Source of the DNA: an uncultured Pirellulaceae bacterium
GTDB lineage: Bacteria; Planctomycetota; Planctomycetia; Pirellulales; Pirellulaceae
DNA: 64,000 nt
Direction of reading: 5' to 3'
Assembly: GCA_937929805.1 (NCBI GenBank)
Contig: CALFUT010000023.1
Span: 1-64,000, forward strand
In this document: piece after piece, positions 1-64,000 of the stretch
Layout of the letters: every line of letters begins with the position of its first letter
Numbering within the stretch: the first letter of the stretch is position 1
Translations under genes and position numbers: made by a program
Notes under the pieces: model-generated
What the model was told of the DNA's origin: nothing
Seen by the model: the letters and a program-made list of their open reading frames with translations, nothing else
Database searches by the model: none

Positions 1-255
<255 letters not shown>

Positions 256-265
256 ATTTAGAAAC

Positions 266-287
266 CTCATTTCGGTGACGAAATGAG
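266..287 (+). other. Perfect hairpin just after 16S
   Basis: CTCATTTCG, then GTGA, then the exact reverse complement: a 9-bp stem with a 4-nt loop, 19 nt past the anti-SD tail. Weaker stems follow at about 351-366 and 397-410. It could be a processing or anti-RNase structure of the rRNA precursor. It has no T tract, so it is not an intrinsic terminator. Confidence 0.5.
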
Positions 288-423
288 ACTAGTCACTAAC
301 AGCGGATTTATTCGTTGGACTAGATATCCGTGGGCATGATCTTATGTGATTGAGTTTGAACTCAACGACGAAAGTCGATGAGCATCGCTCAATCTAGGAG
401 AGGTATCTCCATTTGTATAGCAT

Positions 424-465
424 AACCCGCTATTGGTTCGAGCCAGATCCGATAGCGGGTTTTTG
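424..465 (+). terminator. Rho-independent terminator of the 16S transcript
   Basis: AACCCGCTAT at 424-433 pairs with ATAGCGGGTT near 452-461, and a T run follows (GGGTTTTTG). The strong GC stem and the T tract fit an intrinsic terminator closing the 16S transcript about 220 nt after the mature end. Between 288 and 423 I see only minor stems and no gene. Confidence 0.8.
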
Positions 466-498
466 CATGCGCTGAGGTCGAGGCCGCTTCGCGACCAG

Positions 499-636
499 TT
501 TTCAGTTTTCAGTTTTCAGTTTTCAGTTTTCAGTTTTCAGTTTTCAGTTTTCAGTTTTCAGTTTTCAGTTTTCAGTTTTCAGGGTTCAGGGTTCAGGGTT
601 CAGGGTTCAGGGTTCAGGGTTCAGGGTTCAGGGTTC
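499..636. repeat. Heptanucleotide tandem repeat, two phases
   Basis: Twelve perfect copies of TTTTCAG (499-582) run directly into seven perfect copies of GGTTCAG (583-631) and a partial copy to 636. The two blocks differ only in the first two bases of the unit, so one probably arose from the other. An open frame runs across the array, but its protein is just the repeat read in frames and I do not accept it as a gene. Related TTTTCAG-rich stretches lie at 35616-35644 and 60126-60166. Confidence 0.95.
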
Positions 637-725
637 GCAAAAGTCAGGACTCGGTACAAAACGCGTTTACATACTGGAAACGAAACAAGATTGACCGACA
701 ATCGGTCGAACGCACAGACCTTCTC

Positions 726-998
726 TGGATTTTTCAATGCGACTCTTTCAATTTGCAACGCTGGAAGTAATTCATCCACTACGAGAATGATCCGAAAATC
801 GAAGAGCTTTACGATTTAGAATCCGAACCGTTTGAGCAAATCAACTTAGCAGGCGACCCAAACCACGCTGAAACCTTGAAACAATTTCGGCGGCAAACCG
901 AAAGAAAGTATGAGTCGATTCTAGCCAAGAACGAAAGATTCATACAAATAGAAATCGCGAAAACGCCAACCCCGCAAACCGCCCATCCTGATACATAG
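726..998 (+). pseudogene. Sulfatase C-terminal remnant
   Basis: One frame from 726 to the TAG at 996-998 reads like the C-terminal tail of a family S1 sulfatase. It has W-K at 762, then F-I-H-Y, then the tail E-L-Y-D-L-E-S-E-P followed by N-L-A-G-D-P-N-H-A. This is the family's standard ELYDL-x-DP ... NLAGDP signature. A TAA at 768-770 interrupts the frame between W-K and F-I-H-Y. No catalytic C/S-x-P-x-R domain lies upstream; the heptamer array does. I infer that a sulfatase gene was deleted, leaving its tail. Planctomycetes carry many sulfatases, so a remnant is plausible. It is not expected to make a product. Confidence 0.6.
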
Positions 999-1090
999 TT
1001 GCTTTCATTACGAAACATTATTATTACTTGTGATCCAAGCAGTTGTCTTGCAGGTATGAACGGATACACTTACGCCCTACAGGGAAAAAT

Positions 1091-1121
1091 GCACGAAACA
1101 AATCCAAGCGTTGTTTCGTGC
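1091..1121. repeat. Perfect 11-bp inverted repeat in a non-coding gap
   Basis: GCACGAAACAA at 1091-1101 pairs exactly with TTGTTTCGTGC at 1111-1121 across a 9-nt loop. No T tract follows, so it is not a standard terminator. The core stem GCACGAAAC/GTTTCGTG recurs in the hairpin after csrA (43603-43626). The surrounding stretch 999-1189 has no convincing gene. Confidence 0.6.
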
Positions 1122-1189
1122 CCGCTGCATCGTCTTCGTGACGTTGAGGGAACAACATTCACTTGGTCGTTCCCTGCGGACCTTCTTAA

Positions 1190-2236
1190 TTGGCAACTAT
1201 TGAATCAAACCGGCGATTGGATCCCTCCGTCGAGAAACTACTCGACCGAGAGTTGTTAATTTCGAGCCGCGAGTTTGCCAGCGAGCAACGTTTGGCCAGC
1301 TGGTTCCACTTGCTCACAACGCTTTTCGTGATTGCTGGCTCCATGTCGGTAGCAGCGATGGCGGATCCAATCTGGATTCGTTCACTTGCGAGTTTGCTGT
1401 CTGGCCTCGTGATTGTTCGGCTGTTCATCATCTATCACGACTATCAGCATGGAGCCATTTTTAAAGGCTCATGGCTGGGCGGATTCATCTTGTCTGCCTA
1501 TGGATTTTTGATGCTGACGCCCCCAACGGTTTGGAAGCGATCGCACGACCATCACCACCACAACAATTCGAAACTTTTTGGGGGCAGCATTGGTTCGTTT
1601 CCAATCATGACGACCGAAAGGTACCTATCCGCAACATCAAACGAGCAGCTGGAATACCGAGTCGCCCGCAGCCCGTTTGTCATCCTGTTCGGCTATCTAA
1701 CCGTTTTTCTGTTCGGAATGTGCTTGCAGCCATTCCTAGTTGACCGCAAACGGCATTGGGATGCACCCGTTTCAATCTCAATTCACTTTGGCTTGCTTGT
1801 GGCTTGCATCTGGTTTTTTGGCTGGCTCACCGCGTTCTTCGTATTGGTAATGCCCGCACTGATCGCGACCATGACCGGCGCCTACCTGTTCTATGCCCAA
1901 CACAATTTCCCTTCGGCCAAGATCCGGTCGCGTGAGCGGTGGACCTATACCGGAGCGGCCTTGCAGTCATCCAGCTTTTTGAAAATGAGCCCAATCATGA
2001 ATTGGCTTACTGGAAACATCGGCTACCACCACGTCCACCATTTGAACTCGAAAATTCCGTTTTACCGCCTGCCGGAAGCGATGGCCGCTCTCCCTCTTTT
2101 GCAAACGCCCAACACAACCACGCTTCACGTGTTTGACATTATTCGCTGCTTACGACTGAAGCTTTGGGACGCGAAGCGGGACCGGTTTATCACATTCGCC
2201 GAAGCGGTAACACAGCCACGAAGCGTTAGCAAGTGA
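1190..2236 (+). CDS. Membrane fatty acid desaturase
   Basis: Integral-membrane di-iron fatty acid desaturase of 348 residues, expected to introduce double bonds into acyl lipids using O2 and an electron donor. The three histidine boxes are visible: HDYQH (about 83-87), HDHHHHNN (about 119-126) and HHVHH near 280. An extra FYAQHN motif sits near 235. Hydrophobic segments around 40-75, 95-110, 165-185 and 195-235 give the usual four-helix topology. The start is a TTG at 1190; the first in-frame ATG lies about 50 residues in and would cut the first helix, so TTG is preferred despite a weak ribosome site. It stands alone. Substrate position specificity cannot be told from the sequence. Confidence 0.9.
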   Translation: MATIESNRRLDPSVEKLLDRELLISSREFASEQRLASWFHLLTTLFVIAGSMSVAAMADPIWIRSLASLLSGLVIVRLFIIYHDYQHGAIFKGSWLGGFILSAYGFLMLTPPTVWKRSHDHHHHNNSKLFGGSIGSFPIMTTERYLSATSNEQLEYRVARSPFVILFGYLTVFLFGMCLQPFLVDRKRHWDAPVSISIHFGLLVACIWFFGWLTAFFVLVMPALIATMTGAYLFYAQHNFPSAKIRSRERWTYTGAALQSSSFLKMSPIMNWLTGNIGYHHVHHLNSKIPFYRLPEAMAALPLLQTPNTTTLHVFDIIRCLRLKLWDAKRDRFITFAEAVTQPRSVSK

Positions 2237-2612
2237 ATTGCCGCTAAAGAATGGTTGGACAGCGCCAGTTTTTCAATTTCACCGTTGCTTTCCCGGCGGC
2301 GTGTCGTCGGGAGGGCCCCGAGCCGTGCCCAGCAATAAGCTCAACCATCGAAGCGGGGTGAGCGGAACCTTCCCTCCCAAACATCGGTTTCGCTCAGCAA
2401 ATGCGGCGGTGTCCAAAGAGTATCCCAACTCGATTTGGCAAAATTTGAGTTTTCGCAGACTCCGCAGACTCGAAATTTATTCGGAATCGAATACAAAACA
2501 AACTCACTTGCTTGCATGGTGTTATGATTTCTCACAGTTGCGATCATCGATCACGCAATCGAATATCCGCCGGGCCGTGAATATCGTTTTCCCGAACATG
2601 GGCGCGTGTAAA
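2237..2612. other. Gap without a supported gene
   Basis: Intergenic stretch between the desaturase stop and the leader reading frame at 2613. Open frames here are short, overlap on both strands and resemble nothing known. It presumably holds the promoter for the PPC-domain gene, but I cannot assign boxes with confidence. Confidence 0.4.
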
Positions 2613-2729
2613 ATGCCGAATCGGCGAATTTATCCAATACTTGTTTCGACGTTAATTTCATTTCTCGGCTGCGCTGAAAAAAAACGGAAAAGCTCATGCC
2701 ACAGACACGTTCATACGCCATTCGTTTGA
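2613..2729 (+). CDS. Possible lipoprotein signal leader (frameshift candidate)
   Basis: A 38-codon frame starts at ATG 2613. It has a basic N-terminus (P-N-R-R), a hydrophobic stretch and F-L-G-C, a lipobox-like end with Cys20. It runs to a stop at 2727, overlapping the PPC gene in another frame. At 2678-2684 the frame contains A-AAA-AAA in the exact phase of a -1 slippery heptamer. Slipping back one base leads into A-C-G, G-A-A, A-A-G, C-T-C and the ATG of the PPC gene with no stop. It may therefore be the 5' part of a frameshifted lipoprotein, the site of a sequencing error, or chance. Confidence 0.35.
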   Translation: MPNRRIYPILVSTLISFLGCAEKKRKSSCHRHVHTPFV

Positions 2730-3100
2730 AACCGGGCGACGACTTAAAGAAATCGATCCAGAGCTTCGTCGACGCCAACCAGATCGAAGCGGGTTGGATC
2801 GCTTCCTGTGCCGGTTCGCTCACGGACTATCACATCCGATTCGCCAACCTACCAAAAGGCAGTCGAGCCTCCGGTCATTTTGAAATCATCAACCTCTCAG
2901 GCACACTTTCCACCGATGGAAGTCATCTGCATATTTCGGTCAGCGATGGCATGGGGCGCATGCTCGGTGGTCATTTACTGGACGAGTGCATCGTGTACAC
3001 CACAGCAGAGATCGTGATCCAATCAGCCACGAATCTTCGCTTCATCCGAGAAAACGATGGCAGCACAAAGTGGAAAGAACTTCGGGTCGAAGAGAAATAA
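2696..3100 (+). CDS. PPC (DUF296) domain protein
   Basis: A 134-residue protein that is one PPC/PCC domain (DUF296), known from plant AT-hook proteins and as stand-alone trimeric bacterial proteins of unclear function. Diagnostic blocks are visible: the strand R-L-K-P-G-D-D-L near residues 11-18, A-G-W-I-A-S-C-A-G-S-L-T near 33-44, and the GSHLHISVSD ... GGHLL block with its conserved histidines near 75-100. The ATG at 2696 has GGAAAAG about 5 nt upstream, so independent translation is possible. An overlapping upstream frame encodes a lipoprotein-like signal that a -1 shift would fuse to this domain. It converges on the EamA gene 18 bp away. Confidence 0.85.
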   Translation: MPQTRSYAIRLKPGDDLKKSIQSFVDANQIEAGWIASCAGSLTDYHIRFANLPKGSRASGHFEIINLSGTLSTDGSHLHISVSDGMGRMLGGHLLDECIVYTTAEIVIQSATNLRFIRENDGSTKWKELRVEEK

Positions 3101-3118
3101 TCCGGAACGAAATCGAGA

Positions 3119-4069
3119 TCACTTTTCTGGCCCGTACACAGAAATGTAGAGCACACCCACGATCACAAAGCCTGTGCCGACCGCTTGGGCGACCGTGAAT
3201 GACTCGCCTAGGAAAATGACAGCTAGGATGATGGTCGAAATTGGACCGATGCCGCCAATGATCGAAGCGTTGGAAGCGCCGATCCGCCGGATTCCCTCGG
3301 AGATCAAAAACGAGGGAACGACGGTTGCGAAAACAGCCATCGCGGCCCCGTATGAGTAGACTTGCCACGGAAGTCGAACCAATTCGATCAATGGTTGAGT
3401 CACTGCATGGTGAGCCACGATGCAGACGGTCGAAACCATCATCGCGCAAGACGTAAATACCCACACGCCCAGCTTTGGAATCAACTGCCCGCTGCCTACG
3501 ACGTAGATTGCGTAGCATAGCGCAGACAGAAAAATCAACCCTGCTCCAAGCCACTGATTCGCCATCGCCCGGTTTTCGACCCCGAAACCAACCGCGATCA
3601 AAATCCCTCCGTAGCAGAAGGCAATCGCAACTACCTGATGAATACGAATGGGTTGTTTCAAGAAAACAGCGCCGATCAGCAGCACCAGCGTCGGAAACGA
3701 ATACAAGATCACTCGTTCCAATCCGGCGGAAATGTAGCTGAGCCCAACGAAGTCAAAGTAGCTGGCTAGGTAGTACCCAACAAATCCAAGTACCGACAAT
3801 GAAATCAAGTTTGATCGGATTCCCAACGGCTGACTCGCAGTGGCTTTGGCCCACATCAAAATCACCACGTAAAATGGGAATGCGAATACAAGACGCAACA
3901 GCAATAGCGCGACCGGGTCAACTCCGTACCGCATGGCCAGCTTGACCATGATTGCTTTGGTCGAAAACAGCACCGCGCCCGCAACCAGAATTACTGCAGC
4001 CCAGTAGTCGGGAGATTGCTTTGAGTAAGCCGCTGCGTTGTCGACGTTCAGGTAGCTGGAGTTGGACAT
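3119..4069 (-). CDS. EamA/DMT-family transporter
   Basis: Drug/metabolite-type permease of about 316 residues with two EamA repeats and around ten hydrophobic segments. Typical features are the early L-F-S-T-K-A-I-M-V-K-L-A segment, the end of the first repeat Y-S-F-P-T-L-V-L-L-I-G-A, and the second-repeat end with G-P-I-S-T-I-I-L-A-V-I-F-L-G-E. The EamA glutamate in the last phrase is the family's usual L-G-E. I take the second ATG (4069, M-S-N-S-S) rather than 4099, because homologues rarely carry a long polar N-terminus. Substrate unknown; amino acids or metabolites are usual. A 14-bp palindrome lies 100 bp upstream. Confidence 0.85.
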   Translation of the reverse strand: MSNSSYLNVDNAAAYSKQSPDYWAAVILVAGAVLFSTKAIMVKLAMRYGVDPVALLLLRLVFAFPFYVVILMWAKATASQPLGIRSNLISLSVLGFVGYYLASYFDFVGLSYISAGLERVILYSFPTLVLLIGAVFLKQPIRIHQVVAIAFCYGGILIAVGFGVENRAMANQWLGAGLIFLSALCYAIYVVGSGQLIPKLGVWVFTSCAMMVSTVCIVAHHAVTQPLIELVRLPWQVYSYGAAMAVFATVVPSFLISEGIRRIGASNASIIGGIGPISTIILAVIFLGESFTVAQAVGTGFVIVGVLYISVYGPEK

Positions 4070-4169
4070 TCGGTGACTTCGTTGAGAAGAATTGAGCACT
4101 GTCCCAACTTTGAAAACATCGGGGACGATCTGGTGGACAAAGAGCAGCCCAACAGGTTCACTCGTTCAG

Positions 4170-4183
4170 TCTCACGTGAGACC
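4170..4183. promoter_or_regulatory. 14-bp perfect palindrome upstream of the EamA gene
   Basis: GTCTCACGTGAGAC is fully self-complementary. It lies between the stop of the metal permease-repressor gene (4214) and the start of the EamA gene, both on the minus strand. No T tract follows on either strand, so it looks more like an operator than a terminator. The regulator is unknown. Confidence 0.45.
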
Positions 4184-4213
4184 TTAAGCTAAAACGGCAC
4201 CGTCTACGGCGAT

Positions 4214-5740
4214 CTACATCGTCGGCGCTTCCAAGATTCTGACGATCAAAGCGTCGGCTTGCTGGTGGTCCAGCGTGAAGGATTCGTTTTCTGAAACGAT
4301 GAAACTCCAACCCAAGCCGCCGTCGGAACGCTCGCCAACAGTGATGACCCGCCCCGGTTCGACGGATCCGGCTGGCACCACTTCACCGACTTGCACCACT
4401 TCAACCCGAAAACCTTTCCTCAATTGACTGGCCATCACTTCACTGCCAACGGTCAATCGTTCCGGATCAGGAGGAATCACCGTTCCGTGCGGATCGGTCT
4501 CCGGATGCCCAAGTTGATCGTCTAGGTAATCAACCGTCGCCACATCGCTGATATGCTCGAGCACGTGAGCTTTTTCGTGAACGTCTTTGGCGGGCGTTCC
4601 CGTTTTCTCTAGGTATGCCTCCCAAAGCCGGTGAGCCCGCACAAGTCGTTTCGCTTGGAACCGCCCATCGTCCGTGAGGCTGACCATTTCTCCGTCGATA
4701 TCCAGCAGGTCTTGCCGAGCAAGCATGGAAATCGCCTGCCGAATACGAGGGTTCGGATCATTCACGTTCTTCAAGACACTCGAAATCGCGACGGACTTTC
4801 CCTTGCTTCGCAAAATTGCTCCCAAGACATCCTCCATCACTTCTTGGGGAACCGTATTTCGTTGTCGAATAAAATCGGCCAGCAATCCGTACTTGGGTGC
4901 GACGACCATCGACCCAAGGAACATCGCGGTCATGACGACTACGATCGAGGGACCAGCCGAGGCGCCAACAAAAGTGGCAGTCCAGAAACCGCCCCAAAAA
5001 CCAAGCACGCCAATCACCGCCGCCCAGAGGATCATCCGATCCAGACGATCATTCCACAGATAGGCGGTCGCGGCCGGAGTAATCATCAACGCGACAACAA
5101 GAATGACGCCGACGATCTGCACACCACTCACCACCACCAACGAAGCACAGGCCGTCAGCAAATACTCAACAGCCAATACCGGAATCCCGATCGACGCGGC
5201 CATGATCGGATCAAATGTCGTCAGCTGTAGCGGTCGGTAGAACAGAATCACCACGCTCAACACGAACGACGTCACGATCGCCAGTAACCACAGATCGGTC
5301 TTGGTGACACTGACAATGCTTCCAACGATGTAATGATAGATATCGATATCGATCATTTGCCCGAAGTACTTCAGCGAGACCACAAACGCACCGGCCGCAA
5401 AGATCCCCGTGTACATGATCCCAATCGCCGTATCCTGTTTGACACGTGAAAATCGAGTCACAAATCCAACCATTGCCACCGTGGCCACGCCTGCGATGAA
5501 CGCACCCAGCAACATTGCCGGCAACTGGGCCGCGCTGCCAAGAAGTGATTTGGTGATCAGATACCCTGCGATCACTCCAGCCAGCATCGAGTGCGCGATC
5601 GCATCCGCCAAGAACGACATTCCGCGCAGCACGATAAAGCAACCGATCACGCTGCAAACGATCGACACCAGTGTGCCGACCATCAGCGGACGGATCAGGT
5701 AACCATGCTCAAGTTGAATTTGTTCCAAAAGTTCGATCAA
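4214..5740 (-). CDS. Metal ABC permease fused to a DtxR-like repressor
   Basis: A 508-residue fusion. Residues 1-285 are an ABC-3 family permease (ZnuB/MntB/TroC type) with about eight membrane segments. Residues 295-508 are a DtxR/MntR-type metalloregulator: a winged helix (about 300-366), the dimerisation helix with H370 and E374, the L-E-H motif (E395, H396), the GHPETDPHG signature (411-419) and a C-terminal FeoA/SH3-like domain (about 430-500). It is last in an importer operon with a binding protein and an ATPase, and would be both channel and metal sensor. Chlamydia YtgCR has the same fusion and releases the repressor by cleavage. Whether this protein is cleaved is unknown. No second permease gene is present. 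Confidence 0.93.
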   Translation of the reverse strand: MIELLEQIQLEHGYLIRPLMVGTLVSIVCSVIGCFIVLRGMSFLADAIAHSMLAGVIAGYLITKSLLGSAAQLPAMLLGAFIAGVATVAMVGFVTRFSRVKQDTAIGIMYTGIFAAGAFVVSLKYFGQMIDIDIYHYIVGSIVSVTKTDLWLLAIVTSFVLSVVILFYRPLQLTTFDPIMAASIGIPVLAVEYLLTACASLVVVSGVQIVGVILVVALMITPAATAYLWNDRLDRMILWAAVIGVLGFWGGFWTATFVGASAGPSIVVVMTAMFLGSMVVAPKYGLLADFIRQRNTVPQEVMEDVLGAILRSKGKSVAISSVLKNVNDPNPRIRQAISMLARQDLLDIDGEMVSLTDDGRFQAKRLVRAHRLWEAYLEKTGTPAKDVHEKAHVLEHISDVATVDYLDDQLGHPETDPHGTVIPPDPERLTVGSEVMASQLRKGFRVEVVQVGEVVPAGSVEPGRVITVGERSDGGLGWSFIVSENESFTLDHQQADALIVRILEAPTM

Positions 5741-5857
5741 CGTATCATTTTCAAGTTAGGATCTGCGGATCAATAAGTTACTTGATGGAGATGCTCTATC
5801 GCTTGTACTCCCGAATGATTTAGCTCCGAAGCCTGCGTTTTATTGTTGGGCAAATCC

Positions 5858-6628
5858 TTACGACTTTGTGTCGGCCAAGTCGGCAAAGACTTTTAGGTTC
5901 CCTTCGTACACATCGCACAGTAGTTTTGGGTCGAGGACTCGTTCAGGTGGGCCGTACGCGAACAATCGCTGCTTAAGCAATAACAGACGATCGAAATACT
6001 CGGCCGCCGTCGCCAGATCATGATGGACAACAACCACCGTTTTGCCTTGATCACGAGTCTCCGTAAGCACATTTAGAATCGCTCGTTCGGTCGCCGCATC
6101 GACACCCGCGAACGGTTCGTCTAACAAAAGCACCTCAGCATCTTGTGCTAAGGCTCGTGCCATAAAGACGCGTTGCTGTTGGCCGCCAGAAAGCTGACCG
6201 ATCTGCCGCTTCGCGAAATCGCTCATTCGCACTTTTTCAAGTGCCTCGTCGGCCATTTGATAGTCTTTCCGGCGTAGGTTTTGCCACCAACGACGTTTGC
6301 TGTATCGTCCCATCGCAGCAACTTCACGAACCGTAATCGGATAATCCCAATCGACCGATCCTCGTTGCGGAACATATGCAATTCTCCCCGCAGTGTTAAT
6401 ATCTTTCTCGCCAAACAGCTGAACGGTCCCATGATCGGGTTTTACGAACCCCAAAATTGATTTGATAAACGTGGACTTGCCGGAACCATTCGGCCCAATG
6501 ACTCCCACCAGTTGGCCGGGTTCGATGTCCACCGAAATATCCAACAGGGCAGGGACGGGACCATAGCTGACGGTCAGATGCCTGACGCTGATCGCACTTG
6601 AGTTATCTGAATCGCTCGTTTTGATCAT
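5858..6628 (-). CDS. Mn/Zn/Fe ABC transporter ATP-binding protein
   Basis: A 256-residue ATPase of the metal-chelate importer type (TroB/ZnuC/MntB). Walker [10 protein letters not shown] (about residues 45-53), the Q-R-G-S-V-D-W-D-Y-P-I-T-V segment typical of this family, the signature LSGGQQQR and Walker B LLLDEPF are all present, followed by the switch histidine in V-V-V-H-H-D. It energises uptake with the permease fusion 117 bp downstream and the binding protein upstream. Its start overlaps the end of the preceding small gene by 4 nt (ATGA), which implies translational coupling. The metal is not decided by sequence. Confidence 0.95.
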   Translation of the reverse strand: MIKTSDSDNSSAISVRHLTVSYGPVPALLDISVDIEPGQLVGVIGPNGSGKSTFIKSILGFVKPDHGTVQLFGEKDINTAGRIAYVPQRGSVDWDYPITVREVAAMGRYSKRRWWQNLRRKDYQMADEALEKVRMSDFAKRQIGQLSGGQQQRVFMARALAQDAEVLLLDEPFAGVDAATERAILNVLTETRDQGKTVVVVHHDLATAAEYFDRLLLLKQRLFAYGPPERVLDPKLLCDVYEGNLKVFADLADTKS

Positions 6629-7113
6629 TCGTGACCGCCTTCATGTTCGTGCGGTGCTTCTTCGACATAAAACGAAACCGATCCGCTAATCGATCCCAAA
6701 TCAGCGGTATCCGTGATCGTTGACTCGTGAATCTGGGCGTTGTCACGAAACACGCGTATCCGCATCGCGGCTAGGCCACTAACGTTCTGGGCAGGGTACG
6801 CAGTCACATTGAAGTCATTGTTGAGGACTTCGACATCTCGAATGTCTTCGATGCGAACAACTTGCTCTGTGGGCACCTCGCCTTCACTACGATAGATCTC
6901 TTTACCTCGAAAACGTACTGACAGCGCGGGCTCTTCGAACAAGTCGTCTGGAACGCAGTCGAAGGATCGATCGATCTCAATGGAGTATTTCCCTGCAGAA
7001 TACGTCGGTTGCCACGTGACCGCATCGGCGCGAACGCGATCAGCGAACTGAGTGTAGACGAACGTGCCGTACAACAAACAAAACGTGATCAATAAGGAAA
7101 GAAGAATTCGCAT
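6625..7113 (-). CDS. Membrane-anchored protein with His-rich tail, metal uptake operon
   Basis: Unrecognised protein of about 162 residues. It opens with one hydrophobic segment (M-R-I-L-L-S-L-L-I-T-F) that could be an uncleaved anchor or signal, followed by a soluble beta-rich region. It ends in H-E-H-E-G-G-H-E, a good metal-binding tail. I chose ATG 7113 rather than 7146, because the signal begins directly there. It sits between the binding-protein gene and the ATPase gene, overlapping the latter by 4 nt, so it belongs to the importer operon. A periplasmic metal-handling or binding-protein partner is an inference from tail and context only. Confidence 0.75.
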   Translation of the reverse strand: MRILLSLLITFCLLYGTFVYTQFADRVRADAVTWQPTYSAGKYSIEIDRSFDCVPDDLFEEPALSVRFRGKEIYRSEGEVPTEQVVRIEDIRDVEVLNNDFNVTAYPAQNVSGLAAMRIRVFRDNAQIHESTITDTADLGSISGSVSFYVEEAPHEHEGGHE

Positions 7114-7149
7114 GGCTTTTTCTGAGAACGTGGCTATCAAGACCACATT

Positions 7150-8106
7150 CTACTTCAGATGCTTGACGATCGTCAGGACGTTCTCTCGCATCATCCCGAT
7201 ATACGTGTCACCCGCCGTTCCAGCTCCACCCATTGCGTCCGAGTACAGCGAACCACCGATGGTGATGCCGGCGTCGCGAGCAATTCCTTCCAACAGCTCT
7301 GTATTGATGGTCGTTTCCACAAAGATACTTTTCACGCCCAACTCCTGAATCTGTTTGATCACCGCTTGACGATCTTCCAGAGAAACATCAGTCAGTTCGC
7401 CCGTTGTCCAACCCACCGGCGTCACTGCTTTAAAACCGTAGGTACGGCAGAAGTAACCAAACGCGTCGTGATGAGTTACCAAAATACGCCGGTTTTGCGG
7501 AATTGCGTTTACCTGCCGTTCAATCCATCGGCCTAGGCCACGCAGTTGCAGCAAGTACAAATTCGCACGAGCCGCGTATTCTTCTGCGTTGTCCGGATCA
7601 ACTTTGGTCACCGCGTCTCGGATGTTCTTTACGTAAACTGCCGCGTTGTTGTGATCAAACCATGCATGAGGATCCTTGACGGTTTCAGGTTGCCCGGACT
7701 CGTTTTCCTCCTCGAACGTCAATGCCTTCACGCCGTTGACAGAAGTAACAACCGGCTTGTTGGCTGACGTGGCCAAACCTTGCATCCACTCGTTCCCTTC
7801 CAGATGCCAGCCGTTTTCCAGACACAGGTCCGCCTTGCTAACGGCTACCAGATCATCGTTTCCTATTTCGTACGTATGAGGGTCTTCGCCGGGAGCTAAC
7901 ACGCAGACAACTTCCCAACGATCGCCGACGACCTGCCGAGCGAAATCAGCAATCTGAGTTGTTGAGCAAACAACCGAGAACTTGGGCGGCGAACCGAGGC
8001 TCTCGTCTTCAACAGCGATCGCGCTATCTGGACGCCACGCGACCGAAACAACCGCGGCCGCGAAGACAATCGCAACGAACTTCGTAAAACTTCTGAAGTG
8101 GATCAT
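7150..8106 (-). CDS. Metal ABC transporter substrate-binding protein (TroA/ZnuA/YtgA type)
   Basis: A cluster A-I solute-binding protein of 318 residues with an N-terminal signal peptide (cleavage near A-I-A-V, residue 32). The metal ligands of the family are readable: H77 in EDPHTYE, H147 in DPHAWFD, H212/H213 in THHDAFGY and D290 in YSDAMG. The short acidic loop after residue 130 is not the long His-rich loop of classic ZnuA, so Mn or Fe is as likely as Zn. It is the first gene of the operon; the next stop-start gap is only a few bases. A 10-bp inverted repeat lies 125 bp upstream. Confidence 0.93.
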   Translation of the reverse strand: MIHFRSFTKFVAIVFAAAVVSVAWRPDSAIAVEDESLGSPPKFSVVCSTTQIADFARQVVGDRWEVVCVLAPGEDPHTYEIGNDDLVAVSKADLCLENGWHLEGNEWMQGLATSANKPVVTSVNGVKALTFEEENESGQPETVKDPHAWFDHNNAAVYVKNIRDAVTKVDPDNAEEYAARANLYLLQLRGLGRWIERQVNAIPQNRRILVTHHDAFGYFCRTYGFKAVTPVGWTTGELTDVSLEDRQAVIKQIQELGVKSIFVETTINTELLEGIARDAGITIGGSLYSDAMGGAGTAGDTYIGMMRENVLTIVKHLK

Positions 8107-8230
8107 GTGAATTTCTTGACGGATGTTGAACCGCCTTCGTAAGTCGGATTGATACTTGAACTGAGGAGGAGCAGCAAGCGAGGGACCGGTTCACGCCACG
8201 CGGTGACGCAGATCTCCACAGGGTAGCAGC

Positions 8231-8256
8231 TTTGAAAGCACGCCAGTGCTTTCAAA
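8231..8256. promoter_or_regulatory. 10-bp inverted repeat upstream of the metal importer operon
   Basis: TTTGAAAGCA at 8231-8240 pairs perfectly with its complement at 8247-8256 across 6 nt. It sits between the divergent importer operon (start 8106) and the WD40 gene (start 8631). It is a candidate operator for the DtxR-like domain or a hairpin in an untranslated leader. The rest of 8107-8630 holds no supported gene. A second inverted repeat, CCGATAA/TTATCGG, lies around 8538-8565, in the leader of the WD40 gene. Confidence 0.4.
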
Positions 8257-8630
8257 ATTAGCGAAGGCAACCGATTGGGGTGCAAAATTGCCTTTCACGA
8301 GATTATGCACATTGCGTCGAACGCGTTGAACCGGGCATTTAGGGCCTCGCGTCGAAAGCTTTCGGAATTGAGTCGCGATCAGCCGGGCATCGCACAGCTT
8401 GCAGCAGCATACCAGATTGCCCGTTAAACGCGTTCGTTTAGGAAAACTTTGCGGCCTAACGAACTGGCGTGGGAAATGACTGATTTCCCGACAAAGCGCC
8501 AGCACCAAGAAATGATTGGCGGCATTGATTTGAGGGACCGATAAGAAGATAGGTCAATTTATCGGAAGATTTGGGCTGCGCGCCGATCGACGTGCGAAAT
8601 TCCAGCCCCGTGCTTATCAGGATCGAAGAC

Positions 8631-9713
8631 ATGATCAAACGACGGACATTTCTAGGCTCTGTCACTACGCTATTTGCAGCGGGTACATCGCAGGCCCGCG
8701 CTGCGGCGTTATCCAAGGGGTCTTTTGTGACGCTGGGACTCGATCGATTGGATTGGGATTGCCGCGTCATCGAGACCGTATCCCATCGCTCGGATCGCCG
8801 AAAGCCGGTTGTCACCGGAATCGACATTGATGCTGCGGGCAAGTTGATGGCGGTCGTTGGCGACGATCATTTCGTTGGGATTTACAACTTTCGGGACGAG
8901 GAATTTTCTGAACATCTTGACCGCCATACGGATTGGGTTCGTACCGCTCGCTTTAGCAACCAAGGAAACTTACTTGCGACAGCCGGAAATGACCGCCAGT
9001 TGCTAATTTGGGAAGTCAGCGATCTGAAAGCGCCGGTTTTGACAAAGCGCAACTCGGAAGCGATCATCAAAGTCGCTTTTTCGCCGGATGATTCAAAAAT
9101 CGCAACGGTCGGATTTGAGCCATGGTTACGCATCTTTGACACCACTGACGGCAGCAAAATTCAAAAGCTTCGTTGTGCTTGCCCCGACAACCATGCGATC
9201 GCCTTCAGCAAAGACGGAGAACTGATCGCGGCTGCTGGTCGATGTGGACGTGTCCGAGTTTGGAACGCGACAACGGGTCAGCAAACAGCTCAATACAAGG
9301 CACACCGCAAACGCGTTCGATCCTTAGAGTTCACGACCAACAATCTGCTGGTTAGTGGCGGCGACGATCAAATTGTGACCATTGCCGATCCGAACAACAC
9401 AAACGCGATGCGTCAGCTTCCTCGGCTGTCGTCGAAGTTGTATTCGCTTCAACTGTTAAACCAAGGCATGATCGCGACGGGCGGCAGCAACAACCGCATT
9501 CAGATTTCACGCCTTTCTGACGGAAGCGCGGTGGGATCACTGGCGGGCCATACGGGCACCGTTTCATGTCTTGCCCTTACGGGCGACCAGCTTGTTTCGG
9601 GTAGTTACGACACGCAAGTTCGGGTCTGGAGCCCAGGACTGGAAGTCAGCGCTCCGCAACAAATCATCGATCGCCACACTCAATTGGATCAAGGCTGGAC
9701 GAACAAACGTTAA
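8631..9713 (+). CDS. Exported WD40 repeat protein
   Basis: A 360-residue WD40 beta-propeller. The ATG at 8631 is chosen because it opens directly on a Tat-like signal (M-I-K-R-R-T-F-L-G-S, then a hydrophobic stretch and A-R-A-A-A); an upstream TTG would bury it. About six to seven repeats follow with typical endings such as V-G-I-Y-N-F, L-L-I-W-E-V, L-R-I-F-D-T, V-R-V-W-N-A and V-R-V-W-S-P. This predicts an exported protein-interaction scaffold; no catalytic motif is seen. It is co-oriented with the large surface protein gene 101 bp downstream, but a shared transcript is not certain. Confidence 0.87.
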   Translation: MIKRRTFLGSVTTLFAAGTSQARAAALSKGSFVTLGLDRLDWDCRVIETVSHRSDRRKPVVTGIDIDAAGKLMAVVGDDHFVGIYNFRDEEFSEHLDRHTDWVRTARFSNQGNLLATAGNDRQLLIWEVSDLKAPVLTKRNSEAIIKVAFSPDDSKIATVGFEPWLRIFDTTDGSKIQKLRCACPDNHAIAFSKDGELIAAAGRCGRVRVWNATTGQQTAQYKAHRKRVRSLEFTTNNLLVSGGDDQIVTIADPNNTNAMRQLPRLSSKLYSLQLLNQGMIATGGSNNRIQISRLSDGSAVGSLAGHTGTVSCLALTGDQLVSGSYDTQVRVWSPGLEVSAPQQIIDRHTQLDQGWTNKR

Positions 9714-9814
9714 TCGCAGCCTGCCAACTTCTTTGACAACTGAATGCCGTTCAGGCGTTCGCGACCGCAATTCACTCGAAAACTTTCCCGCATATTGACA
9801 CGGAGGTCAGTGCC

Positions 9815-12800
9815 ATGGGTCTTCTTCAGAACCTTACCAACCGCGTATTCGGCACCCAAACAAGTTCAACCGGCAATCAAAAAAACGCTTTCCTTCGCAA
9901 GTGCTATTTTGAGGTTATGGAACAGAGACGCGTGTTGTCGGCCGATCCGGTCGTCGCGGGTGTGACTTACCTTGAAGGTGATGAAGGCGGCGACACCCTT
10001 CCGGACCATTTTGAGGTCACGTTCGAAGGCGGCTCTGATACGACTGAACTGTCTCAGTTTGTGATTAGCGGCGACCAAGATCTATCCGGCACATTGTCAG
10101 ACGGAGACATGTTCTTCGACGCGGACGGAAACACACCGGGAACGGCCGAGTTTCATGGATTTGAGTTCGATGCTGCCAACAGCTCTGGCGTCAATGCTTC
10201 CGACATTGTCTCAGCCACGGTTTCCGCCGACGGCCTTTCACTAACCGTCGATGTTAACAACTTTGAAGCCGGCGACGTGCTGGCGTTCACGATCGATGTC
10301 GATGAAGTCGAAGGGCGTCGCAATGACCGGATCGCTTCCGGTGTTGAGTTTGAAAGCAGCCTCTTCACGGCGACTTTCGACGATGCTCATTTCACGTTTG
10401 CAGGACTGGATGTTGAAGCGCAAACGACGTTGATCGACGGCTTTGTCCAAGATCAAACAGAAGGCTTGTTCTTCGATGAATACGATGACTTGCTGACCGA
10501 AGGCGAAAACATTTCTGGCGGCCTCTTGGACCTGACTCGCGATAACGAACTGGGCCTAGAAGACCGTACTGCCGGTGCGATCGATGCTTACGAATTGGTG
10601 CCGCGACCGATCGAGATTTCCGGAACGGTCTTCCATGACGAGAACCTTGACTGGGTTCAAGGCAGCGACGAGGACGGAATCGCCGATGTCGAGATTCGTT
10701 TGCAAAAGCTCGACGAAACCACCGGTCAGTACGAAGACGTGGCTCAAACGACCACTGACGCCAACGGCGACTACTCTTTCGGGCAAAACCTTGGATTGAC
10801 TCCGGGGGAATATCAGATCATCGAAGTGCAACCGGCGGGCTTTCTGGATGTTGGTGCTTCGGTGGGGACGGTCGAGGACACCGAATCGGGCAACAAGCTG
10901 GATGATGCCGCGGGCAACGAAAACATTCTGACCGGAATCAGCATTCCGTTGGGTGGGACAGCAGCCACCGACTACGACTTCAAAGAAATTCGTCCAGCAT
11001 CGATCGAGGGAAATGTCTGGCACGACGAAGATGATGACGGCGTTTTTGATCCCGACGAACAGGGCATCGCCAACGTCTTGATTCAAGTCACTCGAGTCGG
11101 CGCTAAGGATGGCGTGACGATGGATCCGTTTGCCGACACGACTCCGATCTTCGTCCGAACGGACGCCAGCGGTCATTACAGCGTGGATGCATTGCCACCC
11201 GGCATCTACGAAGTGGTCGAAATTAATAACGACCCAGAAGGCGGAAATCCGCTTGGCGAGTTCGTTGATGGAAAGGATTCAACCGGCAACGTTCAGGGAG
11301 AAACTCGCGGTGTCCGCGAAAACGATGCGTTTCGGCAGATCGAGTTGTGTGCCGATGACCACGGTGTGGAGTACAACTTTGGCGAACTGAAGCCTGCCTC
11401 CATTAGCGGCTATGTCAGTGTCCAGTCACCTGACGGTGGAAAACTAGACCCCACTGATCCCAACTTCGATCCGATCGCCGGCGTCACGTTACAGTTGCTG
11501 GACGCCGATGGCAATCTGCTCCAAACTACGACAACCGACGAAAACGGTCTGTACAGCTTTGATGGCCTAGCCCCGGGCAACTATTCGGTGGTGCAGGTGC
11601 AACCGGACGGTTTCATTGATTCCGGCGAAGTCGTGGGCACTGTTGACGGCCAAACCAATGGTTTGGTTCTGACGAACGATCGAATCAGCAATATCGAATT
11701 GGGCTCCGGGGATGAAGGAATTCGCTACGACTTCTGCGAGCACCGACCTGCTTCGATCTCGGGCAACGTTTCCGCCGACGCCGACGGCGACAAGAGCACA
11801 TTCGACGCTGACGCCGGCGACCAGAACCTTGAGGGAGTTGAGCTGATTCTATTTGATGAATTCGGCACTGAGTTGGCTCGAACCCTAACAGACGCCAACG
11901 GAAATTACTCGTTCGACAATCTTGCCCCCGGCACCTACAGCGTCCAGCAGATTCAACCGGACGATTATCTCGACGGCGGCCAGTCGGCAGGCACGATCAA
12001 CGGTCAAACGGTCGGCAACTCAAGCCAGAACCGACTTTCCAACATCACGCTCTCGTCAGGCGACAGCGCGGTCAACTACGATTTCTGCGAACACATTCCT
12101 GCGTCAGTTCACGGCACCGTCTACCACGACTTCAACAACAATGGAGTACAAGACGACGGGGAAGAAGGAATCGAAGGGGTTCTTATTCAGCTTTTTGATA
12201 AAGACGGCACGCTTGTTAATGAAATGCGAACCGACGCAAGCGGTGATTACTGGTTCACCGACCTCGTTGCCGGTGCGTACGAGATTAGAGAAACTCAACC
12301 AACCGCGTTCTTGGATGGTCAAGACTCATTGGGAACCGTCGATGGGTTGAGTCGCGGCGAACATGACGAAAACGATTCATTCTGTGTCGATCTGATTGGT
12401 GGCGACACGGGTGTCAACTACGACTTTGGCGAGCTCATTCCGGCGGAAATTCATGGCCGCGTGTTCTTTGACGGACCTGCGTTTGAAACCGAAGACGGTA
12501 CACTCCCCGAAAATTTCCGCGATCAGCGAGACGCAATCTTCACCGCGGGTGTCGACACGCCATTGGAAGGAGTTGAGCTGCAGCTCTTCTTCTTTGTTGA
12601 TAACGCGACCGGAGAAATCGCACCGCGCGCCGTGACGCTCGCCGATGTTGACGCCAGCTTCTATCAAGATCTTGGCACGACTGACCCGAACGCTCTGATC
12701 ACGACGCGGACGGACTCCGAAGGTAATTATTGGTTCCAAGGACTGCAACCAGGCAACTACATTGTTTTGGAAACGCAGCCCGAGGGTTTCGAGGATTCGA

Positions 12801-14167
12801 CAGATGTGGTTGGATCGACCACCGGTCAGGTGTTTGACCCAGCCACCACAGCCCCTCCTTCGTTTTTGCTGAACACTTTCACCACGACGCAGCTCAGCGA
12901 CGCCGTCGTCAACATTCGTGTGAACTCTGGCGGAAACTCGGTTGCCAACAACTTCAGTGAGGTCCTCGTTCAGACACTGCCACCGGATCCATCGAATCCT
13001 CAGTTGCCAGTCGACAGCCGGCCAACACCAACCGGTAACCCGCTGACGCCTCGACCGGGCATCACGTCCTACCCCGGTCTTTTTGGATCTCAGCCGAGCG
13101 CGTTTACTCAGTTCGTCGGGACGTCCCGAGGCGCTTCGTTCCAAACGCAGGCGACTCCGACCGATCCTTTCTCTTGGCACTTGAGTGTCGTCAATGGCGG
13201 CTTGCCTCGAGCAGTCGGAGCAGGCAACGCGGCGGGCAGCGAGTCGATCTTCCAACAGGCTGGATACATCAACTCCAACGATTGGAATCGCTTTGACATG
13301 ACGGCTGGCACATGGACGTTCACGGAAACTCGTGACTTCGATGGTACGATCTCAAAAACGGCTGGGGCTGTGCAATTCGGCATGATCGGCGGCACTCCAT
13401 TGGCGGGTGACTTCGACGGTGATGGAGAAGATGAATTGGCTGTCTTCATGGACGGCTATTGGATGATCGACATCAACAGCAATGGAAAATGGGACGAAAC
13501 GGACCTGCTGGCCAAACTTGGGGACAGCGAAGATCGCCCCGTCGTTGGTGATTGGGATGGTGACGGGAAAGATGACATCGGGATCTACGGACCGATGTGG
13601 GAACGAGACCCCGAAGCGATCGACAATGAGCCTGGTCTGCCCAACCCAGACAATGACCCGTTCACCAAGCCGAAGAACGTTCCGCCTGTCGCTCACGACG
13701 CAACCAATGGTGCTCGCATCATGAAGCTGACCAGCCACGGTCAGCAACGTGCCGACGTCGTCGATCATGTGTTCGGCGTCGACGATGGAGAGAAAATACC
13801 GGTTACCGGTGATTGGAATGGAAACGGAATTCGATCGATCGGTACGTTCGAGGATGGCGTGTGGCGGATGGATGTCAATGGCGACGGCGAGTTTGACCAC
13901 CAAGATCGGTCGGCTCGATTTGGCCAAGCTGGAGACATTCCGCTGGTGGGTGACTTCAATGGTGACGGTGTCGAACAGATTGCTGTCTATCGTGGTGGAA
14001 CGTGGTTCATCGATGACAACGGCAACCGTGAACTGGACGCAACCGACAAGACGTTCCAAATGGGCGGGGCAGGGGACAAACCTGTCGTGGGCGACTGGGA
14101 CGGCGATGGAATCGATGAGCCCGGATTGTACTCGGACGGACAGTCGGCGACTGGCCAAGTCTTTTAG
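9815..14167 (+). CDS. Giant SdrD/Cna-B repeat surface protein
   Basis: A 1450-residue acidic secreted or surface protein. Residues 32-44 (Y-F-E-V-M-E-Q-R-R-V-L-S-A-D) match the planctomycete LEPR-like N-terminal export motif. Residues 45-265 form a beta-rich domain. About six SdrD_B/Cna-B-like domains follow to roughly residue 1050, each opening with A-S-I/V-x-G-x-V and ending in an E-x-Q-P-x-G-F/Y-x-D type strand. After a Pro-rich linker, residues 1185-1440 hold FG-GAP/VCBS-like repeats with D-x-D-G-D-G calcium-binding motifs (G-D-W-D-G-D-G-K-D-D). The ATG at 9815 has GGAGG about 10 nt upstream. Likely a cell-surface adhesin or sheath component; ligand unknown. An intrinsic terminator follows. 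Confidence 0.9.
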   Translation: MGLLQNLTNRVFGTQTSSTGNQKNAFLRKCYFEVMEQRRVLSADPVVAGVTYLEGDEGGDTLPDHFEVTFEGGSDTTELSQFVISGDQDLSGTLSDGDMFFDADGNTPGTAEFHGFEFDAANSSGVNASDIVSATVSADGLSLTVDVNNFEAGDVLAFTIDVDEVEGRRNDRIASGVEFESSLFTATFDDAHFTFAGLDVEAQTTLIDGFVQDQTEGLFFDEYDDLLTEGENISGGLLDLTRDNELGLEDRTAGAIDAYELVPRPIEISGTVFHDENLDWVQGSDEDGIADVEIRLQKLDETTGQYEDVAQTTTDANGDYSFGQNLGLTPGEYQIIEVQPAGFLDVGASVGTVEDTESGNKLDDAAGNENILTGISIPLGGTAATDYDFKEIRPASIEGNVWHDEDDDGVFDPDEQGIANVLIQVTRVGAKDGVTMDPFADTTPIFVRTDASGHYSVDALPPGIYEVVEINNDPEGGNPLGEFVDGKDSTGNVQGETRGVRENDAFRQIELCADDHGVEYNFGELKPASISGYVSVQSPDGGKLDPTDPNFDPIAGVTLQLLDADGNLLQTTTTDENGLYSFDGLAPGNYSVVQVQPDGFIDSGEVVGTVDGQTNGLVLTNDRISNIELGSGDEGIRYDFCEHRPASISGNVSADADGDKSTFDADAGDQNLEGVELILFDEFGTELARTLTDANGNYSFDNLAPGTYSVQQIQPDDYLDGGQSAGTINGQTVGNSSQNRLSNITLSSGDSAVNYDFCEHIPASVHGTVYHDFNNNGVQDDGEEGIEGVLIQLFDKDGTLVNEMRTDASGDYWFTDLVAGAYEIRETQPTAFLDGQDSLGTVDGLSRGEHDENDSFCVDLIGGDTGVNYDFGELIPAEIHGRVFFDGPAFETEDGTLPENFRDQRDAIFTAGVDTPLEGVELQLFFFVDNATGEIAPRAVTLADVDASFYQDLGTTDPNALITTRTDSEGNYWFQGLQPGNYIVLETQPEGFEDSTDVVGSTTGQVFDPATTAPPSFLLNTFTTTQLSDAVVNIRVNSGGNSVANNFSEVLVQTLPPDPSNPQLPVDSRPTPTGNPLTPRPGITSYPGLFGSQPSAFTQFVGTSRGASFQTQATPTDPFSWHLSVVNGGLPRAVGAGNAAGSESIFQQAGYINSNDWNRFDMTAGTWTFTETRDFDGTISKTAGAVQFGMIGGTPLAGDFDGDGEDELAVFMDGYWMIDINSNGKWDETDLLAKLGDSEDRPVVGDWDGDGKDDIGIYGPMWERDPEAIDNEPGLPNPDNDPFTKPKNVPPVAHDATNGARIMKLTSHGQQRADVVDHVFGVDDGEKIPVTGDWNGNGIRSIGTFEDGVWRMDVNGDGEFDHQDRSARFGQAGDIPLVGDFNGDGVEQIAVYRGGTWFIDDNGNRELDATDKTFQMGGAGDKPVVGDWDGDGIDEPGLYSDGQSATGQVF

Positions 14168-14189
14168 GGCAGACAGTGTTTGAACCCAG

Positions 14190-14225
14190 CACTTCTTTCA
14201 GCTATTTTGAGAGAAGTGTTTTTTT
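14190..14225 (+). terminator. Terminator after the surface protein gene
   Basis: CACTTCTTTC (14190-14199) pairs with GAGAGAAGTG (14209-14218), ten pairs with one G-U, followed by seven T (14219-14225). Strong intrinsic terminator 22 nt after the stop codon. Confidence 0.85.
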
Positions 14226-14389
14226 ATGCACTTTCCCAGCTCAAGCGATTCCATTCAAATTGTCTCGAATAATCCGCATGCGTTAGAAAACACTCGCTGC
14301 AAATGACGAACCTTTTCTGACGGCCCACAACAACTTCATGACACTGAACAGGACCTTGTTCACCAACGAATGACAAACAGGAGAGCCAC

Positions 14390-14884
14390 GTGAGCTCCAA
14401 AGCTCATAGAGAAACAGTTCACTATGCAAAGTGGATCACTTTCACCGTTATTGGTTGTATCGCCGCTGTAGTCGTCGCGACGATCTTCGCGATTCTAGAA
14501 GGTGGTTTCGCCCAGGCTAATGCCTTGACGTACGGCCCGATTATTACGTTGGTGATTGCAGTCGCGGTGCCACTACTCTTTCCGGTGAAAGCAATTTCAT
14601 TTGATCGACACGGGCTCTACGTTGGCTCAAATGGTAAGCAGATTCCCTGGCAGCACGTCGATGACGTGTTTATGGCAGACGTGACCACGAAACTTGGATG
14701 GCTCAGTCGATCTGGAGCTAAAGCCCCAGCGATTTGCATCGCTCTTTCTCCCGACTCCGAACATCGTAGGGCAAATTCTTCCGGCCAAGCATCGTTAGAA
14801 TACGACTACCATTATTTTTGCACCTTGTTGGAAAAAGATGGCCCTAGAGTCTGCCAAGACATCGTTAGGGCGATGAGAGATTAG
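14390..14884 (+). CDS. Two-TM membrane protein with PH-like cytosolic part
   Basis: A 164-residue protein with two hydrophobic helices (about residues 15-38 and 47-63) and then a soluble part starting I-S-F-D-R-H-G-L-Y-V with I-P-W-Q-H-V-D-D-V-F. That layout, a helical hairpin followed by a beta strand and an I-P-W motif, resembles the bacterial PH-like/STM3941-type small membrane proteins. The assignment rests on pattern only. The start is GTG at 14390 with AGGAG 7 nt upstream (14379-14383). It stands alone between two terminator- or gap-separated units. Function unknown. Confidence 0.75.
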   Translation: MSSKAHRETVHYAKWITFTVIGCIAAVVVATIFAILEGGFAQANALTYGPIITLVIAVAVPLLFPVKAISFDRHGLYVGSNGKQIPWQHVDDVFMADVTTKLGWLSRSGAKAPAICIALSPDSEHRRANSSGQASLEYDYHYFCTLLEKDGPRVCQDIVRAMRD

Positions 14885-15206
14885 ACCTAACAATCGAAGG
14901 ACCGGGGGATCCGTCCGCGGCAGATTGGTGGCTTTTGGATATCTTTGTGTCTTGCGATTGTTCGAAGATAGGCGGCTTCGTTTCGCGTTTCTTGTGTGGC
15001 AATGGCTAATCAGCGATCGAGGTGACGCTCTCGATTGTCCGCGACAAATTCATCCGCCAATCCACGGACTCGAAATGACGGACCCAATCGCCCGCCGGCT
15101 CGCTTTCCACCTTCGAGACGTTGAGCAGGGTAGTTCCCTTTGTCCACATTTCAGGTTGAAATAGAGGGACTCGTTCGCATCATGCTCAAACTTTCGACGT
15201 GTCACA
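14885..15206. other. Gap without a supported gene
   Basis: This 322-bp gap lies between the PH-like protein gene and the flavin reductase gene. Short open frames exist on both strands but none has family resemblance, a ribosome site or conserved-looking composition. No strong terminator or repeat is seen. Confidence 0.4.
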
Positions 15207-15734
15207 ATGAAACTACTTGCTTTCGCTGCCAGCAGCAGCAAAACTTCGATCAATAAACAACTGGCAACCTACGCGACCAGCCTACTCGACGGCGCAGCAG
15301 TGGAAGTCCTTGACCTGAACGACTACGAATTGCCTTTGTTCAGTGTCGATAAAGAAGCGGAACTGGGTTCGCCCGAACTGGCGGCCAAGTTCTTCAAAAA
15401 AATTGGCGACTGCGACGCGATGATTATCTCCTTCGCCGAGCACAACGGATCGTACACAGCAGCTTGGAAAAATTTATTTGATTGGTGTTCACGCATTGAT
15501 CAAAAACTCTACCAAAACAAACCGATGGTTATGCTGGCAACTTCGCCGGGTGGTCGCGGGGCGCAAACGGTGCTCGGCACCGCAGTTGCCAGCGCACCGC
15601 ATTTCGCTGGCGATTTGAAAGCCAGCCTGTCAATTCCAAGCTTCCAAGAAAATTTCGACGTTGAGTCTGGCACGATGACCAACACGGAACTGCTCGATCA
15701 ACTGAAAGAGGCGGTTGAGACTTTACGAAGCTAA
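15207..15734 (+). CDS. NAD(P)H-dependent FMN reductase family protein
   Basis: A 175-residue flavodoxin-fold protein of the FMN_red family (azoreductase/quinone reductase type), reducing flavin, quinone or azo substrates with NAD(P)H. The phosphate-binding loop A-A-S-S-S-K-T-S-I-N lies at residues 6-15. The family motif corresponding to P-E-Y-N-G-S-x-x-x-x-L-K-N-x-I-D-W appears as A-E-H-N-G-S-Y-T-A-A-W-K-N-L-F-D-W near 75-91. S-P-G-G-R-G-A follows near 112. Length is normal. It precedes the lactonase gene by 41 bp in the same direction, so they may be cotranscribed. Physiological substrate unknown. Confidence 0.9.
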   Translation: MKLLAFAASSSKTSINKQLATYATSLLDGAAVEVLDLNDYELPLFSVDKEAELGSPELAAKFFKKIGDCDAMIISFAEHNGSYTAAWKNLFDWCSRIDQKLYQNKPMVMLATSPGGRGAQTVLGTAVASAPHFAGDLKASLSIPSFQENFDVESGTMTNTELLDQLKEAVETLRS

Positions 15735-15775
15735 ACAACGACCAACTCGCCACGCTCTCTCCAAAATCGGCCCAC

Positions 15776-16924
15776 ATGAAGACCTCCACCCTCGCATTAG
15801 CAACTTTTGTATTCCTCTTGTCGCATCTCGGTTCAACAACTTGTCACGAAAGCACCCACGCCGCCGAACTGGATGTCTGGATCGGAACCGGCAATTCAAA
15901 AAGCGAACCGGCTGGGATTTATCATCTAACATTGAATGACCAGACCGGTCAGTTATCGTCTGCTCAAATGATGGTTGAGCGAACTGGCGCTGGTTTCCTC
16001 TCAATGCATCCAACGTTGGATGTTTTGTATACCACTGGCGAGAGCCTTGCGGCGTGGCGAATCGTTCGGAATCAGGGCGACGTTCGGCTTGAACTGATCA
16101 ACGAACAACCGACACAATCTGGCAAAGCCGCTCATGTATCGGTTGATCAAACGGGACGAGTCCTGATGAGTGCCCAGTATGGCAGCGGAACCGTATGCTC
16201 GTTTCCGTTGAATTCCGACGGCTCGATCGGTGAAATCGCTTCGAAAATAGAACACAACGAACCATCCAATGTCATTGCCAGCAGGCAGGATGCATGCCAC
16301 CCGCATTGGATCGGCACTTCACCTGACAACCGTTTCGTGTTCGTGCCGGATTTGGGGGCCGACAAAATCTTTGTTTATGCATTGGACACGGCGACGGGAA
16401 AATTAACGCGGCACGGTGCTGCAACCACGCCACCGGGTGGAGGTGCGAGGCATTTCAAGTTTCACCCAACCCTATCGGTCGGGTACGTCGTGAACGAATT
16501 GACAATGTCACTATCGACGATGAGTTTCGACGCGGATCAGGGAACGTTGAAACTGAAACAGACCGTCCCGACTCTCAGCGAGGAACAAATTTCCGCCGAA
16601 CTGTTCAACAGTGGATCGGAAGTCCGAGTCCATCCTTCGGGAAACTTTGTGTACTCTGGCAATCGGGGCCATGACTCGATCTCCGCGTTCTCTGTCAATC
16701 AAACGACTGGAGAACTGACGCTGACCCAGCAGGAACCCATCCGTGGCTGCTGGCCAAGGAACTTCAATTTGGCTCCCTCTGGAAAATGGCTGCTTGCTGC
16801 GGGAGCCGAATCGAACACGCTGGCCGTGTTCAAAATTGATCAAGGAACAGGAAAGCTTCAATACGCAAGGGCGATCGCGTCGGTGCCGGCTCCGATCTGT
16901 GTTCTGGTCGAGCCCAAGCGATAA
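15776..16924 (+). CDS. Exported lactonase family (YbhE/6-phosphogluconolactonase-like) propeller
   Basis: A 382-residue seven-bladed lactonase propeller with an N-terminal signal peptide (hydrophobic residues 6-24, cleavage around A-A-E near residue 30). Family phrases include W-I-G-T-G-N (about 35), A-H-V-S-V-D, G-T-V-C-S-F-P, C-H-P-H-W-I-G, D-L-G-A-D-K-I-F-V-Y, H-F-K-F-H-P and the final R-G-C-W-P-R-N-F ... P-S-G-K-W-L-L-A-A. Cytosolic relatives are 6-phosphogluconolactonases; the export signal argues for a different lactone or carbohydrate-related substrate outside the cytoplasm. Downstream of the flavin reductase, same strand. Confidence 0.88.
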   Translation: MKTSTLALATFVFLLSHLGSTTCHESTHAAELDVWIGTGNSKSEPAGIYHLTLNDQTGQLSSAQMMVERTGAGFLSMHPTLDVLYTTGESLAAWRIVRNQGDVRLELINEQPTQSGKAAHVSVDQTGRVLMSAQYGSGTVCSFPLNSDGSIGEIASKIEHNEPSNVIASRQDACHPHWIGTSPDNRFVFVPDLGADKIFVYALDTATGKLTRHGAATTPPGGGARHFKFHPTLSVGYVVNELTMSLSTMSFDADQGTLKLKQTVPTLSEEQISAELFNSGSEVRVHPSGNFVYSGNRGHDSISAFSVNQTTGELTLTQQEPIRGCWPRNFNLAPSGKWLLAAGAESNTLAVFKIDQGTGKLQYARAIASVPAPICVLVEPKR

Positions 16925-17059
16925 AGCAGCTGGCCGAGAGTCTGCGTTACGCGGCTTGTCGCAACCAAAGATCAAACAAACTTGGTCGAATACATTTCTC
17001 AACTCGGGCAATAACGGTCTCAGCCGGTCGAACAATTCATTGGCAGACCGTAGGATATA

Positions 17060-17632
17060 GTGGCAGGCTCAACTGCCGATCGTCTCCCTTCGAATCCCCT
17101 GTTTAATCGTTGCCCGCTCGTGTTTGGCAAACTCGTTTTAATTTTCGTTCTGGTTCCGTTGGCGGACTTACTGCTACTGATGATGCTGTCCAGCTACACC
17201 GGCTGGCAGTTTTCAGTCGCACTGGTCATCCTGTCAGGGATCCTTGGCGCATACTTGGCTCGTTGGCAATCAACGATGGTGAGGAATGAAATCGAAGCGA
17301 AGATGCGTCAGAATCAGATGTCGGCGGGCTTGCTGACTGATGGCGCCATGATCTTTTTCGCGGCCGGCCTGCTACTGACGCCGGGCTTTATCACCGATGC
17401 CGTTGGACTAAGTCTGCTAATTCCCGCCTGTCGACGTTGGTACAAGCAACGGTTTTCGGGATGGGTCAAGAAAAACGTCAAGGTTCAAACGTTTGGCTTT
17501 GGCCAAGTGTTTGGCCCCGCCGGTCAAACGCCTCACCATGACCCGAACGTGGTTGACGGAGAAGTCGTTGATCGAAGCAATCCCGACGCGAATGAGGAGG
17601 CGCCGCGTGCCGACGGCAATCACCTACTTTAG
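17060..17632 (+). CDS. fxsA: FxsA family membrane protein
   Basis: A 190-residue FxsA-type cytoplasmic membrane protein. The conserved opening F-G-K-L-V-L-I-F-V-L-V-P-L-A-D-L-L-L-L begins at residue 22, followed by G-I-L-G-A-Y-L-A-R-W-Q (about 54-64) and G-L-L-L-T-P-G-F-I-T-D-A-V-G (about 98-111), giving four hydrophobic segments and a hydrophilic tail. E. coli FxsA modulates phage T7 exclusion by F; the general role is unclear. The start is GTG at 17060; a later GTG at 17120 is also possible and closer to the family start. Its end overlaps the acetyltransferase gene. Confidence 0.88.
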   Translation: MAGSTADRLPSNPLFNRCPLVFGKLVLIFVLVPLADLLLLMMLSSYTGWQFSVALVILSGILGAYLARWQSTMVRNEIEAKMRQNQMSAGLLTDGAMIFFAAGLLLTPGFITDAVGLSLLIPACRRWYKQRFSGWVKKNVKVQTFGFGQVFGPAGQTPHHDPNVVDGEVVDRSNPDANEEAPRADGNHLL

Positions 17633-18170
17633 ACGTTATCGAATGCAAATCGATCTGCTGGAAGGGTTGTGCAAACCGCCTTCCCCCGACGGGTATACCT
17701 TTCTACCGTGGGACGACAAATTGGTCGCCGCGCACGCCGAGTCTAAATTCAGAAGCTTTCGCAATGAGCTGGACGCAAACGTCTTTCGGTGCCTAGGAAA
17801 CTCCGATGGCTGCTATCGACTGATGAAAGAGATCAGCAGCCGCGACACCTTTGTCCCCGAAGCCACATGGCTAGCGCGGTTTCAACATCCTCGGACAGGC
17901 CGAGTCGAAAACTGTGGGACCATTCAAGGGCTTCGAAGTAAGCCAGACGTGGCATCGATTCAAAATGTGGGCGTCGTCTCCAGCCATCGTGGCAATCAGG
18001 TCGGTGCCGGCATCATGCTGAGGTCGCTGCGCGGCTTTCACCGTGTCGGCGTCCGGTTCGTGACGCTAGAGGTGACGGTCCACAACTCGAAAGCGATTCG
18101 CTTCTACCAGCGGCTGGGATTTCGTGTGCTCAAGACCGTCTACAAATCAGCCGAAGTTCTGTACGCGTAA
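17607..18170 (+). CDS. GNAT family N-acetyltransferase
   Basis: An acetyltransferase of 187 residues with the GNAT acetyl-CoA loop and C-terminal fold: V-G-V-V-S-S-H-R-G-N-Q-V-G-A-G (the R/Q-x-x-G-x-G/A motif) near residues 116-130, then L-E-V-T-V-H-N-S-K-A-I-R-F-Y-Q-R-L-G-F near 155-173. The start is GTG 17607, set by a perfect AGGAGG at 17595-17600 with 6-nt spacing. This overlaps the fxsA 3' end by 26 bp and suggests translational coupling. Substrate unknown. It converges on pckA, whose stop is 30 bp away. Confidence 0.88.
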   Translation: MPTAITYFRRYRMQIDLLEGLCKPPSPDGYTFLPWDDKLVAAHAESKFRSFRNELDANVFRCLGNSDGCYRLMKEISSRDTFVPEATWLARFQHPRTGRVENCGTIQGLRSKPDVASIQNVGVVSSHRGNQVGAGIMLRSLRGFHRVGVRFVTLEVTVHNSKAIRFYQRLGFRVLKTVYKSAEVLYA

Positions 18171-18199
18171 ACGATTTACCCCACCGGAAGATCAACGGC

Positions 18200-19783
18200 T
18201 CAGATTCTTGGCCCGGCGTCGATGATTTTCTCGCCGGCGATCGAGGCAAACTGTTCGAAATTTTCGCGGAACTTGCTGGCGAGTGATTTTGCCATTCTTT
18301 GAAATGCTTGGCCGTCTTCCCAAGTCGCCCACGGCTGCATGAGTCGCCCCGGCACACCGTTGCAGGCTTTAGGGACGCTCAATCCGAAATTCAAATCGGT
18401 TGTGTAGTCTGCCAACAACAGGCTACCACCATGAATCGCATCAATGATCGACCGCGTGTATTCAAGCTTAATTCGATTCCCAACACCAAACGCTCCGCCG
18501 GTCCAACCGGTATTCACCAACCAAGCCGACGAACCGTGCCGCCGCATTTGTTCGGCAAGCAATTCCGCGTACTTGACTGGATGCCAAACCAAAAACGCGG
18601 CTCCAAAGCAGGCGGAGAAAGTCGCTTCGGGTTCGGTCACGCCCATTTCAGTTCCGGCAACCTTGGCCGTATAGCCGCTGATAAAGTGGTACATCGCCTG
18701 CTCGGCCGTTAGCTTGCTGACCGGAGGCAACACACCGAACGCGTCACACGTTAAAAAAATGATGTTCCTCGGGTGATCGGTTCGGCAGGGGATCCGAGCG
18801 TTGTTGATGAACTCAATCGGATAAGCACACCGAGTGTTTTGCGTGATTGAAGTGTCCTCGAATTGAATCTCGCAAGTCTGAGGATCCTGCACCGTGTTCT
18901 CAAGCACGGCCCCAAACTTGATCGCGTTGAAAATCTGAGGCTCTTTTTCCTCGGACAAATTGATCACCTTGGCGTAGCAACCGCCTTCGATGTTGAACAC
19001 GCCTTCGTCGTCCCAACAATGCTCGTCGTCTCCAATCAGCGCACGATCTTCATCAGCCGAAAGCGTGGTCTTACCTGTCCCGGAAAGACCAAAGAACAAA
19101 GTCACATCGTGCCGCTGCCCTTCGTTGCAGGAACAGTGCATCGACAGCACATTCTGCTTGGGCATCAGATAGTTCATGATCGTGAACACACCCTTTTTCA
19201 TTTCCCCCGCGTACTCGGTCCCGAGAATGACCATCTCGCCGCGTTCAAAACTGAGGGCCACGCAGGTTTCGGAATCGACGCCGTCGATACTCTGGTCGGC
19301 AACCTGCTGGCCCGCGTTATAGATGACGTAGTCCGGCTCGCCAAAATTGGCCAGCTCCTCAGGAGTCGGCCGAATGAGCATGTTATGCATAAAGAGTGCG
19401 TGATACGCACGCGAGCAAACGATGCGAATCTTCAGCCGAGTTTCAGGAGACCAACCGGCGAAGGCATCAAGCACGTAAAAGTGATCAGACGAATCCAAAA
19501 AGTCAGTCGCCTGCCGCCGCACAGCGTCAAATGAAGCGGCTGACATTGGCCGATTGACGTCTCCCCACCATATATCTTTTTTGCTCTGCTCCTCTTCAAC
19601 AATGCGTTTGTCGTTCGGGCTGCGGCCAGTTTTTTTTCCCGACAACGCCGCCAGACCGCCTCGATCAGTGATCGCTCCCCCGTCGTACAGCATCGCTTCC
19701 TCATAAAGCTTCGCCACCGCTGAGTTGCGCAAAGTGTCTGCGGAAAATTTCCCAGTAGCGATCGCTTCACATCGAGAACTCAT
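18200..19783 (-). CDS. pckA: Phosphoenolpyruvate carboxykinase (ATP)
   Basis: ATP-dependent PEPCK of 527 residues, converting oxaloacetate plus ATP to PEP, CO2 and ADP at the entry to gluconeogenesis. The kinase P-loop G-L-S-G-T-G-K-T-T-L-S lies near residue 235, preceded by M-H-C-S-C-N-E-G. The R-S-P-N-D-K-R stretch is near 53. The oxaloacetate/Mn site region Y-A-G-E-M-K-K-G-V-F (about 190) and the adenine-site R-I-P-C-R-T-D-H-P-R are also visible. ATG 19783 follows AGGAAGG at a suitable distance. It is monocistronic on the minus strand, divergent from the zinc-ribbon gene. Confidence 0.97.
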   Translation of the reverse strand: MSSRCEAIATGKFSADTLRNSAVAKLYEEAMLYDGGAITDRGGLAALSGKKTGRSPNDKRIVEEEQSKKDIWWGDVNRPMSAASFDAVRRQATDFLDSSDHFYVLDAFAGWSPETRLKIRIVCSRAYHALFMHNMLIRPTPEELANFGEPDYVIYNAGQQVADQSIDGVDSETCVALSFERGEMVILGTEYAGEMKKGVFTIMNYLMPKQNVLSMHCSCNEGQRHDVTLFFGLSGTGKTTLSADEDRALIGDDEHCWDDEGVFNIEGGCYAKVINLSEEKEPQIFNAIKFGAVLENTVQDPQTCEIQFEDTSITQNTRCAYPIEFINNARIPCRTDHPRNIIFLTCDAFGVLPPVSKLTAEQAMYHFISGYTAKVAGTEMGVTEPEATFSACFGAAFLVWHPVKYAELLAEQMRRHGSSAWLVNTGWTGGAFGVGNRIKLEYTRSIIDAIHGGSLLLADYTTDLNFGLSVPKACNGVPGRLMQPWATWEDGQAFQRMAKSLASKFRENFEQFASIAGEKIIDAGPRI

Positions 19784-19925
19784 TAAAGGCCTTCCTACAA
19801 GCTATTTCTACCAATTCGCGGAGGTCGTATTCTGGCATCTTCAACCGTACCGCGCAAGGGCCACAACAAATCGGGTACAATTGGGCCCAACATCTTACGC
19901 GACAACATTTTTTGCTTGGTTACTT

Positions 19926-20240
19926 ATGTCAATTTACTGCAGCCGCTGCGGCACGGGACAACGACCGAACGCCGACCAATGCCACGAATGTGGCGCGACG
20001 ATCGTACGCCCGATGGAAGAAAAGAGGGACACCGCACGAAATCACCCCAGTCACCGGATCAAGAATATTGCGATGGCGGCCGCCTGCGGACTGTATTTGG
20101 TTTATCCTTCGTTTAGCGTGTTCGAACTGATTCCCGACGCAATTCCGATCGTCGGCAGCTTGGATGAGGCCACCGCCACCGCCGGATTGCTGTACGCGCT
20201 GAGCAATCTCGGTTGGATTCCGTGGAAGCGAACCGAGTGA
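19926..20240 (+). CDS. Zinc-ribbon DUF1232 membrane protein
   Basis: A 104-residue protein. Residues 5-22 form a zinc ribbon with two C-x-x-C pairs (C5/C8 and C19/C22). After a charged linker, residues 50-98 match a DUF1232 (YkvA-like) helical hairpin, with the typical D-A-I-P-I-V-G-S-L-D-E-A core. ATG 19926 is used, because the longer upstream frame would overlap the pckA promoter and adds no recognisable sequence. It converges on galK. Function unknown; likely a small zinc-binding inner-membrane protein. Confidence 0.82.
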   Translation: MSIYCSRCGTGQRPNADQCHECGATIVRPMEEKRDTARNHPSHRIKNIAMAAACGLYLVYPSFSVFELIPDAIPIVGSLDEATATAGLLYALSNLGWIPWKRTE

Positions 20241-20301
20241 GCCGAGAAATCACAGCCCGAATGCTGCCCTGATTGGCTCAGCAAACTTTTGCGATGAACG
20301 A

Positions 20302-21477
20302 TTAAGAAACCGTTGACGCCATGGAGAGCGCGTGAGCGCCTTCCGATGGTTTGGTCGCAAACATGGCTGGTTGGATGCCGGTTGCCGCGGAATAACCGGT
20401 GGCAATGGCAGTCATGATGCTGTCCAGTTGGGCAGTTTTTACCAAGCTAACCGTACAGCCGCCGAATCCACCTCCAGTCATACGCGAACCGAGCACGCCC
20501 TCGGTCTTCTTGGCCAAGTCAACCAACAAATCCAATTCCTTGCAGCTGACTTCAAAGTCCTTGCTGAGCGACTCGTGGCTTTCGTACATCAACTGACCAA
20601 GTCGCTCCCACTGACCAGACTTCATCGCCTGTGCCGCAGAAACCGTCCGAGCAATTTCGGTGATGACGTGATGGCCGCGGCGAAAGACCAACTCATCCAT
20701 GTCGTCCTTCCGTCCCATCAGGTCTTCCAATGTTACGTCGCGCAAGGAGCCCGTTTCCAACGCCGCAGCAGCGTCTTCGCATTGCTTGCGACGCAACGCG
20801 TACTCGCCGTCGGCCAACGAGTGCTTAACACCGCTGTTGGTGATTAGAACCGAAATATCTTCGTTGATGAATGGAACTTGTTCGAATGTTTGAGAGCGAC
20901 AATCCAGCAATAGAACATGATTCTGTTTGCACAACACGCTACTGAACTGATCCATAATGCCGCATGGCACACCCGCGAATTCATGTTCGGCTTGCTGGCT
21001 AAGCAACGCTTTTTCGACTGGGTCCATGGTGGTTCCCGTTACCGCTTCCAATAACGTCGCTGTGGCAACCTCTAACGCGGCACTACTTGAGAGACCGCCG
21101 CCGGTTGGCACATTCGAATTGACGACGGCATTCATGCCGGGAACATCGAGCCCGTTAGCGGCACTAATGGCGATGACACCACGAACATAGTTAGTCCAAT
21201 GCATCGCTTCCGGGCGAGAATCTGCGTCGATCGGGATTGCGGCTGCGTCTTCAAGATTGACTGAGTACAGATTCGCGGCAGCGCCGTCAAACGGACCGCC
21301 TGCGATGACGACATAGCGATCGATCGCCATGGGCATCACGAACCCGTCGTTGTAGTCAATATGCTCGCCGATCAAATTGACTCGGCCGGGAGCTGCAACC
21401 AGCCAAATCGGATCGACACCAAAACGATCTCGAAATGCATTTACCGTTGCGGAAACAAGATCTTGAAAATCACTCAT
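20302..21477 (-). CDS. galK: Galactokinase
   Basis: GHMP kinase of 391 residues, phosphorylating alpha-D-galactose to galactose 1-phosphate in the Leloir pathway. The galactokinase signature is A-P-G-R-V-N-L-I-G-E-H-I-D-Y-N-D-G near residue 30. The ATP loop G-G-G-L-S-S-S-A-A-L-E-V is near 125 and the third motif G-S-R-M-T-G-G-G-F-G-G-C near 345. The ATG at 21477 (M-S-D-F) is chosen over an upstream extension that lacks family resemblance. No other gal gene is adjacent, so the pathway is scattered. Confidence 0.95.
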   Translation of the reverse strand: MSDFQDLVSATVNAFRDRFGVDPIWLVAAPGRVNLIGEHIDYNDGFVMPMAIDRYVVIAGGPFDGAAANLYSVNLEDAAAIPIDADSRPEAMHWTNYVRGVIAISAANGLDVPGMNAVVNSNVPTGGGLSSSAALEVATATLLEAVTGTTMDPVEKALLSQQAEHEFAGVPCGIMDQFSSVLCKQNHVLLLDCRSQTFEQVPFINEDISVLITNSGVKHSLADGEYALRRKQCEDAAAALETGSLRDVTLEDLMGRKDDMDELVFRRGHHVITEIARTVSAAQAMKSGQWERLGQLMYESHESLSKDFEVSCKELDLLVDLAKKTEGVLGSRMTGGGFGGCTVSLVKTAQLDSIMTAIATGYSAATGIQPAMFATKPSEGAHALSMASTVS

Positions 21478-21741
21478 CGCACGATACTCAAAAAAAATGT
21501 GAACGGAATTCAGTTGAACTGAAGCTATCCGCCGAGCATAAAATTGGCCGCATGCCAGCCCTTGCGCCAATCAGTATATTCAATGCCGGCAGTAAGGTCA
21601 CGTGAGCCAGATTATCCACCTTTAGCAACTGAATCAAAAGACTAACCGAGACATCCAAACAGGCCGGTGTGACATTATTACTTTCAAAATCGGAATCATT
21701 ACTCGGTAGCGACGTCGCTGAATTTAGGTGATAATCTGTTT

Positions 21742-22383
21742 ATGTGGCCATCTCCTGACGAAATAAAACCGCTTCTCAACCAAGCAAAGGGAGGCGATGA
21801 ATCTGCGGTCAATGCGTTGATGGATCAGCATCGGAATTCGTTGCGGCAACTGATTCGAATGCGGCTTGATCAGAAAATCCAACGCCGAGTCGACGTCAGT
21901 GATGTCGTGCAAGATGTATTGGTGGAAGCGAATCGCCGACTGCAGCGATATCTGAACGAGCCGATTATGCCGTTTCATTTGTGGCTTCGTCAGATCGCCA
22001 AAGACCGTATTATTGATGCTCACCGTCGACATCGGGTCTCGGCGAAGCGTTCGGTTGATCGCGAACAGCAACTTGCTCCTCCTCGGGGCTACGACCAATC
22101 GTCAGTTCATCTGGCTTCTCTGCTGGGCGATAACCAGTTGACCCCTGCCGCGGCGGCTGTTCAACAGGAATTGGCTCAGCGAGTCGAAGAAGCAATCGCA
22201 CAGCTTGAGGAACGTGACTGCGAAATTATTGTGATGAGACACTACGAACACTTATCCAATCAAGAGATTGGTGAAGTTTTGAATCTATCCGAGCCAGCCG
22301 CCAGCATGCGTTACCTTAGAGCGATTCGGCGTCTGAAGAAACTGATGACCGAGCAAATGCCTGATGACTCAATCGCCGATTGA
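21742..22383 (+). CDS. ECF-type RNA polymerase sigma factor
   Basis: A 213-residue ECF sigma factor. Region 2 runs from about 20 to 95 and includes D-V-S-D-V-V-Q-D-V-L-V-E-A and the promoter-melting segment F-H-L-W-L-R-Q-I-A-K-D-R-I-I-D-A-H-R. Region 4 is about 145-205, with E-E-R-D-C-E-I-I-V-M-R-H-Y-E and the helix-turn-helix S-N-Q-E-I-G-E-V-L-N-L-S-E-P-A-A-S-M-R-Y. It sits directly before a membrane Ser/Thr kinase gene with stop and start regions touching. This sigma-kinase pairing is common in planctomycetes, where the kinase is thought to take part in sigma control. Confidence 0.93.
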   Translation: MWPSPDEIKPLLNQAKGGDESAVNALMDQHRNSLRQLIRMRLDQKIQRRVDVSDVVQDVLVEANRRLQRYLNEPIMPFHLWLRQIAKDRIIDAHRRHRVSAKRSVDREQQLAPPRGYDQSSVHLASLLGDNQLTPAAAAVQQELAQRVEEAIAQLEERDCEIIVMRHYEHLSNQEIGEVLNLSEPAASMRYLRAIRRLKKLMTEQMPDDSIAD

Positions 22384-22436
22384 GGATCTTTCTTGAATCC
22401 GGTCGCGAATTGCGTTGCGATCGCAACATTGTTTTG

Positions 22437-24086
22437 ATGACTAAACTCAATACAAATTCGACCGAAGAAGCCGACGAACAGGAACTGGCGAATATCGTTT
22501 CGCGGCTGGCTGATCGAATGCAGAGCGGCGAACGGCTTGACCTAGAAGAGGAATGTCGCCGTCATCCTGAGTTTGCAGACGACTTGCGAGACCTTTGGGG
22601 GATGCTGTTCGTTACTCACGCGGCCGGTCAAGAGACTGGATCGATTGCTAACCGTGCCAGCGGGCTAGTTGAACCGCCGATTCTGAAATTACCCTTCCAA
22701 CTGGGTGATTATTTGCTTCAGACAGAAATTGGTCGTGGCGGCATGGGCGTGGTGTATCACGCGATTCGCGGCAGTGATGGAAAGGCTGTTGCGATTAAAA
22801 TGTTGCTGAAAGGTGACTATGCGACCTCGGCGGACCAGAAAAGGTTCCTCTCCGAAGCCCAAGCGGCTGCTCGGCTGGATCATCCTCATATTATTCCGAT
22901 TTATGATATCGGAGAACACGAAGGCCGCTCGTTCTTCTGCATGAAGTTGATTGAGGGGCAGCCACTTTCTTCTCGCCTAGCGAACGGCCCGATGCCAGCT
23001 CGGCGAACAGCCCACATCATGGCCCAGATTAGTGACGCGATCCACTACGCGCACGAAAACGGGGTTCTACACCGGGATCTGAAACCTTCAAACGTGATGT
23101 TGGACGATGAAGGAGTCGCATATATCGCGGATTTTGGGCTCGCCAAGCAGTTCCATGACCGGAGCAGCTTGACGCGGTCCGGAGCCATTCTGGGCACGCC
23201 TTCTTATATGGCACCTGAGCAGGCGGCGGGCAACCGAGGCGAAGTTTCAATGGCAAGCGACGTCTATAGCTTGGGTGCGGTTTTGTACCACATGCAGACC
23301 GGCCGGCCTCCATTTTTGGGAGCATCGCCCGTGGACACCGTCCTGATGGTGCTTGAACAGAACGTGGTTTCACCTCGAGCATTAAACCAGCGAGCCAACC
23401 GTGATCTGGAAATGATCGCGATGCGTTGTTTGCAAAAGCCTCCCGATCTGCGTTATCAGTCGGCCGATAAACTAGCCGCCGACTTTAAAAAGTTCTTGAA
23501 TAACGACCCGATTTCGGCGGCGGACGGACGTTTTGGCCAATTGGTCGGGAACGTATTTCGGGAAACTCATCACGCGGAAGTTCTCGAAAACTGGGGTCTG
23601 CTATGGATCTGGCACAGCTTGATCTTACTTATTGTTAGCGTCGGAACGAACTTACTGTTCTGGTGTGGAAATCGGAATCGCCTGCATTACTGGTTAATGT
23701 GGACCATCGGAATGGGCGCTTGGGCGGTGGTATTCTGGATTATTCGTAGACGAATGGGACCAGTATTATTCGTCGAGCGACAGATTGCCCACGTGTGGGC
23801 AGCGGCGATGTGCTGTGTGGTTGCACTTTATCCGCTCGAAAGCGTGCTGCACCTAGAAGTACTCTCGCTTGCTCCGCTGTTAGCCGTGATTGCGGGCATG
23901 GTGTTCCTGATCAAAGCCGGGATTCTGTCGGGCACGTTCTACATCCAAGCGGTCGTCATGTTCGTGACCTCAATCGTTATGGCTTTGTCACCAGATTATG
24001 CATTGATCTGGTTCGGCGTTGCGTCGGGAGCATGTTTCTTCTTCGCCGGATTGAAGTACTACCGTAAACGGCTGAAGCAACCTTGA
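22437..24086 (+). CDS. Membrane Ser/Thr protein kinase, sigma-factor partner
   Basis: A 549-residue Hanks-type kinase. An N-terminal acidic region of about 85 residues is followed by the kinase domain (about 92-355): glycine loop G-R-G-G-M-G-V-V-Y, catalytic lysine in V-A-I-K-M, H-R-D-L-K-P-S-N, D-F-G-L-A and the activation-loop phrase G-T-P-S-Y-M-A-P-E-Q. The C-terminal 180 residues contain about six hydrophobic helices without an extracellular sensor domain. I take ATG 22437; a TTG at 22380 would overlap the sigma gene stop. Coupled genetically to the ECF sigma factor upstream, so it probably phosphorylates that factor or an associated regulator. Confidence 0.9.
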   Translation: MTKLNTNSTEEADEQELANIVSRLADRMQSGERLDLEEECRRHPEFADDLRDLWGMLFVTHAAGQETGSIANRASGLVEPPILKLPFQLGDYLLQTEIGRGGMGVVYHAIRGSDGKAVAIKMLLKGDYATSADQKRFLSEAQAAARLDHPHIIPIYDIGEHEGRSFFCMKLIEGQPLSSRLANGPMPARRTAHIMAQISDAIHYAHENGVLHRDLKPSNVMLDDEGVAYIADFGLAKQFHDRSSLTRSGAILGTPSYMAPEQAAGNRGEVSMASDVYSLGAVLYHMQTGRPPFLGASPVDTVLMVLEQNVVSPRALNQRANRDLEMIAMRCLQKPPDLRYQSADKLAADFKKFLNNDPISAADGRFGQLVGNVFRETHHAEVLENWGLLWIWHSLILLIVSVGTNLLFWCGNRNRLHYWLMWTIGMGAWAVVFWIIRRRMGPVLFVERQIAHVWAAAMCCVVALYPLESVLHLEVLSLAPLLAVIAGMVFLIKAGILSGTFYIQAVVMFVTSIVMALSPDYALIWFGVASGACFFFAGLKYYRKRLKQP

Positions 24087-24478
24087 TTTCAGCCGGGCCA
24101 AGTTGACGCTGGTTTTGGAATTGGCGGAACTAGACTGATAGCCCGTCGAACACAGAATCGGTAACACCCGTTTAACCGCTTGAATCCGTTGCCTATTCGC
24201 AACATCTAGCGCCGACTGTGCATCGATTGCAACACGCGCTGTCGTGAATTTACATCGATTCTGCGCCGTCTGCTTGTTCAGGAAAGGAAATACAAATTTC
24301 CTTGTCCTAATTGTTTGACTCTTCGCTTAAATGACATAGTTTTCCTTCAGACGAAGGAGGGCACTGGAAACAATGCACTCTGGCTGTTCGAGTCACGCGA
24401 AATTTCGTTTGGCTCTCTTACCTGCTACTTCTTGAAAAAGAAGTCCTTTCATTTTCGGGACAGCCAGCTGCAGCAGGA

Positions 24479-24565
24479 CAGGCACTCATCTGCCTGGTTG
24501 GCCGAGCCCATTTTTAAGAGCCAACCGGCTCATGCCCGCAAGGGTAAACGTCCTATCCGTCGGAG
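24479..24565 (+). promoter_or_regulatory. Structured 5' leader of the Flp pilin gene
   Basis: Four stems can be drawn in the last 100 nt before flp: CAGGCA/TGCCTG (24479-24484 with 24491-24496), GGTTGGC/GCCAACC (24496-24502 with 24520-24526), GAGCC/GGCTC (24504-24508 with 24527-24531) and CCC-GCAA-GGG near 24534-24544. Stems two and three use interleaved strands with no connecting loop, so they are more likely alternative pairings than one pseudoknot. TCCT near 24553 can pair with AGGA of the ribosome site. The upstream stretch 24087-24478 holds no gene; a weak promoter-like TTGACT/TAGTTT pair lies near 24314-24341. Confidence 0.4.
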
Positions 24566-24575
24566 GAAAGACAAT

Positions 24576-24782
24576 ATGAAGAAGTTTATGTCACAAGTTC
24601 AGCGTTTCATGGAATCAGAAGATGGCCCAACAGCGGTTGAGTACGCAGTAATGCTTGCTCTGATCATCGTTGTTTGCCTAGTTGCCATCGGTAGCTTGGG
24701 TACAACTGTCAACAGCGCGTTTGACAACATCAACGACAAGTTGCAGAACGGTAACGCTGGTAACATCACAACAACTGGCTAG
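24576..24782 (+). CDS. flp: Flp/Fap type IVb pilin
   Basis: A 68-residue Flp pilin, the major subunit of the tight-adherence pilus. The short leader ends before the mature E-D-G-P-T-A-V-E-Y-A-V segment, whose E and Y are characteristic of type IVb pilins. A hydrophobic helix A-V-M-L-A-L-I-I-V-V-C-L-V-A-I-G follows, then a short polar tail. ATG 24576 with GGAGG 11 nt upstream is clear; the longer open frame before it is leader RNA. Expected to be processed by the CpaA-type prepilin peptidase encoded next. A terminator directly after it suggests much higher expression than the downstream assembly genes. Confidence 0.93.
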   Translation: MKKFMSQVQRFMESEDGPTAVEYAVMLALIIVVCLVAIGSLGTTVNSAFDNINDKLQNGNAGNITTTG

Positions 24783-24840
24783 TCCAGTCGGTGAAACGAA
24801 CTGCCGCACGCAATTTTTTGTAAGCGGCTGATAATACAAT

Positions 24841-24876
24841 GCCTCTGGTCGCAATTCGCGGTCAGAGGCTTGTTTT
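24841..24876 (+). terminator. Terminator or attenuator after flp
   Basis: GCCTCTG (24841-24847) pairs with CAGAGGC (24863-24869), with further pairing inside, and TTGTTTT follows. It would end most flp transcripts before the assembly genes. Confidence 0.75.
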
Positions 24877-25197
24877 CGATAGCGAGTGCTATTTATACAG
24901 ACAAAGAAAAATGTTTTTTAAGCGTCCTGCAGCAGACCAAATCATCCAACCACGCTGCCCTTGCCGCAAGCAACAAAGTTGAAGCCAATGTCAGACTACT
25001 CCCATTTTTTCATACATTTCGATCAGGCTTTTGAGCTAATCTGCGTATTTTTTACCGTTGTTGGCGTATTCGCGAGCTATCTTTTCACGGCCAGAATTTG
25101 ATATCGGCATCAAAGCTAATTCCTTTTTTGGCACGAACGTGTTGGTACGTGCTGCACGCTCCCCACCAAACAAAAATTGTACACAGAGAAAATCACG
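24877..25197. other. Gap between flp terminator and cpaA
   Basis: A 321-bp stretch without a supported gene. It probably carries a second promoter for the pilus assembly genes, since flp is closed by a terminator. No strong repeat is seen. Confidence 0.4.
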
Positions 25198-25773
25198 ATG
25201 AGCGACATCCTTCAAACCGCTAATGATCACTGGGTCTTTTGGGCCGTCAGCATTTTTGCCATTGTCGCGGCTTACATTGACGGCAAAGAACTTCGAGTAC
25301 CAAACAAACTTACTTTTCCAATGATCATCGCTGGCTGGATTTACAGCACGATCGCTTACGGCGTTCAGGGAGACGGTTGGTATTACGGTTTGATGTGGAG
25401 CCTTGCCGGAACTGCAGTCGGTGTTCTGACTTTGCTGCCGGCCTACTCAATTGGTGGGATGGGCGCAGGTGATGTCAAAATGATGGCAGCGATCGGAGCT
25501 TGGGTTCACTGCAGCATTACATGGAACGCTTTCATGGTGTCCGCGATCGTGGGAGCCATCCTTGCGATCGCAATGGTCATCTGGTCCGGCGATGTTCGCA
25601 AGCACATCGATCAGTTTTTCTACATTGCGACCGAAATCTTCATGATTCGTGATCCAGAAAAACTTTCAGAAATCGCTGCCGAGCGTAAGCCTCGCATGAA
25701 ACTTTTGCCTTATGGAATTCCTCTGGCAATTGGAACAGTGGGTTACTTCGCTTGGACCGGTTTGTTGATCTGA
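25198..25773 (+). CDS. cpaA: Prepilin peptidase CpaA/TadV
   Basis: A24-type prepilin peptidase of 191 residues, an aspartic protease of the inner membrane that cleaves Flp leaders. Catalytic Asp motifs are visible: A-A-Y-I-D-G-K-E-L-R-V-P-N-K near residue 27 and G-M-G-A-G-D-V-K-M-M near 93. About five hydrophobic segments follow the family pattern, and a charged loop precedes the last helix. ATG 25198 is chosen over a TTG seven codons upstream, because it opens on the natural N-terminus. It follows flp as in other Tad loci. Confidence 0.92.
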   Translation: MSDILQTANDHWVFWAVSIFAIVAAYIDGKELRVPNKLTFPMIIAGWIYSTIAYGVQGDGWYYGLMWSLAGTAVGVLTLLPAYSIGGMGAGDVKMMAAIGAWVHCSITWNAFMVSAIVGAILAIAMVIWSGDVRKHIDQFFYIATEIFMIRDPEKLSEIAAERKPRMKLLPYGIPLAIGTVGYFAWTGLLI

Positions 25774-26071
25774 TCCACCTAACAGGAATAACTTGCCGGC
25801 CGCGATGACTTCGGGTTATACGGTTGGCAACACTCGATGAAGGCTTGATCAACATTGTCAAGCTTCGCAGTTCGAAAGTCGAGTTACAGAAGAGCCGTTG
25901 TTTTGCTGTCACTTTTTGCCAGCATTTCAACGCAACCACTTGGGTCTAAGGACGGATCTAATGAAGCCATGAGGGCAAACGAATAGATCAACGTCAAAAG
26001 ATGTTGGTTCAGAATCAAGATGATGTCGTAAGAGATGACGTCGAAATAGACAAAACTACCGAGGTAATCCG

Positions 26072-27061
26072 ATGAAATCAAAATCGTTTGTCCTAATGAC
26101 TCTTTCGTTGGGTTTCGGCCTGATCGCCGCTCTTGGAATCACTCAGGTGATGGGCAAAAACAAACAACCCCTTGAGCCGAAGGTCAAAATGGGACAGGTA
26201 GTCGTCTCTGTCGACCACCTTGGCCACAAAGCTTTGCTGAACGAGGAAAATGTCCGGGTCGAAAATTGGCCAGAGGACATTATTCCGGAAAACGCCGTCC
26301 GGTCGATTGAGGAGATCGAAGACAAGGCCATCATGACCCGCCTAAGCAAAGGTTTGCCAATCCTGAAAACGGACATTGTGCACAAGAACCAAGCCATGGG
26401 CATGGACATTCCACCCGGCTTTAAAGTCGTCGCGATCAAGGTTTCGGCGGACGATACAATCGCCGGATTGCTACGTCCGGGCGATCTGGTCGACGTCATC
26501 GGTTTGCTGAAAAAGCAGGATGGCAGAAACAGCGAAACGGTATCTAGAACTTTCCTGAAAGGTATTCAAGTCTTTTCAGTCAACTCAAGCATGAAAGCGA
26601 CAACTTCCGATCGTTCTCAAGGTGGTAGCAAAGGCAATGCTATCGTCGGTGTGCTGGTAAACGAACGACAGTCTGAGGACATTGTTTTTGTCCAGCGAAC
26701 GGGCTCGCTGAAGCTTGTATTGCGTGGTGACGCTCCTAGCGACGACGAACTTGAGAGCGTCGAAGGTGTATTGTCGCGTGCAATGAATCGCGGCTCAGAC
26801 GACGAAAAAGTCATGCCAATTAAAAAGAAAAGGAAAGACGATTACGAGAAAATGGTCATCTGGGTTGGTCAGGATTACGAAACCGTGACGTTCGAGCCAG
26901 GACGTGTTCCAAAAGCAGCCTTCGCATCGAGTTCACTTCCCGATGGCAGTGGTAGCAGCCAACAACGTAACGGTTCGTCAAACGAGGCAAACTACGGCGA
27001 CTCGGAGGCTTCAGAGGAGATTACCGACGAGTACGAAGAAGATCAATATCCGGCTCAATAG
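26072..27061 (+). CDS. cpaB: Flp pilus assembly protein CpaB/RcpC
   Basis: CpaB/RcpC family, 329 residues: a signal-anchor helix (about 7-27), a SAF domain (about 42-105, with V-V-V-S-V-D and L-S-K-G-L-P-I-L-K-T-D-I), the central family domain around R-P-G-D-L-V-D-V-I-G (145-154) and an acidic low-complexity C-terminus (about 280-329). It is a periplasmic component that works with the secretin. The last 50 residues are Ser/Asn/Glu-rich and probably disordered. It lies 298 bp after cpaA; that gap has no gene. Confidence 0.9.
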   Translation: MKSKSFVLMTLSLGFGLIAALGITQVMGKNKQPLEPKVKMGQVVVSVDHLGHKALLNEENVRVENWPEDIIPENAVRSIEEIEDKAIMTRLSKGLPILKTDIVHKNQAMGMDIPPGFKVVAIKVSADDTIAGLLRPGDLVDVIGLLKKQDGRNSETVSRTFLKGIQVFSVNSSMKATTSDRSQGGSKGNAIVGVLVNERQSEDIVFVQRTGSLKLVLRGDAPSDDELESVEGVLSRAMNRGSDDEKVMPIKKKRKDDYEKMVIWVGQDYETVTFEPGRVPKAAFASSSLPDGSGSSQQRNGSSNEANYGDSEASEEITDEYEEDQYPAQ

Positions 27062-27239
27062 GTTCGAACTATCTATCCGTGAGGTGAGCTTTGTAGGCTT
27101 ACTTAGGAAAAAAGGCATGCTATCGATTGTGGCTATCGCCAAGCCACATTGATGCCTTCAGTCAATCAAGGATGATGGACTGCGGTGGGTCGGACAGAGT
27201 CCGATCTTTCGTGGTTTCGCCATACGCGAGGATGCACGG

Positions 27240-28853
27240 ATGAAAATGCGACGAACGTTGATTATTGCTTTCTCTATGGCAGTGGCTCTTACCACTGTCC
27301 AGCCTCACCTCGCGGTCTCGCAGGAAGGCCAAGGAGGTCGCTTCGTTGTGACCGAATCCGTGGACTCCGTCGAGCTGATCGCCGGCACTAGTCGCCGGCT
27401 GAAATTCGAGTACAAAGTCCCAGAATTGATGATCGAGAATCCCGAGGTCATCTCTGCGACTCCCGTCGCACCAAACGAAATCTTGATTTCGGGGCTCAAG
27501 CCGGGCGTCTCCACGATCACAGTCAGCGACGCTAACAAAAATCTCCAGACGATTCGAATCCATGTGACGGTGGATACTCGGCAGCTTGAGATGGCTTTCC
27601 GGACTCACTTTCCCGATTCTCAGATCAAGGTCCATGCATTGCAGACAGGTGTGTTGCTTGGCGGAAATGTCGCTCGGGCAGACCAGGTCAGCAACATCAT
27701 GTCGGTCGCCAGAGACTTCTTCCCAACCGGCGTCGTCAATCAGATGCAAGTCAACGGTTCGCAGAATATCGCGATCAAAGTCAAAATTTACGAGATTGCT
27801 CGTTCTAAACTTCGTAACGTTGGTGTCGATTGGCAGCTATTTGGCTCCCGTTTCAACATTGTCAGTAGCGTTTCGGATTTGATTACGGGTTTCGCTCAAA
27901 CCGGTGGTGTCACGATCGATCCCTCGCGTGAAACATTATCAGCGAGTGTCCTTGATGGCAGTGGAGGATTCAACGCTGTCATTGAGTTGCTTGAGCGACG
28001 CAACGTGGCCAAGCTGTTGGATGAACCCGTCTTGGTCGCTCAAAACGGCCGACCTGCCGAATTCCTGTCGGGTGGTGAAATCCCAATCGCCGTCGCAAGC
28101 GGATTGGGTACAAACTCAATTGAGTTTCGTGCTTTCGGAACCAAGCTCGACATCGTACCGCTTGTCCATGGCCAAGGCTTGATGAGTCTTGAGATTCGTG
28201 CAGAAGTTTCCGAAGTCGCTACGGATTTGGCAACTGCCGGCGGGACACCCGGCTTTCGTGTCCGTCGAGTCAACACAGGTGTAAGAATGCGGTCTGGGCA
28301 CACACTTGCCCTGGCCGGTGACTTCACTGAGCGAACTAGCAGTTCGACTCGCGGAGTACCCAAGCTGATGGATTCACCGCTGTTTGGCCCGCTATTCCGC
28401 ACTGTATCCAGTGACGAATCGGAAACCGAGCTTGTCTTCCTAATCACACCGCAGTACGTGAGTGACGTGGATGCAGCTTACGCAAGTGGTCCGCTGCCAG
28501 GAGCCTCGTCCGATGCCCCGTCAGATCGGGATCTATTCATCAACGGCCACATCGAAGTACCACGTTGCAAGGAAGATTGCCCAACTCCAAACTACTTCGA
28601 CAATAGCTCACCATCGGCCGGTAGTGGGATCATCGAACACCAACCGATCGGTGTTTCTCAAGGTGTTCCGCAAGTGATGCCTCAGGCAAGCACCAGCCGG
28701 TACCACGCTGCACCTCCGGTGGCCGTCAACTCTGGTTTTGACTCTAGCTTCAACTTCCCGGGAGATGGTTCGTCTCGCAGAGCAGGATCTCGAGTCGCGG
28801 ATGCACAAACAGGAGGAGGATTCCTTTGGCCAACCAACTCTCAAACTCGATAG
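27240..28853 (+). CDS. cpaC: Flp pilus secretin CpaC/RcpA
   Basis: A type II/III secretin family protein of 537 residues that forms the outer-membrane channel. Signal peptide at residues 1-28, an N-terminal pilus-secretin domain (about 33-115, S-R-R-L-K-F-E-Y ... I-L-I-S-G-L-K-P-G-V-S-T-I-T-V), a BON-like part, then the secretin core (about 225-415) with L-L-D-E-P-V-L-V-A-Q-N-G-R-P-A-E-F and the conserved E-L-V-F-L-I-T-P end. A Ser/Pro-rich tail of about 110 residues is unusually long. Between cpaB and cpaE in the standard order. Confidence 0.93.
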   Translation: MKMRRTLIIAFSMAVALTTVQPHLAVSQEGQGGRFVVTESVDSVELIAGTSRRLKFEYKVPELMIENPEVISATPVAPNEILISGLKPGVSTITVSDANKNLQTIRIHVTVDTRQLEMAFRTHFPDSQIKVHALQTGVLLGGNVARADQVSNIMSVARDFFPTGVVNQMQVNGSQNIAIKVKIYEIARSKLRNVGVDWQLFGSRFNIVSSVSDLITGFAQTGGVTIDPSRETLSASVLDGSGGFNAVIELLERRNVAKLLDEPVLVAQNGRPAEFLSGGEIPIAVASGLGTNSIEFRAFGTKLDIVPLVHGQGLMSLEIRAEVSEVATDLATAGGTPGFRVRRVNTGVRMRSGHTLALAGDFTERTSSSTRGVPKLMDSPLFGPLFRTVSSDESETELVFLITPQYVSDVDAAYASGPLPGASSDAPSDRDLFINGHIEVPRCKEDCPTPNYFDNSSPSAGSGIIEHQPIGVSQGVPQVMPQASTSRYHAAPPVAVNSGFDSSFNFPGDGSSRRAGSRVADAQTGGGFLWPTNSQTR

Positions 28854-28965
28854 CCAGAAATGGAATTTCAGCTGACCTTGCTTGACACATTGTCTCGCAA
28901 GGCAGGTTGAAGGAGACAAAAGTTACACCACGCTGAAAAAACGACACTGAATAGCCCGAGAAAAC

Positions 28966-30168
28966 ATGAGCAGTTCACTACGAATTTCGATCTGCGACCC
29001 CAACGAGTCGACAAGGGAAAATCTGAAGAAGTTCCTAATAGGGATGGACAACGTGTTCCTGGAAGCAGACTGCTCCCGGTACGAGTTCTTCTCTGAAATT
29101 GTTGCTCAGACGACGCCACACGCTGCCGTAATCGACATCGATGCCGATCAGGAAACCGGCCTTCAGTTGGTGGAAAGCTTGGCGCGTAAATACCCCGACT
29201 GCGGAATCATCGTCGTCAGCTCAAGTTCAGACGGCCAGCTAATCCTCAAGGCCATGCGTTCTGGTGCTCGGGAATTTCTCAATTCACCAGTGCAGATTGA
29301 GGAACTTGTTGGGGCACTCGACCGAGTCAGCTCGGCTGCCGATGGAGGCTCAAAATCAAAGGCGGGCAACATTATCGCGGTCGCCGGTGCATCAGGAGGC
29401 GTTGGCACCACTTCGATCGCAGTAAACACTGCGGTCGCGTTGGCTCAACATCCCGAGTGCAGCGTCGCGTTGGTTGATCTTGACTTAGCGTTGGGCGACG
29501 CGGATGTGTTTTTGGATATGATCCCGGACTACACGCTGTTAGACGTCGCCCAAAGTGTTTCTAGGCTGGACCTTGCTCTGCTTCGAAAATCCTTGACGAA
29601 ACATGACACTGGCGTCTATCTACTTCCTCGCCCGATCCAGATTGAGGAAACAGAATCCATCACCAGCGGAGACTTCAAAAAAGTGCTTTCGCTGATGAAA
29701 GCTTCTTTTACCCACGTCGTTCTTGATCTTTCAAAATCATATTCGGAACTTGACTCAACCGCACTCGAGCAAGCCGATCAGATTCTCTTGGTAACTCAGC
29801 TTGATCTGCCATGCCTCCGAAACGTCGTTCGTATCCTTACGACGCTCGATCGTTTCGACGACTCGAAACAGAAGCTGAAAATCATCGTCAATCGAGCCGG
29901 GTTGGACGGAACTCAAATCAGTTCAACCAAGGCGGAAGAAACGATTGATCGCGAGATTTATGCTCGAATCCCGAACAACTACGTTGTTATTTCAGAGTGC
30001 CGAAACAACGGCGTGCCTCTCATCCAGCAGGCCCCAAAAGCAGCAATCACGAGTGCCGTCAACGAATTAGCCGCTCGGTTGATGGGCAGTGCAGGCGAAA
30101 CTAGCGTTGGAGGCGACGAAGAGGATAGCAAGAGCAAAAAAGGTTGGTTGCCTTTCCTCAAGAAGTAA
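28966..30168 (+). CDS. cpaE: Flp pilus ATPase-like localisation protein CpaE/TadZ
   Basis: A 400-residue CpaE/TadZ protein: a receiver-like N-terminal domain (about 1-120, with D-P-N-E-S and V-I-D-I-D-A) and a MinD/ParA-like ATPase (about 128-370). The P-loop reads G-A-S-G-G-V-G-T-T-S and lacks the usual lysine of G-K-T/S, as in other CpaE proteins. V-D-L-D-L-A-L-G-D-A-D-V-F-L-D follows. It probably places the pilus machine at the pole or site of assembly. It ends in a basic tail (K-K-G-W-L-P-F-L-K-K). It is the last Tad gene here, closed by a terminator. Confidence 0.92.
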   Translation: MSSSLRISICDPNESTRENLKKFLIGMDNVFLEADCSRYEFFSEIVAQTTPHAAVIDIDADQETGLQLVESLARKYPDCGIIVVSSSSDGQLILKAMRSGAREFLNSPVQIEELVGALDRVSSAADGGSKSKAGNIIAVAGASGGVGTTSIAVNTAVALAQHPECSVALVDLDLALGDADVFLDMIPDYTLLDVAQSVSRLDLALLRKSLTKHDTGVYLLPRPIQIEETESITSGDFKKVLSLMKASFTHVVLDLSKSYSELDSTALEQADQILLVTQLDLPCLRNVVRILTTLDRFDDSKQKLKIIVNRAGLDGTQISSTKAEETIDREIYARIPNNYVVISECRNNGVPLIQQAPKAAITSAVNELAARLMGSAGETSVGGDEEDSKSKKGWLPFLKK

Positions 30169-30215
30169 CGCACGCCTTCCTCTTCGAATGCGAAATCGTA
30201 CAATCGACTGATCCT

Positions 30216-30242
30216 ATGGCACCCTAACCGGTGCCATTTTTT
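30216..30242 (+). terminator. Terminator after the Tad genes
   Basis: ATGGCACC (30216-30223) and GGTGCCAT (30230-30237) form an 8-bp stem with a 6-nt loop and five T after it. It closes the pilus operon before the tadA deaminase. Confidence 0.8.
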
Positions 30243-30279
30243 GTTTTCTGCCAAACCGACGACGAAAGCCCCGACCAGC

Positions 30280-30765
30280 ATGAGCGCAGACATTCTCCCT
30301 CATGAACATTTCATGAAACGTGCTCTGGATCAGGCGAGGCAGGCTCTAGAACTAGATGAAGTTCCTGTCGGCGCGATCATCGTCAAGGAACAACGAATCA
30401 TCGCCGCCGCACATAACTTGACGCGGAAACTGTGTGACCCGACGGCTCACGCTGAAATGATTGCCATCACTCAAGCGGCGCAATCCGTCGGCGATTGGCG
30501 ACTGGAACATTGCACGCTGTACGTAACGCTAGAGCCATGCACAATGTGTGCAGGAGCCGTTATCAACTCGCGGATACCAACTGTCGTCATCGGAACCATG
30601 GACCCCAAAGCGGGTGCGGCAGGTTCCGTCTTCCAAGTCTTGGACGAACCCCGGCTCAACCACTGCTGCGAAATGGTCTTCGGAGTCAACCAAAATGAAT
30701 GCGGTCGAATCCTGACCGATTTTTTTCAGAGCAAACGAATGATGAAGAAAAAGAAGCTCGATTAG
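30280..30765 (+). CDS. tadA: tRNA-specific adenosine deaminase
   Basis: A zinc deaminase of 161 residues that converts A34 to inosine in tRNA-Arg(ACG). The catalytic motifs are visible: H-A-E near residue 57 with proton-shuttle Glu, and P-C-T-M-C-A-G-A near 87 with the two zinc cysteines, plus the family phrase D-P-K-A-G-A-A-G-S near 108. ATG 30280 is used; the longer frame starts inside the terminator. Despite the name, it is unrelated to the Tad pilus ATPase. Confidence 0.95.
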   Translation: MSADILPHEHFMKRALDQARQALELDEVPVGAIIVKEQRIIAAAHNLTRKLCDPTAHAEMIAITQAAQSVGDWRLEHCTLYVTLEPCTMCAGAVINSRIPTVVIGTMDPKAGAAGSVFQVLDEPRLNHCCEMVFGVNQNECGRILTDFFQSKRMMKKKKLD

Positions 30766-30788
30766 CCTTGGATTCAGTCAAGCAAATA

Positions 30789-30880
30789 GGTCGCAGCATT
30801 TTTCGTCAACCTAATATTTACAGTGCGCAATGCGTCGCCAATCCCAGAGTTTTGGTTTGATACGACTCGGGACTGCGACC
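30789..30880. repeat. Intergenic repeat, diverged copy (family member C)
   Basis: Bounded by GGTCGCAG (30789-30796) and its exact complement CTGCGACC (30873-30880). Inside it resembles the two copies at 35712-35789 and 42903-42984: GCATTTTTCGTCAACCT corresponds to GGCATTTCTTATCAACTT, and GTCGCCAATCCCA to GTTGCCAGTCCCA. It lies between convergent genes. Membership is less certain than for the other two. Confidence 0.45.
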
Positions 30881-30892
30881 TCTCAACGTGGA

Positions 30893-31564
30893 CTATCGGG
30901 TGTTCAATTCAATCCACTCAGCAGCCGATTCCGCATCTTGATCACCGACGTAACTCTGGCCTTGCTTGACTAAGCGTCGCTCCAACAGACGCGAAAGGTA
31001 GTGGCTGGCAATCATCTCGCGTTCGTCCAGCCCCAACTGCTCCAGCACCATCAGCACGATGGGGTTTACGATCGGCTTAACCACGACATCGTCTAACGAA
31101 AGCATGTAGCCAAAAGTCACCGACGCTTCAATCCGCTTGGCTGCTTCAAATAAACGCTTGTCTTGGACGTGATACGGATGCCGCTCACAAACAATGATCG
31201 CCAGCGAGCCACGCCCAGTTTCGCTGACTCCCTTCACCGCCGTTTCCGCCTCTCCTCGATCGTCAATCAGAGCCGCCAACGAGAGCCGCACCTTGCCCGG
31301 CCGACCATCGCGGTGACGGTTCAGACTAATAGCGTGAACAGGTTGGTCGACGATCTCATAGTTGACGTTAGCCGCAGAAAGAAAGTCCTGCAACGCGACG
31401 AAGGTGTCAAAAAAATGAGCAACTAACCAGACTTCATCGCAAGTTTCCCGTTGCTTTTCGATGGCTCGCTGCAAACCGGCGAACATTGATTCACGGCTAA
31501 TTGCAAATGAATCTTCCAATGAGCGAAACCCGGGGCGACGAGTAATCCACTCAATGAATGACAT
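30893..31564 (-). CDS. Unrecognised cytosolic protein
   Basis: A 223-residue soluble protein that I do not recognise. It shows alternating helices and strands, for example D-E-V-W-L-V-A-H-F-F-D-T-F, R-G-S-L-A-I-I-V-C-E-R-H-P-Y-H and V-K-P-I-V-N-P-I-V-L-M-V-L-E-Q-L-G-L. It has no signal peptide or membrane segment. The pattern hints at an alpha/beta nucleotide- or nucleic-acid-related fold, but no Walker A or catalytic motif stands out. It follows the metallopeptidase gene by 57 bp on the same strand, so the two may form an operon. Codon choice looks like its neighbours. Confidence 0.7.
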   Translation of the reverse strand: MSFIEWITRRPGFRSLEDSFAISRESMFAGLQRAIEKQRETCDEVWLVAHFFDTFVALQDFLSAANVNYEIVDQPVHAISLNRHRDGRPGKVRLSLAALIDDRGEAETAVKGVSETGRGSLAIIVCERHPYHVQDKRLFEAAKRIEASVTFGYMLSLDDVVVKPIVNPIVLMVLEQLGLDEREMIASHYLSRLLERRLVKQGQSYVGDQDAESAAEWIELNTR

Positions 31565-31621
31565 GCTAATGGCTTACAGTAAAGGGAGGCGTCGGGCACA
31601 CAGATTATCTGCCGACCACCA

Positions 31622-32758
31622 TTACCGCCACAAAGTCGGGGACCCAACGCGAGAATCTTGCAAATACTTGGGCTCGCGAGAATCGTTTGAATGAACGTTG
31701 CTTAAAGAGCGTCGATTGGTCGAAACGCGACCGGCATCGACTTGGCCATCTGAAATTTTGGCATGCCGAGCGTACCAGCCCGCTTGGAGATTCGCAGCCG
31801 CCATCCGGCCCTCGATGGGGTTCCGCGCTTCCTGTTTTTGCGATTCTGGCCCTGCCGATATATTCGACGCGGGCGAAGCCACTTCTGTCGCGTGACTTGC
31901 CAAGGCAACCAAAGATTGATCGCTTGGAGTTTGCTCAATGCTGCCTGACTTCACCCAAGCAATCCAAGCCAATTGCAACTCGGACAGGTCGCGATACCCA
32001 TAAAATTCCTCGGTCACGTTGTCCCAAGCTCTCACATCGCGACTGCCACGCTGGCGTTCCATCCCAGCTTGCAGGTAATCGAGAAACGTTCTTCTTCCTT
32101 TTTGCATAATGATAAATTTGGCAACGCTGTGCCCCTGCGCGTATAACGGTAAAATGTCATGCGGGTATTGAGTCATCGTGAACATCCGGTTGAACGGAAT
32201 TCCTCGCGATGGACTAGCAGTTAAAAAGTTGATCAGCATCTGATGATTTTTGTTTCGCTCGGACTGATGCTCAACCGTCGTACACGCGCCTTCATCAGCC
32301 CAACGAGGTAGCGGCCGACCAAAATGAGTCGCGAAGATCGTGTGCGTGATCTCATGAGGTAGCACGGCATCCAGCAGACGATCTGGAGGACCGGAGATTT
32401 TCATCTGCCAACCGATGGGTTTTCCATACGACCGTCCATCGGTCACAAACGCGAAGCTAGTTTCTCCCCCAGCGTGCATTCCCAATTCCACTTGGATCGG
32501 GCATCTCTCCGACCACGCATCCAGTTCGTACCCAAGCCATTGAATCGCCAACTCGGACCGATACCGCTCCGCCTCTTGAGCCACTTTCTGTGCCAGTCGA
32601 GCATCCGGCGCGTACACATGAAAATTCGTCGATTGCGCCTCGAAACTGCCTCCTGCTGCGTTCGCTACAGGTGCCTGCCAATGCACGATCATGATCAAGC
32701 AGAGAAGTCCCGACATCCGTAGCCGGGATGCGTATGAGATGAGAGCGATCACGAGCAT
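31622..32758 (-). CDS. Secreted peptidase MA-type metallopeptidase
   Basis: A 378-residue gluzincin. The signal peptide or hydrophobic leader ends near A-N-A-A (residue 34), and a Met at residue 15 may be the true start. The zinc motif H-E-I-T-H is at 135-139 and the third ligand is E156 in W-A-D-E-G, the spacing of the peptidase MA/DUF1570-like group. A helical region with Y-A-Q-G-H-S-V-A-K-F-I follows. The C-terminal 110 residues are low-complexity and probably disordered. Exported metal-dependent hydrolase or peptidase; substrate unknown. First gene of a two-gene unit. Confidence 0.82.
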   Translation of the reverse strand: MLVIALISYASRLRMSGLLCLIMIVHWQAPVANAAGGSFEAQSTNFHVYAPDARLAQKVAQEAERYRSELAIQWLGYELDAWSERCPIQVELGMHAGGETSFAFVTDGRSYGKPIGWQMKISGPPDRLLDAVLPHEITHTIFATHFGRPLPRWADEGACTTVEHQSERNKNHQMLINFLTASPSRGIPFNRMFTMTQYPHDILPLYAQGHSVAKFIIMQKGRRTFLDYLQAGMERQRGSRDVRAWDNVTEEFYGYRDLSELQLAWIAWVKSGSIEQTPSDQSLVALASHATEVASPASNISAGPESQKQEARNPIEGRMAAANLQAGWYARHAKISDGQVDAGRVSTNRRSLSNVHSNDSREPKYLQDSRVGSPTLWR

Positions 32759-33033
32759 TTCCTTCCATGGAAATTGTTTCAGCGGTCACGTTTACGTTGC
32801 TTCCATCCTTGGAGGCACTGAGTCCGATCGCGACTGCCGTGGTACGCAAGACGGCTCGATCGGGTTCAGATCCATGAACGAGATTCGTCCGCCTTGCAGT
32901 GCCTTGAATCTACCGCAAGCCATTCTGATGCCCTATAGCGATTTACTGGTACTCGAAGGCGGTTCAGAAATCCGCGAAGCTCGATTTTCAGCGGTGGAAT
33001 CACCTAAAACCGCCCAAAAAACGTGAACTTGGG

Positions 33034-33063
33034 TTGAGCATTAAGCATCCGGATTTGTATGCT
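33034..33063 (+). promoter_or_regulatory. Probable sigma-70-type promoter of tRNA-Ser
   Basis: TTGAGC (33034-33039) and TATGCT (33058-33063) with an 18-nt spacer sit 25 nt before the tRNA 5' end. The rest of 32759-33033 has only short unconvincing open frames. Confidence 0.5.
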
Positions 33064-33088
33064 AGGTCGCTCTACAAAGAGGCCATCC

Positions 33089-33170
33089 GGAGGATAAGCG
33101 AATGGCTAGCAGGTTGATTCGAAATCAATTGCCCTTAACCGGGTTGCGGGTTCGACCCCCGTGTCCTCCG
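33089..33170 (+). tRNA. tRNA-Ser (anticodon CGA)
   Basis: The acceptor strands GGAGGAT and GTCCTCC pair with a terminal G-U, with discriminator G at 33170. The anticodon stem GTTGA/TCAAT encloses TTCGAAA, giving anticodon CGA for codon UCG. A long variable arm (GCCC/GGGT) marks a class II tRNA. The T arm is GCGGG-TTCGACC-CCCGT. CCA is not encoded. The D arm is irregular and position 8 would be A rather than U under this fold. Confidence 0.88.
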
Positions 33171-33669
33171 CTTTCCTGATGAATTGGCTCGTTTGCTGCC
33201 CCCATTCAAACGAGCTCTTTTTGAGCAGCTTGTGATCTGACAGCTTTGCCGTTGGTAAAACTTGAGGCCCGTTCTTTGCGATTCTTCCGATATCTTGCTA
33301 ACGCGAAAAGCAACATTCTTGGGGAAACGGTGTCCTCCCTTGCCTTCCTGAGGCTTCCTATGGCTTCCCGACTAAAGGGCAAAGATTGACGCTTGCAATG
33401 AAATGTCCATGATGGATAAACCCCTGTTTTGCAAGCATTTAACGTAAACAAGTTTCCTTAGAATGGATCCGAGTCTATCCTTCCGATACCCGTCTAAGTC
33501 ATGAGTTGAATCCAAAGCCCGCCTTGCTCAACTCAAGCCGATTGCATCTCGACTTGCTTCCTTTGATTGGCCGCTAAGCATCAGCCTATTGGCTATCTAC
33601 CAAAAATGCTTGCGACACGGACCACGGCGTGCGTTTTCACTTCCATCTTCTCAAAACGTAGAGGTCACG
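33171..33669. other. Gap after tRNA-Ser
   Basis: About 500 bp without a supported gene. I looked for a copy of the tRNA 3' end or an integrase, as expected for an integration site, and found neither. An 8-bp inverted repeat TGAGTTGA/TCAACTCA (33502-33509 with 33528-33535) lies in the presumed promoter region of the next gene. Confidence 0.4.
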
Positions 33670-33924
33670 ATGAACATCACTGGACTATTGGTTGCCCTGT
33701 TAATTGGAGCAATTGCCGGATTCCTTGCCGGCCAGATCATGAAAGGAGTCGGTTTTGGCCTTGTTGGAAATATTATCGTCGGCATTGTCGGCGCCTTACT
33801 TTTCGGCTTCTTGTTCGGCAACTTCAATCTGTTAAATTCGGGCATTCTGAACGAGATCGCAGGCGGCACCATTGGAGCCGTTATCCTGCTGTTCCTGATC
33901 GGATTGCTCAAGAAGGCCGCCTAA
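33670..33924 (+). CDS. GlsB/YeaQ/YmgE family membrane protein
   Basis: An 84-residue very hydrophobic protein of the transglycosylase-associated family (GlsB/YeaQ/YmgE), with three membrane segments and glycine-rich repeats (G-A-I-A-G-F-L-A-G-Q, G-N-I-I-V-G-I-V-G-A, G-G-T-I-G-A-V-I-L-L). Relatives are often stress-induced; the molecular role is unknown. ATG 33670 opens on the first helix; the longer frame upstream is leader. An intrinsic terminator follows, so it is probably a single-gene transcript. Confidence 0.9.
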   Translation: MNITGLLVALLIGAIAGFLAGQIMKGVGFGLVGNIIVGIVGALLFGFLFGNFNLLNSGILNEIAGGTIGAVILLFLIGLLKKAA

Positions 33925-34034
33925 CCAACCTAGAACTGATCGGATTCAGGACAATCACTTGGCCGATCAGAAACAAAAAAAACGGTTCGGGTAGAGCATG
34001 ATGCCACAACTTTTGACCTAACGCCCGTTCCGTT

Positions 34035-34084
34035 GAAGTGCGATAGAGAAGCCGTTGCGATTCTTCTGTCGCACTTCTTTTTTT
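34035..34084 (+). terminator. Strong terminator after the GlsB-like gene
   Basis: GAAGTGCGATAGA (34035-34047) pairs with TCTGTCGCACTTC (34065-34077), 13 pairs with one G-U, followed by seven T. Confidence 0.9.
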
Positions 34085-34214
34085 GTTTCAAGTCGATGCT
34101 AAGTCGGCAAGCGCGACCGTAGCTGAATGGAGCCAATTGCTGAGCCGGGAGATCCGCATCCGACCGGTTCGCTTCGATGGCTACGCTTTTTACGTTGCGA
34201 GGCTCGGGCAAGTT

Positions 34215-35606
34215 CTATGTGTGAATCGCTCGACCAGAAACGGCCAGTGCTGCTTCTAGCATGATCTCGGACAGAGTCGGATGAGCGTGACAGCAACGAG
34301 CCAGATCTTCGCTAGACGCGCCGAAGTTCATCGCGACGGCGGCTTCAGAAATCAGATCACCCGCACGAGCACCGATCGCGTGAACGCCCAGAATTCGATC
34401 CGTCTTGGCGTCCGCAAGAATCTTGATCCGACCATCCGTTTCACCCATCGCTCTGGCTCGCCCACTGGCACCGTAGGGACATACGCCTTTGTTGTAGACA
34501 GTGCCCGTTTCCTTCAACTGTTCTTCTGTCTTGCCCACCGAAGCAATTTCCGGGTGCGTGTAAACCACCGCGGGAATCACGTCGTAATTTACGTGGCCAT
34601 GACCATTGACCAATCGTTCGACGCAGGCGATCCCCTCTTCTGATGCCTTGTGAGCCAACATGGCTCCGCCGATGCAGTCGCCAATCGCGAAGACACCCGC
34701 CGCTGACGTTTCAAAGTGCGCGTTGACTTCAATGAAGCCGCGTTTGTCGGTTCGCACTCCGACGTTTTCTAGCCCAAGTCCCTTTGAGTTTGGAACTCGG
34801 CCCGCCGAAGCCAGCACCCGATCGCACTCGATCGGCTGTTCGCCTTTGCATTTTACGATGCACTTTCGACCATCACGAGTCGCACTCTCGACCCACATGT
34901 TGTTACGGAACTCAATCCCTTGTTTTTCAAAAGTCCGGACAGCCAGTTTACCAATCTCTTGATCCATCCCCGCCAGTGGCCGATCGGTTCCCTCGAGCAC
35001 AATGACTTTCGAACCAAGACGACTCCAAACAGAACCAAGTTCCAGCCCGATATAGCCGCCGCCTATGACCACCAACGTTTTCGGCACGGCGGGCCACGAA
35101 AGGGCAGCGGTACTGTCTCCGATCAGATCGCCGTCCATCTCAATTCCCGGCAGTTGCATCGGCGAGCTACCCGTCGCGAGAATGATATTCGTGGCGGAAA
35201 CCGTTTCGCCGGAAGACAGCCGGACAACCGTGCTTCCTTCTGCCGATTCAAGTGTTCCTCGTGCGATAAACGTCGTGACCTTGTTTCGCTTAAGCAACAT
35301 GTTAATGCCGCCGGTAAGCGTGTCGACAATTTTCGCTTTCCGAGCCATCATTTGACCAAGATCGACGGTCAGCTTGGTCGCCGAAATCCCATGTTCAACC
35401 ATGTGATCCCGAGCCTCAACCAACATGTGGCTTGACTCCAGCAACGCTTTGCTGGGAATACAGCCGACTCGAAGGCAGGTGCCGCCAAACTGAGGATTCT
35501 CGTCAACAACAGCGGTTTTCAACCCCAATTGAGCGGCACGAATTGCCGCAACGTAGCCTCCTGGCCCGCCACCAAGAATAAGAAGATCGAATGATTGATT
35601 GGCCAT
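34215..35606 (-). CDS. lpdA: Dihydrolipoyl dehydrogenase (E3)
   Basis: A flavoprotein disulfide reductase of 463 residues that reoxidises dihydrolipoamide on E2 with NAD. The FAD loop G-G-G-P-G-G-Y lies near residue 12, the redox disulfide G-G-T-C-L-R-V-G-C-I-P-S-K near 40, the NAD loop V-I-G-G-G-Y-I-G-L-E near 180, the second FAD motif G-V-F-A-I-G-D near 307, and the C-terminal catalytic H-A-H-P-T-L-S-E near 440. ATG 35606 is preferred to an upstream ATG in poorly conserved sequence. It is third in sucA-sucB-lpdA, 184 bp after sucB. Confidence 0.95.
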   Translation of the reverse strand: MANQSFDLLILGGGPGGYVAAIRAAQLGLKTAVVDENPQFGGTCLRVGCIPSKALLESSHMLVEARDHMVEHGISATKLTVDLGQMMARKAKIVDTLTGGINMLLKRNKVTTFIARGTLESAEGSTVVRLSSGETVSATNIILATGSSPMQLPGIEMDGDLIGDSTAALSWPAVPKTLVVIGGGYIGLELGSVWSRLGSKVIVLEGTDRPLAGMDQEIGKLAVRTFEKQGIEFRNNMWVESATRDGRKCIVKCKGEQPIECDRVLASAGRVPNSKGLGLENVGVRTDKRGFIEVNAHFETSAAGVFAIGDCIGGAMLAHKASEEGIACVERLVNGHGHVNYDVIPAVVYTHPEIASVGKTEEQLKETGTVYNKGVCPYGASGRARAMGETDGRIKILADAKTDRILGVHAIGARAGDLISEAAVAMNFGASSEDLARCCHAHPTLSEIMLEAALAVSGRAIHT

Positions 35607-35615
35607 GGTGTAATC

Positions 35616-35644
35616 GGTTTTCAGTGTGGTTTTCGGTTTTCGGT
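35616..35644. repeat. Short TTTTCAG/TTTTCGG heptamer stretch
   Basis: TTTTCAG, TGTGG, TTTTCGG, TTTTCGG lie in the sucB-lpdA gap, just upstream of the lpdA start on the minus strand. They are related to the array at 499-636. Confidence 0.5.
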
Positions 35645-35711
35645 GATAACGACGATTCAATCAAAGTGGCGACGGCAATCCATCGCTCGTGCTTTGTCTC
35701 GTTTAAAACTT

Positions 35712-35789
35712 GGGATTGGCATTTCTTATCAACTTGACGATTGCGAGCCAAAATCAGTTGCCAGTCCCAAAATTATAATTTGACAAAGC
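35712..35789. repeat. Intergenic hairpin repeat (family member B)
   Basis: Its ends GGGATTGGCA and TGCCAGTCCC are complementary (one G-U), so the element folds into a long imperfect hairpin. It shares GGCATTTCTTATC, TGCGA, GTTGCCA, TCCC and an ATTTG-CA-AGC tail with the copy at 42903-42984. It occupies the sucB-lpdA gap and ends one base before the sucB stop codon. Confidence 0.75.
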
Positions 35790-35790
35790 A

Positions 35791-37260
35791 CTACACTTCC
35801 AAGAACAAGCGGGCGGGTTCTTCGAGCACTTCTTTAATCGTTTTCAAAAATCCAACCGCTTCACGACCGTCCACAATACGATGATCGTAGGTCAGAGCGA
35901 TGTACATCATCGGGCGGATCACGACTTGGCCGTCCTCGGCAACGGGTCGATCCTGAATCGTATGCAGCCCCAGAATCCCACTCTGTGGTGGATTAACGAT
36001 CGGAGTTGACAGCAACGATCCATACACGCCGCCGTTACTGATGGTGAACGTTCCACCCCTCAAGTCGTCTGGCTTAATTTTGTTGTCTCTGGCCAACCCG
36101 GCAAAGCGGCCAATCGTCCGTTCCACATCGGCAAAGCTTAAACGCTCAACGTTCCTCAACACGGGAACGACCAAGCCCTTACCACCGCCAATCGCGATCC
36201 CAATGTCGTGATAGTTTTTCATCACAACGTTTTTCTCTCGAACCTCGGCATTGATCGCTGGGAACCGCTTCAAACCCTCAACCGCGGCCTTGGCGAAAAA
36301 CGACATGAATCCTAGCTTCACGCCATGTTTATTTTGAAAAGCATCTTTGTATTTCGCACGCAGTTCCTTTACCGGCTGCATGTTGATTTCATTGAAAGTC
36401 GTCAACAACGCCGCCGTCTGCTGAGCTTCAACCAAACGAGAAGCGATCGTGCGGCGGATCATGCTCATCGGCTGAACTTTTTCCTCGCGTTCAGGATGTT
36501 CAAGACCAGAGGACGCCCAAACCTCGTTCGAAGAATCGCTAGAATGTTTGCTGGCCACCGGCTGAGACTTCGAAGCTTGTGCCGATTGCTCAACGCGAGG
36601 CTCCGGGGCTGACGGCGCAGGAACGGCGTCAGGCTTTGGCAAAGTCGAATTCACTGGACCGGGAGCCACAGCTTCGGCATTCGCCTGAGGAGCAAAGGAA
36701 TCTGAATCCGCATCAAACCCGACCGCTTGAGAGGCCTGCGAGGACGCCGCTGCTCCACCGGGCTGCAAACCGCGAGCTTGAATGTAATTTTGAACGTCTT
36801 CTTTTAACAAACGCCCACCCGGTCCAGTTGGCGAAACGACTCCCGCTGAAATTTGATACTCGGCCAGCAACCGCTCGGCCGCCGGCATAACCATTCCCGT
36901 CGCAGGCTGACCAGCCGCGTCATTCGAAGCAACTGACCCCGAAGCAGCCGCCGAGACTGACGCCGGCTTGCTGGTCGCACCACCGGCACTCGATTCGGCT
37001 GCCGCGGCTACGGGTGCGGCGGCTCCGACCGGCGCAATCACGCAAAGCACGTCGCCAACCTGAGCAAACTCGCCTGCGGGAACGCGAATTTCCTGCAACA
37101 CGCCGTCTTGGTCAGCCTCCAACGTTTGAGACGCCTTTTCGGATTCGAGCTCCACCAGTTCTTCGTTTCGGCTGACGGTGTCACCTAGCTTTTTAAGCCA
37201 GCTTGCAACCTGTACCTCTTGGATAGACTCGCCGAACTCGGGAACCTTCAGTTCAAACAT
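35791..37260 (-). CDS. sucB: Dihydrolipoamide succinyltransferase (2-OGDH E2)
   Basis: E2 of the 2-oxoglutarate dehydrogenase complex, 489 residues. The lipoyl domain (about 1-75) has its lysine in L-E-S-E-K-A-S. A long Ala/Pro-rich linker follows, then the peripheral-subunit-binding domain (A-A-E-R-L-L-A-E-Y ... [14 protein letters not shown], about 125-160), a second linker, and the catalytic domain (about 260-489) with the active-site [10 protein letters not shown] near 455. It transfers the succinyl group to CoA. Located between sucA and lpdA, completing the complex. Confidence 0.95.
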
Positions 37261-37394
37261 GATTTTCTCAGCTGAGTAAATGTAAAACGATTTTTGACAG
37301 GAAACTCAAAAAGCGGCGATTGGCGATTCAATCATCAAAACGCTATGGATCATGATTCGACTTCCGGCACGTTCTGCCTGAGCCAAATCAACTT

Positions 37395-40256
37395 TTAAGT
37401 GACAGGATCGACGCTGTCTCCCGTTGCCGAGGCCAGCAGTTCCGCATGTTCCAGTTTGTGCGAATTCTTGGAACCGGTTGATGGACTCGCCGATTCAGGT
37501 CGAGTGATCCCGTTCAATGGCCACCGGTCACCCAAACCAAGCTCGTCCCACTTGATTTTCATGAAGTACCACGCACCCATATTTCGTGGTTCTTCTTGGA
37601 CCCAAAACACGGGCGTGTTTTCCGGATAAGACTCCAACGCCGCGCGAATTTCATCAATCGGCAAAGGATAAATTTGCTCAACCCGAACGATCGCAAAGTC
37701 TTTCCGATCGGTGTCTTGACGATGCTTCATCAAGTCGACACCGATTTTTCCGGTCGTGAGCAAAATCCGTTTTGGCGAGTCGCTACCGGTGACCGTTGTG
37801 TCAGGCAACAGACGTCGAAAAGTACCTGACTCAAAATCTGCTAACGGCGACATCACCATCGGCTCACGCAACAGGCTCTTCGGAGTGAAAACGATTAGCG
37901 GCTTACGCCATTTGCGTTTGACTTGCCGCCGCAACAAGTGGAAATACTGAGCCGTCGACGTTGGATACGTCACCTGCATATTGTGTTCGGCCGCTGAATT
38001 CAAAAAGCGTTCGATACGAGCACTACTATGCTCGGGGCCGGCTCCCTCAAAACCGTGCGGCAACAGCATCGTCAAACCACTCAGACGTCGCCACTTGTCT
38101 TCGGCACTACTGATGAACTGATCAACAATCACCTGAGCCGCGTTAAAGAAGTCGCCAAACTGGGCCTCCCAAACGGTCAGGCCCTCCGGCATGTCCAAGC
38201 TGTAACCGTAGTCAAAACCAAGAACCCCCGCCTCACTGAGCGGACTGTTGATGATGTCGACCGCCGCCTGACCATCCGCCAAATGTGCGATTGGACACCA
38301 CGGCTTCCCATTCGATTCGTCCATCACGACCGCATGCCGCTGACTGAACGTTCCTCGCCCGCAATCCTGCCCTGAGAACCGAATCGGATGCCCTTCAAGC
38401 GCCAGCGTTCCCAACGCAGCCAGTTCGCCCGTCGCCCAATCGACCGGACGCTCACCTTGAGCAGCATCAACTCGGTTGGCATAAACTCGCTGGAGCTTCC
38501 GACTAAGTTTGAAATCGTCCGGCACTTCTGTCGCGCCGCGAATTACTTTTGACAACTGCTCAAGAGGAACCCCCGTATCCACATCGTGGTCAAGGTTTTC
38601 AAGCCCGCCCGTGTAGTCGTTCCAGATGCCCGCCAACGTTTGCGTGTCTGCAACAAAGTCTTCTTTCTTCGCGGCGTCGAACTCAAACTGAAGCTTTTCG
38701 CCTCGGACAAACGCCAACCGATTGGCTTCTTTCTCAGTAACGCCCCCCATCTTCAACAACCGCTTCATGTAGCTGTCACGGATGGTCGGCAGGCTATCGA
38801 TCGTTTTGTACATCAACGGCTGAGTAAACCGGGGCTCGTCACTTTCGTTGTGCCCCAACCGGCGATAACAGTACATGTCGATGACCACGTCCCGCTGAAA
38901 CTCGCGCCGGAACTCCATGGCCAAGTTCACCACCTGAGCAACCGCTTCCGGATCCTCACCATTGACGTGAAAGATTGGAATTTGCAGCATTTTCGCGACG
39001 TCGCTGGCATAGGTCGAAGACCGACTGTGCTGCGGGTTGGTCGTAAAACCAATCTGGTTGTTAACAATGACGTGCAGCGTGCCGCCGGTTTTGTAACCAT
39101 CCAACTGGCTTAGGTTAAGCGTTTCCTGCACCACACCTTCACCCGCGAAAGCTGCGTCGCCGTGGATCAGGACTGCCATAAAGCCGTCATCTTCACCAGA
39201 TCGATCCTTTTTGGCTCGACAGCGCCCCAAGGCAACAGGGTTCACGAATTCCAAATGGCTGGGGTTAAAGCAAAGCGAGATATGAACCTTCTTGCCTTTA
39301 CTTGTCACCCAATCGTTGCTGTAGCCCAAATGATAGAGCACGTCACCGGCACCACGATTTTCATCGGGCTTCGGGTCGTTAAAGCCCCAAAAAATGTTCT
39401 GTGCCCGCTTACCCATGATGTTGGCCAGCACATTCAGACGTCCACGATGAGCCATCCCAATCACGACATCCTTAACGCCATGGTCGCCCGCTTTCTCTAG
39501 GGCTAGGTCCAATAGAGGGATGAGCGTTTCGGCTCCCTCCAACGAGAACGTCTTGGCACCGATAAACTTCTTCCGCATGAACTCTTCGAAGATGACCGCA
39601 TCAGTCAATCGAGTCAAAATTCGCAGCTGTGTGTTCCGGTGCAGCTTCATGCGATTCATGGATGACTCCATCCGCCGCACCAGCCAATCGCGAACGTGGC
39701 GATCGTCAATGTGCATAAACTGCGCACCAATCGACCGGCAGTAAGTTTCTCGCAACAAGTTCAGGATGTCGTTAAGCGAACGAACATTGCGCCCTTCGAC
39801 CGTCCAAGAGGAAAATTGGCGTTCCAAATCCGTTGGCTTGAGGCCGTAAGACTCGAGGCTGAGTTCTGAATTCTGTTCTCGAGGCCGACCGAGCGGATCG
39901 ATGCGCGCCTCAAGGTGCCCGCGTACTCGAAAGCCGCGAATCAACTGATCGACTCGATCCTGCAACTGAGCGCCGGCAACATTGTCCTCAGGGCTACTAC
40001 CAGCCAAACCATTGGCCGCCGCGTGAGTACCATTGCGTGGCAGGTCGGCAAACCCAGCCGAGTTCGAAACACCTGCGTTTTCACCCGAGCCGCGAGACGC
40101 AAGGCCAGGCACCGCTGGAACCCGCGTCGCATCAACTGCCGGAACGGTCGGATCGAACGTTTCAAAGAACGTTTGCCACTCCGTTGGCAGAGAAGCTGGA
40201 TCTTGTTGGAAATCACGGTAGAGACTATCGATGTAGTCCCGACTGAATACGTTCAT
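37395..40256 (-). CDS. sucA: 2-oxoglutarate dehydrogenase E1
   Basis: Thiamin-diphosphate enzyme of about 953 residues that decarboxylates 2-oxoglutarate and succinylates E2. The N-terminal E1 segment (Y-I-D-S-L-Y-R-D-F near residue 7) is present. So are the catalytic H-R-G-R-L-N-V-L-A (about 270), the ThDP/Mg region G-D-A-A-F-A-G-E-G-V-V-Q-E-T-L-N (about 365) with I-V-N-N-Q-I-G-F-T-T, and the transketolase-like C-terminal half with S-Q-R-H-A-V and H-G-F-E-G-A-G-P-E-H-S-S-A-R. I take ATG 40256; ATG 40265, three codons up, is equally possible. First gene of the complex operon. Confidence 0.95.
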   Translation of the reverse strand: MNVFSRDYIDSLYRDFQQDPASLPTEWQTFFETFDPTVPAVDATRVPAVPGLASRGSGENAGVSNSAGFADLPRNGTHAAANGLAGSSPEDNVAGAQLQDRVDQLIRGFRVRGHLEARIDPLGRPREQNSELSLESYGLKPTDLERQFSSWTVEGRNVRSLNDILNLLRETYCRSIGAQFMHIDDRHVRDWLVRRMESSMNRMKLHRNTQLRILTRLTDAVIFEEFMRKKFIGAKTFSLEGAETLIPLLDLALEKAGDHGVKDVVIGMAHRGRLNVLANIMGKRAQNIFWGFNDPKPDENRGAGDVLYHLGYSNDWVTSKGKKVHISLCFNPSHLEFVNPVALGRCRAKKDRSGEDDGFMAVLIHGDAAFAGEGVVQETLNLSQLDGYKTGGTLHVIVNNQIGFTTNPQHSRSSTYASDVAKMLQIPIFHVNGEDPEAVAQVVNLAMEFRREFQRDVVIDMYCYRRLGHNESDEPRFTQPLMYKTIDSLPTIRDSYMKRLLKMGGVTEKEANRLAFVRGEKLQFEFDAAKKEDFVADTQTLAGIWNDYTGGLENLDHDVDTGVPLEQLSKVIRGATEVPDDFKLSRKLQRVYANRVDAAQGERPVDWATGELAALGTLALEGHPIRFSGQDCGRGTFSQRHAVVMDESNGKPWCPIAHLADGQAAVDIINSPLSEAGVLGFDYGYSLDMPEGLTVWEAQFGDFFNAAQVIVDQFISSAEDKWRRLSGLTMLLPHGFEGAGPEHSSARIERFLNSAAEHNMQVTYPTSTAQYFHLLRRQVKRKWRKPLIVFTPKSLLREPMVMSPLADFESGTFRRLLPDTTVTGSDSPKRILLTTGKIGVDLMKHRQDTDRKDFAIVRVEQIYPLPIDEIRAALESYPENTPVFWVQEEPRNMGAWYFMKIKWDELGLGDRWPLNGITRPESASPSTGSKNSHKLEHAELLASATGDSVDPVT

Positions 40257-40439
40257 TTCTATCATTGCCGATCAGCAAGTTCGAAGTCGCGGACTACTTC
40301 CTATGAACCCGCGAAATGGCTCCTCGTACTGTATCCAAATGCCCACCACGGGGCTATCGCCATGCAGACAAAAACCCCTAGATTTGCATTATTTTAAGTG
40401 GGCAACGAAAACGATTCGATTCCAAAACGAAGCAACGAT

Positions 40440-40784
40440 TCAGAAGATGGATTCGTACATTTCTTGGTTGAAGCCAACCACGATACGATTTTCAACCTTC
40501 AAAGTCGGAGCACGGAGATTTCCAGTCGGCCCGAGCACAAGCTTCAACAGCTCCTCCTCTGTCAAATCATTTTTCTTCATTTCAATTTGGACCACCTTTT
40601 TTCCTTTGGCGACACTCAGTGAGCAAGCATTTTTCAGCAACCCAATTGCCTCTTCGCGGCCCCATGTTTCTTTCTTCGCATTTGTTTCAGTTTTTGCTTC
40701 TAACCCAGCTTTCGCAAGAAACTCTTGCGTTTTAACACAGGTTTTTCAGCCCGGCCGGTGGTAGCTCCAGTCGATTTTTGCCAT
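40440..40784 (-). CDS. ArsC-like thioredoxin-fold selenoprotein with in-frame TGA
   Basis: Read from ATG 40784 with TGA (40748-40746) as selenocysteine, the frame gives a 114-residue protein. It starts M-A-K-I-D-W-S-Y-H-R-P-G-U-K-T-C-V-K-T-Q-E, so U13-x-x-C16 replaces the usual C-x-x-C of an ArsC/Spx-like thioredoxin fold. The fold's other marks are present: W-G-R-E-E-A helix, N-D-L-T-E-E-E-L-L, cis-proline in L-R-A-P-T-L, and V-V-G-F-N near the end. An AAGGA ribosome site lies 9 nt before the ATG. Standard callers would see only the 66 residues after a TTG. A SECIS-like hairpin lies 16 nt after the TGA. Family knowledge: ArsC-family (seleno)proteins exist in bacteria. Redox function is inferred. 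It lies upstream of sucA, same strand. Confidence 0.85.
40713..40729 (-). promoter_or_regulatory. Candidate bacterial SECIS element
   Basis: On the minus strand CGCAAG, loop AGTTT, CTTGCG forms a perfect 6-bp hairpin. It begins 16 nt after the in-frame TGA, so the apical loop starts 22 nt downstream. Bacterial SECIS elements need a short hairpin at roughly this distance with a G among the first two loop bases; here the second is G. This supports selenocysteine insertion. Confidence 0.7.
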
Positions 40785-41089
40785 CAAGATGGTTCCTTAA
40801 TTTAGGGGATAATGTTGATTTGAGCGTTTTGAACCAAGACACCATTTAGTTGGGCGGCAGAACTCTTTCCGCGACTCACCCCGCCAAAACCGACAGATCA
40901 TTCACTCCGACGTTGTTCCGACGCTCAATGAGTGCCTAAAATGGTCGGATCGTACTCTTCGTGCGGAGACGAAGCCGGGCAAGCCGTGTTCGCGGCCCTC
41001 GGCCCAAGCCGATTCGTTTTACAGGCTGAGCCTCAAACCGTAACGCTACCAGCTTCAAACCACTCATACTAAGATTAAACTTTTTCACC
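40785..41089. other. Divergent gap, selenoprotein gene and M48 peptidase gene
   Basis: Non-coding stretch of about 305 bp between divergent genes; it should hold both promoters. No repeat or clear promoter boxes are assigned. Confidence 0.4.
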
Positions 41090-41944
41090 ATGAGCTACCA
41101 TACTCCCAGACGATCTCGCGGCAGTAACTTCAGCGGCCTGAAGCTGCGATTGCTGATCGCCGCCGCCATCGTGTTGTTTTCCATCGTCAGCTATTTCGCC
41201 AAAGGACAAACGAATCCGATCACTGGCGAGGTCCAGCGAGTTTCGGAAAACGTGAACGAAGAGATCATGATGGGCATCCAAGCGGCGCCTCAAATGGGAC
41301 AGCCTTCTCGAGACTTCCAATCGTCCACCGTTGTTCAGAACGTGGGCGCTCGTTTGGTCAACACGCTGGAACAAGTTCTCCGCGCCAAAGGAATTGAAAA
41401 CCCATACCCGTTCGATTTTCACCTACTGTCTGATCGTAACACGGTTAACGCGTTCGCATTGCCGGGTGGACAAGTCTTTATTACCGAGGCACTCTTTCAT
41501 CACTTAAAACAGGCAGCCCGGGACGACTACGAAGGCTGCATCGCAGGAGTACTCGGCCACGAAATCGGTCACGTGCTCGAACGCCACGGCTCTCAACGAA
41601 TGGCCAAAGGTGGTCTGATCCAAGGAATCGTCGGAGCCGCTGGAGTCGCAGGCGGAGGCCACCAGTCGGCCAACATGGCTGCTTACGTGGGTAACATTGT
41701 GAACATGAAATACGGTCGAGCCGATGAACTGGAGTCCGATCGCTGGGGAGTCGAACTGATGATGCTGGCCGGCTACAGCCCCGAACACCTGCTGACCGTG
41801 ATGGATGTTCTGGAGAAAACTTCGGGCGGAGGCGGAGGCCCTGAGTTCATGAGCACTCATCCTCGACCGGCAAATCGCCGTGAATACATTCAATCGATCA
41901 TTCAAGAAAAGTTCCCCGATGGCCTGCCAGCGGGCCTGCACTAA
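41090..41944 (+). CDS. M48 family membrane-anchored metallopeptidase
   Basis: A 284-residue M48 zinc peptidase of the BepA/LoiP/YcaL type. A basic N-terminus precedes one hydrophobic segment (about 20-37). The protease domain has the zinc motif H-E-I-G-H at 157-161 and the downstream acidic ligand in A-D-E-L-E-S-D (about 211-217), plus the family phrases N-A-F-A-L-P-G-G and F-M-S-T-H-P. A short Gly-rich stretch lies before the last motif. It probably acts in the periplasm on misfolded envelope proteins. Monocistronic as far as seen. Confidence 0.92.
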   Translation: MSYHTPRRSRGSNFSGLKLRLLIAAAIVLFSIVSYFAKGQTNPITGEVQRVSENVNEEIMMGIQAAPQMGQPSRDFQSSTVVQNVGARLVNTLEQVLRAKGIENPYPFDFHLLSDRNTVNAFALPGGQVFITEALFHHLKQAARDDYEGCIAGVLGHEIGHVLERHGSQRMAKGGLIQGIVGAAGVAGGGHQSANMAAYVGNIVNMKYGRADELESDRWGVELMMLAGYSPEHLLTVMDVLEKTSGGGGGPEFMSTHPRPANRREYIQSIIQEKFPDGLPAGLH

Positions 41945-42059
41945 ACATTCGCGATACGATAGCCAATCGAATCACATGGCTATTGGACGAGGAGAAACCT
42001 AATTTTCTTGCGGTCAATCTGGTAGTTTAATTTTATGGCGAGTGCTAAACGAAATCCTA

Positions 42060-42857
42060 ATGAGTGAAAAGCAAGCTGAAAACTCGATCGACCGGCTACA
42101 AATCGCGAGGGACTGGCTGCCGCGTTACACCGGCATGCCTATCGAGGCCTTCGGTGACTACGTGCTATTGACCAACTTCGACTACTACGTCCGGCAGTTC
42201 GCAGATCGGTTCAATTGCGAAATCCACGGCTATGGTAAACCCATGCAAGCCGCTACGAACCAAGACGGTCTGTCAATCGTCAACTTTGGAATTGGGTCAG
42301 CCAACGCGGCAACCGTGATGGACTTATTGAGCGCTCGTGATCCCAAAGGGGTGCTGTTCCTTGGCAAATGTGGTGGCTTGAAGAACTCGACCGAAATTGG
42401 CAACTTCATCCTGCCAATCGCCGCGATTCGTGGCGAGGGAACGAGTGACGACTACCTACTTCCATCCGTTCCAGCTCTGCCGTCTTTCAAGCTGCATAAG
42501 TTTGTTTCCGAAGGCCTAGTCCGGCGAAATTTGGAATACCGAACAGGAGTCATCTACACGACCAACCGGCGGCTCTGGGAACACGACGATGAATTTCGCC
42601 GACGGCTGCATGCAATGACTTGCATCGGAATCGACATGGAGACCGCAACTCTTTTCATTGTTGGCCACTACAACCAGATTTCTCGTGGAGCCCTACTGCT
42701 GGTTTCGGACGTACCAACGACTCCCGAAGGCGTAAAAACCGAGGCTTCGGATAATGCGGTCACGAAAAACTGGGTCGATTTGCACTTGGAAATTGGGATC
42801 GAAGCGATGTCGGACATCGGGGCCGGTGGTGAGCCGATCCGCCATTTCCAATATTAA
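42060..42857 (+). CDS. amn: AMP nucleosidase-type nucleoside phosphorylase family
   Basis: PNP/UDP-family hydrolase of about 265 residues matching the C-terminal catalytic part of AMP nucleosidase (AMP to adenine plus ribose 5-phosphate). The family glycine block F-G-I-G-S-A-N-A-A-T near residue 77, the G-K-C-G-G-L-K segment near 104, A-A-I-R-G-E-G-T near 123 and the nucleobase site G-I-D-M-E-T-A-T near 195 are visible. The long N-terminal regulatory domain of E. coli Amn is absent, as in the short AMP nucleosidases. ATG 42060 is taken over a GTG six codons upstream. Confidence 0.85.
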   Translation: MSEKQAENSIDRLQIARDWLPRYTGMPIEAFGDYVLLTNFDYYVRQFADRFNCEIHGYGKPMQAATNQDGLSIVNFGIGSANAATVMDLLSARDPKGVLFLGKCGGLKNSTEIGNFILPIAAIRGEGTSDDYLLPSVPALPSFKLHKFVSEGLVRRNLEYRTGVIYTTNRRLWEHDDEFRRRLHAMTCIGIDMETATLFIVGHYNQISRGALLLVSDVPTTPEGVKTEASDNAVTKNWVDLHLEIGIEAMSDIGAGGEPIRHFQY

Positions 42858-42902
42858 ATCCGTTTTCAAATCTCGCCGCTCGCTTGGTCAAAATTAAAAA
42901 TC

Positions 42903-42984
42903 GGGACCGGCATTTCTTATCGACTCGTTTTGGAACGTGCGACCGGAATAGGTTGCCAATCCCGTAACTGTGATTTGGCAGAGC
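42903..42984. repeat. Intergenic hairpin repeat (family member A)
   Basis: Starts 45 nt after the AMP nucleosidase stop. Ends GGGACCGGCA and TGCCAATCCC pair except for two C-A positions. It aligns with the copy at 35712-35789 with short gaps, 82 against 78 bp. The conserved blocks are GGCATTTCTTATC, ACT-G, TGCGA, GTTGCCA, TCCC and ATTTG-CA-AGC. Confidence 0.75.
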
Positions 42985-43303
42985 TCTCAGCTCGCACAAC
43001 TTTCCCCAGAAAACGCCAGCACACCATCCCATTTTTGCTTTGTCCTAGTGAAGACTTCCCGCCACACCAAACCGGGAAAGCCACACAAAGTGGCAAAGCT
43101 CGCCACTCTAGGGCAGCGAATTTTTCTTCACAATCGGGCAAAAAAACGGCAATGCTTGCACCAATTCCACTTGACAAGCACTGCAGACCCTTGCCAAGAG
43201 CCGTTTTCTAGGGTAATTTCTTGGCTCGCTATCGCGGGTGTCAACCCCCGGTTGACGAACTTTTCCCCACCAAAGATGAAAATCGAAAGTCATTCGATTC
43301 ATG

Positions 43304-43380
43304 GAAGCGTTGGAACGCTTCTTAATAAAAATCAAGTCCCACGGAAGGCTTGAAAAAAGGAATTTGCCCACAAAGGGAAT
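43304..43380 (+). promoter_or_regulatory. csrA leader with four GGA sites
   Basis: A perfect hairpin GAAGCGTT-GG-AACGCTTC (43304-43321) presents GGA at its tip. Three more GGA motifs follow at 43343, 43359 and 43376, the last being part of the csrA ribosome site (AAAGGGAAT). GGA in a hairpin loop and over the Shine-Dalgarno is the known CsrA binding pattern, so CsrA autorepression is likely. The stretch 42985-43303 has no gene but a GTCAACC/GGTTGAC hairpin near 43235-43251. Confidence 0.5.
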
Positions 43381-43389
43381 CCACTAGTT

Positions 43390-43593
43390 ATGTTAGTACT
43401 AAGTCGAAAAACCGGCGAACGGATCTGGATTGGCGACGACATCGCCGTGACCGTTGTTCGCATCACCGGAGGCGGCGTGCGGATTGGGATTGAAGCCCCT
43501 TCAGAAATGCCGGTCGTACGCGAAGAGTTGAAGCGAAAGCTCGAACAGCAACTCGAAGAAGAATCGTCCGCGAAACCGACGCTCCCACGTTAG
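43390..43593 (+). CDS. csrA: Carbon storage regulator CsrA
   Basis: CsrA/RsmA, 67 residues, an RNA-binding dimer that blocks or stabilises mRNAs at GGA motifs. The canonical opening M-L-V-L-S-R-K-T-G-E-R-I-W-I-G-D-D-I, the core V-T-V-V-R-I-x-G-G-G-V-R-I-G-I-E-A-P and V-V-R-E-E-L are complete, including the RNA-contacting R at the 40s. The Lys/Glu-rich C-terminus is of ordinary length. It is a single gene with a long structured leader and a GGA-loop hairpin just after its stop. Confidence 0.97.
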   Translation: MLVLSRKTGERIWIGDDIAVTVVRITGGGVRIGIEAPSEMPVVREELKRKLEQQLEEESSAKPTLPR

Positions 43594-43602
43594 GATTTTA
43601 GT

Positions 43603-43626
43603 GCACGAAACCGGAGAGTTTCGTGT
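43603..43626 (+). other. GGA-loop hairpin after csrA
   Basis: GCACGAAAC, loop CGGAGA, GTTTCGTGT: eight perfect pairs plus one G-U. It has no T tract, so it is not a normal terminator. The GGA in the loop matches a CsrA site. The stem sequence is shared with the hairpin at 1091-1121. Confidence 0.5.
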
Positions 43627-43666
43627 CCAGTCGTTACGGGACTCCCTAAGTTTGTTTCGCGGGCAA

Positions 43667-44683
43667 TCACTTCAAACCGCCGAACATGTTGTCTTTCTCT
43701 GCAACATGCGCATCCTTCGTGATCACGATTTTGCCCGATCGCAGGTCAACTCGACGGGAAGGCATCTCCTCCAGTGATCCGTGCTGTGCCACGAATCGCA
43801 TCAGCGCCTCAAGCTTGACACTTGCTGATGCCTCGCCCGGAACCTCTTTTCCGGGTGCATTCCCCCAAAGGACCTTGGTCCCCCCTTTGTGCTCCGGCCA
43901 AAGCTCAAACGGAATCTGACTGGCCGACATTTGGCGACTCGAACGCATCGTCATGACTCGATAGATACCAAGCTGTTTTGCTCTTGAACCAATTTGATTC
44001 ATGATCGCTGCCGCGTCCACAACTCGAGCATCCTGCCAAACCGTCCAAGGCCGAATCAAATTCAGAGTCTGCGGATTGAACACCGATATTCTTGGAGGCT
44101 GCACGTGCTGAACGACCTCGGCCGGCATCACCATCCCGCTGCCATCGACCGGCATCACTTGTGCCGTTTTACTTTGATCCCACCCCGGCACCGTCGACTG
44201 ATTCAGTTCAACAATACCCACCGGAACTCGATAACGCACATCGATATCCAGACCGTCAGCTGACTTTTTGACTTGGTTCACGTTCGCGACCCAACCAACG
44301 GATCGCAACGTTGCGGCAGTACGAGCAACAACATCGGTATCCAAAATGTTTGGAGCTTCCTGTCCAACTGGAACCTCCAGCAGCAATCGCTTGAGATCAA
44401 TCTGTGCCCATTCTGGAGCCGGCGTGATGCGAACCCGATCTTCGGTCAGTTGATATTGATCTGCCGGAATCAATCGATGCTGGTACCGCTGCCACAGGTT
44501 CAAGGCACCCGCGATCGTCAGTCCCGTGACCAGCACAAACAGCGTGCCCGGGTGCAACAAGGTTCCTCGAAAGGAAAAATTGTTAATCAGCCGGTCGAGT
44601 AAATCTTCGTTTCGGTTTCGTCTTGCCATCGGCCCCGCTACCCGTTCAGACTCCCGCCCATCACGATCAATCTCCGGGCGCAC
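43667..44683 (-). CDS. FtsQ/DivIB-like bitopic membrane protein
   Basis: A 338-residue protein with a basic cytosolic N-terminus (about 1-42), one membrane helix (about 46-62) and an extracytoplasmic part. That part begins with a POTRA-like section (D-L-K-R-L-L-L-E-V ... V-A-R-T-A-A-T-L-R-S-V-G-W-V-A-N-V-N-Q-V ... R-Y-R-V-P-V-G-I-V). This order, with the W-V-x-x-V and R-x-P-V phrases, is that of FtsQ/DivIB. It lies directly downstream of murB, where ftsQ sits in division clusters of other bacteria. I infer an FtsQ-like role; similarity is weak and the family may be planctomycete-specific. The remainder has no recognised motif. Confidence 0.6.
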   Translation of the reverse strand: MRPEIDRDGRESERVAGPMARRNRNEDLLDRLINNFSFRGTLLHPGTLFVLVTGLTIAGALNLWQRYQHRLIPADQYQLTEDRVRITPAPEWAQIDLKRLLLEVPVGQEAPNILDTDVVARTAATLRSVGWVANVNQVKKSADGLDIDVRYRVPVGIVELNQSTVPGWDQSKTAQVMPVDGSGMVMPAEVVQHVQPPRISVFNPQTLNLIRPWTVWQDARVVDAAAIMNQIGSRAKQLGIYRVMTMRSSRQMSASQIPFELWPEHKGGTKVLWGNAPGKEVPGEASASVKLEALMRFVAQHGSLEEMPSRRVDLRSGKIVITKDAHVAEKDNMFGGLK

Positions 44684-44793
44684 GAATGTGTTATCGAACG
44701 TTTGGCACCTAAAAATCCGCCAAAGACTGAAGGGTCGGCCCAGTCCGAAAGACCGTCACAGGAGGGCCCGCAAAGCGGACGTTCGCGCTATCA

Positions 44794-45672
44794 CTACCAG
44801 ATCTGAATCGCGTCTTGGAGCTCAATCTCCAATCGTTCGGCCACTTGCTGCCGCACCTTGTCCATCAATTCAAGCACCTGATCACTCGTCGCACCGGGGT
44901 TGGCAACGAAAAAGTTAGGGTCGCGATCGGAGACATGAACCGCGCCGACAGACTCGCCACTCAGGCCCGCGTCTGCGATCAACTTACTGGCGGACTCGCC
45001 ACCGTGATCCTTGAACATGTAGGCCGAATTCTCGTCAGACTCGGGTTGAGCCGCACGGCGCACGATCCACAACTTCTGCATCCGCTTAGTCAACTCATCT
45101 GCGGGTTCGGTGTCAAACGTGAACTTACCTTCCAAAATTACCAGTTCCGTCAAACTACTTTGACGATAGGAAAACGACAAAGCATCTGAGTCGCGCGTGG
45201 CAATTTGGCCATCCCGGGTAAGCACTTTCGCACTTTGCACCCAGCTTCCAAAATCGACACCATGATGGCCCGTGTTGTTGTGCAACGCTCCTCCGACCGT
45301 GCCTGGAATACCAACCAATTGTTCCGGACCTGAAAATCCTTCCCTCGCTGCGGTCGCGATAAAGTGAGACAACTTCGCACCACCGCCGGCGGTCATCGTG
45401 TTTCCCTCAACTTTAATCTGGCTAAACTCGGGAGCCGAAAGCAGGATCACGCAACCTTCGACTCCTTCACTGCGAACCAGCAAATTAGAACCGCCTCCCA
45501 ATAAGCGGACAGGAATCTGATCGTCAGCGCAGCGTTTGACTAAGGCGACCAATTCGTCCGCCGAAGTAGGTTCGGCAAAATACTGTGCCGCTCCACCAAG
45601 CTTCAGGCTGGTGTGAGCCGCAAGCGGTTCGTTCTCTCGGACAATATGTTCAAATCCGGAAGTGAGTGACAA
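44794..45672 (-). CDS. murB: UDP-N-acetylmuramate dehydrogenase homologue MurB, altered catalytic residues
   Basis: A 292-residue FAD protein of the MurB family, which reduces UDP-GlcNAc-enolpyruvate in peptidoglycan synthesis. FAD-binding phrases are clear: H-T-S-L-K-L-G-G-A-A (about 20), L-G-G-G-S-N-L-L (about 58) and G-I-P-G-T-V-G-G-A-L-H-N-N (about 121), plus the substrate arginine in F-S-Y-R-Q-S-S. In most MurB the proton donor serine is in G-S-x-F-K; here it reads A-Y-M-F-K. The C-terminal glutamate segment, usually P-E-V-R-I-I or similar, reads Q-D-A-I-Q-I-W. Activity is therefore uncertain. It precedes the FtsQ-like gene by 110 bp. Confidence 0.85.
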   Translation of the reverse strand: MSLTSGFEHIVRENEPLAAHTSLKLGGAAQYFAEPTSADELVALVKRCADDQIPVRLLGGGSNLLVRSEGVEGCVILLSAPEFSQIKVEGNTMTAGGGAKLSHFIATAAREGFSGPEQLVGIPGTVGGALHNNTGHHGVDFGSWVQSAKVLTRDGQIATRDSDALSFSYRQSSLTELVILEGKFTFDTEPADELTKRMQKLWIVRRAAQPESDENSAYMFKDHGGESASKLIADAGLSGESVGAVHVSDRDPNFFVANPGATSDQVLELMDKVRQQVAERLEIELQDAIQIW

Positions 45673-45814
45673 GGTAATTTCCTCGCGGCAAGATAATCTG
45701 GGGGAACAAACGTTGAATCAGTAAAGTGAATGGTAATAAATTCTGGCGCCGCAGAACAGGATCAGCACTTCCGAATCCACACTCGAATCGAATCACCAAA
45801 ATCAAACAGACGCA

Positions 45815-48244
45815 TCAGCTCGAACGATAAAACTGGTTCGAAATCAAGTTCTCAACCGCCATCGCGACCAGCAGCATCAACATCAGCAGCGGATATAACT
45901 CTTTCCCACGCCGGTTCGTCCCCTGCTGCCGCTGAATTTCTTCTTTTTGCTGCACGATTTCATATCGCTCGGCTCCAAAAACCGTATCCAGCCGGTTGGA
46001 TTCCAGACGAGTCAAATCCGTCGCTGCCGAATCCAAACTAGTGCTAAACCCACGCAGCACGGGCCCGTCCAGTTGCCCTTTCAATCGATAGTGCCCCGGC
46101 ATGTCGGTGAACCGATATCGAATCTGCCCGTCGACCGCATGAATCGTAGCGGGAGACTGATCTTCCGCCGGCGTGAACACTCGATACGATTCTGGCCAAG
46201 TTCGCAAATCATTTTCAAAACTCGCCAGCTGCCCAACCTGAATGTTCAACGAGTCCGCATCACCCACCACAACATGCTGCGCGATCGCTCGCACCAGTAG
46301 CCACGCCGGCAGAGGCTTACCAAGAAAAAGTTCGTTCCAAATCGTTCGATTCTCCGACCATGAGGGTTCAGAGATCGGCGTCGTCATCGTCAAGAATCGA
46401 CCGGCTCCAATCCGGTGCTCCCAAACGGCCGCTTCCCGGTTTGAGTACCGCAACAAAACGCTGGCGACTGCCGGCGTTTCACGGTCGGCACTTCCCAACT
46501 GCCCAGCATCAAGAGGTTCCGAACCCCAATGTCGCCGAACAGGAAACCGGCTCCACGGAATCCCCGCATCGATCTGTCGGAACGAGCGAAAGAGCGGATG
46601 CGCTAAATCGTTTTCGCTTGGGCTGAGGAACGCATCCTCCGCGCTTCGCCAGATTCGAGTCAACGAGAATCCCATCGCTCGATTGGCTAAGTCATTTTGA
46701 AAAGTGGAATGAGCCTCAGGGCCGCTGGCACAGTTGTGACCAAGAAACATCACGACGCCTCCCCCCGCCTTCGCGTACTCGGTCAACCGTTCCCAAGTCG
46801 CATCGGTCAGCGGCGGCGGGTCAAGTAGAAAGATCGCCGCGTAACTGCCGTCCGATTCATTCCCCCGAGCTTCAAACTGTTGGAAATCGATCTCTTCACA
46901 ATCGTATCGTGCCGTCCCAAGTTCAACCAATCGTGTTGGAGCAATCGTACTGATCAGATTGGTCGAACTGACTCCTTGCGGAGACACCACCAAGGCTTTC
47001 CATTGTCGGCTGACCTGAAACGAAAAATGCCGGACATCGTCCAACGACAACGAATCTGAACCGACAATCTCCACCTGCCCGTGATAAGTCCCCGGCTGCA
47101 GCTGCTGCTGGAATCGGAACTCTACCCGAGCGACTCCGTTTTCGCGAACGTCGACGGTCGACTGCTGCTGCCAGAAGTCGTCCGAATAGACCGCTCGCCC
47201 ATCCCGGATGACCGGACGCGAAAAATCGGGCTGCTCGATCGCGAAGCTGACCGTTCGTTGAGCCGCGGCTCCCTGTCTTTGAAGCTCCGTTGAAACCACC
47301 AAGCCGCCGGATTCGGTAATCTCGACCGCCGAAAGCTCAACCGGTGCGAGGGAGAAGTTCTCGACATCGGCGCTGCCCACATCCACCACGATCACATTGC
47401 CGGCTGAAAGACGATTCAACCGCCGCTGCAAAGTCCCGGACGCCTTGCCTTGCCAACTGGCGGCTGTCAGATCGGTCAGTAGATAAATCTCCTTGCGCGT
47501 CTGATCGGTTTTCTCTAACAACCGTATGCCGTTGTCCAAGGTTCCCGGAATGCTGGCACTCACATAGCTAATTCCTAGTTTGCCGATTCGCCGGACGGCT
47601 GCCGCCGGGTCAACTGAAAAAAAAGGTTCGTCGTTGTCAGTCGCCAACACGCAAACTCGACTGTTGTCGGGGAACTGGTTGACCAACCAAGATGCAATCT
47701 CTTGTGCTTTCTGCAAGCGAGTCAAATTGTTTTGGCGATAGCTCATCCGGGGCGAGGTATCGATTAAGACCACTGCCGCGACGGGAGCTTGGACGTCGCC
47801 CAAGCCAACCGATTCTTCGCTGCCAAAAAGACTCAACGCCGACCAGCCACCATAACCCAACAAGCCAACCAACACCGCCGCCAACGCCCACGTTAGCGCT
47901 CCGTTCGATCGGCGACTGAACAGCGTAGCCAGCAACCAACCGGCAACCAGCAGGCCAATCGCCCCGATTCCTCCTACGGTCAGCCAGTTGCCATAATTTC
48001 GCGACGCCACCGCCGGCCCCGCTAACGCTAATGCCCCCAAAGCAATCATCAGACAACGCAGTAACAGCAACATCAAATGCCGAAGGCGCATTCGTGAACG
48101 CGTCGAATGCTGCCGCTCTTGCAAAAAACGAAGCGTCGGTAGATCGACTCGTTTGGGTTTGGGCTGCATCAGAAAATGCAGCACCACTGGCACCATCAAT
48201 AGCGCTGCGCCCAGCCCAAGGATCATGGGAATCGCCCAAGCCAT
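45815..48244 (-). CDS. BatA/VWA-domain membrane protein
   Basis: An 809-residue BatA-like protein. The N-terminal BatA domain (residues 1-80) carries P-x-V-L-H-F-L and R-x-R-L-R-H-L with a hydrophobic helix. Two further membrane segments lie near 83-100 and 120-140. A von Willebrand A-type domain begins near 155 with a MIDAS-like D-T-S-P-R-M-S. A beta-rich extracellular part follows and includes a glutamine-amidotransferase-like region around 470-520 (V-V-M-F-L-G-H-N). A C-terminal helix (about 785-805) closes it. Together with the DUF58 gene upstream it resembles Bat/MoxR-associated envelope clusters, though no moxR is adjacent. Confidence 0.88.
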   Translation of the reverse strand: MAWAIPMILGLGAALLMVPVVLHFLMQPKPKRVDLPTLRFLQERQHSTRSRMRLRHLMLLLLRCLMIALGALALAGPAVASRNYGNWLTVGGIGAIGLLVAGWLLATLFSRRSNGALTWALAAVLVGLLGYGGWSALSLFGSEESVGLGDVQAPVAAVVLIDTSPRMSYRQNNLTRLQKAQEIASWLVNQFPDNSRVCVLATDNDEPFFSVDPAAAVRRIGKLGISYVSASIPGTLDNGIRLLEKTDQTRKEIYLLTDLTAASWQGKASGTLQRRLNRLSAGNVIVVDVGSADVENFSLAPVELSAVEITESGGLVVSTELQRQGAAAQRTVSFAIEQPDFSRPVIRDGRAVYSDDFWQQQSTVDVRENGVARVEFRFQQQLQPGTYHGQVEIVGSDSLSLDDVRHFSFQVSRQWKALVVSPQGVSSTNLISTIAPTRLVELGTARYDCEEIDFQQFEARGNESDGSYAAIFLLDPPPLTDATWERLTEYAKAGGGVVMFLGHNCASGPEAHSTFQNDLANRAMGFSLTRIWRSAEDAFLSPSENDLAHPLFRSFRQIDAGIPWSRFPVRRHWGSEPLDAGQLGSADRETPAVASVLLRYSNREAAVWEHRIGAGRFLTMTTPISEPSWSENRTIWNELFLGKPLPAWLLVRAIAQHVVVGDADSLNIQVGQLASFENDLRTWPESYRVFTPAEDQSPATIHAVDGQIRYRFTDMPGHYRLKGQLDGPVLRGFSTSLDSAATDLTRLESNRLDTVFGAERYEIVQQKEEIQRQQGTNRRGKELYPLLMLMLLVAMAVENLISNQFYRSS

Positions 48245-48268
48245 CAGATGCGCCTCCGGCGTGATTTC

Positions 48269-48348
48269 GGATTGCGGATTGCGGAGTGCGGAATTTCAAC
48301 AGGCGCACCCGCGAACTCACAGATTCCGCATTCCGCATTCCGCACTCC
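48269..48348. repeat. Inverted repeat with internal heptamer periodicity
   Basis: The left arm 48269-48294 (GGATTGC, GGATTGC, GGAGTGC, GGAAT) and the right arm 48323-48348 are reverse complements at 23 of 26 positions, with a 28-nt spacer. The unit length of seven matches the TTTTCAG array. It lies between the BatA-like and DUF58 genes. Confidence 0.85.
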
Positions 48349-48359
48349 CCATTCCATCC

Positions 48360-49253
48360 TTATCCTCTCGCTCGTCGGCTGAGCAGGTATTCCATCAACG
48401 CCTTGTCAAACTGCATGCTGGTATCCAATGCGACGTAGTCAAATCCGCCCGCGTTACTTTGCTTGGAAAGTGAGTCCCGAAACTCCTTGATACGCTCAAC
48501 GTACGCTGACCGATAACCGTCGGCGTCGACTTTCATCTCTTCATCTGTCTCAGGGTCTCGCATCTCGTACATTCCGTTGAACGGAAAGCTAACCTCGGCT
48601 TCATCCAAAACATGGAACAAGATGATATCGTGCCCTCCGTGCCGCAATCGATACAGGGCGTTGAACATTGCTTCTTGGTCGGACAACAAATCCGAAAAGA
48701 TCATCACGAGACTTCGATTTTTCAGCATTGCCGCGATTTGGCCAACGCTATGAGCAAAATCAGTCGTTCCCGCGGGTTGAATTTTCGAAAGCAGCGACAT
48801 CACGTTGCCCAACTGCTTTCGATTTGATCGAGCCGGCAGGCTTTCGCGGACTTTATCGTTAAACGTAATCAATCCGACCGGATCTTGCTGCGAGATCATC
48901 AGGTATGCCAACGCAGCGGCCAAACACACCGCGTAATCGAACTTGTTTAGCGTCTGCTCGAACGTGTACCCCATCGACTCGCTGAGATCCATCACCAGAA
49001 AACCGGTTAAGTTCGTTTCGGATTCATATTTGCGAATGTAATACTTATCGGTTTTCGCGAACACGTTCCAATCGATGTCATTGGGGTCATCGCCGGGCGA
49101 GTACTTGCGGTGCTCGCTGAACTCAACGCTAAAGCCATGAAAGGGGCTAGCGTGTAGGCCATGCAGAAAGCCTCGGACGACAAACTGAGCCCTTAGATCA
49201 AGCCGCTTGATCTGGTTGATGACTTCGGGCTTGAGATACTTTTCGACGGACAT
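48360..49253 (-). CDS. DUF58 domain protein
   Basis: A 297-residue DUF58 protein, a VWA-like domain usually paired with MoxR ATPases and Bat proteins. Typical phrases: R-G-F-L-H-G-L-H (about 28), E-F-S-E-H-R-K-Y-S-P-G-D-D-P-N-D-I-D-W-N-V-F-A-K-T-D (45-70), the MIDAS-like V-M-D-L-S-E-S-M (about 86-93) and I-F-S-D-L-L-S-D near 180. No signal or membrane segment. Encoded upstream of the BatA-like gene with only the repeat element between, and 27 bp after the HATPase gene. Confidence 0.92.
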   Translation of the reverse strand: MSVEKYLKPEVINQIKRLDLRAQFVVRGFLHGLHASPFHGFSVEFSEHRKYSPGDDPNDIDWNVFAKTDKYYIRKYESETNLTGFLVMDLSESMGYTFEQTLNKFDYAVCLAAALAYLMISQQDPVGLITFNDKVRESLPARSNRKQLGNVMSLLSKIQPAGTTDFAHSVGQIAAMLKNRSLVMIFSDLLSDQEAMFNALYRLRHGGHDIILFHVLDEAEVSFPFNGMYEMRDPETDEEMKVDADGYRSAYVERIKEFRDSLSKQSNAGGFDYVALDTSMQFDKALMEYLLSRRARG

Positions 49254-49279
49254 GGACGACTGCGTTTCCGCCAGACTGG

Positions 49280-49699
49280 TTAAGGCTTACTCTTCTTCAG
49301 TGTGACCGAATTTCCGCTCTGGTTGTAGGTCACTTCATCCGCATAGTTTTTGATTAAGACCAACCCTCGCCCAGAATCACACTCGAGGTTTTCATCGTCG
49401 GTCGGATCGGGCACCTGCTTCGGATCGAACCCGTCGCCTTGATCGGTGATCGTGGCGAGAAACTCTTGATCATCGACCTTGATCGCAATCTGCACTGACT
49501 TGTTCGGGGAACACTGGTTGCCGTGCCGAATGGCATTGACGATCGCCTCTTCCATCGCCATGCGAATTCCAAATACCTCACGCGCCGCCCAGCCGAAATT
49601 TTCCAAGGCGTCGACCAGCGGCTCTATCACCTTGGCACAAACATCGGGGTCACTGGGGATTCGGCGTTCGAGCGTCCAGTTTGGTGGCGGTGAAGTCAT
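49280..49699 (-). CDS. RsbW/SpoIIAB-like HATPase anti-sigma kinase
   Basis: A 139-residue GHKL ATPase of the anti-sigma factor type. The N box M-A-M-E-E-A-I-V-N-A-I-R-H-G is near residue 46-59, the G1 box I-T-D-Q-G-D-G-F-D near 86, and the G2 region G-R-G-L-V-L-I-K-N-Y-A-D near 111. Such proteins phosphorylate STAS antagonists and hold sigma factors. I use ATG 49699 (M-T-S-P-P-P); an ATG eight codons upstream is possible. It follows the STAS gene by 44 bp on the same strand, a classical partner-switch pair without an adjacent sigma gene. Confidence 0.9.
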   Translation of the reverse strand: MTSPPPNWTLERRIPSDPDVCAKVIEPLVDALENFGWAAREVFGIRMAMEEAIVNAIRHGNQCSPNKSVQIAIKVDDQEFLATITDQGDGFDPKQVPDPTDDENLECDSGRGLVLIKNYADEVTYNQSGNSVTLKKSKP

Positions 49700-49743
49700 C
49701 GCAAATTCTGGTGGTTCCAGCACGGTGGCAAGTGGGCCAAAAA

Positions 49744-50100
49744 CTACTGCAGCGACTCAATCGCATCGCTCTGTTCTTCTTCAATCTTGAAGACCGAGTC
49801 AAGCTTGGTCAGGTTGAAAACGTCACGGACTTCCGGACGTAAATTGCTCAAGCGAAGCTGACCGCCTTGCGAACGAATACGTTTTTCGGCAACCAACAAT
49901 TTACTGACCGCCGCACTGGAGAAGAAACTTACATTTTCGAAATTGATTACGACACGGTCTTTGTCATCGCCCGAGACCGCATCCATCAGCTCGCCGCCCA
50001 ATTGCTCGATCCGAGCCGCATCCATCATCCTCTCGTCGACAAACTTAACGACCGCAACATCCTCGACCTTATCCGTTTCAATGCACTCGTACTGATCCAT
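49744..50100 (-). CDS. STAS-domain anti-sigma factor antagonist
   Basis: A 118-residue single STAS domain (RsbV/SpoIIAA type). The helix preceding the phosphorylation site reads I-N-F-E-N-V-S-F-F-S-S-A-A-V-S-K-L-L (about 51-68), with the conserved serine in S-S-A-A. V-F-N-L-T-K-L-D lies near 93-100. It is the likely phospho-switch substrate of the HATPase encoded next. First gene of the minus-strand unit; its promoter region holds an array of inverted repeats. Confidence 0.93.
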   Translation of the reverse strand: MDQYECIETDKVEDVAVVKFVDERMMDAARIEQLGGELMDAVSGDDKDRVVINFENVSFFSSAAVSKLLVAEKRIRSQGGQLRLSNLRPEVRDVFNLTKLDSVFKIEEEQSDAIESLQ

Positions 50101-50218
50101 AATTGGCTTCCTGAAAATAACTACCGCTTTGCCCTAAGCATATTCTAACACGAATTGATGGCCAGAGTAGGTCGCAGCTGGTAAGACAATTGTTTTACAG
50201 AACGATTTGCACGGTAAA

Positions 50219-50299
50219 CGATTGGAACAATCGATTGTAGAACAATTGTCCCAATTGTTTATCGAGACCGTTCGAGAAGAAAACGATTGGGACAATCGT
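50219..50299. promoter_or_regulatory. Array of three related inverted repeats
   Basis: CGATTG-GAA-CAATCG (50219-50233), ACAATTG-TCC-CAATTGT (50242-50258) and ACGATTG-GGA-CAATCGT (50283-50299) share 6-7-bp arms and 3-nt centres. They lie in the 620-bp gap between the STAS gene (minus, start 50100) and the HD-GYP gene (plus, start 50724). The rest of 50101-50723 has no gene. Confidence 0.55.
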
Positions 50300-50723
50300 G
50301 CGACATTGAGACGCCTGCATTGCCGCGACAGGCCTGAGGCGCTTGAAACGAGCCAGCGACCGTCTGGTCGTGCAGTGATCACTGAATGCGATGTGCTTAC
50401 CCAGACGAATTCCGCATGCGAAAGAGCGATGACGACCGGTGGCGGATTTGGCAGCCATTCACCAAGCCCGTTTTAACCGGTACATACCGCTCAACTCATT
50501 CCAAAATGTCCCTTGCCTAGAAAATCAATCAAGGCAACGGCGAACTGCCGCAGAACTCGAACCTACCCTCAACTAAGCGACGCAGCTAAGCGACGCAGAA
50601 GCGGCGGACCGACTGACTACTGACTCAAGTCGTCCACAAAGAATCTTCCGGCAACTGTATCGCTTGCTTTTGCCCTTGTTCACTGCAACCCAAAGACTGT
50701 CAAAGCTTTGTTCTGACAAACCT

Positions 50724-52160
50724 ATGAGATTACGTCCTAACCGTTACTCCTTTGCATTTCTCGCCTTGATCCAGAGCCTGTTGGTACTGCTAGGCGTGGT
50801 TTACCTGTTCAACTGGTTTGAGTCCACAGAAATGGAATCAATTCGGTCTAACACGTTAGAAACTACCGAAGCGACTGCCTCCCGAATCGATCGTGTGTTT
50901 AAGACGGCGCGAGAAACGAAAGAGCAGACCGGTAAAGATGGTGACGAACGTTGCGTCGAGCGATTCCGAGCAGCCACTGAAGGATTTACGGGAGGGCAAG
51001 ACACTTGTGTCTTACTCGCCAAGGCTCACAACGGTTCTATCCTAAGCCACCGCAATAAGACCCCCGGCTTCGACACTCTCTCCTTGAGCAGCGTCCCGTT
51101 TCAGCCGATCTCGCGAGACGATGCAAACACACTGGTAAACATTTTTTCATCCAATCCGGACCTGAACTCTGTTTCTGGGCGTCTTTTGGTTGACGGTCAA
51201 CAATGGACCGGGTCCGCACGACGATTGCCTCGCGTCGAGTGCATTTTATTGGTCTTGCGAAACGACTCGGCCAGAATGCATCAACAAGCCGTCGTGTTCA
51301 GTCAAAAACGGACCCGAGCATTGCTTTGGGCGCTGGGGTTAAGTTTCCTTGCGATCACGGTCCCGATTGTGGGGTTACACCACAACGTCGATCAAATTCG
51401 CGCAACGAATAGTAATTTGGAGCGTCAAGCAACGCACAACGAACGTGAACTGACCCGGACTCGGAACGCCGTTATCTTTGGACTTGCCAAGCTGGCGGAA
51501 TCGCGAGACAACGACACCGGAGAACACTTGGATCGTATTCGCAAATATGTGGAAATCATCAGCCGTGACTTGGCGAACCACTGCAACGACATCGACGAAG
51601 AATTCACACGCAACATTTCTTTGGCTTCATCGCTGCACGATATTGGAAAGGTCGGCATCCCCGATTCGATTTTGCTGAAGCCGGGGCGATTAACTCCTGA
51701 AGAACGCAGCATGATGCAAATCCATACGTTGATCGGTGGTGAGTGCCTTGACGCCATCCACGCTCGACTGGGCAACAATCCCTTCATGCACATGGCTCGT
51801 CAAATTGCCTACTACCATCACGAGCGATGGGACGGCGAAGGCTACCCTCATCAACTGAAAGAGTACGACATTCCTTTGGTTGCTCGGATTGTGGCCGTTG
51901 CAGACGTCTACGACGCGCTGACTAGCAAACGGCCATACAAACGTGCGATGAGCCATCTGGAAAGCCGAGCGATCATTGTTTCGGGTTCAGGAAGTCAATT
52001 CGACCCGGAAGTTGTCGCGGCATTCATTCGGCATGAGGATGAATTCGAGGCGATCTCGCGAGGACAACAGTCACTTTCAGATGATCAAGCCAAGAGCGCG
52101 TTCGCCAAATTGCACGGCGAGGCACAAGCCGCCAGCGAGAAAGAAGCCCAAACTTCTTAA
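50724..52160 (+). CDS. Membrane HD-GYP domain phosphodiesterase
   Basis: A 478-residue HD-GYP protein that likely degrades cyclic di-GMP. It has two hydrophobic helices (about 10-28 and 195-215) around a periplasmic sensor region, then a coiled-coil-like stretch (about 220-255) and the HD-GYP domain (about 260-440). The catalytic H-D-I-G-K (near 312), the H-T-L-I-G-G-E segment (about 337), and H-H-E-R-W-D-G-E-G-Y-P (about 373-383) with A-D-V-Y-D-A-L-T-S are complete. I take ATG 50724 over an upstream TTG, since it opens just before the first helix. Confidence 0.93.
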   Translation: MRLRPNRYSFAFLALIQSLLVLLGVVYLFNWFESTEMESIRSNTLETTEATASRIDRVFKTARETKEQTGKDGDERCVERFRAATEGFTGGQDTCVLLAKAHNGSILSHRNKTPGFDTLSLSSVPFQPISRDDANTLVNIFSSNPDLNSVSGRLLVDGQQWTGSARRLPRVECILLVLRNDSARMHQQAVVFSQKRTRALLWALGLSFLAITVPIVGLHHNVDQIRATNSNLERQATHNERELTRTRNAVIFGLAKLAESRDNDTGEHLDRIRKYVEIISRDLANHCNDIDEEFTRNISLASSLHDIGKVGIPDSILLKPGRLTPEERSMMQIHTLIGGECLDAIHARLGNNPFMHMARQIAYYHHERWDGEGYPHQLKEYDIPLVARIVAVADVYDALTSKRPYKRAMSHLESRAIIVSGSGSQFDPEVVAAFIRHEDEFEAISRGQQSLSDDQAKSAFAKLHGEAQAASEKEAQTS

Positions 52161-52260
52161 TGATGGTTCTGGGCCTGCAACCCGACCACTCCTGCCATTC
52201 AAAAACTGGCGCCTTCGATCAGCACGCCAATCTAGGTTGCATTTGATCCAGTAGCGGATA

Positions 52261-52292
52261 AAACAAAGTAATTCCTATCGAGCACTTTGTTT
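52261..52292. other. 9-bp hairpin just before the PQQ-propeller gene
   Basis: AAACAAAGT (52261-52269) and ACTTTGTTT (52284-52292) pair perfectly across 14 nt. The 3' arm ends 13 nt before the ATG, where no Shine-Dalgarno is seen. It may shape translation of the gene or end the HD-GYP transcript. Confidence 0.45.
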
Positions 52293-52305
52293 CGCGGTTC
52301 TGATC

Positions 52306-53595
52306 ATGACTCACTCTCTTTTCTCTCGTCTGCGAATTCTGTGTTCGCTTTCACTAACGACCATATTTTTGGCGACCTATGCTCACGGCGACGACTGGCC
52401 TAACTGGCGAGGCCCAAACCACGATGACAAGTCAGTCGAAACCGGCTTGCTAAAAGAGTGGCCCGACGGCGGACCCGAAAAGGTTTGGCACGTGGAAACG
52501 GGCGGCTTGGGCTACTCCGGTTTCTCGGTTGTTGGAAATCGCCTGTTCACGATGGGGCAGGAAGACGACACCCAGTTTGCTCTCTGTCTAGATGCCGAAT
52601 CGGGCGACACCATCTGGAAAGTTACTCTGGGCGATAGCTACGATAACGATTGGGGTGGCGGGCCACGCGGTACGCCAACCATCACAGGAGAAGTCGGGTA
52701 CTTCCTAACCGCCCAAGGAGATCTGGCTTGCCTGAAGATCGCTGACGGAACACCAGTCTGGGCCGTAAAAATGAGCGACTTTGGAGGCGAGGTTCCCAAG
52801 TGGGGATACGCCGAATCACCGTTGGTCGATAACGGCAACGTGATTTGCACACCGGGCGGTTCCGACGGAACGCTGATGGCATTGGATGCCGCATCGGGCG
52901 AAAAAATCTGGCAGTCGCAACCGGTCACCAAACCGATGGACAGCGGGGAACCTTCGGCTCCCGCGAAAGCTCACTATTCGTCCGTGTTGCCAATCGGCTG
53001 GAATGGTCAGCGGCAATATGTGCAACTGACCGAATTGGCCATCGTCGGGTTCTCCGCAGAGGATGGAAAACTACTTTGGCAATCCGACTGGCCCGGCCGA
53101 GTGGCTGTAATACCGAGCCCCATCTTTGATGACGGCCTAGTCTACGTCACCAGCGGATACGGCATCGGTTGCAAGTTGATCCGACTCAATGGAACTTTCG
53201 ATCCCGCAGTCGAGTGGCGAAACCGAATCATGAAAAACCATCACGGCGGCGTCATTTTGTTGGACGATTTCTATTATGGCCACAGTGACAAAGCCGGGCT
53301 GACGTGCCAGAGCCAAGAATCCGGAGAACGGATTTGGAACACGAAGAAAATCAAAAAAGGAGCCATCGCATACGCCGATGACCGTTTTTATTATATCGAA
53401 GAGAAAGGTGGTCGCGTGCTATTGATCGCCGCGGACGAGAACAAGACCTCCGTCAAAGGCATGTTCAAACTGGATCCCCAATCCACTCAACGCAAATTGA
53501 AGGGTATGATCTGGACTCACCCTGTGATCTCGAATGGCCGGATGTATTTGCGAGACCAAGAGATCATTCACTGTTACAACGTCGCCGAAGAGTAG
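52306..53595 (+). CDS. Exported PQQ-binding-like beta-propeller protein
   Basis: A 429-residue PQQ/BamB-type propeller with a signal peptide (hydrophobic 8-24, cleavage near A-H-G-D). It starts the mature part with D-W-P-N-W-R-G-P-N-H-D, a phrase common in planctomycete PQQ-like proteins. Repeats read A-L-C-L-D-A-E-S-G-D-T-I-W-K-V, A-C-L-K-I-A-D-G-T-P-V-W-A-V and M-A-L-D-A-A-S-G-E-K-I-W-Q-S. It has no dehydrogenase active-site Asp-Cys pair, so an enzymatic quinoprotein is not indicated; a scaffold or binding role is likely. 21 bp before rdgB. Confidence 0.88.
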   Translation: MTHSLFSRLRILCSLSLTTIFLATYAHGDDWPNWRGPNHDDKSVETGLLKEWPDGGPEKVWHVETGGLGYSGFSVVGNRLFTMGQEDDTQFALCLDAESGDTIWKVTLGDSYDNDWGGGPRGTPTITGEVGYFLTAQGDLACLKIADGTPVWAVKMSDFGGEVPKWGYAESPLVDNGNVICTPGGSDGTLMALDAASGEKIWQSQPVTKPMDSGEPSAPAKAHYSSVLPIGWNGQRQYVQLTELAIVGFSAEDGKLLWQSDWPGRVAVIPSPIFDDGLVYVTSGYGIGCKLIRLNGTFDPAVEWRNRIMKNHHGGVILLDDFYYGHSDKAGLTCQSQESGERIWNTKKIKKGAIAYADDRFYYIEEKGGRVLLIAADENKTSVKGMFKLDPQSTQRKLKGMIWTHPVISNGRMYLRDQEIIHCYNVAEE

Positions 53596-53616
53596 TTTGG
53601 GCAGGAAGCAAAACCG

Positions 53617-54231
53617 ATGTCAACTTTCGTCTTGGTTCTAGGAACTCGTAACGCAAAAAAGCAGCGCGAGTTGGAGATGCTGCTTTCGCCGTATAACATT
53701 TTGCTGAAAAGTTTGGCCGATCTTCCCGATTCGATCGAGGTCGAGGAAACTGGCACCACGTTTGAAGAAAATGCGACCCTAAAAGCCGTCCAGCAAGCCA
53801 AACACTTGAGCCAATGGGTCTTGGGAGAGGACAGCGGTCTAAGCGTGGAAGCGTTGGGCGGTGCACCTGGTGTTTACTCGGCCCGATTCTCCGGCCCTGA
53901 TGCCACCGACGAAAAAAACAACGCGTTGCTGCTTGAGAAACTGCAGGACGTGCCGCTAGAAAAACGAACGGCGTGGTACACGTGCCACATGACCTTATCC
54001 GATCCGCAAGGCAACGTTCACATCCAATGCGAGCGACGTTGCTACGGAAGGATTTTGCCGCAGCAGCACGGATCGGGCGGCTTTGGGTACGATCCGATGT
54101 TTGAAATCCCCGAATATCATCAGACGTTCGGACAACTGGGAGACGCCGTCAAGTCCGTCCTCAGCCACCGTGCCCGAGCCAATCGTGACTTCGTGCCGCA
54201 GTTGTTGAGTATCATTTCGACGCTGGGCTGA
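53617..54231 (+). CDS. rdgB: dITP/XTP pyrophosphatase
   Basis: Non-canonical purine NTP pyrophosphatase of the RdgB/HAM1 family, 204 residues, removing dITP, XTP and related nucleotides. Family motifs: L-G-T-R-N-A-K-K-Q-R-E-L (about 8-19), the F-E-E-N-A-T-L-K-A box near 50, E-D-S-G-L-S-V-E-A-L-G-G-A-P-G-V-Y-S-A-R-F (about 71-91), and the C-terminal G-S-G-G-F-G-Y-D-P-M-F and S-H-R-A-R-A. Complete length. Probably cotranscribed with the propeller gene; converges on holB. Confidence 0.95.
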   Translation: MSTFVLVLGTRNAKKQRELEMLLSPYNILLKSLADLPDSIEVEETGTTFEENATLKAVQQAKHLSQWVLGEDSGLSVEALGGAPGVYSARFSGPDATDEKNNALLLEKLQDVPLEKRTAWYTCHMTLSDPQGNVHIQCERRCYGRILPQQHGSGGFGYDPMFEIPEYHQTFGQLGDAVKSVLSHRARANRDFVPQLLSIISTLG

Positions 54232-54363
54232 TTAAACATGCGGAACGGCTTTCATTTGACCGCGAAAAAGAACCAGACGAATGAGAACGAGGAAGTTCTG
54301 CACGCTCTTCCAAATTCGGGGTTCAAAAATGTGGCGTCGAAGCGACGATAAACCGTGGCTTCG

Positions 54364-55455
54364 CTACACCAACGCCAAACCGCGACCTAGGCGGCTTAGG
54401 TCTCGCAGCCAAGCGTCGACGGCATTGGCAGGACTGACATTCGCGGCAATCTGTTGTTGAAAATCGCCGCAGCGGTGAATGCAAACCCCACACCGTTCGG
54501 CCAACTCCTCACCAGAAAGTCCGTCCGAATTTTGAACAAACGAATCGACCGCGTTCGCCATCACCGCATCCATGACCACGCCTTCGGATCGGCTACCCGT
54601 CGCGGCCAGAAACCCCTGCCGGTAGAACTCGATTGCCAGATCACCGATCAATGCCAGACGAGCCCGTTTGGTTGCACCGTCTTTTCCAGCGGCGTCAACG
54701 AATCCGATCACAGCTTTCGTGAACCCATTCCACTGCGGATCCATCTCGGTCAGATACGAGTACAACTGCTTGCGAAATTCGCACACTTCAGATTCAGACA
54801 ATTGAACGGCCAGCGTGACACTTCCGTTGGAAGCTGCCGCCAGTTCATCGATTGGCAAATCGGATTCCAAATCGTTCATTCGGTTCAACAAGTTGGCCAC
54901 TTGCTCATTCGATAATGCTGAAAACCGAACGACTTGGCTTCGGGACACAATCGTCGAAAGTTGACGTTGCTCGCTGGTGCCGATCAACATTAACAGCGAA
55001 TTTGGTGGGGGCTCCTCTAATGTTTTCAGCAAACAGTTAGCACTTTCTTGATTTAAGAAATCTGCGTCGTCGATGATCGCAATTTTGCGCCCACCCATGA
55101 AAGGTTTGAGTCCAATATCGTGGCACAAACCCCTTTGCCGGCGGTGCTCCCGATCACCGATGAAGGTTTCGACCGGAATGAACGCTTTGTCGGCCGGTTT
55201 GGAAATCAGAATCAGGTCGGGATGAGTCTTTGCGGACACCTGCTGACACGACGGACAGTTTCCGCACGCCTCCAATTCCTGTGGTGGATTGGCCGAACAC
55301 AGCAACGCCTGAGCCAACTTAAGCGCGAAGGTATGCTTGCCGACGCCGGCCGGCCCCACGAACAAGTACGTGCTGGCCAATCGGTTGCGCACGATACTGC
55401 GACGAAAACGATCAATCGCGTCTTCGTGACCTGTAAGATCATCCCAAGGCATCAA
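54364..55455 (-). CDS. holB: DNA polymerase III subunit delta'
   Basis: Clamp-loader subunit of 363 residues. An AAA+ module with Walker A G-P-A-G-V-G-K-H-T (about 35-43), a zinc-binding set of cysteines (C-x-N-C-x-x-C, about 63-70, with a further Cys in C-S-A-N), the sensor/Walker B I-I-D-D-A-D-F-L-N-Q-E-S-A-N-C-L-L-K-T-L-E-E-P-P (about 125-150) and the S-R-S-Q-V sensor. Like other delta' proteins it need not hydrolyse ATP. It overlaps tmk by 4 nt, the common tmk-holB pairing. Confidence 0.93.
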   Translation of the reverse strand: MMPWDDLTGHEDAIDRFRRSIVRNRLASTYLFVGPAGVGKHTFALKLAQALLCSANPPQELEACGNCPSCQQVSAKTHPDLILISKPADKAFIPVETFIGDREHRRQRGLCHDIGLKPFMGGRKIAIIDDADFLNQESANCLLKTLEEPPPNSLLMLIGTSEQRQLSTIVSRSQVVRFSALSNEQVANLLNRMNDLESDLPIDELAAASNGSVTLAVQLSESEVCEFRKQLYSYLTEMDPQWNGFTKAVIGFVDAAGKDGATKRARLALIGDLAIEFYRQGFLAATGSRSEGVVMDAVMANAVDSFVQNSDGLSGEELAERCGVCIHRCGDFQQQIAANVSPANAVDAWLRDLSRLGRGLALV

Positions 55456-56075
55456 GAATCCTCCTGCCGGTCGTCAATCAACTTCTGGGCGACGGTTTGG
55501 ATCTCTTGTGCCACGTGATCCGGGTGCTGTGACGCATCGACAACGAAAACCTGATCTGGAAATCGCTTGGCTTCCGTCAAAAATCCGTCACGCACTTTCT
55601 GCATGTACTCGGTGCCACGTGACTCCATTCGATCGAGCGACTTGCCAATCCGTTCCATCGCGGTGTCGACGGGCAAATCCAGCACGAAGGTTGCGTCGGG
55701 CATCAAGCCATCGGTTGCGATCCGGTTGACCTGCCAAATCGAATCGGAAGACAAGTCCGACGCGTGGCCTTGATAGACGACCGTCGACCAAAGGTATCGA
55801 TCCAGAACGACGGTCTTTTCTGCCGCCAGAGCCGGCTTGATTATTTCCTCGACCAACTGAGTCCGGGCGGCCGTGAACAGCATCATTTCCGTTCGCATGT
55901 GGATCGGCATCGAGTGCTTCGCGAGCAAAATAGCTCGTAAAGCTTCGCCCACTTCTGTACTTCCGGGATCCGCACAGGTTACGACTTCGTGCCCCATCGA
56001 TTCAAGCCAACCGTTAAACCGGTTCAGCTGGGTCGATTTACCGGCTCCGTCGATCCCTTCGAATACAAAAAACAT
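55452..56075 (-). CDS. tmk: Thymidylate kinase
   Basis: dTMP kinase of 207 residues, making dTDP. The P-loop F-E-G-I-D-G-A-G-K-S-T-Q opens at residue 4. The D-P-G-S-T-E segment (usual D/E-P-G-x-T) is near 35, the V-L-D-R-Y-x-W-S-T-V-V-Y-Q-G motif near 94, and the L-D-L-P-V-D-T-A-M-E-R phrase near 128. ATG 56075 is chosen because it starts at the family N-terminus; an earlier start adds a basic extension. It overlaps holB by ATGA, suggesting coupling. Confidence 0.95.
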   Translation of the reverse strand: MFFVFEGIDGAGKSTQLNRFNGWLESMGHEVVTCADPGSTEVGEALRAILLAKHSMPIHMRTEMMLFTAARTQLVEEIIKPALAAEKTVVLDRYLWSTVVYQGHASDLSSDSIWQVNRIATDGLMPDATFVLDLPVDTAMERIGKSLDRMESRGTEYMQKVRDGFLTEAKRFPDQVFVVDASQHPDHVAQEIQTVAQKLIDDRQEDS

Positions 56076-56203
56076 GCAGTGCGTTTTCCAACTGTGTAAT
56101 TGACGGCCCCGAGATTGATTTCTCACAGCACCTTACGGCCTCCGACGGCGCGGCGACCGCTGGAACATGACTACCGGCCGTTCGCTGCAACCACCACAAA
56201 CCT

Positions 56204-58129
56204 TTATTCGCTTGCGGCCGCCTTCGCTTCAGGAGCCGCGTCCGTTCGCCGGGCGGAAGTAAGCTCCGAACGGTTCAAAGCATTCCCCTCAACCACGTCT
56301 GAATGGACCGGATCCGCCTTGGATGAGGCGGGAACAGGGTCTTTTACCTGATTTGAATCCGGTTCACCACCAGTTTCCTGACCATCCGTCTTAGCGCCGG
56401 AATCAGCGCCGGAATCTTCTAAATCGCCGTCGTCAGCGACGTCTTCTTCTGACTCGTCAATCGATTCACGCCCGGACCGCTCTTCCTCTAACTCCTCGGT
56501 CGTGGGCAAATTATCCGGTTCCCCCTGAGCAGAACGAAAATCGATGAACTCCTGCATGGGGAAATCATCTGGCCACTCACGGTTGGTGATGTCGAGCATA
56601 TCTTTCAGCTCAATCATTGAATCCGCCAAGTCATCTGCGAAAACACCTTCTCTCAAATCAGGATGCTTTTTGATAACGTCATCCCACTGCTCAAACGCGT
56701 CAAGGTATAAAGAAATCGCCCCCGTTCGAGTAATTGATTTCTCGCCGCTCTTGAAGTCGACTCTGAATTCATCATCGTAGATCGATCGGCGACGCATTTG
56801 CTCGGCATCGTACAGTGCCTGACGAGCAAGTAGCGTAGGCGTCTCGGATTCGGCCAAAGTTCGAGCTCTCCAGTATCGGTAGTTCACAATCTGCGAGTCC
56901 TTCGAGATCGTTTGCATCTGCTTCTTGACTTGATTGATGTCTGACAGCACTCGTTGCGATTCCAGCCGATTTTCTTCACTCGCGGCCGTTGCGACTCGAG
57001 AATCCAGATCCTTATCAAGCCCCTCAATTCGCGAGTTCGCCTGACGCGCTAAACGCAGTTCTTCATCACCCCGCTGATCAACCGGCAGCGACAAAGCATA
57101 TTCTTCCTCCGGCGTCAGATTCGCCAACGTCTTTAGCTCGGCCCGCAAACGGTCTCGTTCCTCGGGGGCCAACTCATCCAACTTCGCTCGCAGTTGTTCC
57201 AGCCGGCTTTCGTACTCCGCCATCCCTTCAAGCGTGATCGTCACGCCTAGCGAGTTCGTAATTTTGTCTTGGCCATAGTCCAACCATTCCGCGTGAGCCC
57301 GCCGCCAGTTCTCCTGAATGATTTCGTCGGATCGAAATTCTTCCTGCAATGACAGCGACTGATTTCGCAACTGAGCCGGACGCTTCATGAAGAACATGAT
57401 ATCGCTGGTTTGCTGTGTACCGATCGCAGAATCAACCAAGTCGCGAGATTTGTCATACCATTGATAAGCCATCCTCCAGCTGTCTGGCCCGTAGGAGCGC
57501 GTGTCATAAGAATCGGGATCGATCATATCTGACATCTGCTCATGAAATTCATCGTCTTCGCGAAACATGCGACGAAAAGATTCTTTCTCGTCAGACTTTC
57601 CAAATTTGTTCCCCGTGAAGAATCCCAGATTATCCGACATCCGGTGATCTGTTTTGTTATATGGAATGCCTCGTTTCAGGAAATCCAAACCTTTCTTGAC
57701 CCAGTGATAGCGATACTCGTAGTCATCGAACTCCATCGAAACGTTGTACGCCAAGTTATGAGCCTGAAACTCCCAGACTTTGATGAAGTTTGGCTGAATC
57801 TTGGTCAACGCCTCCAGCGTCGCCGCAAGCTGATCATAGTTCTCGGTTTTCTTGTACTCGATCGCCTGCAGCCACAGCATGTTGACTGCCACGCCCCGCA
57901 AACCCAGCGAGGCCAACTTCATTGTTTCACTAGCGGGATCAATTTCGGACAATTGCGATTGAGACAGATTGTATTCGTCACGCAGCTGAGATAGTTTTCC
58001 GCCCGAATTGCTATCCTCGATGTTTTCAGCTCGTTGGGCAGGCCGCGAAATCAGCGACATCGGAATCAACAGCGCGACGATCGCCACGAGGTAAATGATT
58101 TTTCTGATGAAGGGGCTTAACTGGCTCAC
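56204..58129 (-). CDS. Large membrane-anchored partner of an ABC exporter
   Basis: A 641-residue protein I do not recognise by name. An N-terminal signal or anchor helix (about 10-27) is followed by a mostly helical region with TPR-like character (Q-A-I-E-Y-K-K-T-E-N-Y-D-Q-L-A-A-T-L, residues 90-107). A coiled-coil stretch occurs at about 300-400 (E-S-R-L-E-Q-L-R-A-K-L-D-E-L). The C-terminal 100 residues are strongly acidic and disordered. Its start overlaps the ABC permease stop by 4 nt, so it is the third gene of that operon and probably an extracytoplasmic component. Function unknown. Confidence 0.78.
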   Translation of the reverse strand: MSQLSPFIRKIIYLVAIVALLIPMSLISRPAQRAENIEDSNSGGKLSQLRDEYNLSQSQLSEIDPASETMKLASLGLRGVAVNMLWLQAIEYKKTENYDQLAATLEALTKIQPNFIKVWEFQAHNLAYNVSMEFDDYEYRYHWVKKGLDFLKRGIPYNKTDHRMSDNLGFFTGNKFGKSDEKESFRRMFREDDEFHEQMSDMIDPDSYDTRSYGPDSWRMAYQWYDKSRDLVDSAIGTQQTSDIMFFMKRPAQLRNQSLSLQEEFRSDEIIQENWRRAHAEWLDYGQDKITNSLGVTITLEGMAEYESRLEQLRAKLDELAPEERDRLRAELKTLANLTPEEEYALSLPVDQRGDEELRLARQANSRIEGLDKDLDSRVATAASEENRLESQRVLSDINQVKKQMQTISKDSQIVNYRYWRARTLAESETPTLLARQALYDAEQMRRRSIYDDEFRVDFKSGEKSITRTGAISLYLDAFEQWDDVIKKHPDLREGVFADDLADSMIELKDMLDITNREWPDDFPMQEFIDFRSAQGEPDNLPTTEELEEERSGRESIDESEEDVADDGDLEDSGADSGAKTDGQETGGEPDSNQVKDPVPASSKADPVHSDVVEGNALNRSELTSARRTDAAPEAKAAASE

Positions 58130-60117
58130 TTGGCAATCTCCCGTGTCTTTAGCGCGAAGTAACCCAAAATGGTTAGGCCAACAACAAATGCGGCAGTGAT
58201 GACCATCGCAACAATCAGTCGCTGAGGATCAATCGAATAACCGTACGTCAAGAAGTCAGAAAAATCCAACTGCGAGAAATCCGGGGCTAAGTAAGTCAGG
58301 CCAGCCAAAAGCCAGACCAGCAATTTATCAATCTGCTCCATCGCCGTGGTTAACACGCCAGTCTCAAGGCTAACCTGCATGTTCTGTTGGGTGATCACCC
58401 GAACGAACGATTCGATGGGGCCGCCACCATCGGTATCAGGAAGCGTCAGTTCACGCACGAAACCGCTGTAAAAACCAAGAATCGCCATCACCACAATTCC
58501 CAACATCGTGACCGGCGTATTTAGGAACGTGCTGAATGCAACTCCCATCGCAATGATGATCATCAACTGGCACCAAATCCCAAGGTAACCCTTGAAAAAG
58601 TTTAACCAGTAGAGCGTGTCCCCGGCTCGGAAATAAACGTCCGCCCGAGCGACTCCCAAAAACTGCCCCGGATCGCGACAGGAAAGACTTAGCAACAGGT
58701 TCCCGTTCTTGGCGTAGTCATCGAACAGGTCGTATTCTCCCTGCCCGACAATCGAGCCATCGGGTGCCAGCAGTTTACCAACCAGCTTGCGAGGTATCGG
58801 CAGCGTCTGAAGCGTGTACTCGTTTGTTTCAAACGTGATCATGTCAGACACAAATCGGTTGTCGACTTCCGGGTTGTCTGGAACACTTTCAAATTCCAAC
58901 CCTGCCATGACTCGTTTTTCAACGTTAGCCTTGTAGGTCCGGAAAACACTTAGGCTCATGTCTAACGGAATCACCTCAGTGCGTCGAAACAGCGATTCGC
59001 GAAGTCCGGAAAAACGAAATAGGCCTCGGGCCAACGAAGATTGAATTCCTGATGATCCGCCATCGATGTAGCCGCGATATCCCCACTCGTTACCAACGTT
59101 CGTGCCACGGTCTTTCATGTCACCCGCACGATCACGAAACCGTAGCGAATCGGCGTAGACTGGGACACGAGCTCGAAAGTAGCCAACCGAAGACCCAAGC
59201 TGAATCCGCGCATCTTTTCCTTCACCGTCAACGGTTACTGGATGAGTGTGACCTCCGATCGGGTGGCACACGACACGTCGATACTTTACCCGACCGTTTG
59301 GCAACTTCTCTGAGTCCACCACGTTCGACGCAACCAACGGAGGCGAATCGGCGTCTCGGATATCCTCGACCAACTCCAAACGATGGCTGTGCCCCGAATC
59401 TTGAGTCGTCTGAGCCTCCATGACTGCGTTTTCAGAAACACGACGTCCGCTGAAACGAGACTTCCGACTGCCCTGATCAACCTCGACGAACGAAGACAAA
59501 GTTTGCGTATCACCAACCAGTTGATGCTCGTGCGAAAGCCCACGCCACACGAAAAAGAAACTGATCACGGCCATCAACGCAAGCAACGCTGTGCAGACGG
59601 CCCCCAACCCCATGATCCGCCCCAGCACAACCTCTGAAGATCGAACTGGCTTGGTGACCACGGTGTAGATTGTTTTATTCTTGATGTCCTCTGGCAAGCT
59701 GAATGCGCTGACCAGCATCCCCATTAGCAGGACCAGCATCTGCGTGCCCCACATCACGAAGTTCACGTAGATTCGGTCGGGATGCTCGCTGGACGAATTC
59801 AAAAACCAGCCACCAAACAGTAACATCGCCGCAAAAATCGCGAACGTCACCAGCAAAACACGTCGCCGCAGTGCTTCTTTTGCGGTCAGTCGGGCAATCG
59901 CCACTAGCCGTCGAAGCGACATACCCAAAAAATCAGGAATCGCATCGCCAATCACTTGGGCGACTACGTAAAATGCTTCGAAAGGACCGTGGCGAAAGAC
60001 AGCAACCACGTAGCCTACGAAAAGGCCGAGCAGAATCGCGGCGACAAGGATCGCTAAAAACAGTAGCGACCCCGGGCCAATCCATTGGAAAAAGTCGGGA
60101 AATCTTTCGACGACCAT
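58126..60117 (-). CDS. ABC-2 type transporter permease with large extracytoplasmic insert
   Basis: A 663-residue permease. Hydrophobic helices cluster at the N-terminus (about 15-40, 85-110, 120-140, 170-195) and the C-terminus (about 525-545, 550-570, 600-615, 640-660), in the pattern of ABC-2 exporters. Between them lies a soluble region of about 320 residues, unusual for the family. The N-terminal region carries K-T-I-Y-T-V-V-T-K-P-V-R-S-S-E, a phrase common in such permeases. It is encoded after its ATPase and before the large partner protein. Substrate unknown; the cluster may serve envelope export. Confidence 0.85.
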   Translation of the reverse strand: MVVERFPDFFQWIGPGSLLFLAILVAAILLGLFVGYVVAVFRHGPFEAFYVVAQVIGDAIPDFLGMSLRRLVAIARLTAKEALRRRVLLVTFAIFAAMLLFGGWFLNSSSEHPDRIYVNFVMWGTQMLVLLMGMLVSAFSLPEDIKNKTIYTVVTKPVRSSEVVLGRIMGLGAVCTALLALMAVISFFFVWRGLSHEHQLVGDTQTLSSFVEVDQGSRKSRFSGRRVSENAVMEAQTTQDSGHSHRLELVEDIRDADSPPLVASNVVDSEKLPNGRVKYRRVVCHPIGGHTHPVTVDGEGKDARIQLGSSVGYFRARVPVYADSLRFRDRAGDMKDRGTNVGNEWGYRGYIDGGSSGIQSSLARGLFRFSGLRESLFRRTEVIPLDMSLSVFRTYKANVEKRVMAGLEFESVPDNPEVDNRFVSDMITFETNEYTLQTLPIPRKLVGKLLAPDGSIVGQGEYDLFDDYAKNGNLLLSLSCRDPGQFLGVARADVYFRAGDTLYWLNFFKGYLGIWCQLMIIIAMGVAFSTFLNTPVTMLGIVVMAILGFYSGFVRELTLPDTDGGGPIESFVRVITQQNMQVSLETGVLTTAMEQIDKLLVWLLAGLTYLAPDFSQLDFSDFLTYGYSIDPQRLIVAMVITAAFVVGLTILGYFALKTREIAK

Positions 60118-60125
60118 TAGACGAA

Positions 60126-60166
60126 GTTTTCAGTGTTCAGTGTGAAGTTTTCAGTGTGAAGCTTTT
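60126..60166. repeat. TTTTCAG-related short repeat
   Basis: TTTTCAGTG, TTCAGTGTGAAG, TTTTCAGTGTGAAG and CTTTTCAG lie between the ATPase and permease genes of the ABC cluster. Degenerate relative of the heptamer array at 499-636. Confidence 0.5.
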
Positions 60167-60199
60167 CAGCGCGGAGCGATAGCCAACCGGCCAAGGTCG

Positions 60200-61180
60200 C
60201 TAGTTTGACTCGACGCCCGAGGAACGATGTCCCGGACGAGCCTGACTCTCGCGGACGATATCGAGGAACAACTCCTCCAGCGTGGTCCGAGGATTTTCGA
60301 CCGACAGCACCTCGCCACCGTGCTTGGCGATAACCGCTCGAATCTCCTCGGCGGCGGACTCGGGTAGGTTCTTCGCACGGATTTGCGTTTCGTCACTCAC
60401 CTGCAGCAAACTGTCGACCCGGCCCAGTTCTTTCAAGTCACCTTGGTAAAGGACCGCGATTCGGTCACACACGTCCTGCACGTCGGCCAACAGGTGACTA
60501 CACATGATGATCGTTTTACCTTGGTCCCGAAGCTTCAGGATCATGTCCTTCATCTCGCGTGTTCCCAGTGGATCCAAACCAGACGTCGGTTCGTCCAACA
60601 GGATCAATTCAGGATCGTTGATCAAAGCCTGAGCCAGACCAATTCTGCGAGTCATCCCTTTGGAGTACTCCTTCAGTTGACGCCGCTTGGCCCAAGTCAG
60701 CCCCACTTGTTCGATCAGCGATTCCACTCGCTCCTTGCGAACAGCGGCCGGCATATCGAACAAACGCCCGTAGAAGTCCAGCGTCTCTTCGGCAGTAAGG
60801 AATTTGTACAGATACGATTCCTCGGGCAAGTAACCAATACGCTCGTTCTTGGTCACCTCCGTCGCGTTTTTGCCAAACACGAGCGCTCGTCCGCTGGTTG
60901 GGAACAGCAGCCCCAGTAGCAACTTGATCGTCGTCGACTTGCCCGAACCGTTGGGGCCCAGCAGCCCAAAAATCTCGCCCTTACGAACTTCCAGATCCAA
61001 CGCGTTCAAAGCGCGGACTTTCTGACGTCCCCAGAAGTCACGATAAATTTTGGTCAGGTTTTGTGTCTCGACCACCACATTGGGGTCGTAGTCGGGGTTG
61101 GTTTGCTCAAGCCGAGTGACTTGTTCGGACTTGGGGCTGTCTTCCACGGCTGAGGAAGCGGATGAATTTTCGGTGCTCAT
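60200..61180 (-). CDS. ABC transporter ATP-binding protein
   Basis: A 326-residue ATPase of the CcmA/ABC-2 exporter class. Walker [10 protein letters not shown] (about 77-85), Q-loop region R-I-G-Y-L-P-E-E (about 113), signature Y-S-K-G-M-T-R-R (about 165, the degenerate form usual in this class), Walker [14 protein letters not shown] and switch histidine C-S-H-L. An N-terminal acidic extension of about 40 residues precedes it. ATG 61180 (M-S-T-E-N) is used. First gene of the exporter operon, divergent from folC. Confidence 0.93.
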
Positions 61181-61413
61181 CAATGAGTTCTCGAAGAATG
61201 GTGGGTCGTGCAGCAGGATTAGAAAGCACAACAAAAAACCGATTTTCAGCTACAACGGCAAATGATGCGGTCGTCCGAGACCACAACAAGGCGATATCCT
61301 CAAATTTTGCTACGCAGTTTTGGCCCCGCAGGTTCGACGGAGCCCTTTATCTTACTGAACATGATAGATATCGGTAAATTACGGTTCAACCAGCCTCCCA
61401 CCGAATTGAAGCC

Positions 61414-62832
61414 ATGACGACGCCCAGCCAGCCAACGCCCGATCGCGACCTGTCCAAAATTCTCGACAAGCTGTACGGTCGAATCAACTATGAGCGGCAG
61501 GTCCGAGTTTCGCCGGCAGGCTTCCGGCTGGACAAAATGCGTGAACTGCTTGACCGTTTGGGCAATCCCCAATCCGCGTGGCCTGCCATTCATGTCGCCG
61601 GCACCAAGGGCAAAGGATCAGTCACCACGATGGTCGGCAGCATTCTGACTACTTCCGGATTTCGAACCGGAGTCTACACATCCCCTCATCTTGAAAAAAT
61701 CAATCAGCGGATGGCGGTCGATGGCCAAGTGATCTCGGACACTCAACTACTGTCCGTCTTGGCAGAAATGGGGCCGGCGATCGAGGCAATGGATCTGGAA
61801 GCAGCCCGAAAGAACGGCAATGAATTGACCTTTTTTGAAATCACTACCGCAGCCGCAATGCTCTTCTTCGCTCAGCAATCGGTGGATTATGCGGTACTCG
61901 AAGTCGGGCTCGGTGGACGGCTAGATTCGACCAACGTCTGCGAACCCGCCGTTTGCGTGATTACCAACATCAGCCTTGATCACACACGACAACTTGGCAA
62001 CACGATCGGCAAAATCGCGAGAGAAAAAGCCGGGATCATCAAACCCGAAGTGCCTGTCATCAGCGGAGCCATTCAACCCGACGCGGCGGCGGCGATTGCG
62101 GAAGTCGCAGCAGAGAACTCGGCACATCTCGATCAACTGAACACAGATTTTTCCATCGAGCCACCTGCCGGACCGGTTGCCTCTGCAAAGAAAATGGCAT
62201 CCACATCATTTGCTGTGATTGGCAAAGCCGGGACGCAATCATTGGATGTCAAAGGAATCAAGCTAAGCCTGCCGGGCTCTCATCAACGAACAAACGCAGC
62301 ACTCGCCGTTGCTGCCGTCAGCTTGCTGGATGATCCCAAGAATCAGATCAGTCCAGATTCGATTCGTAAAGGACTGGCAGAGGCAACATTAGCGGGACGA
62401 GCTGAAATCGTATCGACTTCGCCACTGGTGATTCTGGATATCGCACACAACCCCGCGTCAGCCACCGCATTGGCCGAAACGCTAACGACCGAGATGCCGT
62501 CATGGCAAACTGCTGGCCGGCGCACAATCGTCTTTGCAACAACCCGGGATAAGGACGCCGCCACGATGCTAGTTGCTCTCGCAGACTGTTGCGATCGAAT
62601 CGTGCTGACACAGTACCAAAGCAATCCACGGAGCTTCAAACTAGATGAACTAATCGAGACAACCCGGTCATCCGAGTTATCAAGTGTATTTTCTAAAATC
62701 GAGGTCGACAATTTCCCAAATCCAAAAACGGCCCTTCAATCCGTTCTGGCCAACGCGACCGCCAACGACGCGATCTGCATCACGGGCTCGGCTTTTCTAG
62801 TCTCCGAACTTCGCCCCAGCTTCCGCGATTGA
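61414..62832 (+). CDS. folC: Folylpolyglutamate/dihydrofolate synthase
   Basis: Mur-ligase family enzyme of 472 residues that adds glutamate to folates, and possibly to dihydropteroate. The P-loop H-V-A-G-T-K-G-K-G-S-V (about 57-67), S-P-H-L-E-K-I-N-Q-R-M (about 91-101), E-V-G-L-G-G-R-L-D-S-T-N (about 161-172) and H-T-R-Q-L-G-N-T-I-G-K-I-A-x-E-K-A-G-I (about 188-206) are complete. The C-terminal domain begins near 325 with L-D-I-A-H-N-P-A-S-A. No neighbouring folate gene. Confidence 0.95.
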   Translation: MTTPSQPTPDRDLSKILDKLYGRINYERQVRVSPAGFRLDKMRELLDRLGNPQSAWPAIHVAGTKGKGSVTTMVGSILTTSGFRTGVYTSPHLEKINQRMAVDGQVISDTQLLSVLAEMGPAIEAMDLEAARKNGNELTFFEITTAAAMLFFAQQSVDYAVLEVGLGGRLDSTNVCEPAVCVITNISLDHTRQLGNTIGKIAREKAGIIKPEVPVISGAIQPDAAAAIAEVAAENSAHLDQLNTDFSIEPPAGPVASAKKMASTSFAVIGKAGTQSLDVKGIKLSLPGSHQRTNAALAVAAVSLLDDPKNQISPDSIRKGLAEATLAGRAEIVSTSPLVILDIAHNPASATALAETLTTEMPSWQTAGRRTIVFATTRDKDAATMLVALADCCDRIVLTQYQSNPRSFKLDELIETTRSSELSSVFSKIEVDNFPNPKTALQSVLANATANDAICITGSAFLVSELRPSFRD

Positions 62833-63003
62833 TACCGAAATCGTCGTGATTTTTGCGATTTGCGAGGCCACCAGCCCAAGTAGCCTGATTCTGTCAGTTG
62901 ATTCGTAATCTTTTTTGCGTTATTCTCTCCCCTCCCGAAAAGAACGCCGATAATGCCAATTTGGCAATTCATTTGAGTATAAGAATCGACAGGAACGAAC
63001 CGA

Positions 63004-63183
63004 ATGCGTAACGAACGCCACCGCGAGCTTGCACGCCGCAGAACTCGTAAGAAAAAAATGGAGCTGATTAAAAAGCGAGCCGCCAAGGCATCAGCTTCCG
63101 AGAAACAAGTATTGGCCGACAAGATTCGCCGCATGACTCCTGGAGCCGAAGAGTTGATCAAGTCACTTGGTCTTTCCAAGTAG
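63004..63183 (+). CDS. Small basic protein (59 residues)
   Basis: A very basic 59-residue protein, M-R-N-E-R-H-R-E-L-A-R-R-R-T-R-K-K-K at its start, then a helix A-S-A-S-E-K-Q-V-L-A-D-K-I-R-R-M-T-P-G-A. It resembles small planctomycete proteins of the DUF6800 type, by recollection of their R-R-x-R-K-K-K opening; this is not certain. The charge suggests nucleic-acid or ribosome contact. AGGAA lies about 10 nt before the ATG, and a strong terminator follows 23 nt after the stop, which supports a real independent gene. Confidence 0.8.
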   Translation: MRNERHRELARRRTRKKKMELIKKRAAKASASEKQVLADKIRRMTPGAEELIKSLGLSK

Positions 63184-63206
63184 GCGATCGCAGCGTACCA
63201 ACATTA

Positions 63207-63236
63207 AGCCAACGGGTTTTTCCGTTGGCTTTTTTT
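63207..63236 (+). terminator. Terminator after the small basic protein gene
   Basis: AGCCAACGG (63207-63215) pairs perfectly with CCGTTGGCT (63222-63230), loop GTTTTT, then a run of T to 63236. Confidence 0.9.
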
Positions 63237-63277
63237 GTCGGCCGATTTACACCTGAACGAAATTGGAACGATTAAGA

Positions 63278-63973
63278 ATGAGCGTCCCATCTTTTGAAGG
63301 CTTTAGCGCGGACACGATTTCGTTTTTGAACCGTCTGAAAAAGAATAATAATCGCGACTGGTTCAACGCCCATAAGGATCAGTACGAGCAATTTGTCCGC
63401 GAGCCCGGACTGGCGTTGATCCGCGACATGGAGAAACCGCTTAAGAAAGTATCTCCGTTCTTCACGGCGGTCGCGAAAAAATCGGGCGGATCGATGATGC
63501 GAATCTATCGGGACGTCCGATTTTCAAAGAATAAGCTGCCGTACAAAACGAACCTCGGCATTCATTTCCGACACGAAGCCGGCAAAGACGTTCACGCGCC
63601 CGGGTTCTATTTCCACGTCCATCCTGACGAGATCTTTTTTGGAGCCGGCATCTGGCGTCCTGAGACCGATCGCCTCAACGATATCCGAACCGTCATCGAT
63701 GATGATTCAGCTCGCTGGAAACGCATCGTCAACAAGAAATCGTTTCGCGAATCGTTCGAGCGAATTGGCGATAGCCTGAAGCGTCCACCGCGTGGTTTTG
63801 ATGCCAATCACGCTTTGATCGAAGACTTGAAACGGAAAGATCACCTGTGCCGAAACTTTTTGACCGAAAAAGAGATCATGGACCGCAAATTGATTGATCG
63901 ACTTACTGGCCACATGAAGTCAGCGATGCCCTTCGTTCGCTTTCTATGTGACGCTTTGCATTTACCCAGCTGA
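63278..63973 (+). CDS. DUF2461 family protein
   Basis: A 231-residue DUF2461 (TIGR02453-type) protein of unknown function. The family opening is visible: F-E-G-F-S-A-D-T-I-S-F-L-x-x-L-K-K-N-N-N-R-D-W-F-N-A-H-K-D-x-Y-E (about 5-36). The core I-Y-R-D-V-R-F-S-K-N-K-L-P-Y-K-T-N-L-G-I-H-F-R-H lies near 79-102, then F-Y-F-H-V-H-P-D-E-I-F-F-G-A-G-I-W. ATG 63278 is preferred to an upstream TTG, since the family starts there. It lies just behind the terminator, so it has its own promoter. Confidence 0.93.
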   Translation: MSVPSFEGFSADTISFLNRLKKNNNRDWFNAHKDQYEQFVREPGLALIRDMEKPLKKVSPFFTAVAKKSGGSMMRIYRDVRFSKNKLPYKTNLGIHFRHEAGKDVHAPGFYFHVHPDEIFFGAGIWRPETDRLNDIRTVIDDDSARWKRIVNKKSFRESFERIGDSLKRPPRGFDANHALIEDLKRKDHLCRNFLTEKEIMDRKLIDRLTGHMKSAMPFVRFLCDALHLPS

Positions 63974-64000
63974 GCCGAACCCATCCACCAAATCTTCGCC

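Follow-up and report, generated by a model that had tools for sequence, protein, structure and literature searches.

The analysed window is a 64,000-nucleotide stretch of contig CALFUT010000023.1 from an uncultured Pirellulaceae bacterium. On its minus strand, positions 40440..40784 hold an ArsC-like selenoprotein gene of 114 codons plus a TGA stop. The frame runs from an ATG at 40784 to the stop at 40442-40440, and its 114 residues are interrupted by a single internal TGA at codon 13 (40746..40748, minus strand), after which 101 more sense codons follow. The residues around this TGA read ...YHRPG-U-KTC..., where U is the predicted selenocysteine (Sec) of a UxxC motif and codon 16 (40737..40739, minus strand) supplies the putative resolving cysteine. 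A purine-rich AAGGAA lies upstream of the ATG, and a probable ribosome-binding stretch, TTAAGGAACC, was recognised from the sequence at 40791..40800 of the minus strand. The mechanical ORF list contains only two entries at this locus, a 66-residue tail starting from a TTG at 40640 and an opposite-strand ORF at 40303-40764. Both the frame broken solely by the TGA and the truncated product expected from gene callers had been described before this analysis, and both agree with the sequence. The likely gene call is thus corrected from a 66-residue tail to a 114-residue selenoprotein. When the window was scanned for frames that read through a single TGA, the others looked like chance extensions, for example one before a csrA-like gene, and further selenoproteins in the window were dropped as candidates. 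Across the whole window Rfam matched only a 16S rRNA gene, whose 3′ end lies at the window edge (1-246, plus strand).

With the TGA read as Sec, the protein scored 130.7 bits against the NCBIfam model NF041106 (ArsC_rel_Se_1, 'ArsC family (seleno)protein'), aligning to all 107 profile positions (1-107). The curated cut-off of this model is 85 bits, and the UxxC/CxxC site of the family corresponds to U13 and C16. We collected 91 homologous loci, including that of the window. Codon 13 was TGA in 80 of them, Cys (TGC or TGT) in 10 and Asp (GAC) in one, and Cys16 was present in all 91. Hence 90 of the 91 loci have Cys or Sec at residue 13, the comparison that the preliminary description had proposed, and the ten aligned cysteines together with the invariant Cys16 place the TGA at the first Cys of a C-x-x-C motif, as it had claimed. 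The nearest named relatives (49-75% identity) come from uncultured Pirellulaceae, Mariniblastus, Blastopirellula and Fuerstiella genomes, and two homologous loci carry titles from outside that planctomycete group (Bryobacter and Deltaproteobacteria). One genome has two copies, L070 (G045:C12) and L084 (G045:C5). The Sec position holds Sec in one copy and Asp (GAC) in the other, and both retain Cys16.

An AlphaFold2 model with Sec13 modelled as Cys (pLDDT 87.9, pTM 0.76) showed a thioredoxin-type fold. Its best solved neighbours were Spx, YffB and ArsC-type proteins, with Z of about 8 and rmsd of 2.5-4.9 over 86-97 residues; this Z is modest and speaks to fold, not function. Pro93, the presumed cis-Pro, is invariant alongside Sec/Cys13 and Cys16, and these three positions would fit a UxxC oxidoreductase. 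Judged from the motif and the predicted fold, the protein is therefore likely to be a UxxC thiol-disulfide oxidoreductase. A selenoprotein that acts as an arsenate reductase proper, with Sec13 attacking arsenate and the adduct then resolved by Cys16 or a thioredoxin-type donor, seems unlikely. The fold is related, Pfam ArsC (PF03960) gave a weak match of 27.5 bits against a gathering threshold of 24, and the family has been named 'arsenate reductase-like' (PMC13188914). However, among NCBIfam matches with E up to 1 the arsenate reductase model TIGR00014 was absent, no ars gene lies immediately beside this gene in the window, and at least 90% of the relatives have Ala at residue 92, directly before Pro93. 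Classic ArsC has Arg at the residue just before that Pro. Of the earlier label 'ArsC-like', then, the placement in the ArsC/Spx superfamily stands, in its NF041106 branch, and nothing in these data makes the protein an arsenate reductase.

Spx proteins are the closest solved relatives by profile, and the protein matched the Spx/MgsR model TIGR01617 with 37.5 bits. A Sec-containing Spx-like redox regulator, which would bind RNA polymerase and sense oxidation through a UxxC switch, is nevertheless very improbable. The TIGR01617 score compares with a cut-off of 75.05 and that for NF009885 was 24.1 against 152, so the protein falls far below the Spx cut-offs. In the AlphaFold2 model a strand pair (55-60, 63-68) fills part of the region between the fold halves. 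The solved Spx/MgsR structures have CxxC at the position of UxxC, and the aligned solved Spx sequences carry Cys, not Sec. By profile, the protein belongs neither to the arsenate reductases nor to the true Spx proteins.

A hairpin, CGCAAG-AGUUU-CUUGCG (40713..40729, minus strand), starts 16 nt after the UGA. It has a G at loop position 2 and its apical loop lies 22-23 nt after the UGA; an alternative drawing has 7 bp and a GUU loop. Under the published rule for bacterial SECIS elements (PMC13188914), the first two loop positions include a G and 16-37 nt separate the UGA from the apical loop. The loop of the window gene, AGUUU or GUU at 22-23 nt, agrees with this rule. Rfam gave no SECIS family match over the whole window. 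Fewer than 1% of synonymous-codon resampling draws reached the observed hairpin (p = 0.007). The total folding energy of the segment was unremarkable (z = -1.2), and therefore the evidence lies in this particular hairpin and in how it covaries. Of the 80 Sec-form genes, 48, including that of the window, have a stem of 5 bp or more that carries an AGUU or GGUU loop 21-22 nt past the UGA. Among the 33 distinct hairpins of this set, the first six stem pairs were standard in 95% of cells, and 2000 shuffles of the 3′ arms gave 61% on average and 73% at most. Many compensatory changes were seen in the stem, and the RGUU loop was fixed. The amino acids encoded over the loop are Glu-Phe in most genes and Ser-Tyr in L096, L100, L104 and L106; a loop that stays constant while the encoded amino acids vary argues for selection on the RNA. 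Resampling for the canonical hairpin gave p <= 0.05 in 41 of the 80 Sec genes and in 0 of the 11 non-Sec genes. The 6-bp hairpin of the preliminary description is thus borne out, with a stem that covaries, and by resampling, the conserved TGA column and covariation the hairpin and the TGA together are more than chance. An ordinary Cys protein reduced to a pseudogene or a short tail gene, with the TGA as a nonsense mutation or a sequencing error, would account for the 66-residue mechanical call. Conservation of the TGA and covariation of the stem rule this out for practical purposes: 79 other loci from independent assemblies have the same TGA, mostly with a covarying hairpin after it. A read-level error, which had been raised as a concern, is likewise not the case, because independent genomes share the identical TGA.

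The source genome was searched family by family for the selenocysteine machinery, and selA, selB, selC and selD, which had been suggested as a check, are all present. It contains a tRNA-Sec with anticodon TCA (tRNA-Sec(UCA)), a SelB of 645 residues with the third winged-helix domain SelB-wing_3, and a SelA of 466 residues (574 bits). SelD is part of a 735-residue fusion protein (L028:316-2523) that carries a pyridine-nucleotide oxidoreductase domain at its N-terminus and has no internal TGA; the fusion passed the SelD cut-off and scored below that of TIGR04369 'fusion_not_SelD' (422 against 700). The capacity of the lineage to make selenoproteins is thereby confirmed. In a sample of 392 genomes drawn from the phylum, a strong selA match was found in 68 of 72 genomes with the Sec form versus 2 of 10 with the Cys form (Fisher p = 5.7e-7, which is indicative because the genomes are related). 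Four Sec-form genomes had no selA match; three of them are 77-82% complete and one 91%. Two genomes have the Cys form despite selA (L050 in G135 and L109 in G268). Related genomes that carry the Cys or the Sec version offer a natural comparison.

Our data indicate that this is almost certainly a genuine NF041106-family selenoprotein gene of a planctomycete-like bacterium, in which UGA codon 13 is read by means of the downstream hairpin and the product is predicted to be a thioredoxin-fold Sec-x-x-Cys protein. From these lines of evidence we infer that Sec is actually inserted. SelB with Sec-tRNA(Sec) would bind the hairpin just downstream and decode the UGA, yielding a small protein of thioredoxin fold whose active site is Sec-x-x-Cys. 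Sec13 would attack the substrate and Cys16 would resolve the intermediate, so that the protein might work as a thiol-disulfide (selenenylsulfide) oxidoreductase.

Proteins of this kind are known. A 2026 review lists NF041106, with UxxC, as the predicted selenoprotein family 'Arsenate reductase-like protein' (PMC13188914, Table 1). The window protein resembles this family in its full-length match, score, UxxC motif and Sec/Cys exchange, and is an ordinary member with no distinguishing feature. A 2008 ocean metagenome survey (GOS) described the selenoprotein 'Arsenate reductase 2' (cd03032, UxxC; PMC2398784), which shares the superfamily and the motif and, judging from the table in PMC13188914, is probably the same family. 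The Sargasso Sea arsenate reductase selenoprotein reported in 2005 also belongs to the ArsC superfamily but has UxxS (PMC1088965), with Ser instead of Cys as the second motif residue; the UxxS form is entered separately in PMC13188914, under TIGR00014. ArsC-like selenoproteins occur in Desulfotalea and Desulfuromonas (PMC1794560), and selenoproteins have been found in other planctomycetes (PMC4807772). The background given in the preliminary description, that ArsC-family selenoproteins are known, is thus confirmed (PMC13188914, PMC2398784, PMC1794560). A literature search combining Spx, selenocysteine and Planctomycetes found nothing. Since the family is already in databases and the literature, the finding is correct and ordinary: the window gene is a genuine further member of a catalogued selenoprotein family and not a surprising one.

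Downstream, the adjacent gene is sucA (37395..40265, also minus strand), which encodes 2-oxoglutarate dehydrogenase E1. The sucA neighbourhood does not recur among relatives and no conserved link was seen. Other neighbours recur within single lineages only: one family shares rhomboid-like and BtuF-like genes and another an Rrf2-like regulator, all identified by eye. The neighbourhood was therefore dropped as a clue to the substrate, and no function is drawn from it.

In 31 Sec-form genes of the same phylum, the canonical hairpin is absent and a strong longer hairpin stands at the same place; this group is defined by the lack of the canonical loop, and a few of its 31 hairpins are weak. The mean folding z against synonymous resampling was -2.6 for this class, -1.5 for the canonical class and -1.2 for non-Sec genes. 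About a third of the 31 hairpins have a 5′ bulge of 1-2 nt, which resampling rarely reproduced. RNAalifold run jointly on all non-canonical hairpins gave no common structure because their registers differ. We tentatively suggest, at somewhat less than even probability, that within the NF041106 family two SECIS architectures serve the same codon in bacteria of a single phylum. One would be the canonical RGUU-loop hairpin, as in the window gene, and the other a longer, often bulged hairpin with a pyrimidine-rich loop, which would break the rule on G at the start of the loop and would presumably be read by a diverged SelB. This putative second shape is a more interesting by-product of the analysis than the window gene, and if true it bears on what SelB must recognise. 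Loci of this group include L077, L059, L084, L092 and L103, with hairpins within 60 nt after the TGA. The hairpin of L077, GUUCCG-AU-GCUUUU-AUU-AAAAGC-CGGAAC, breaks the usual bacterial SECIS loop rule.
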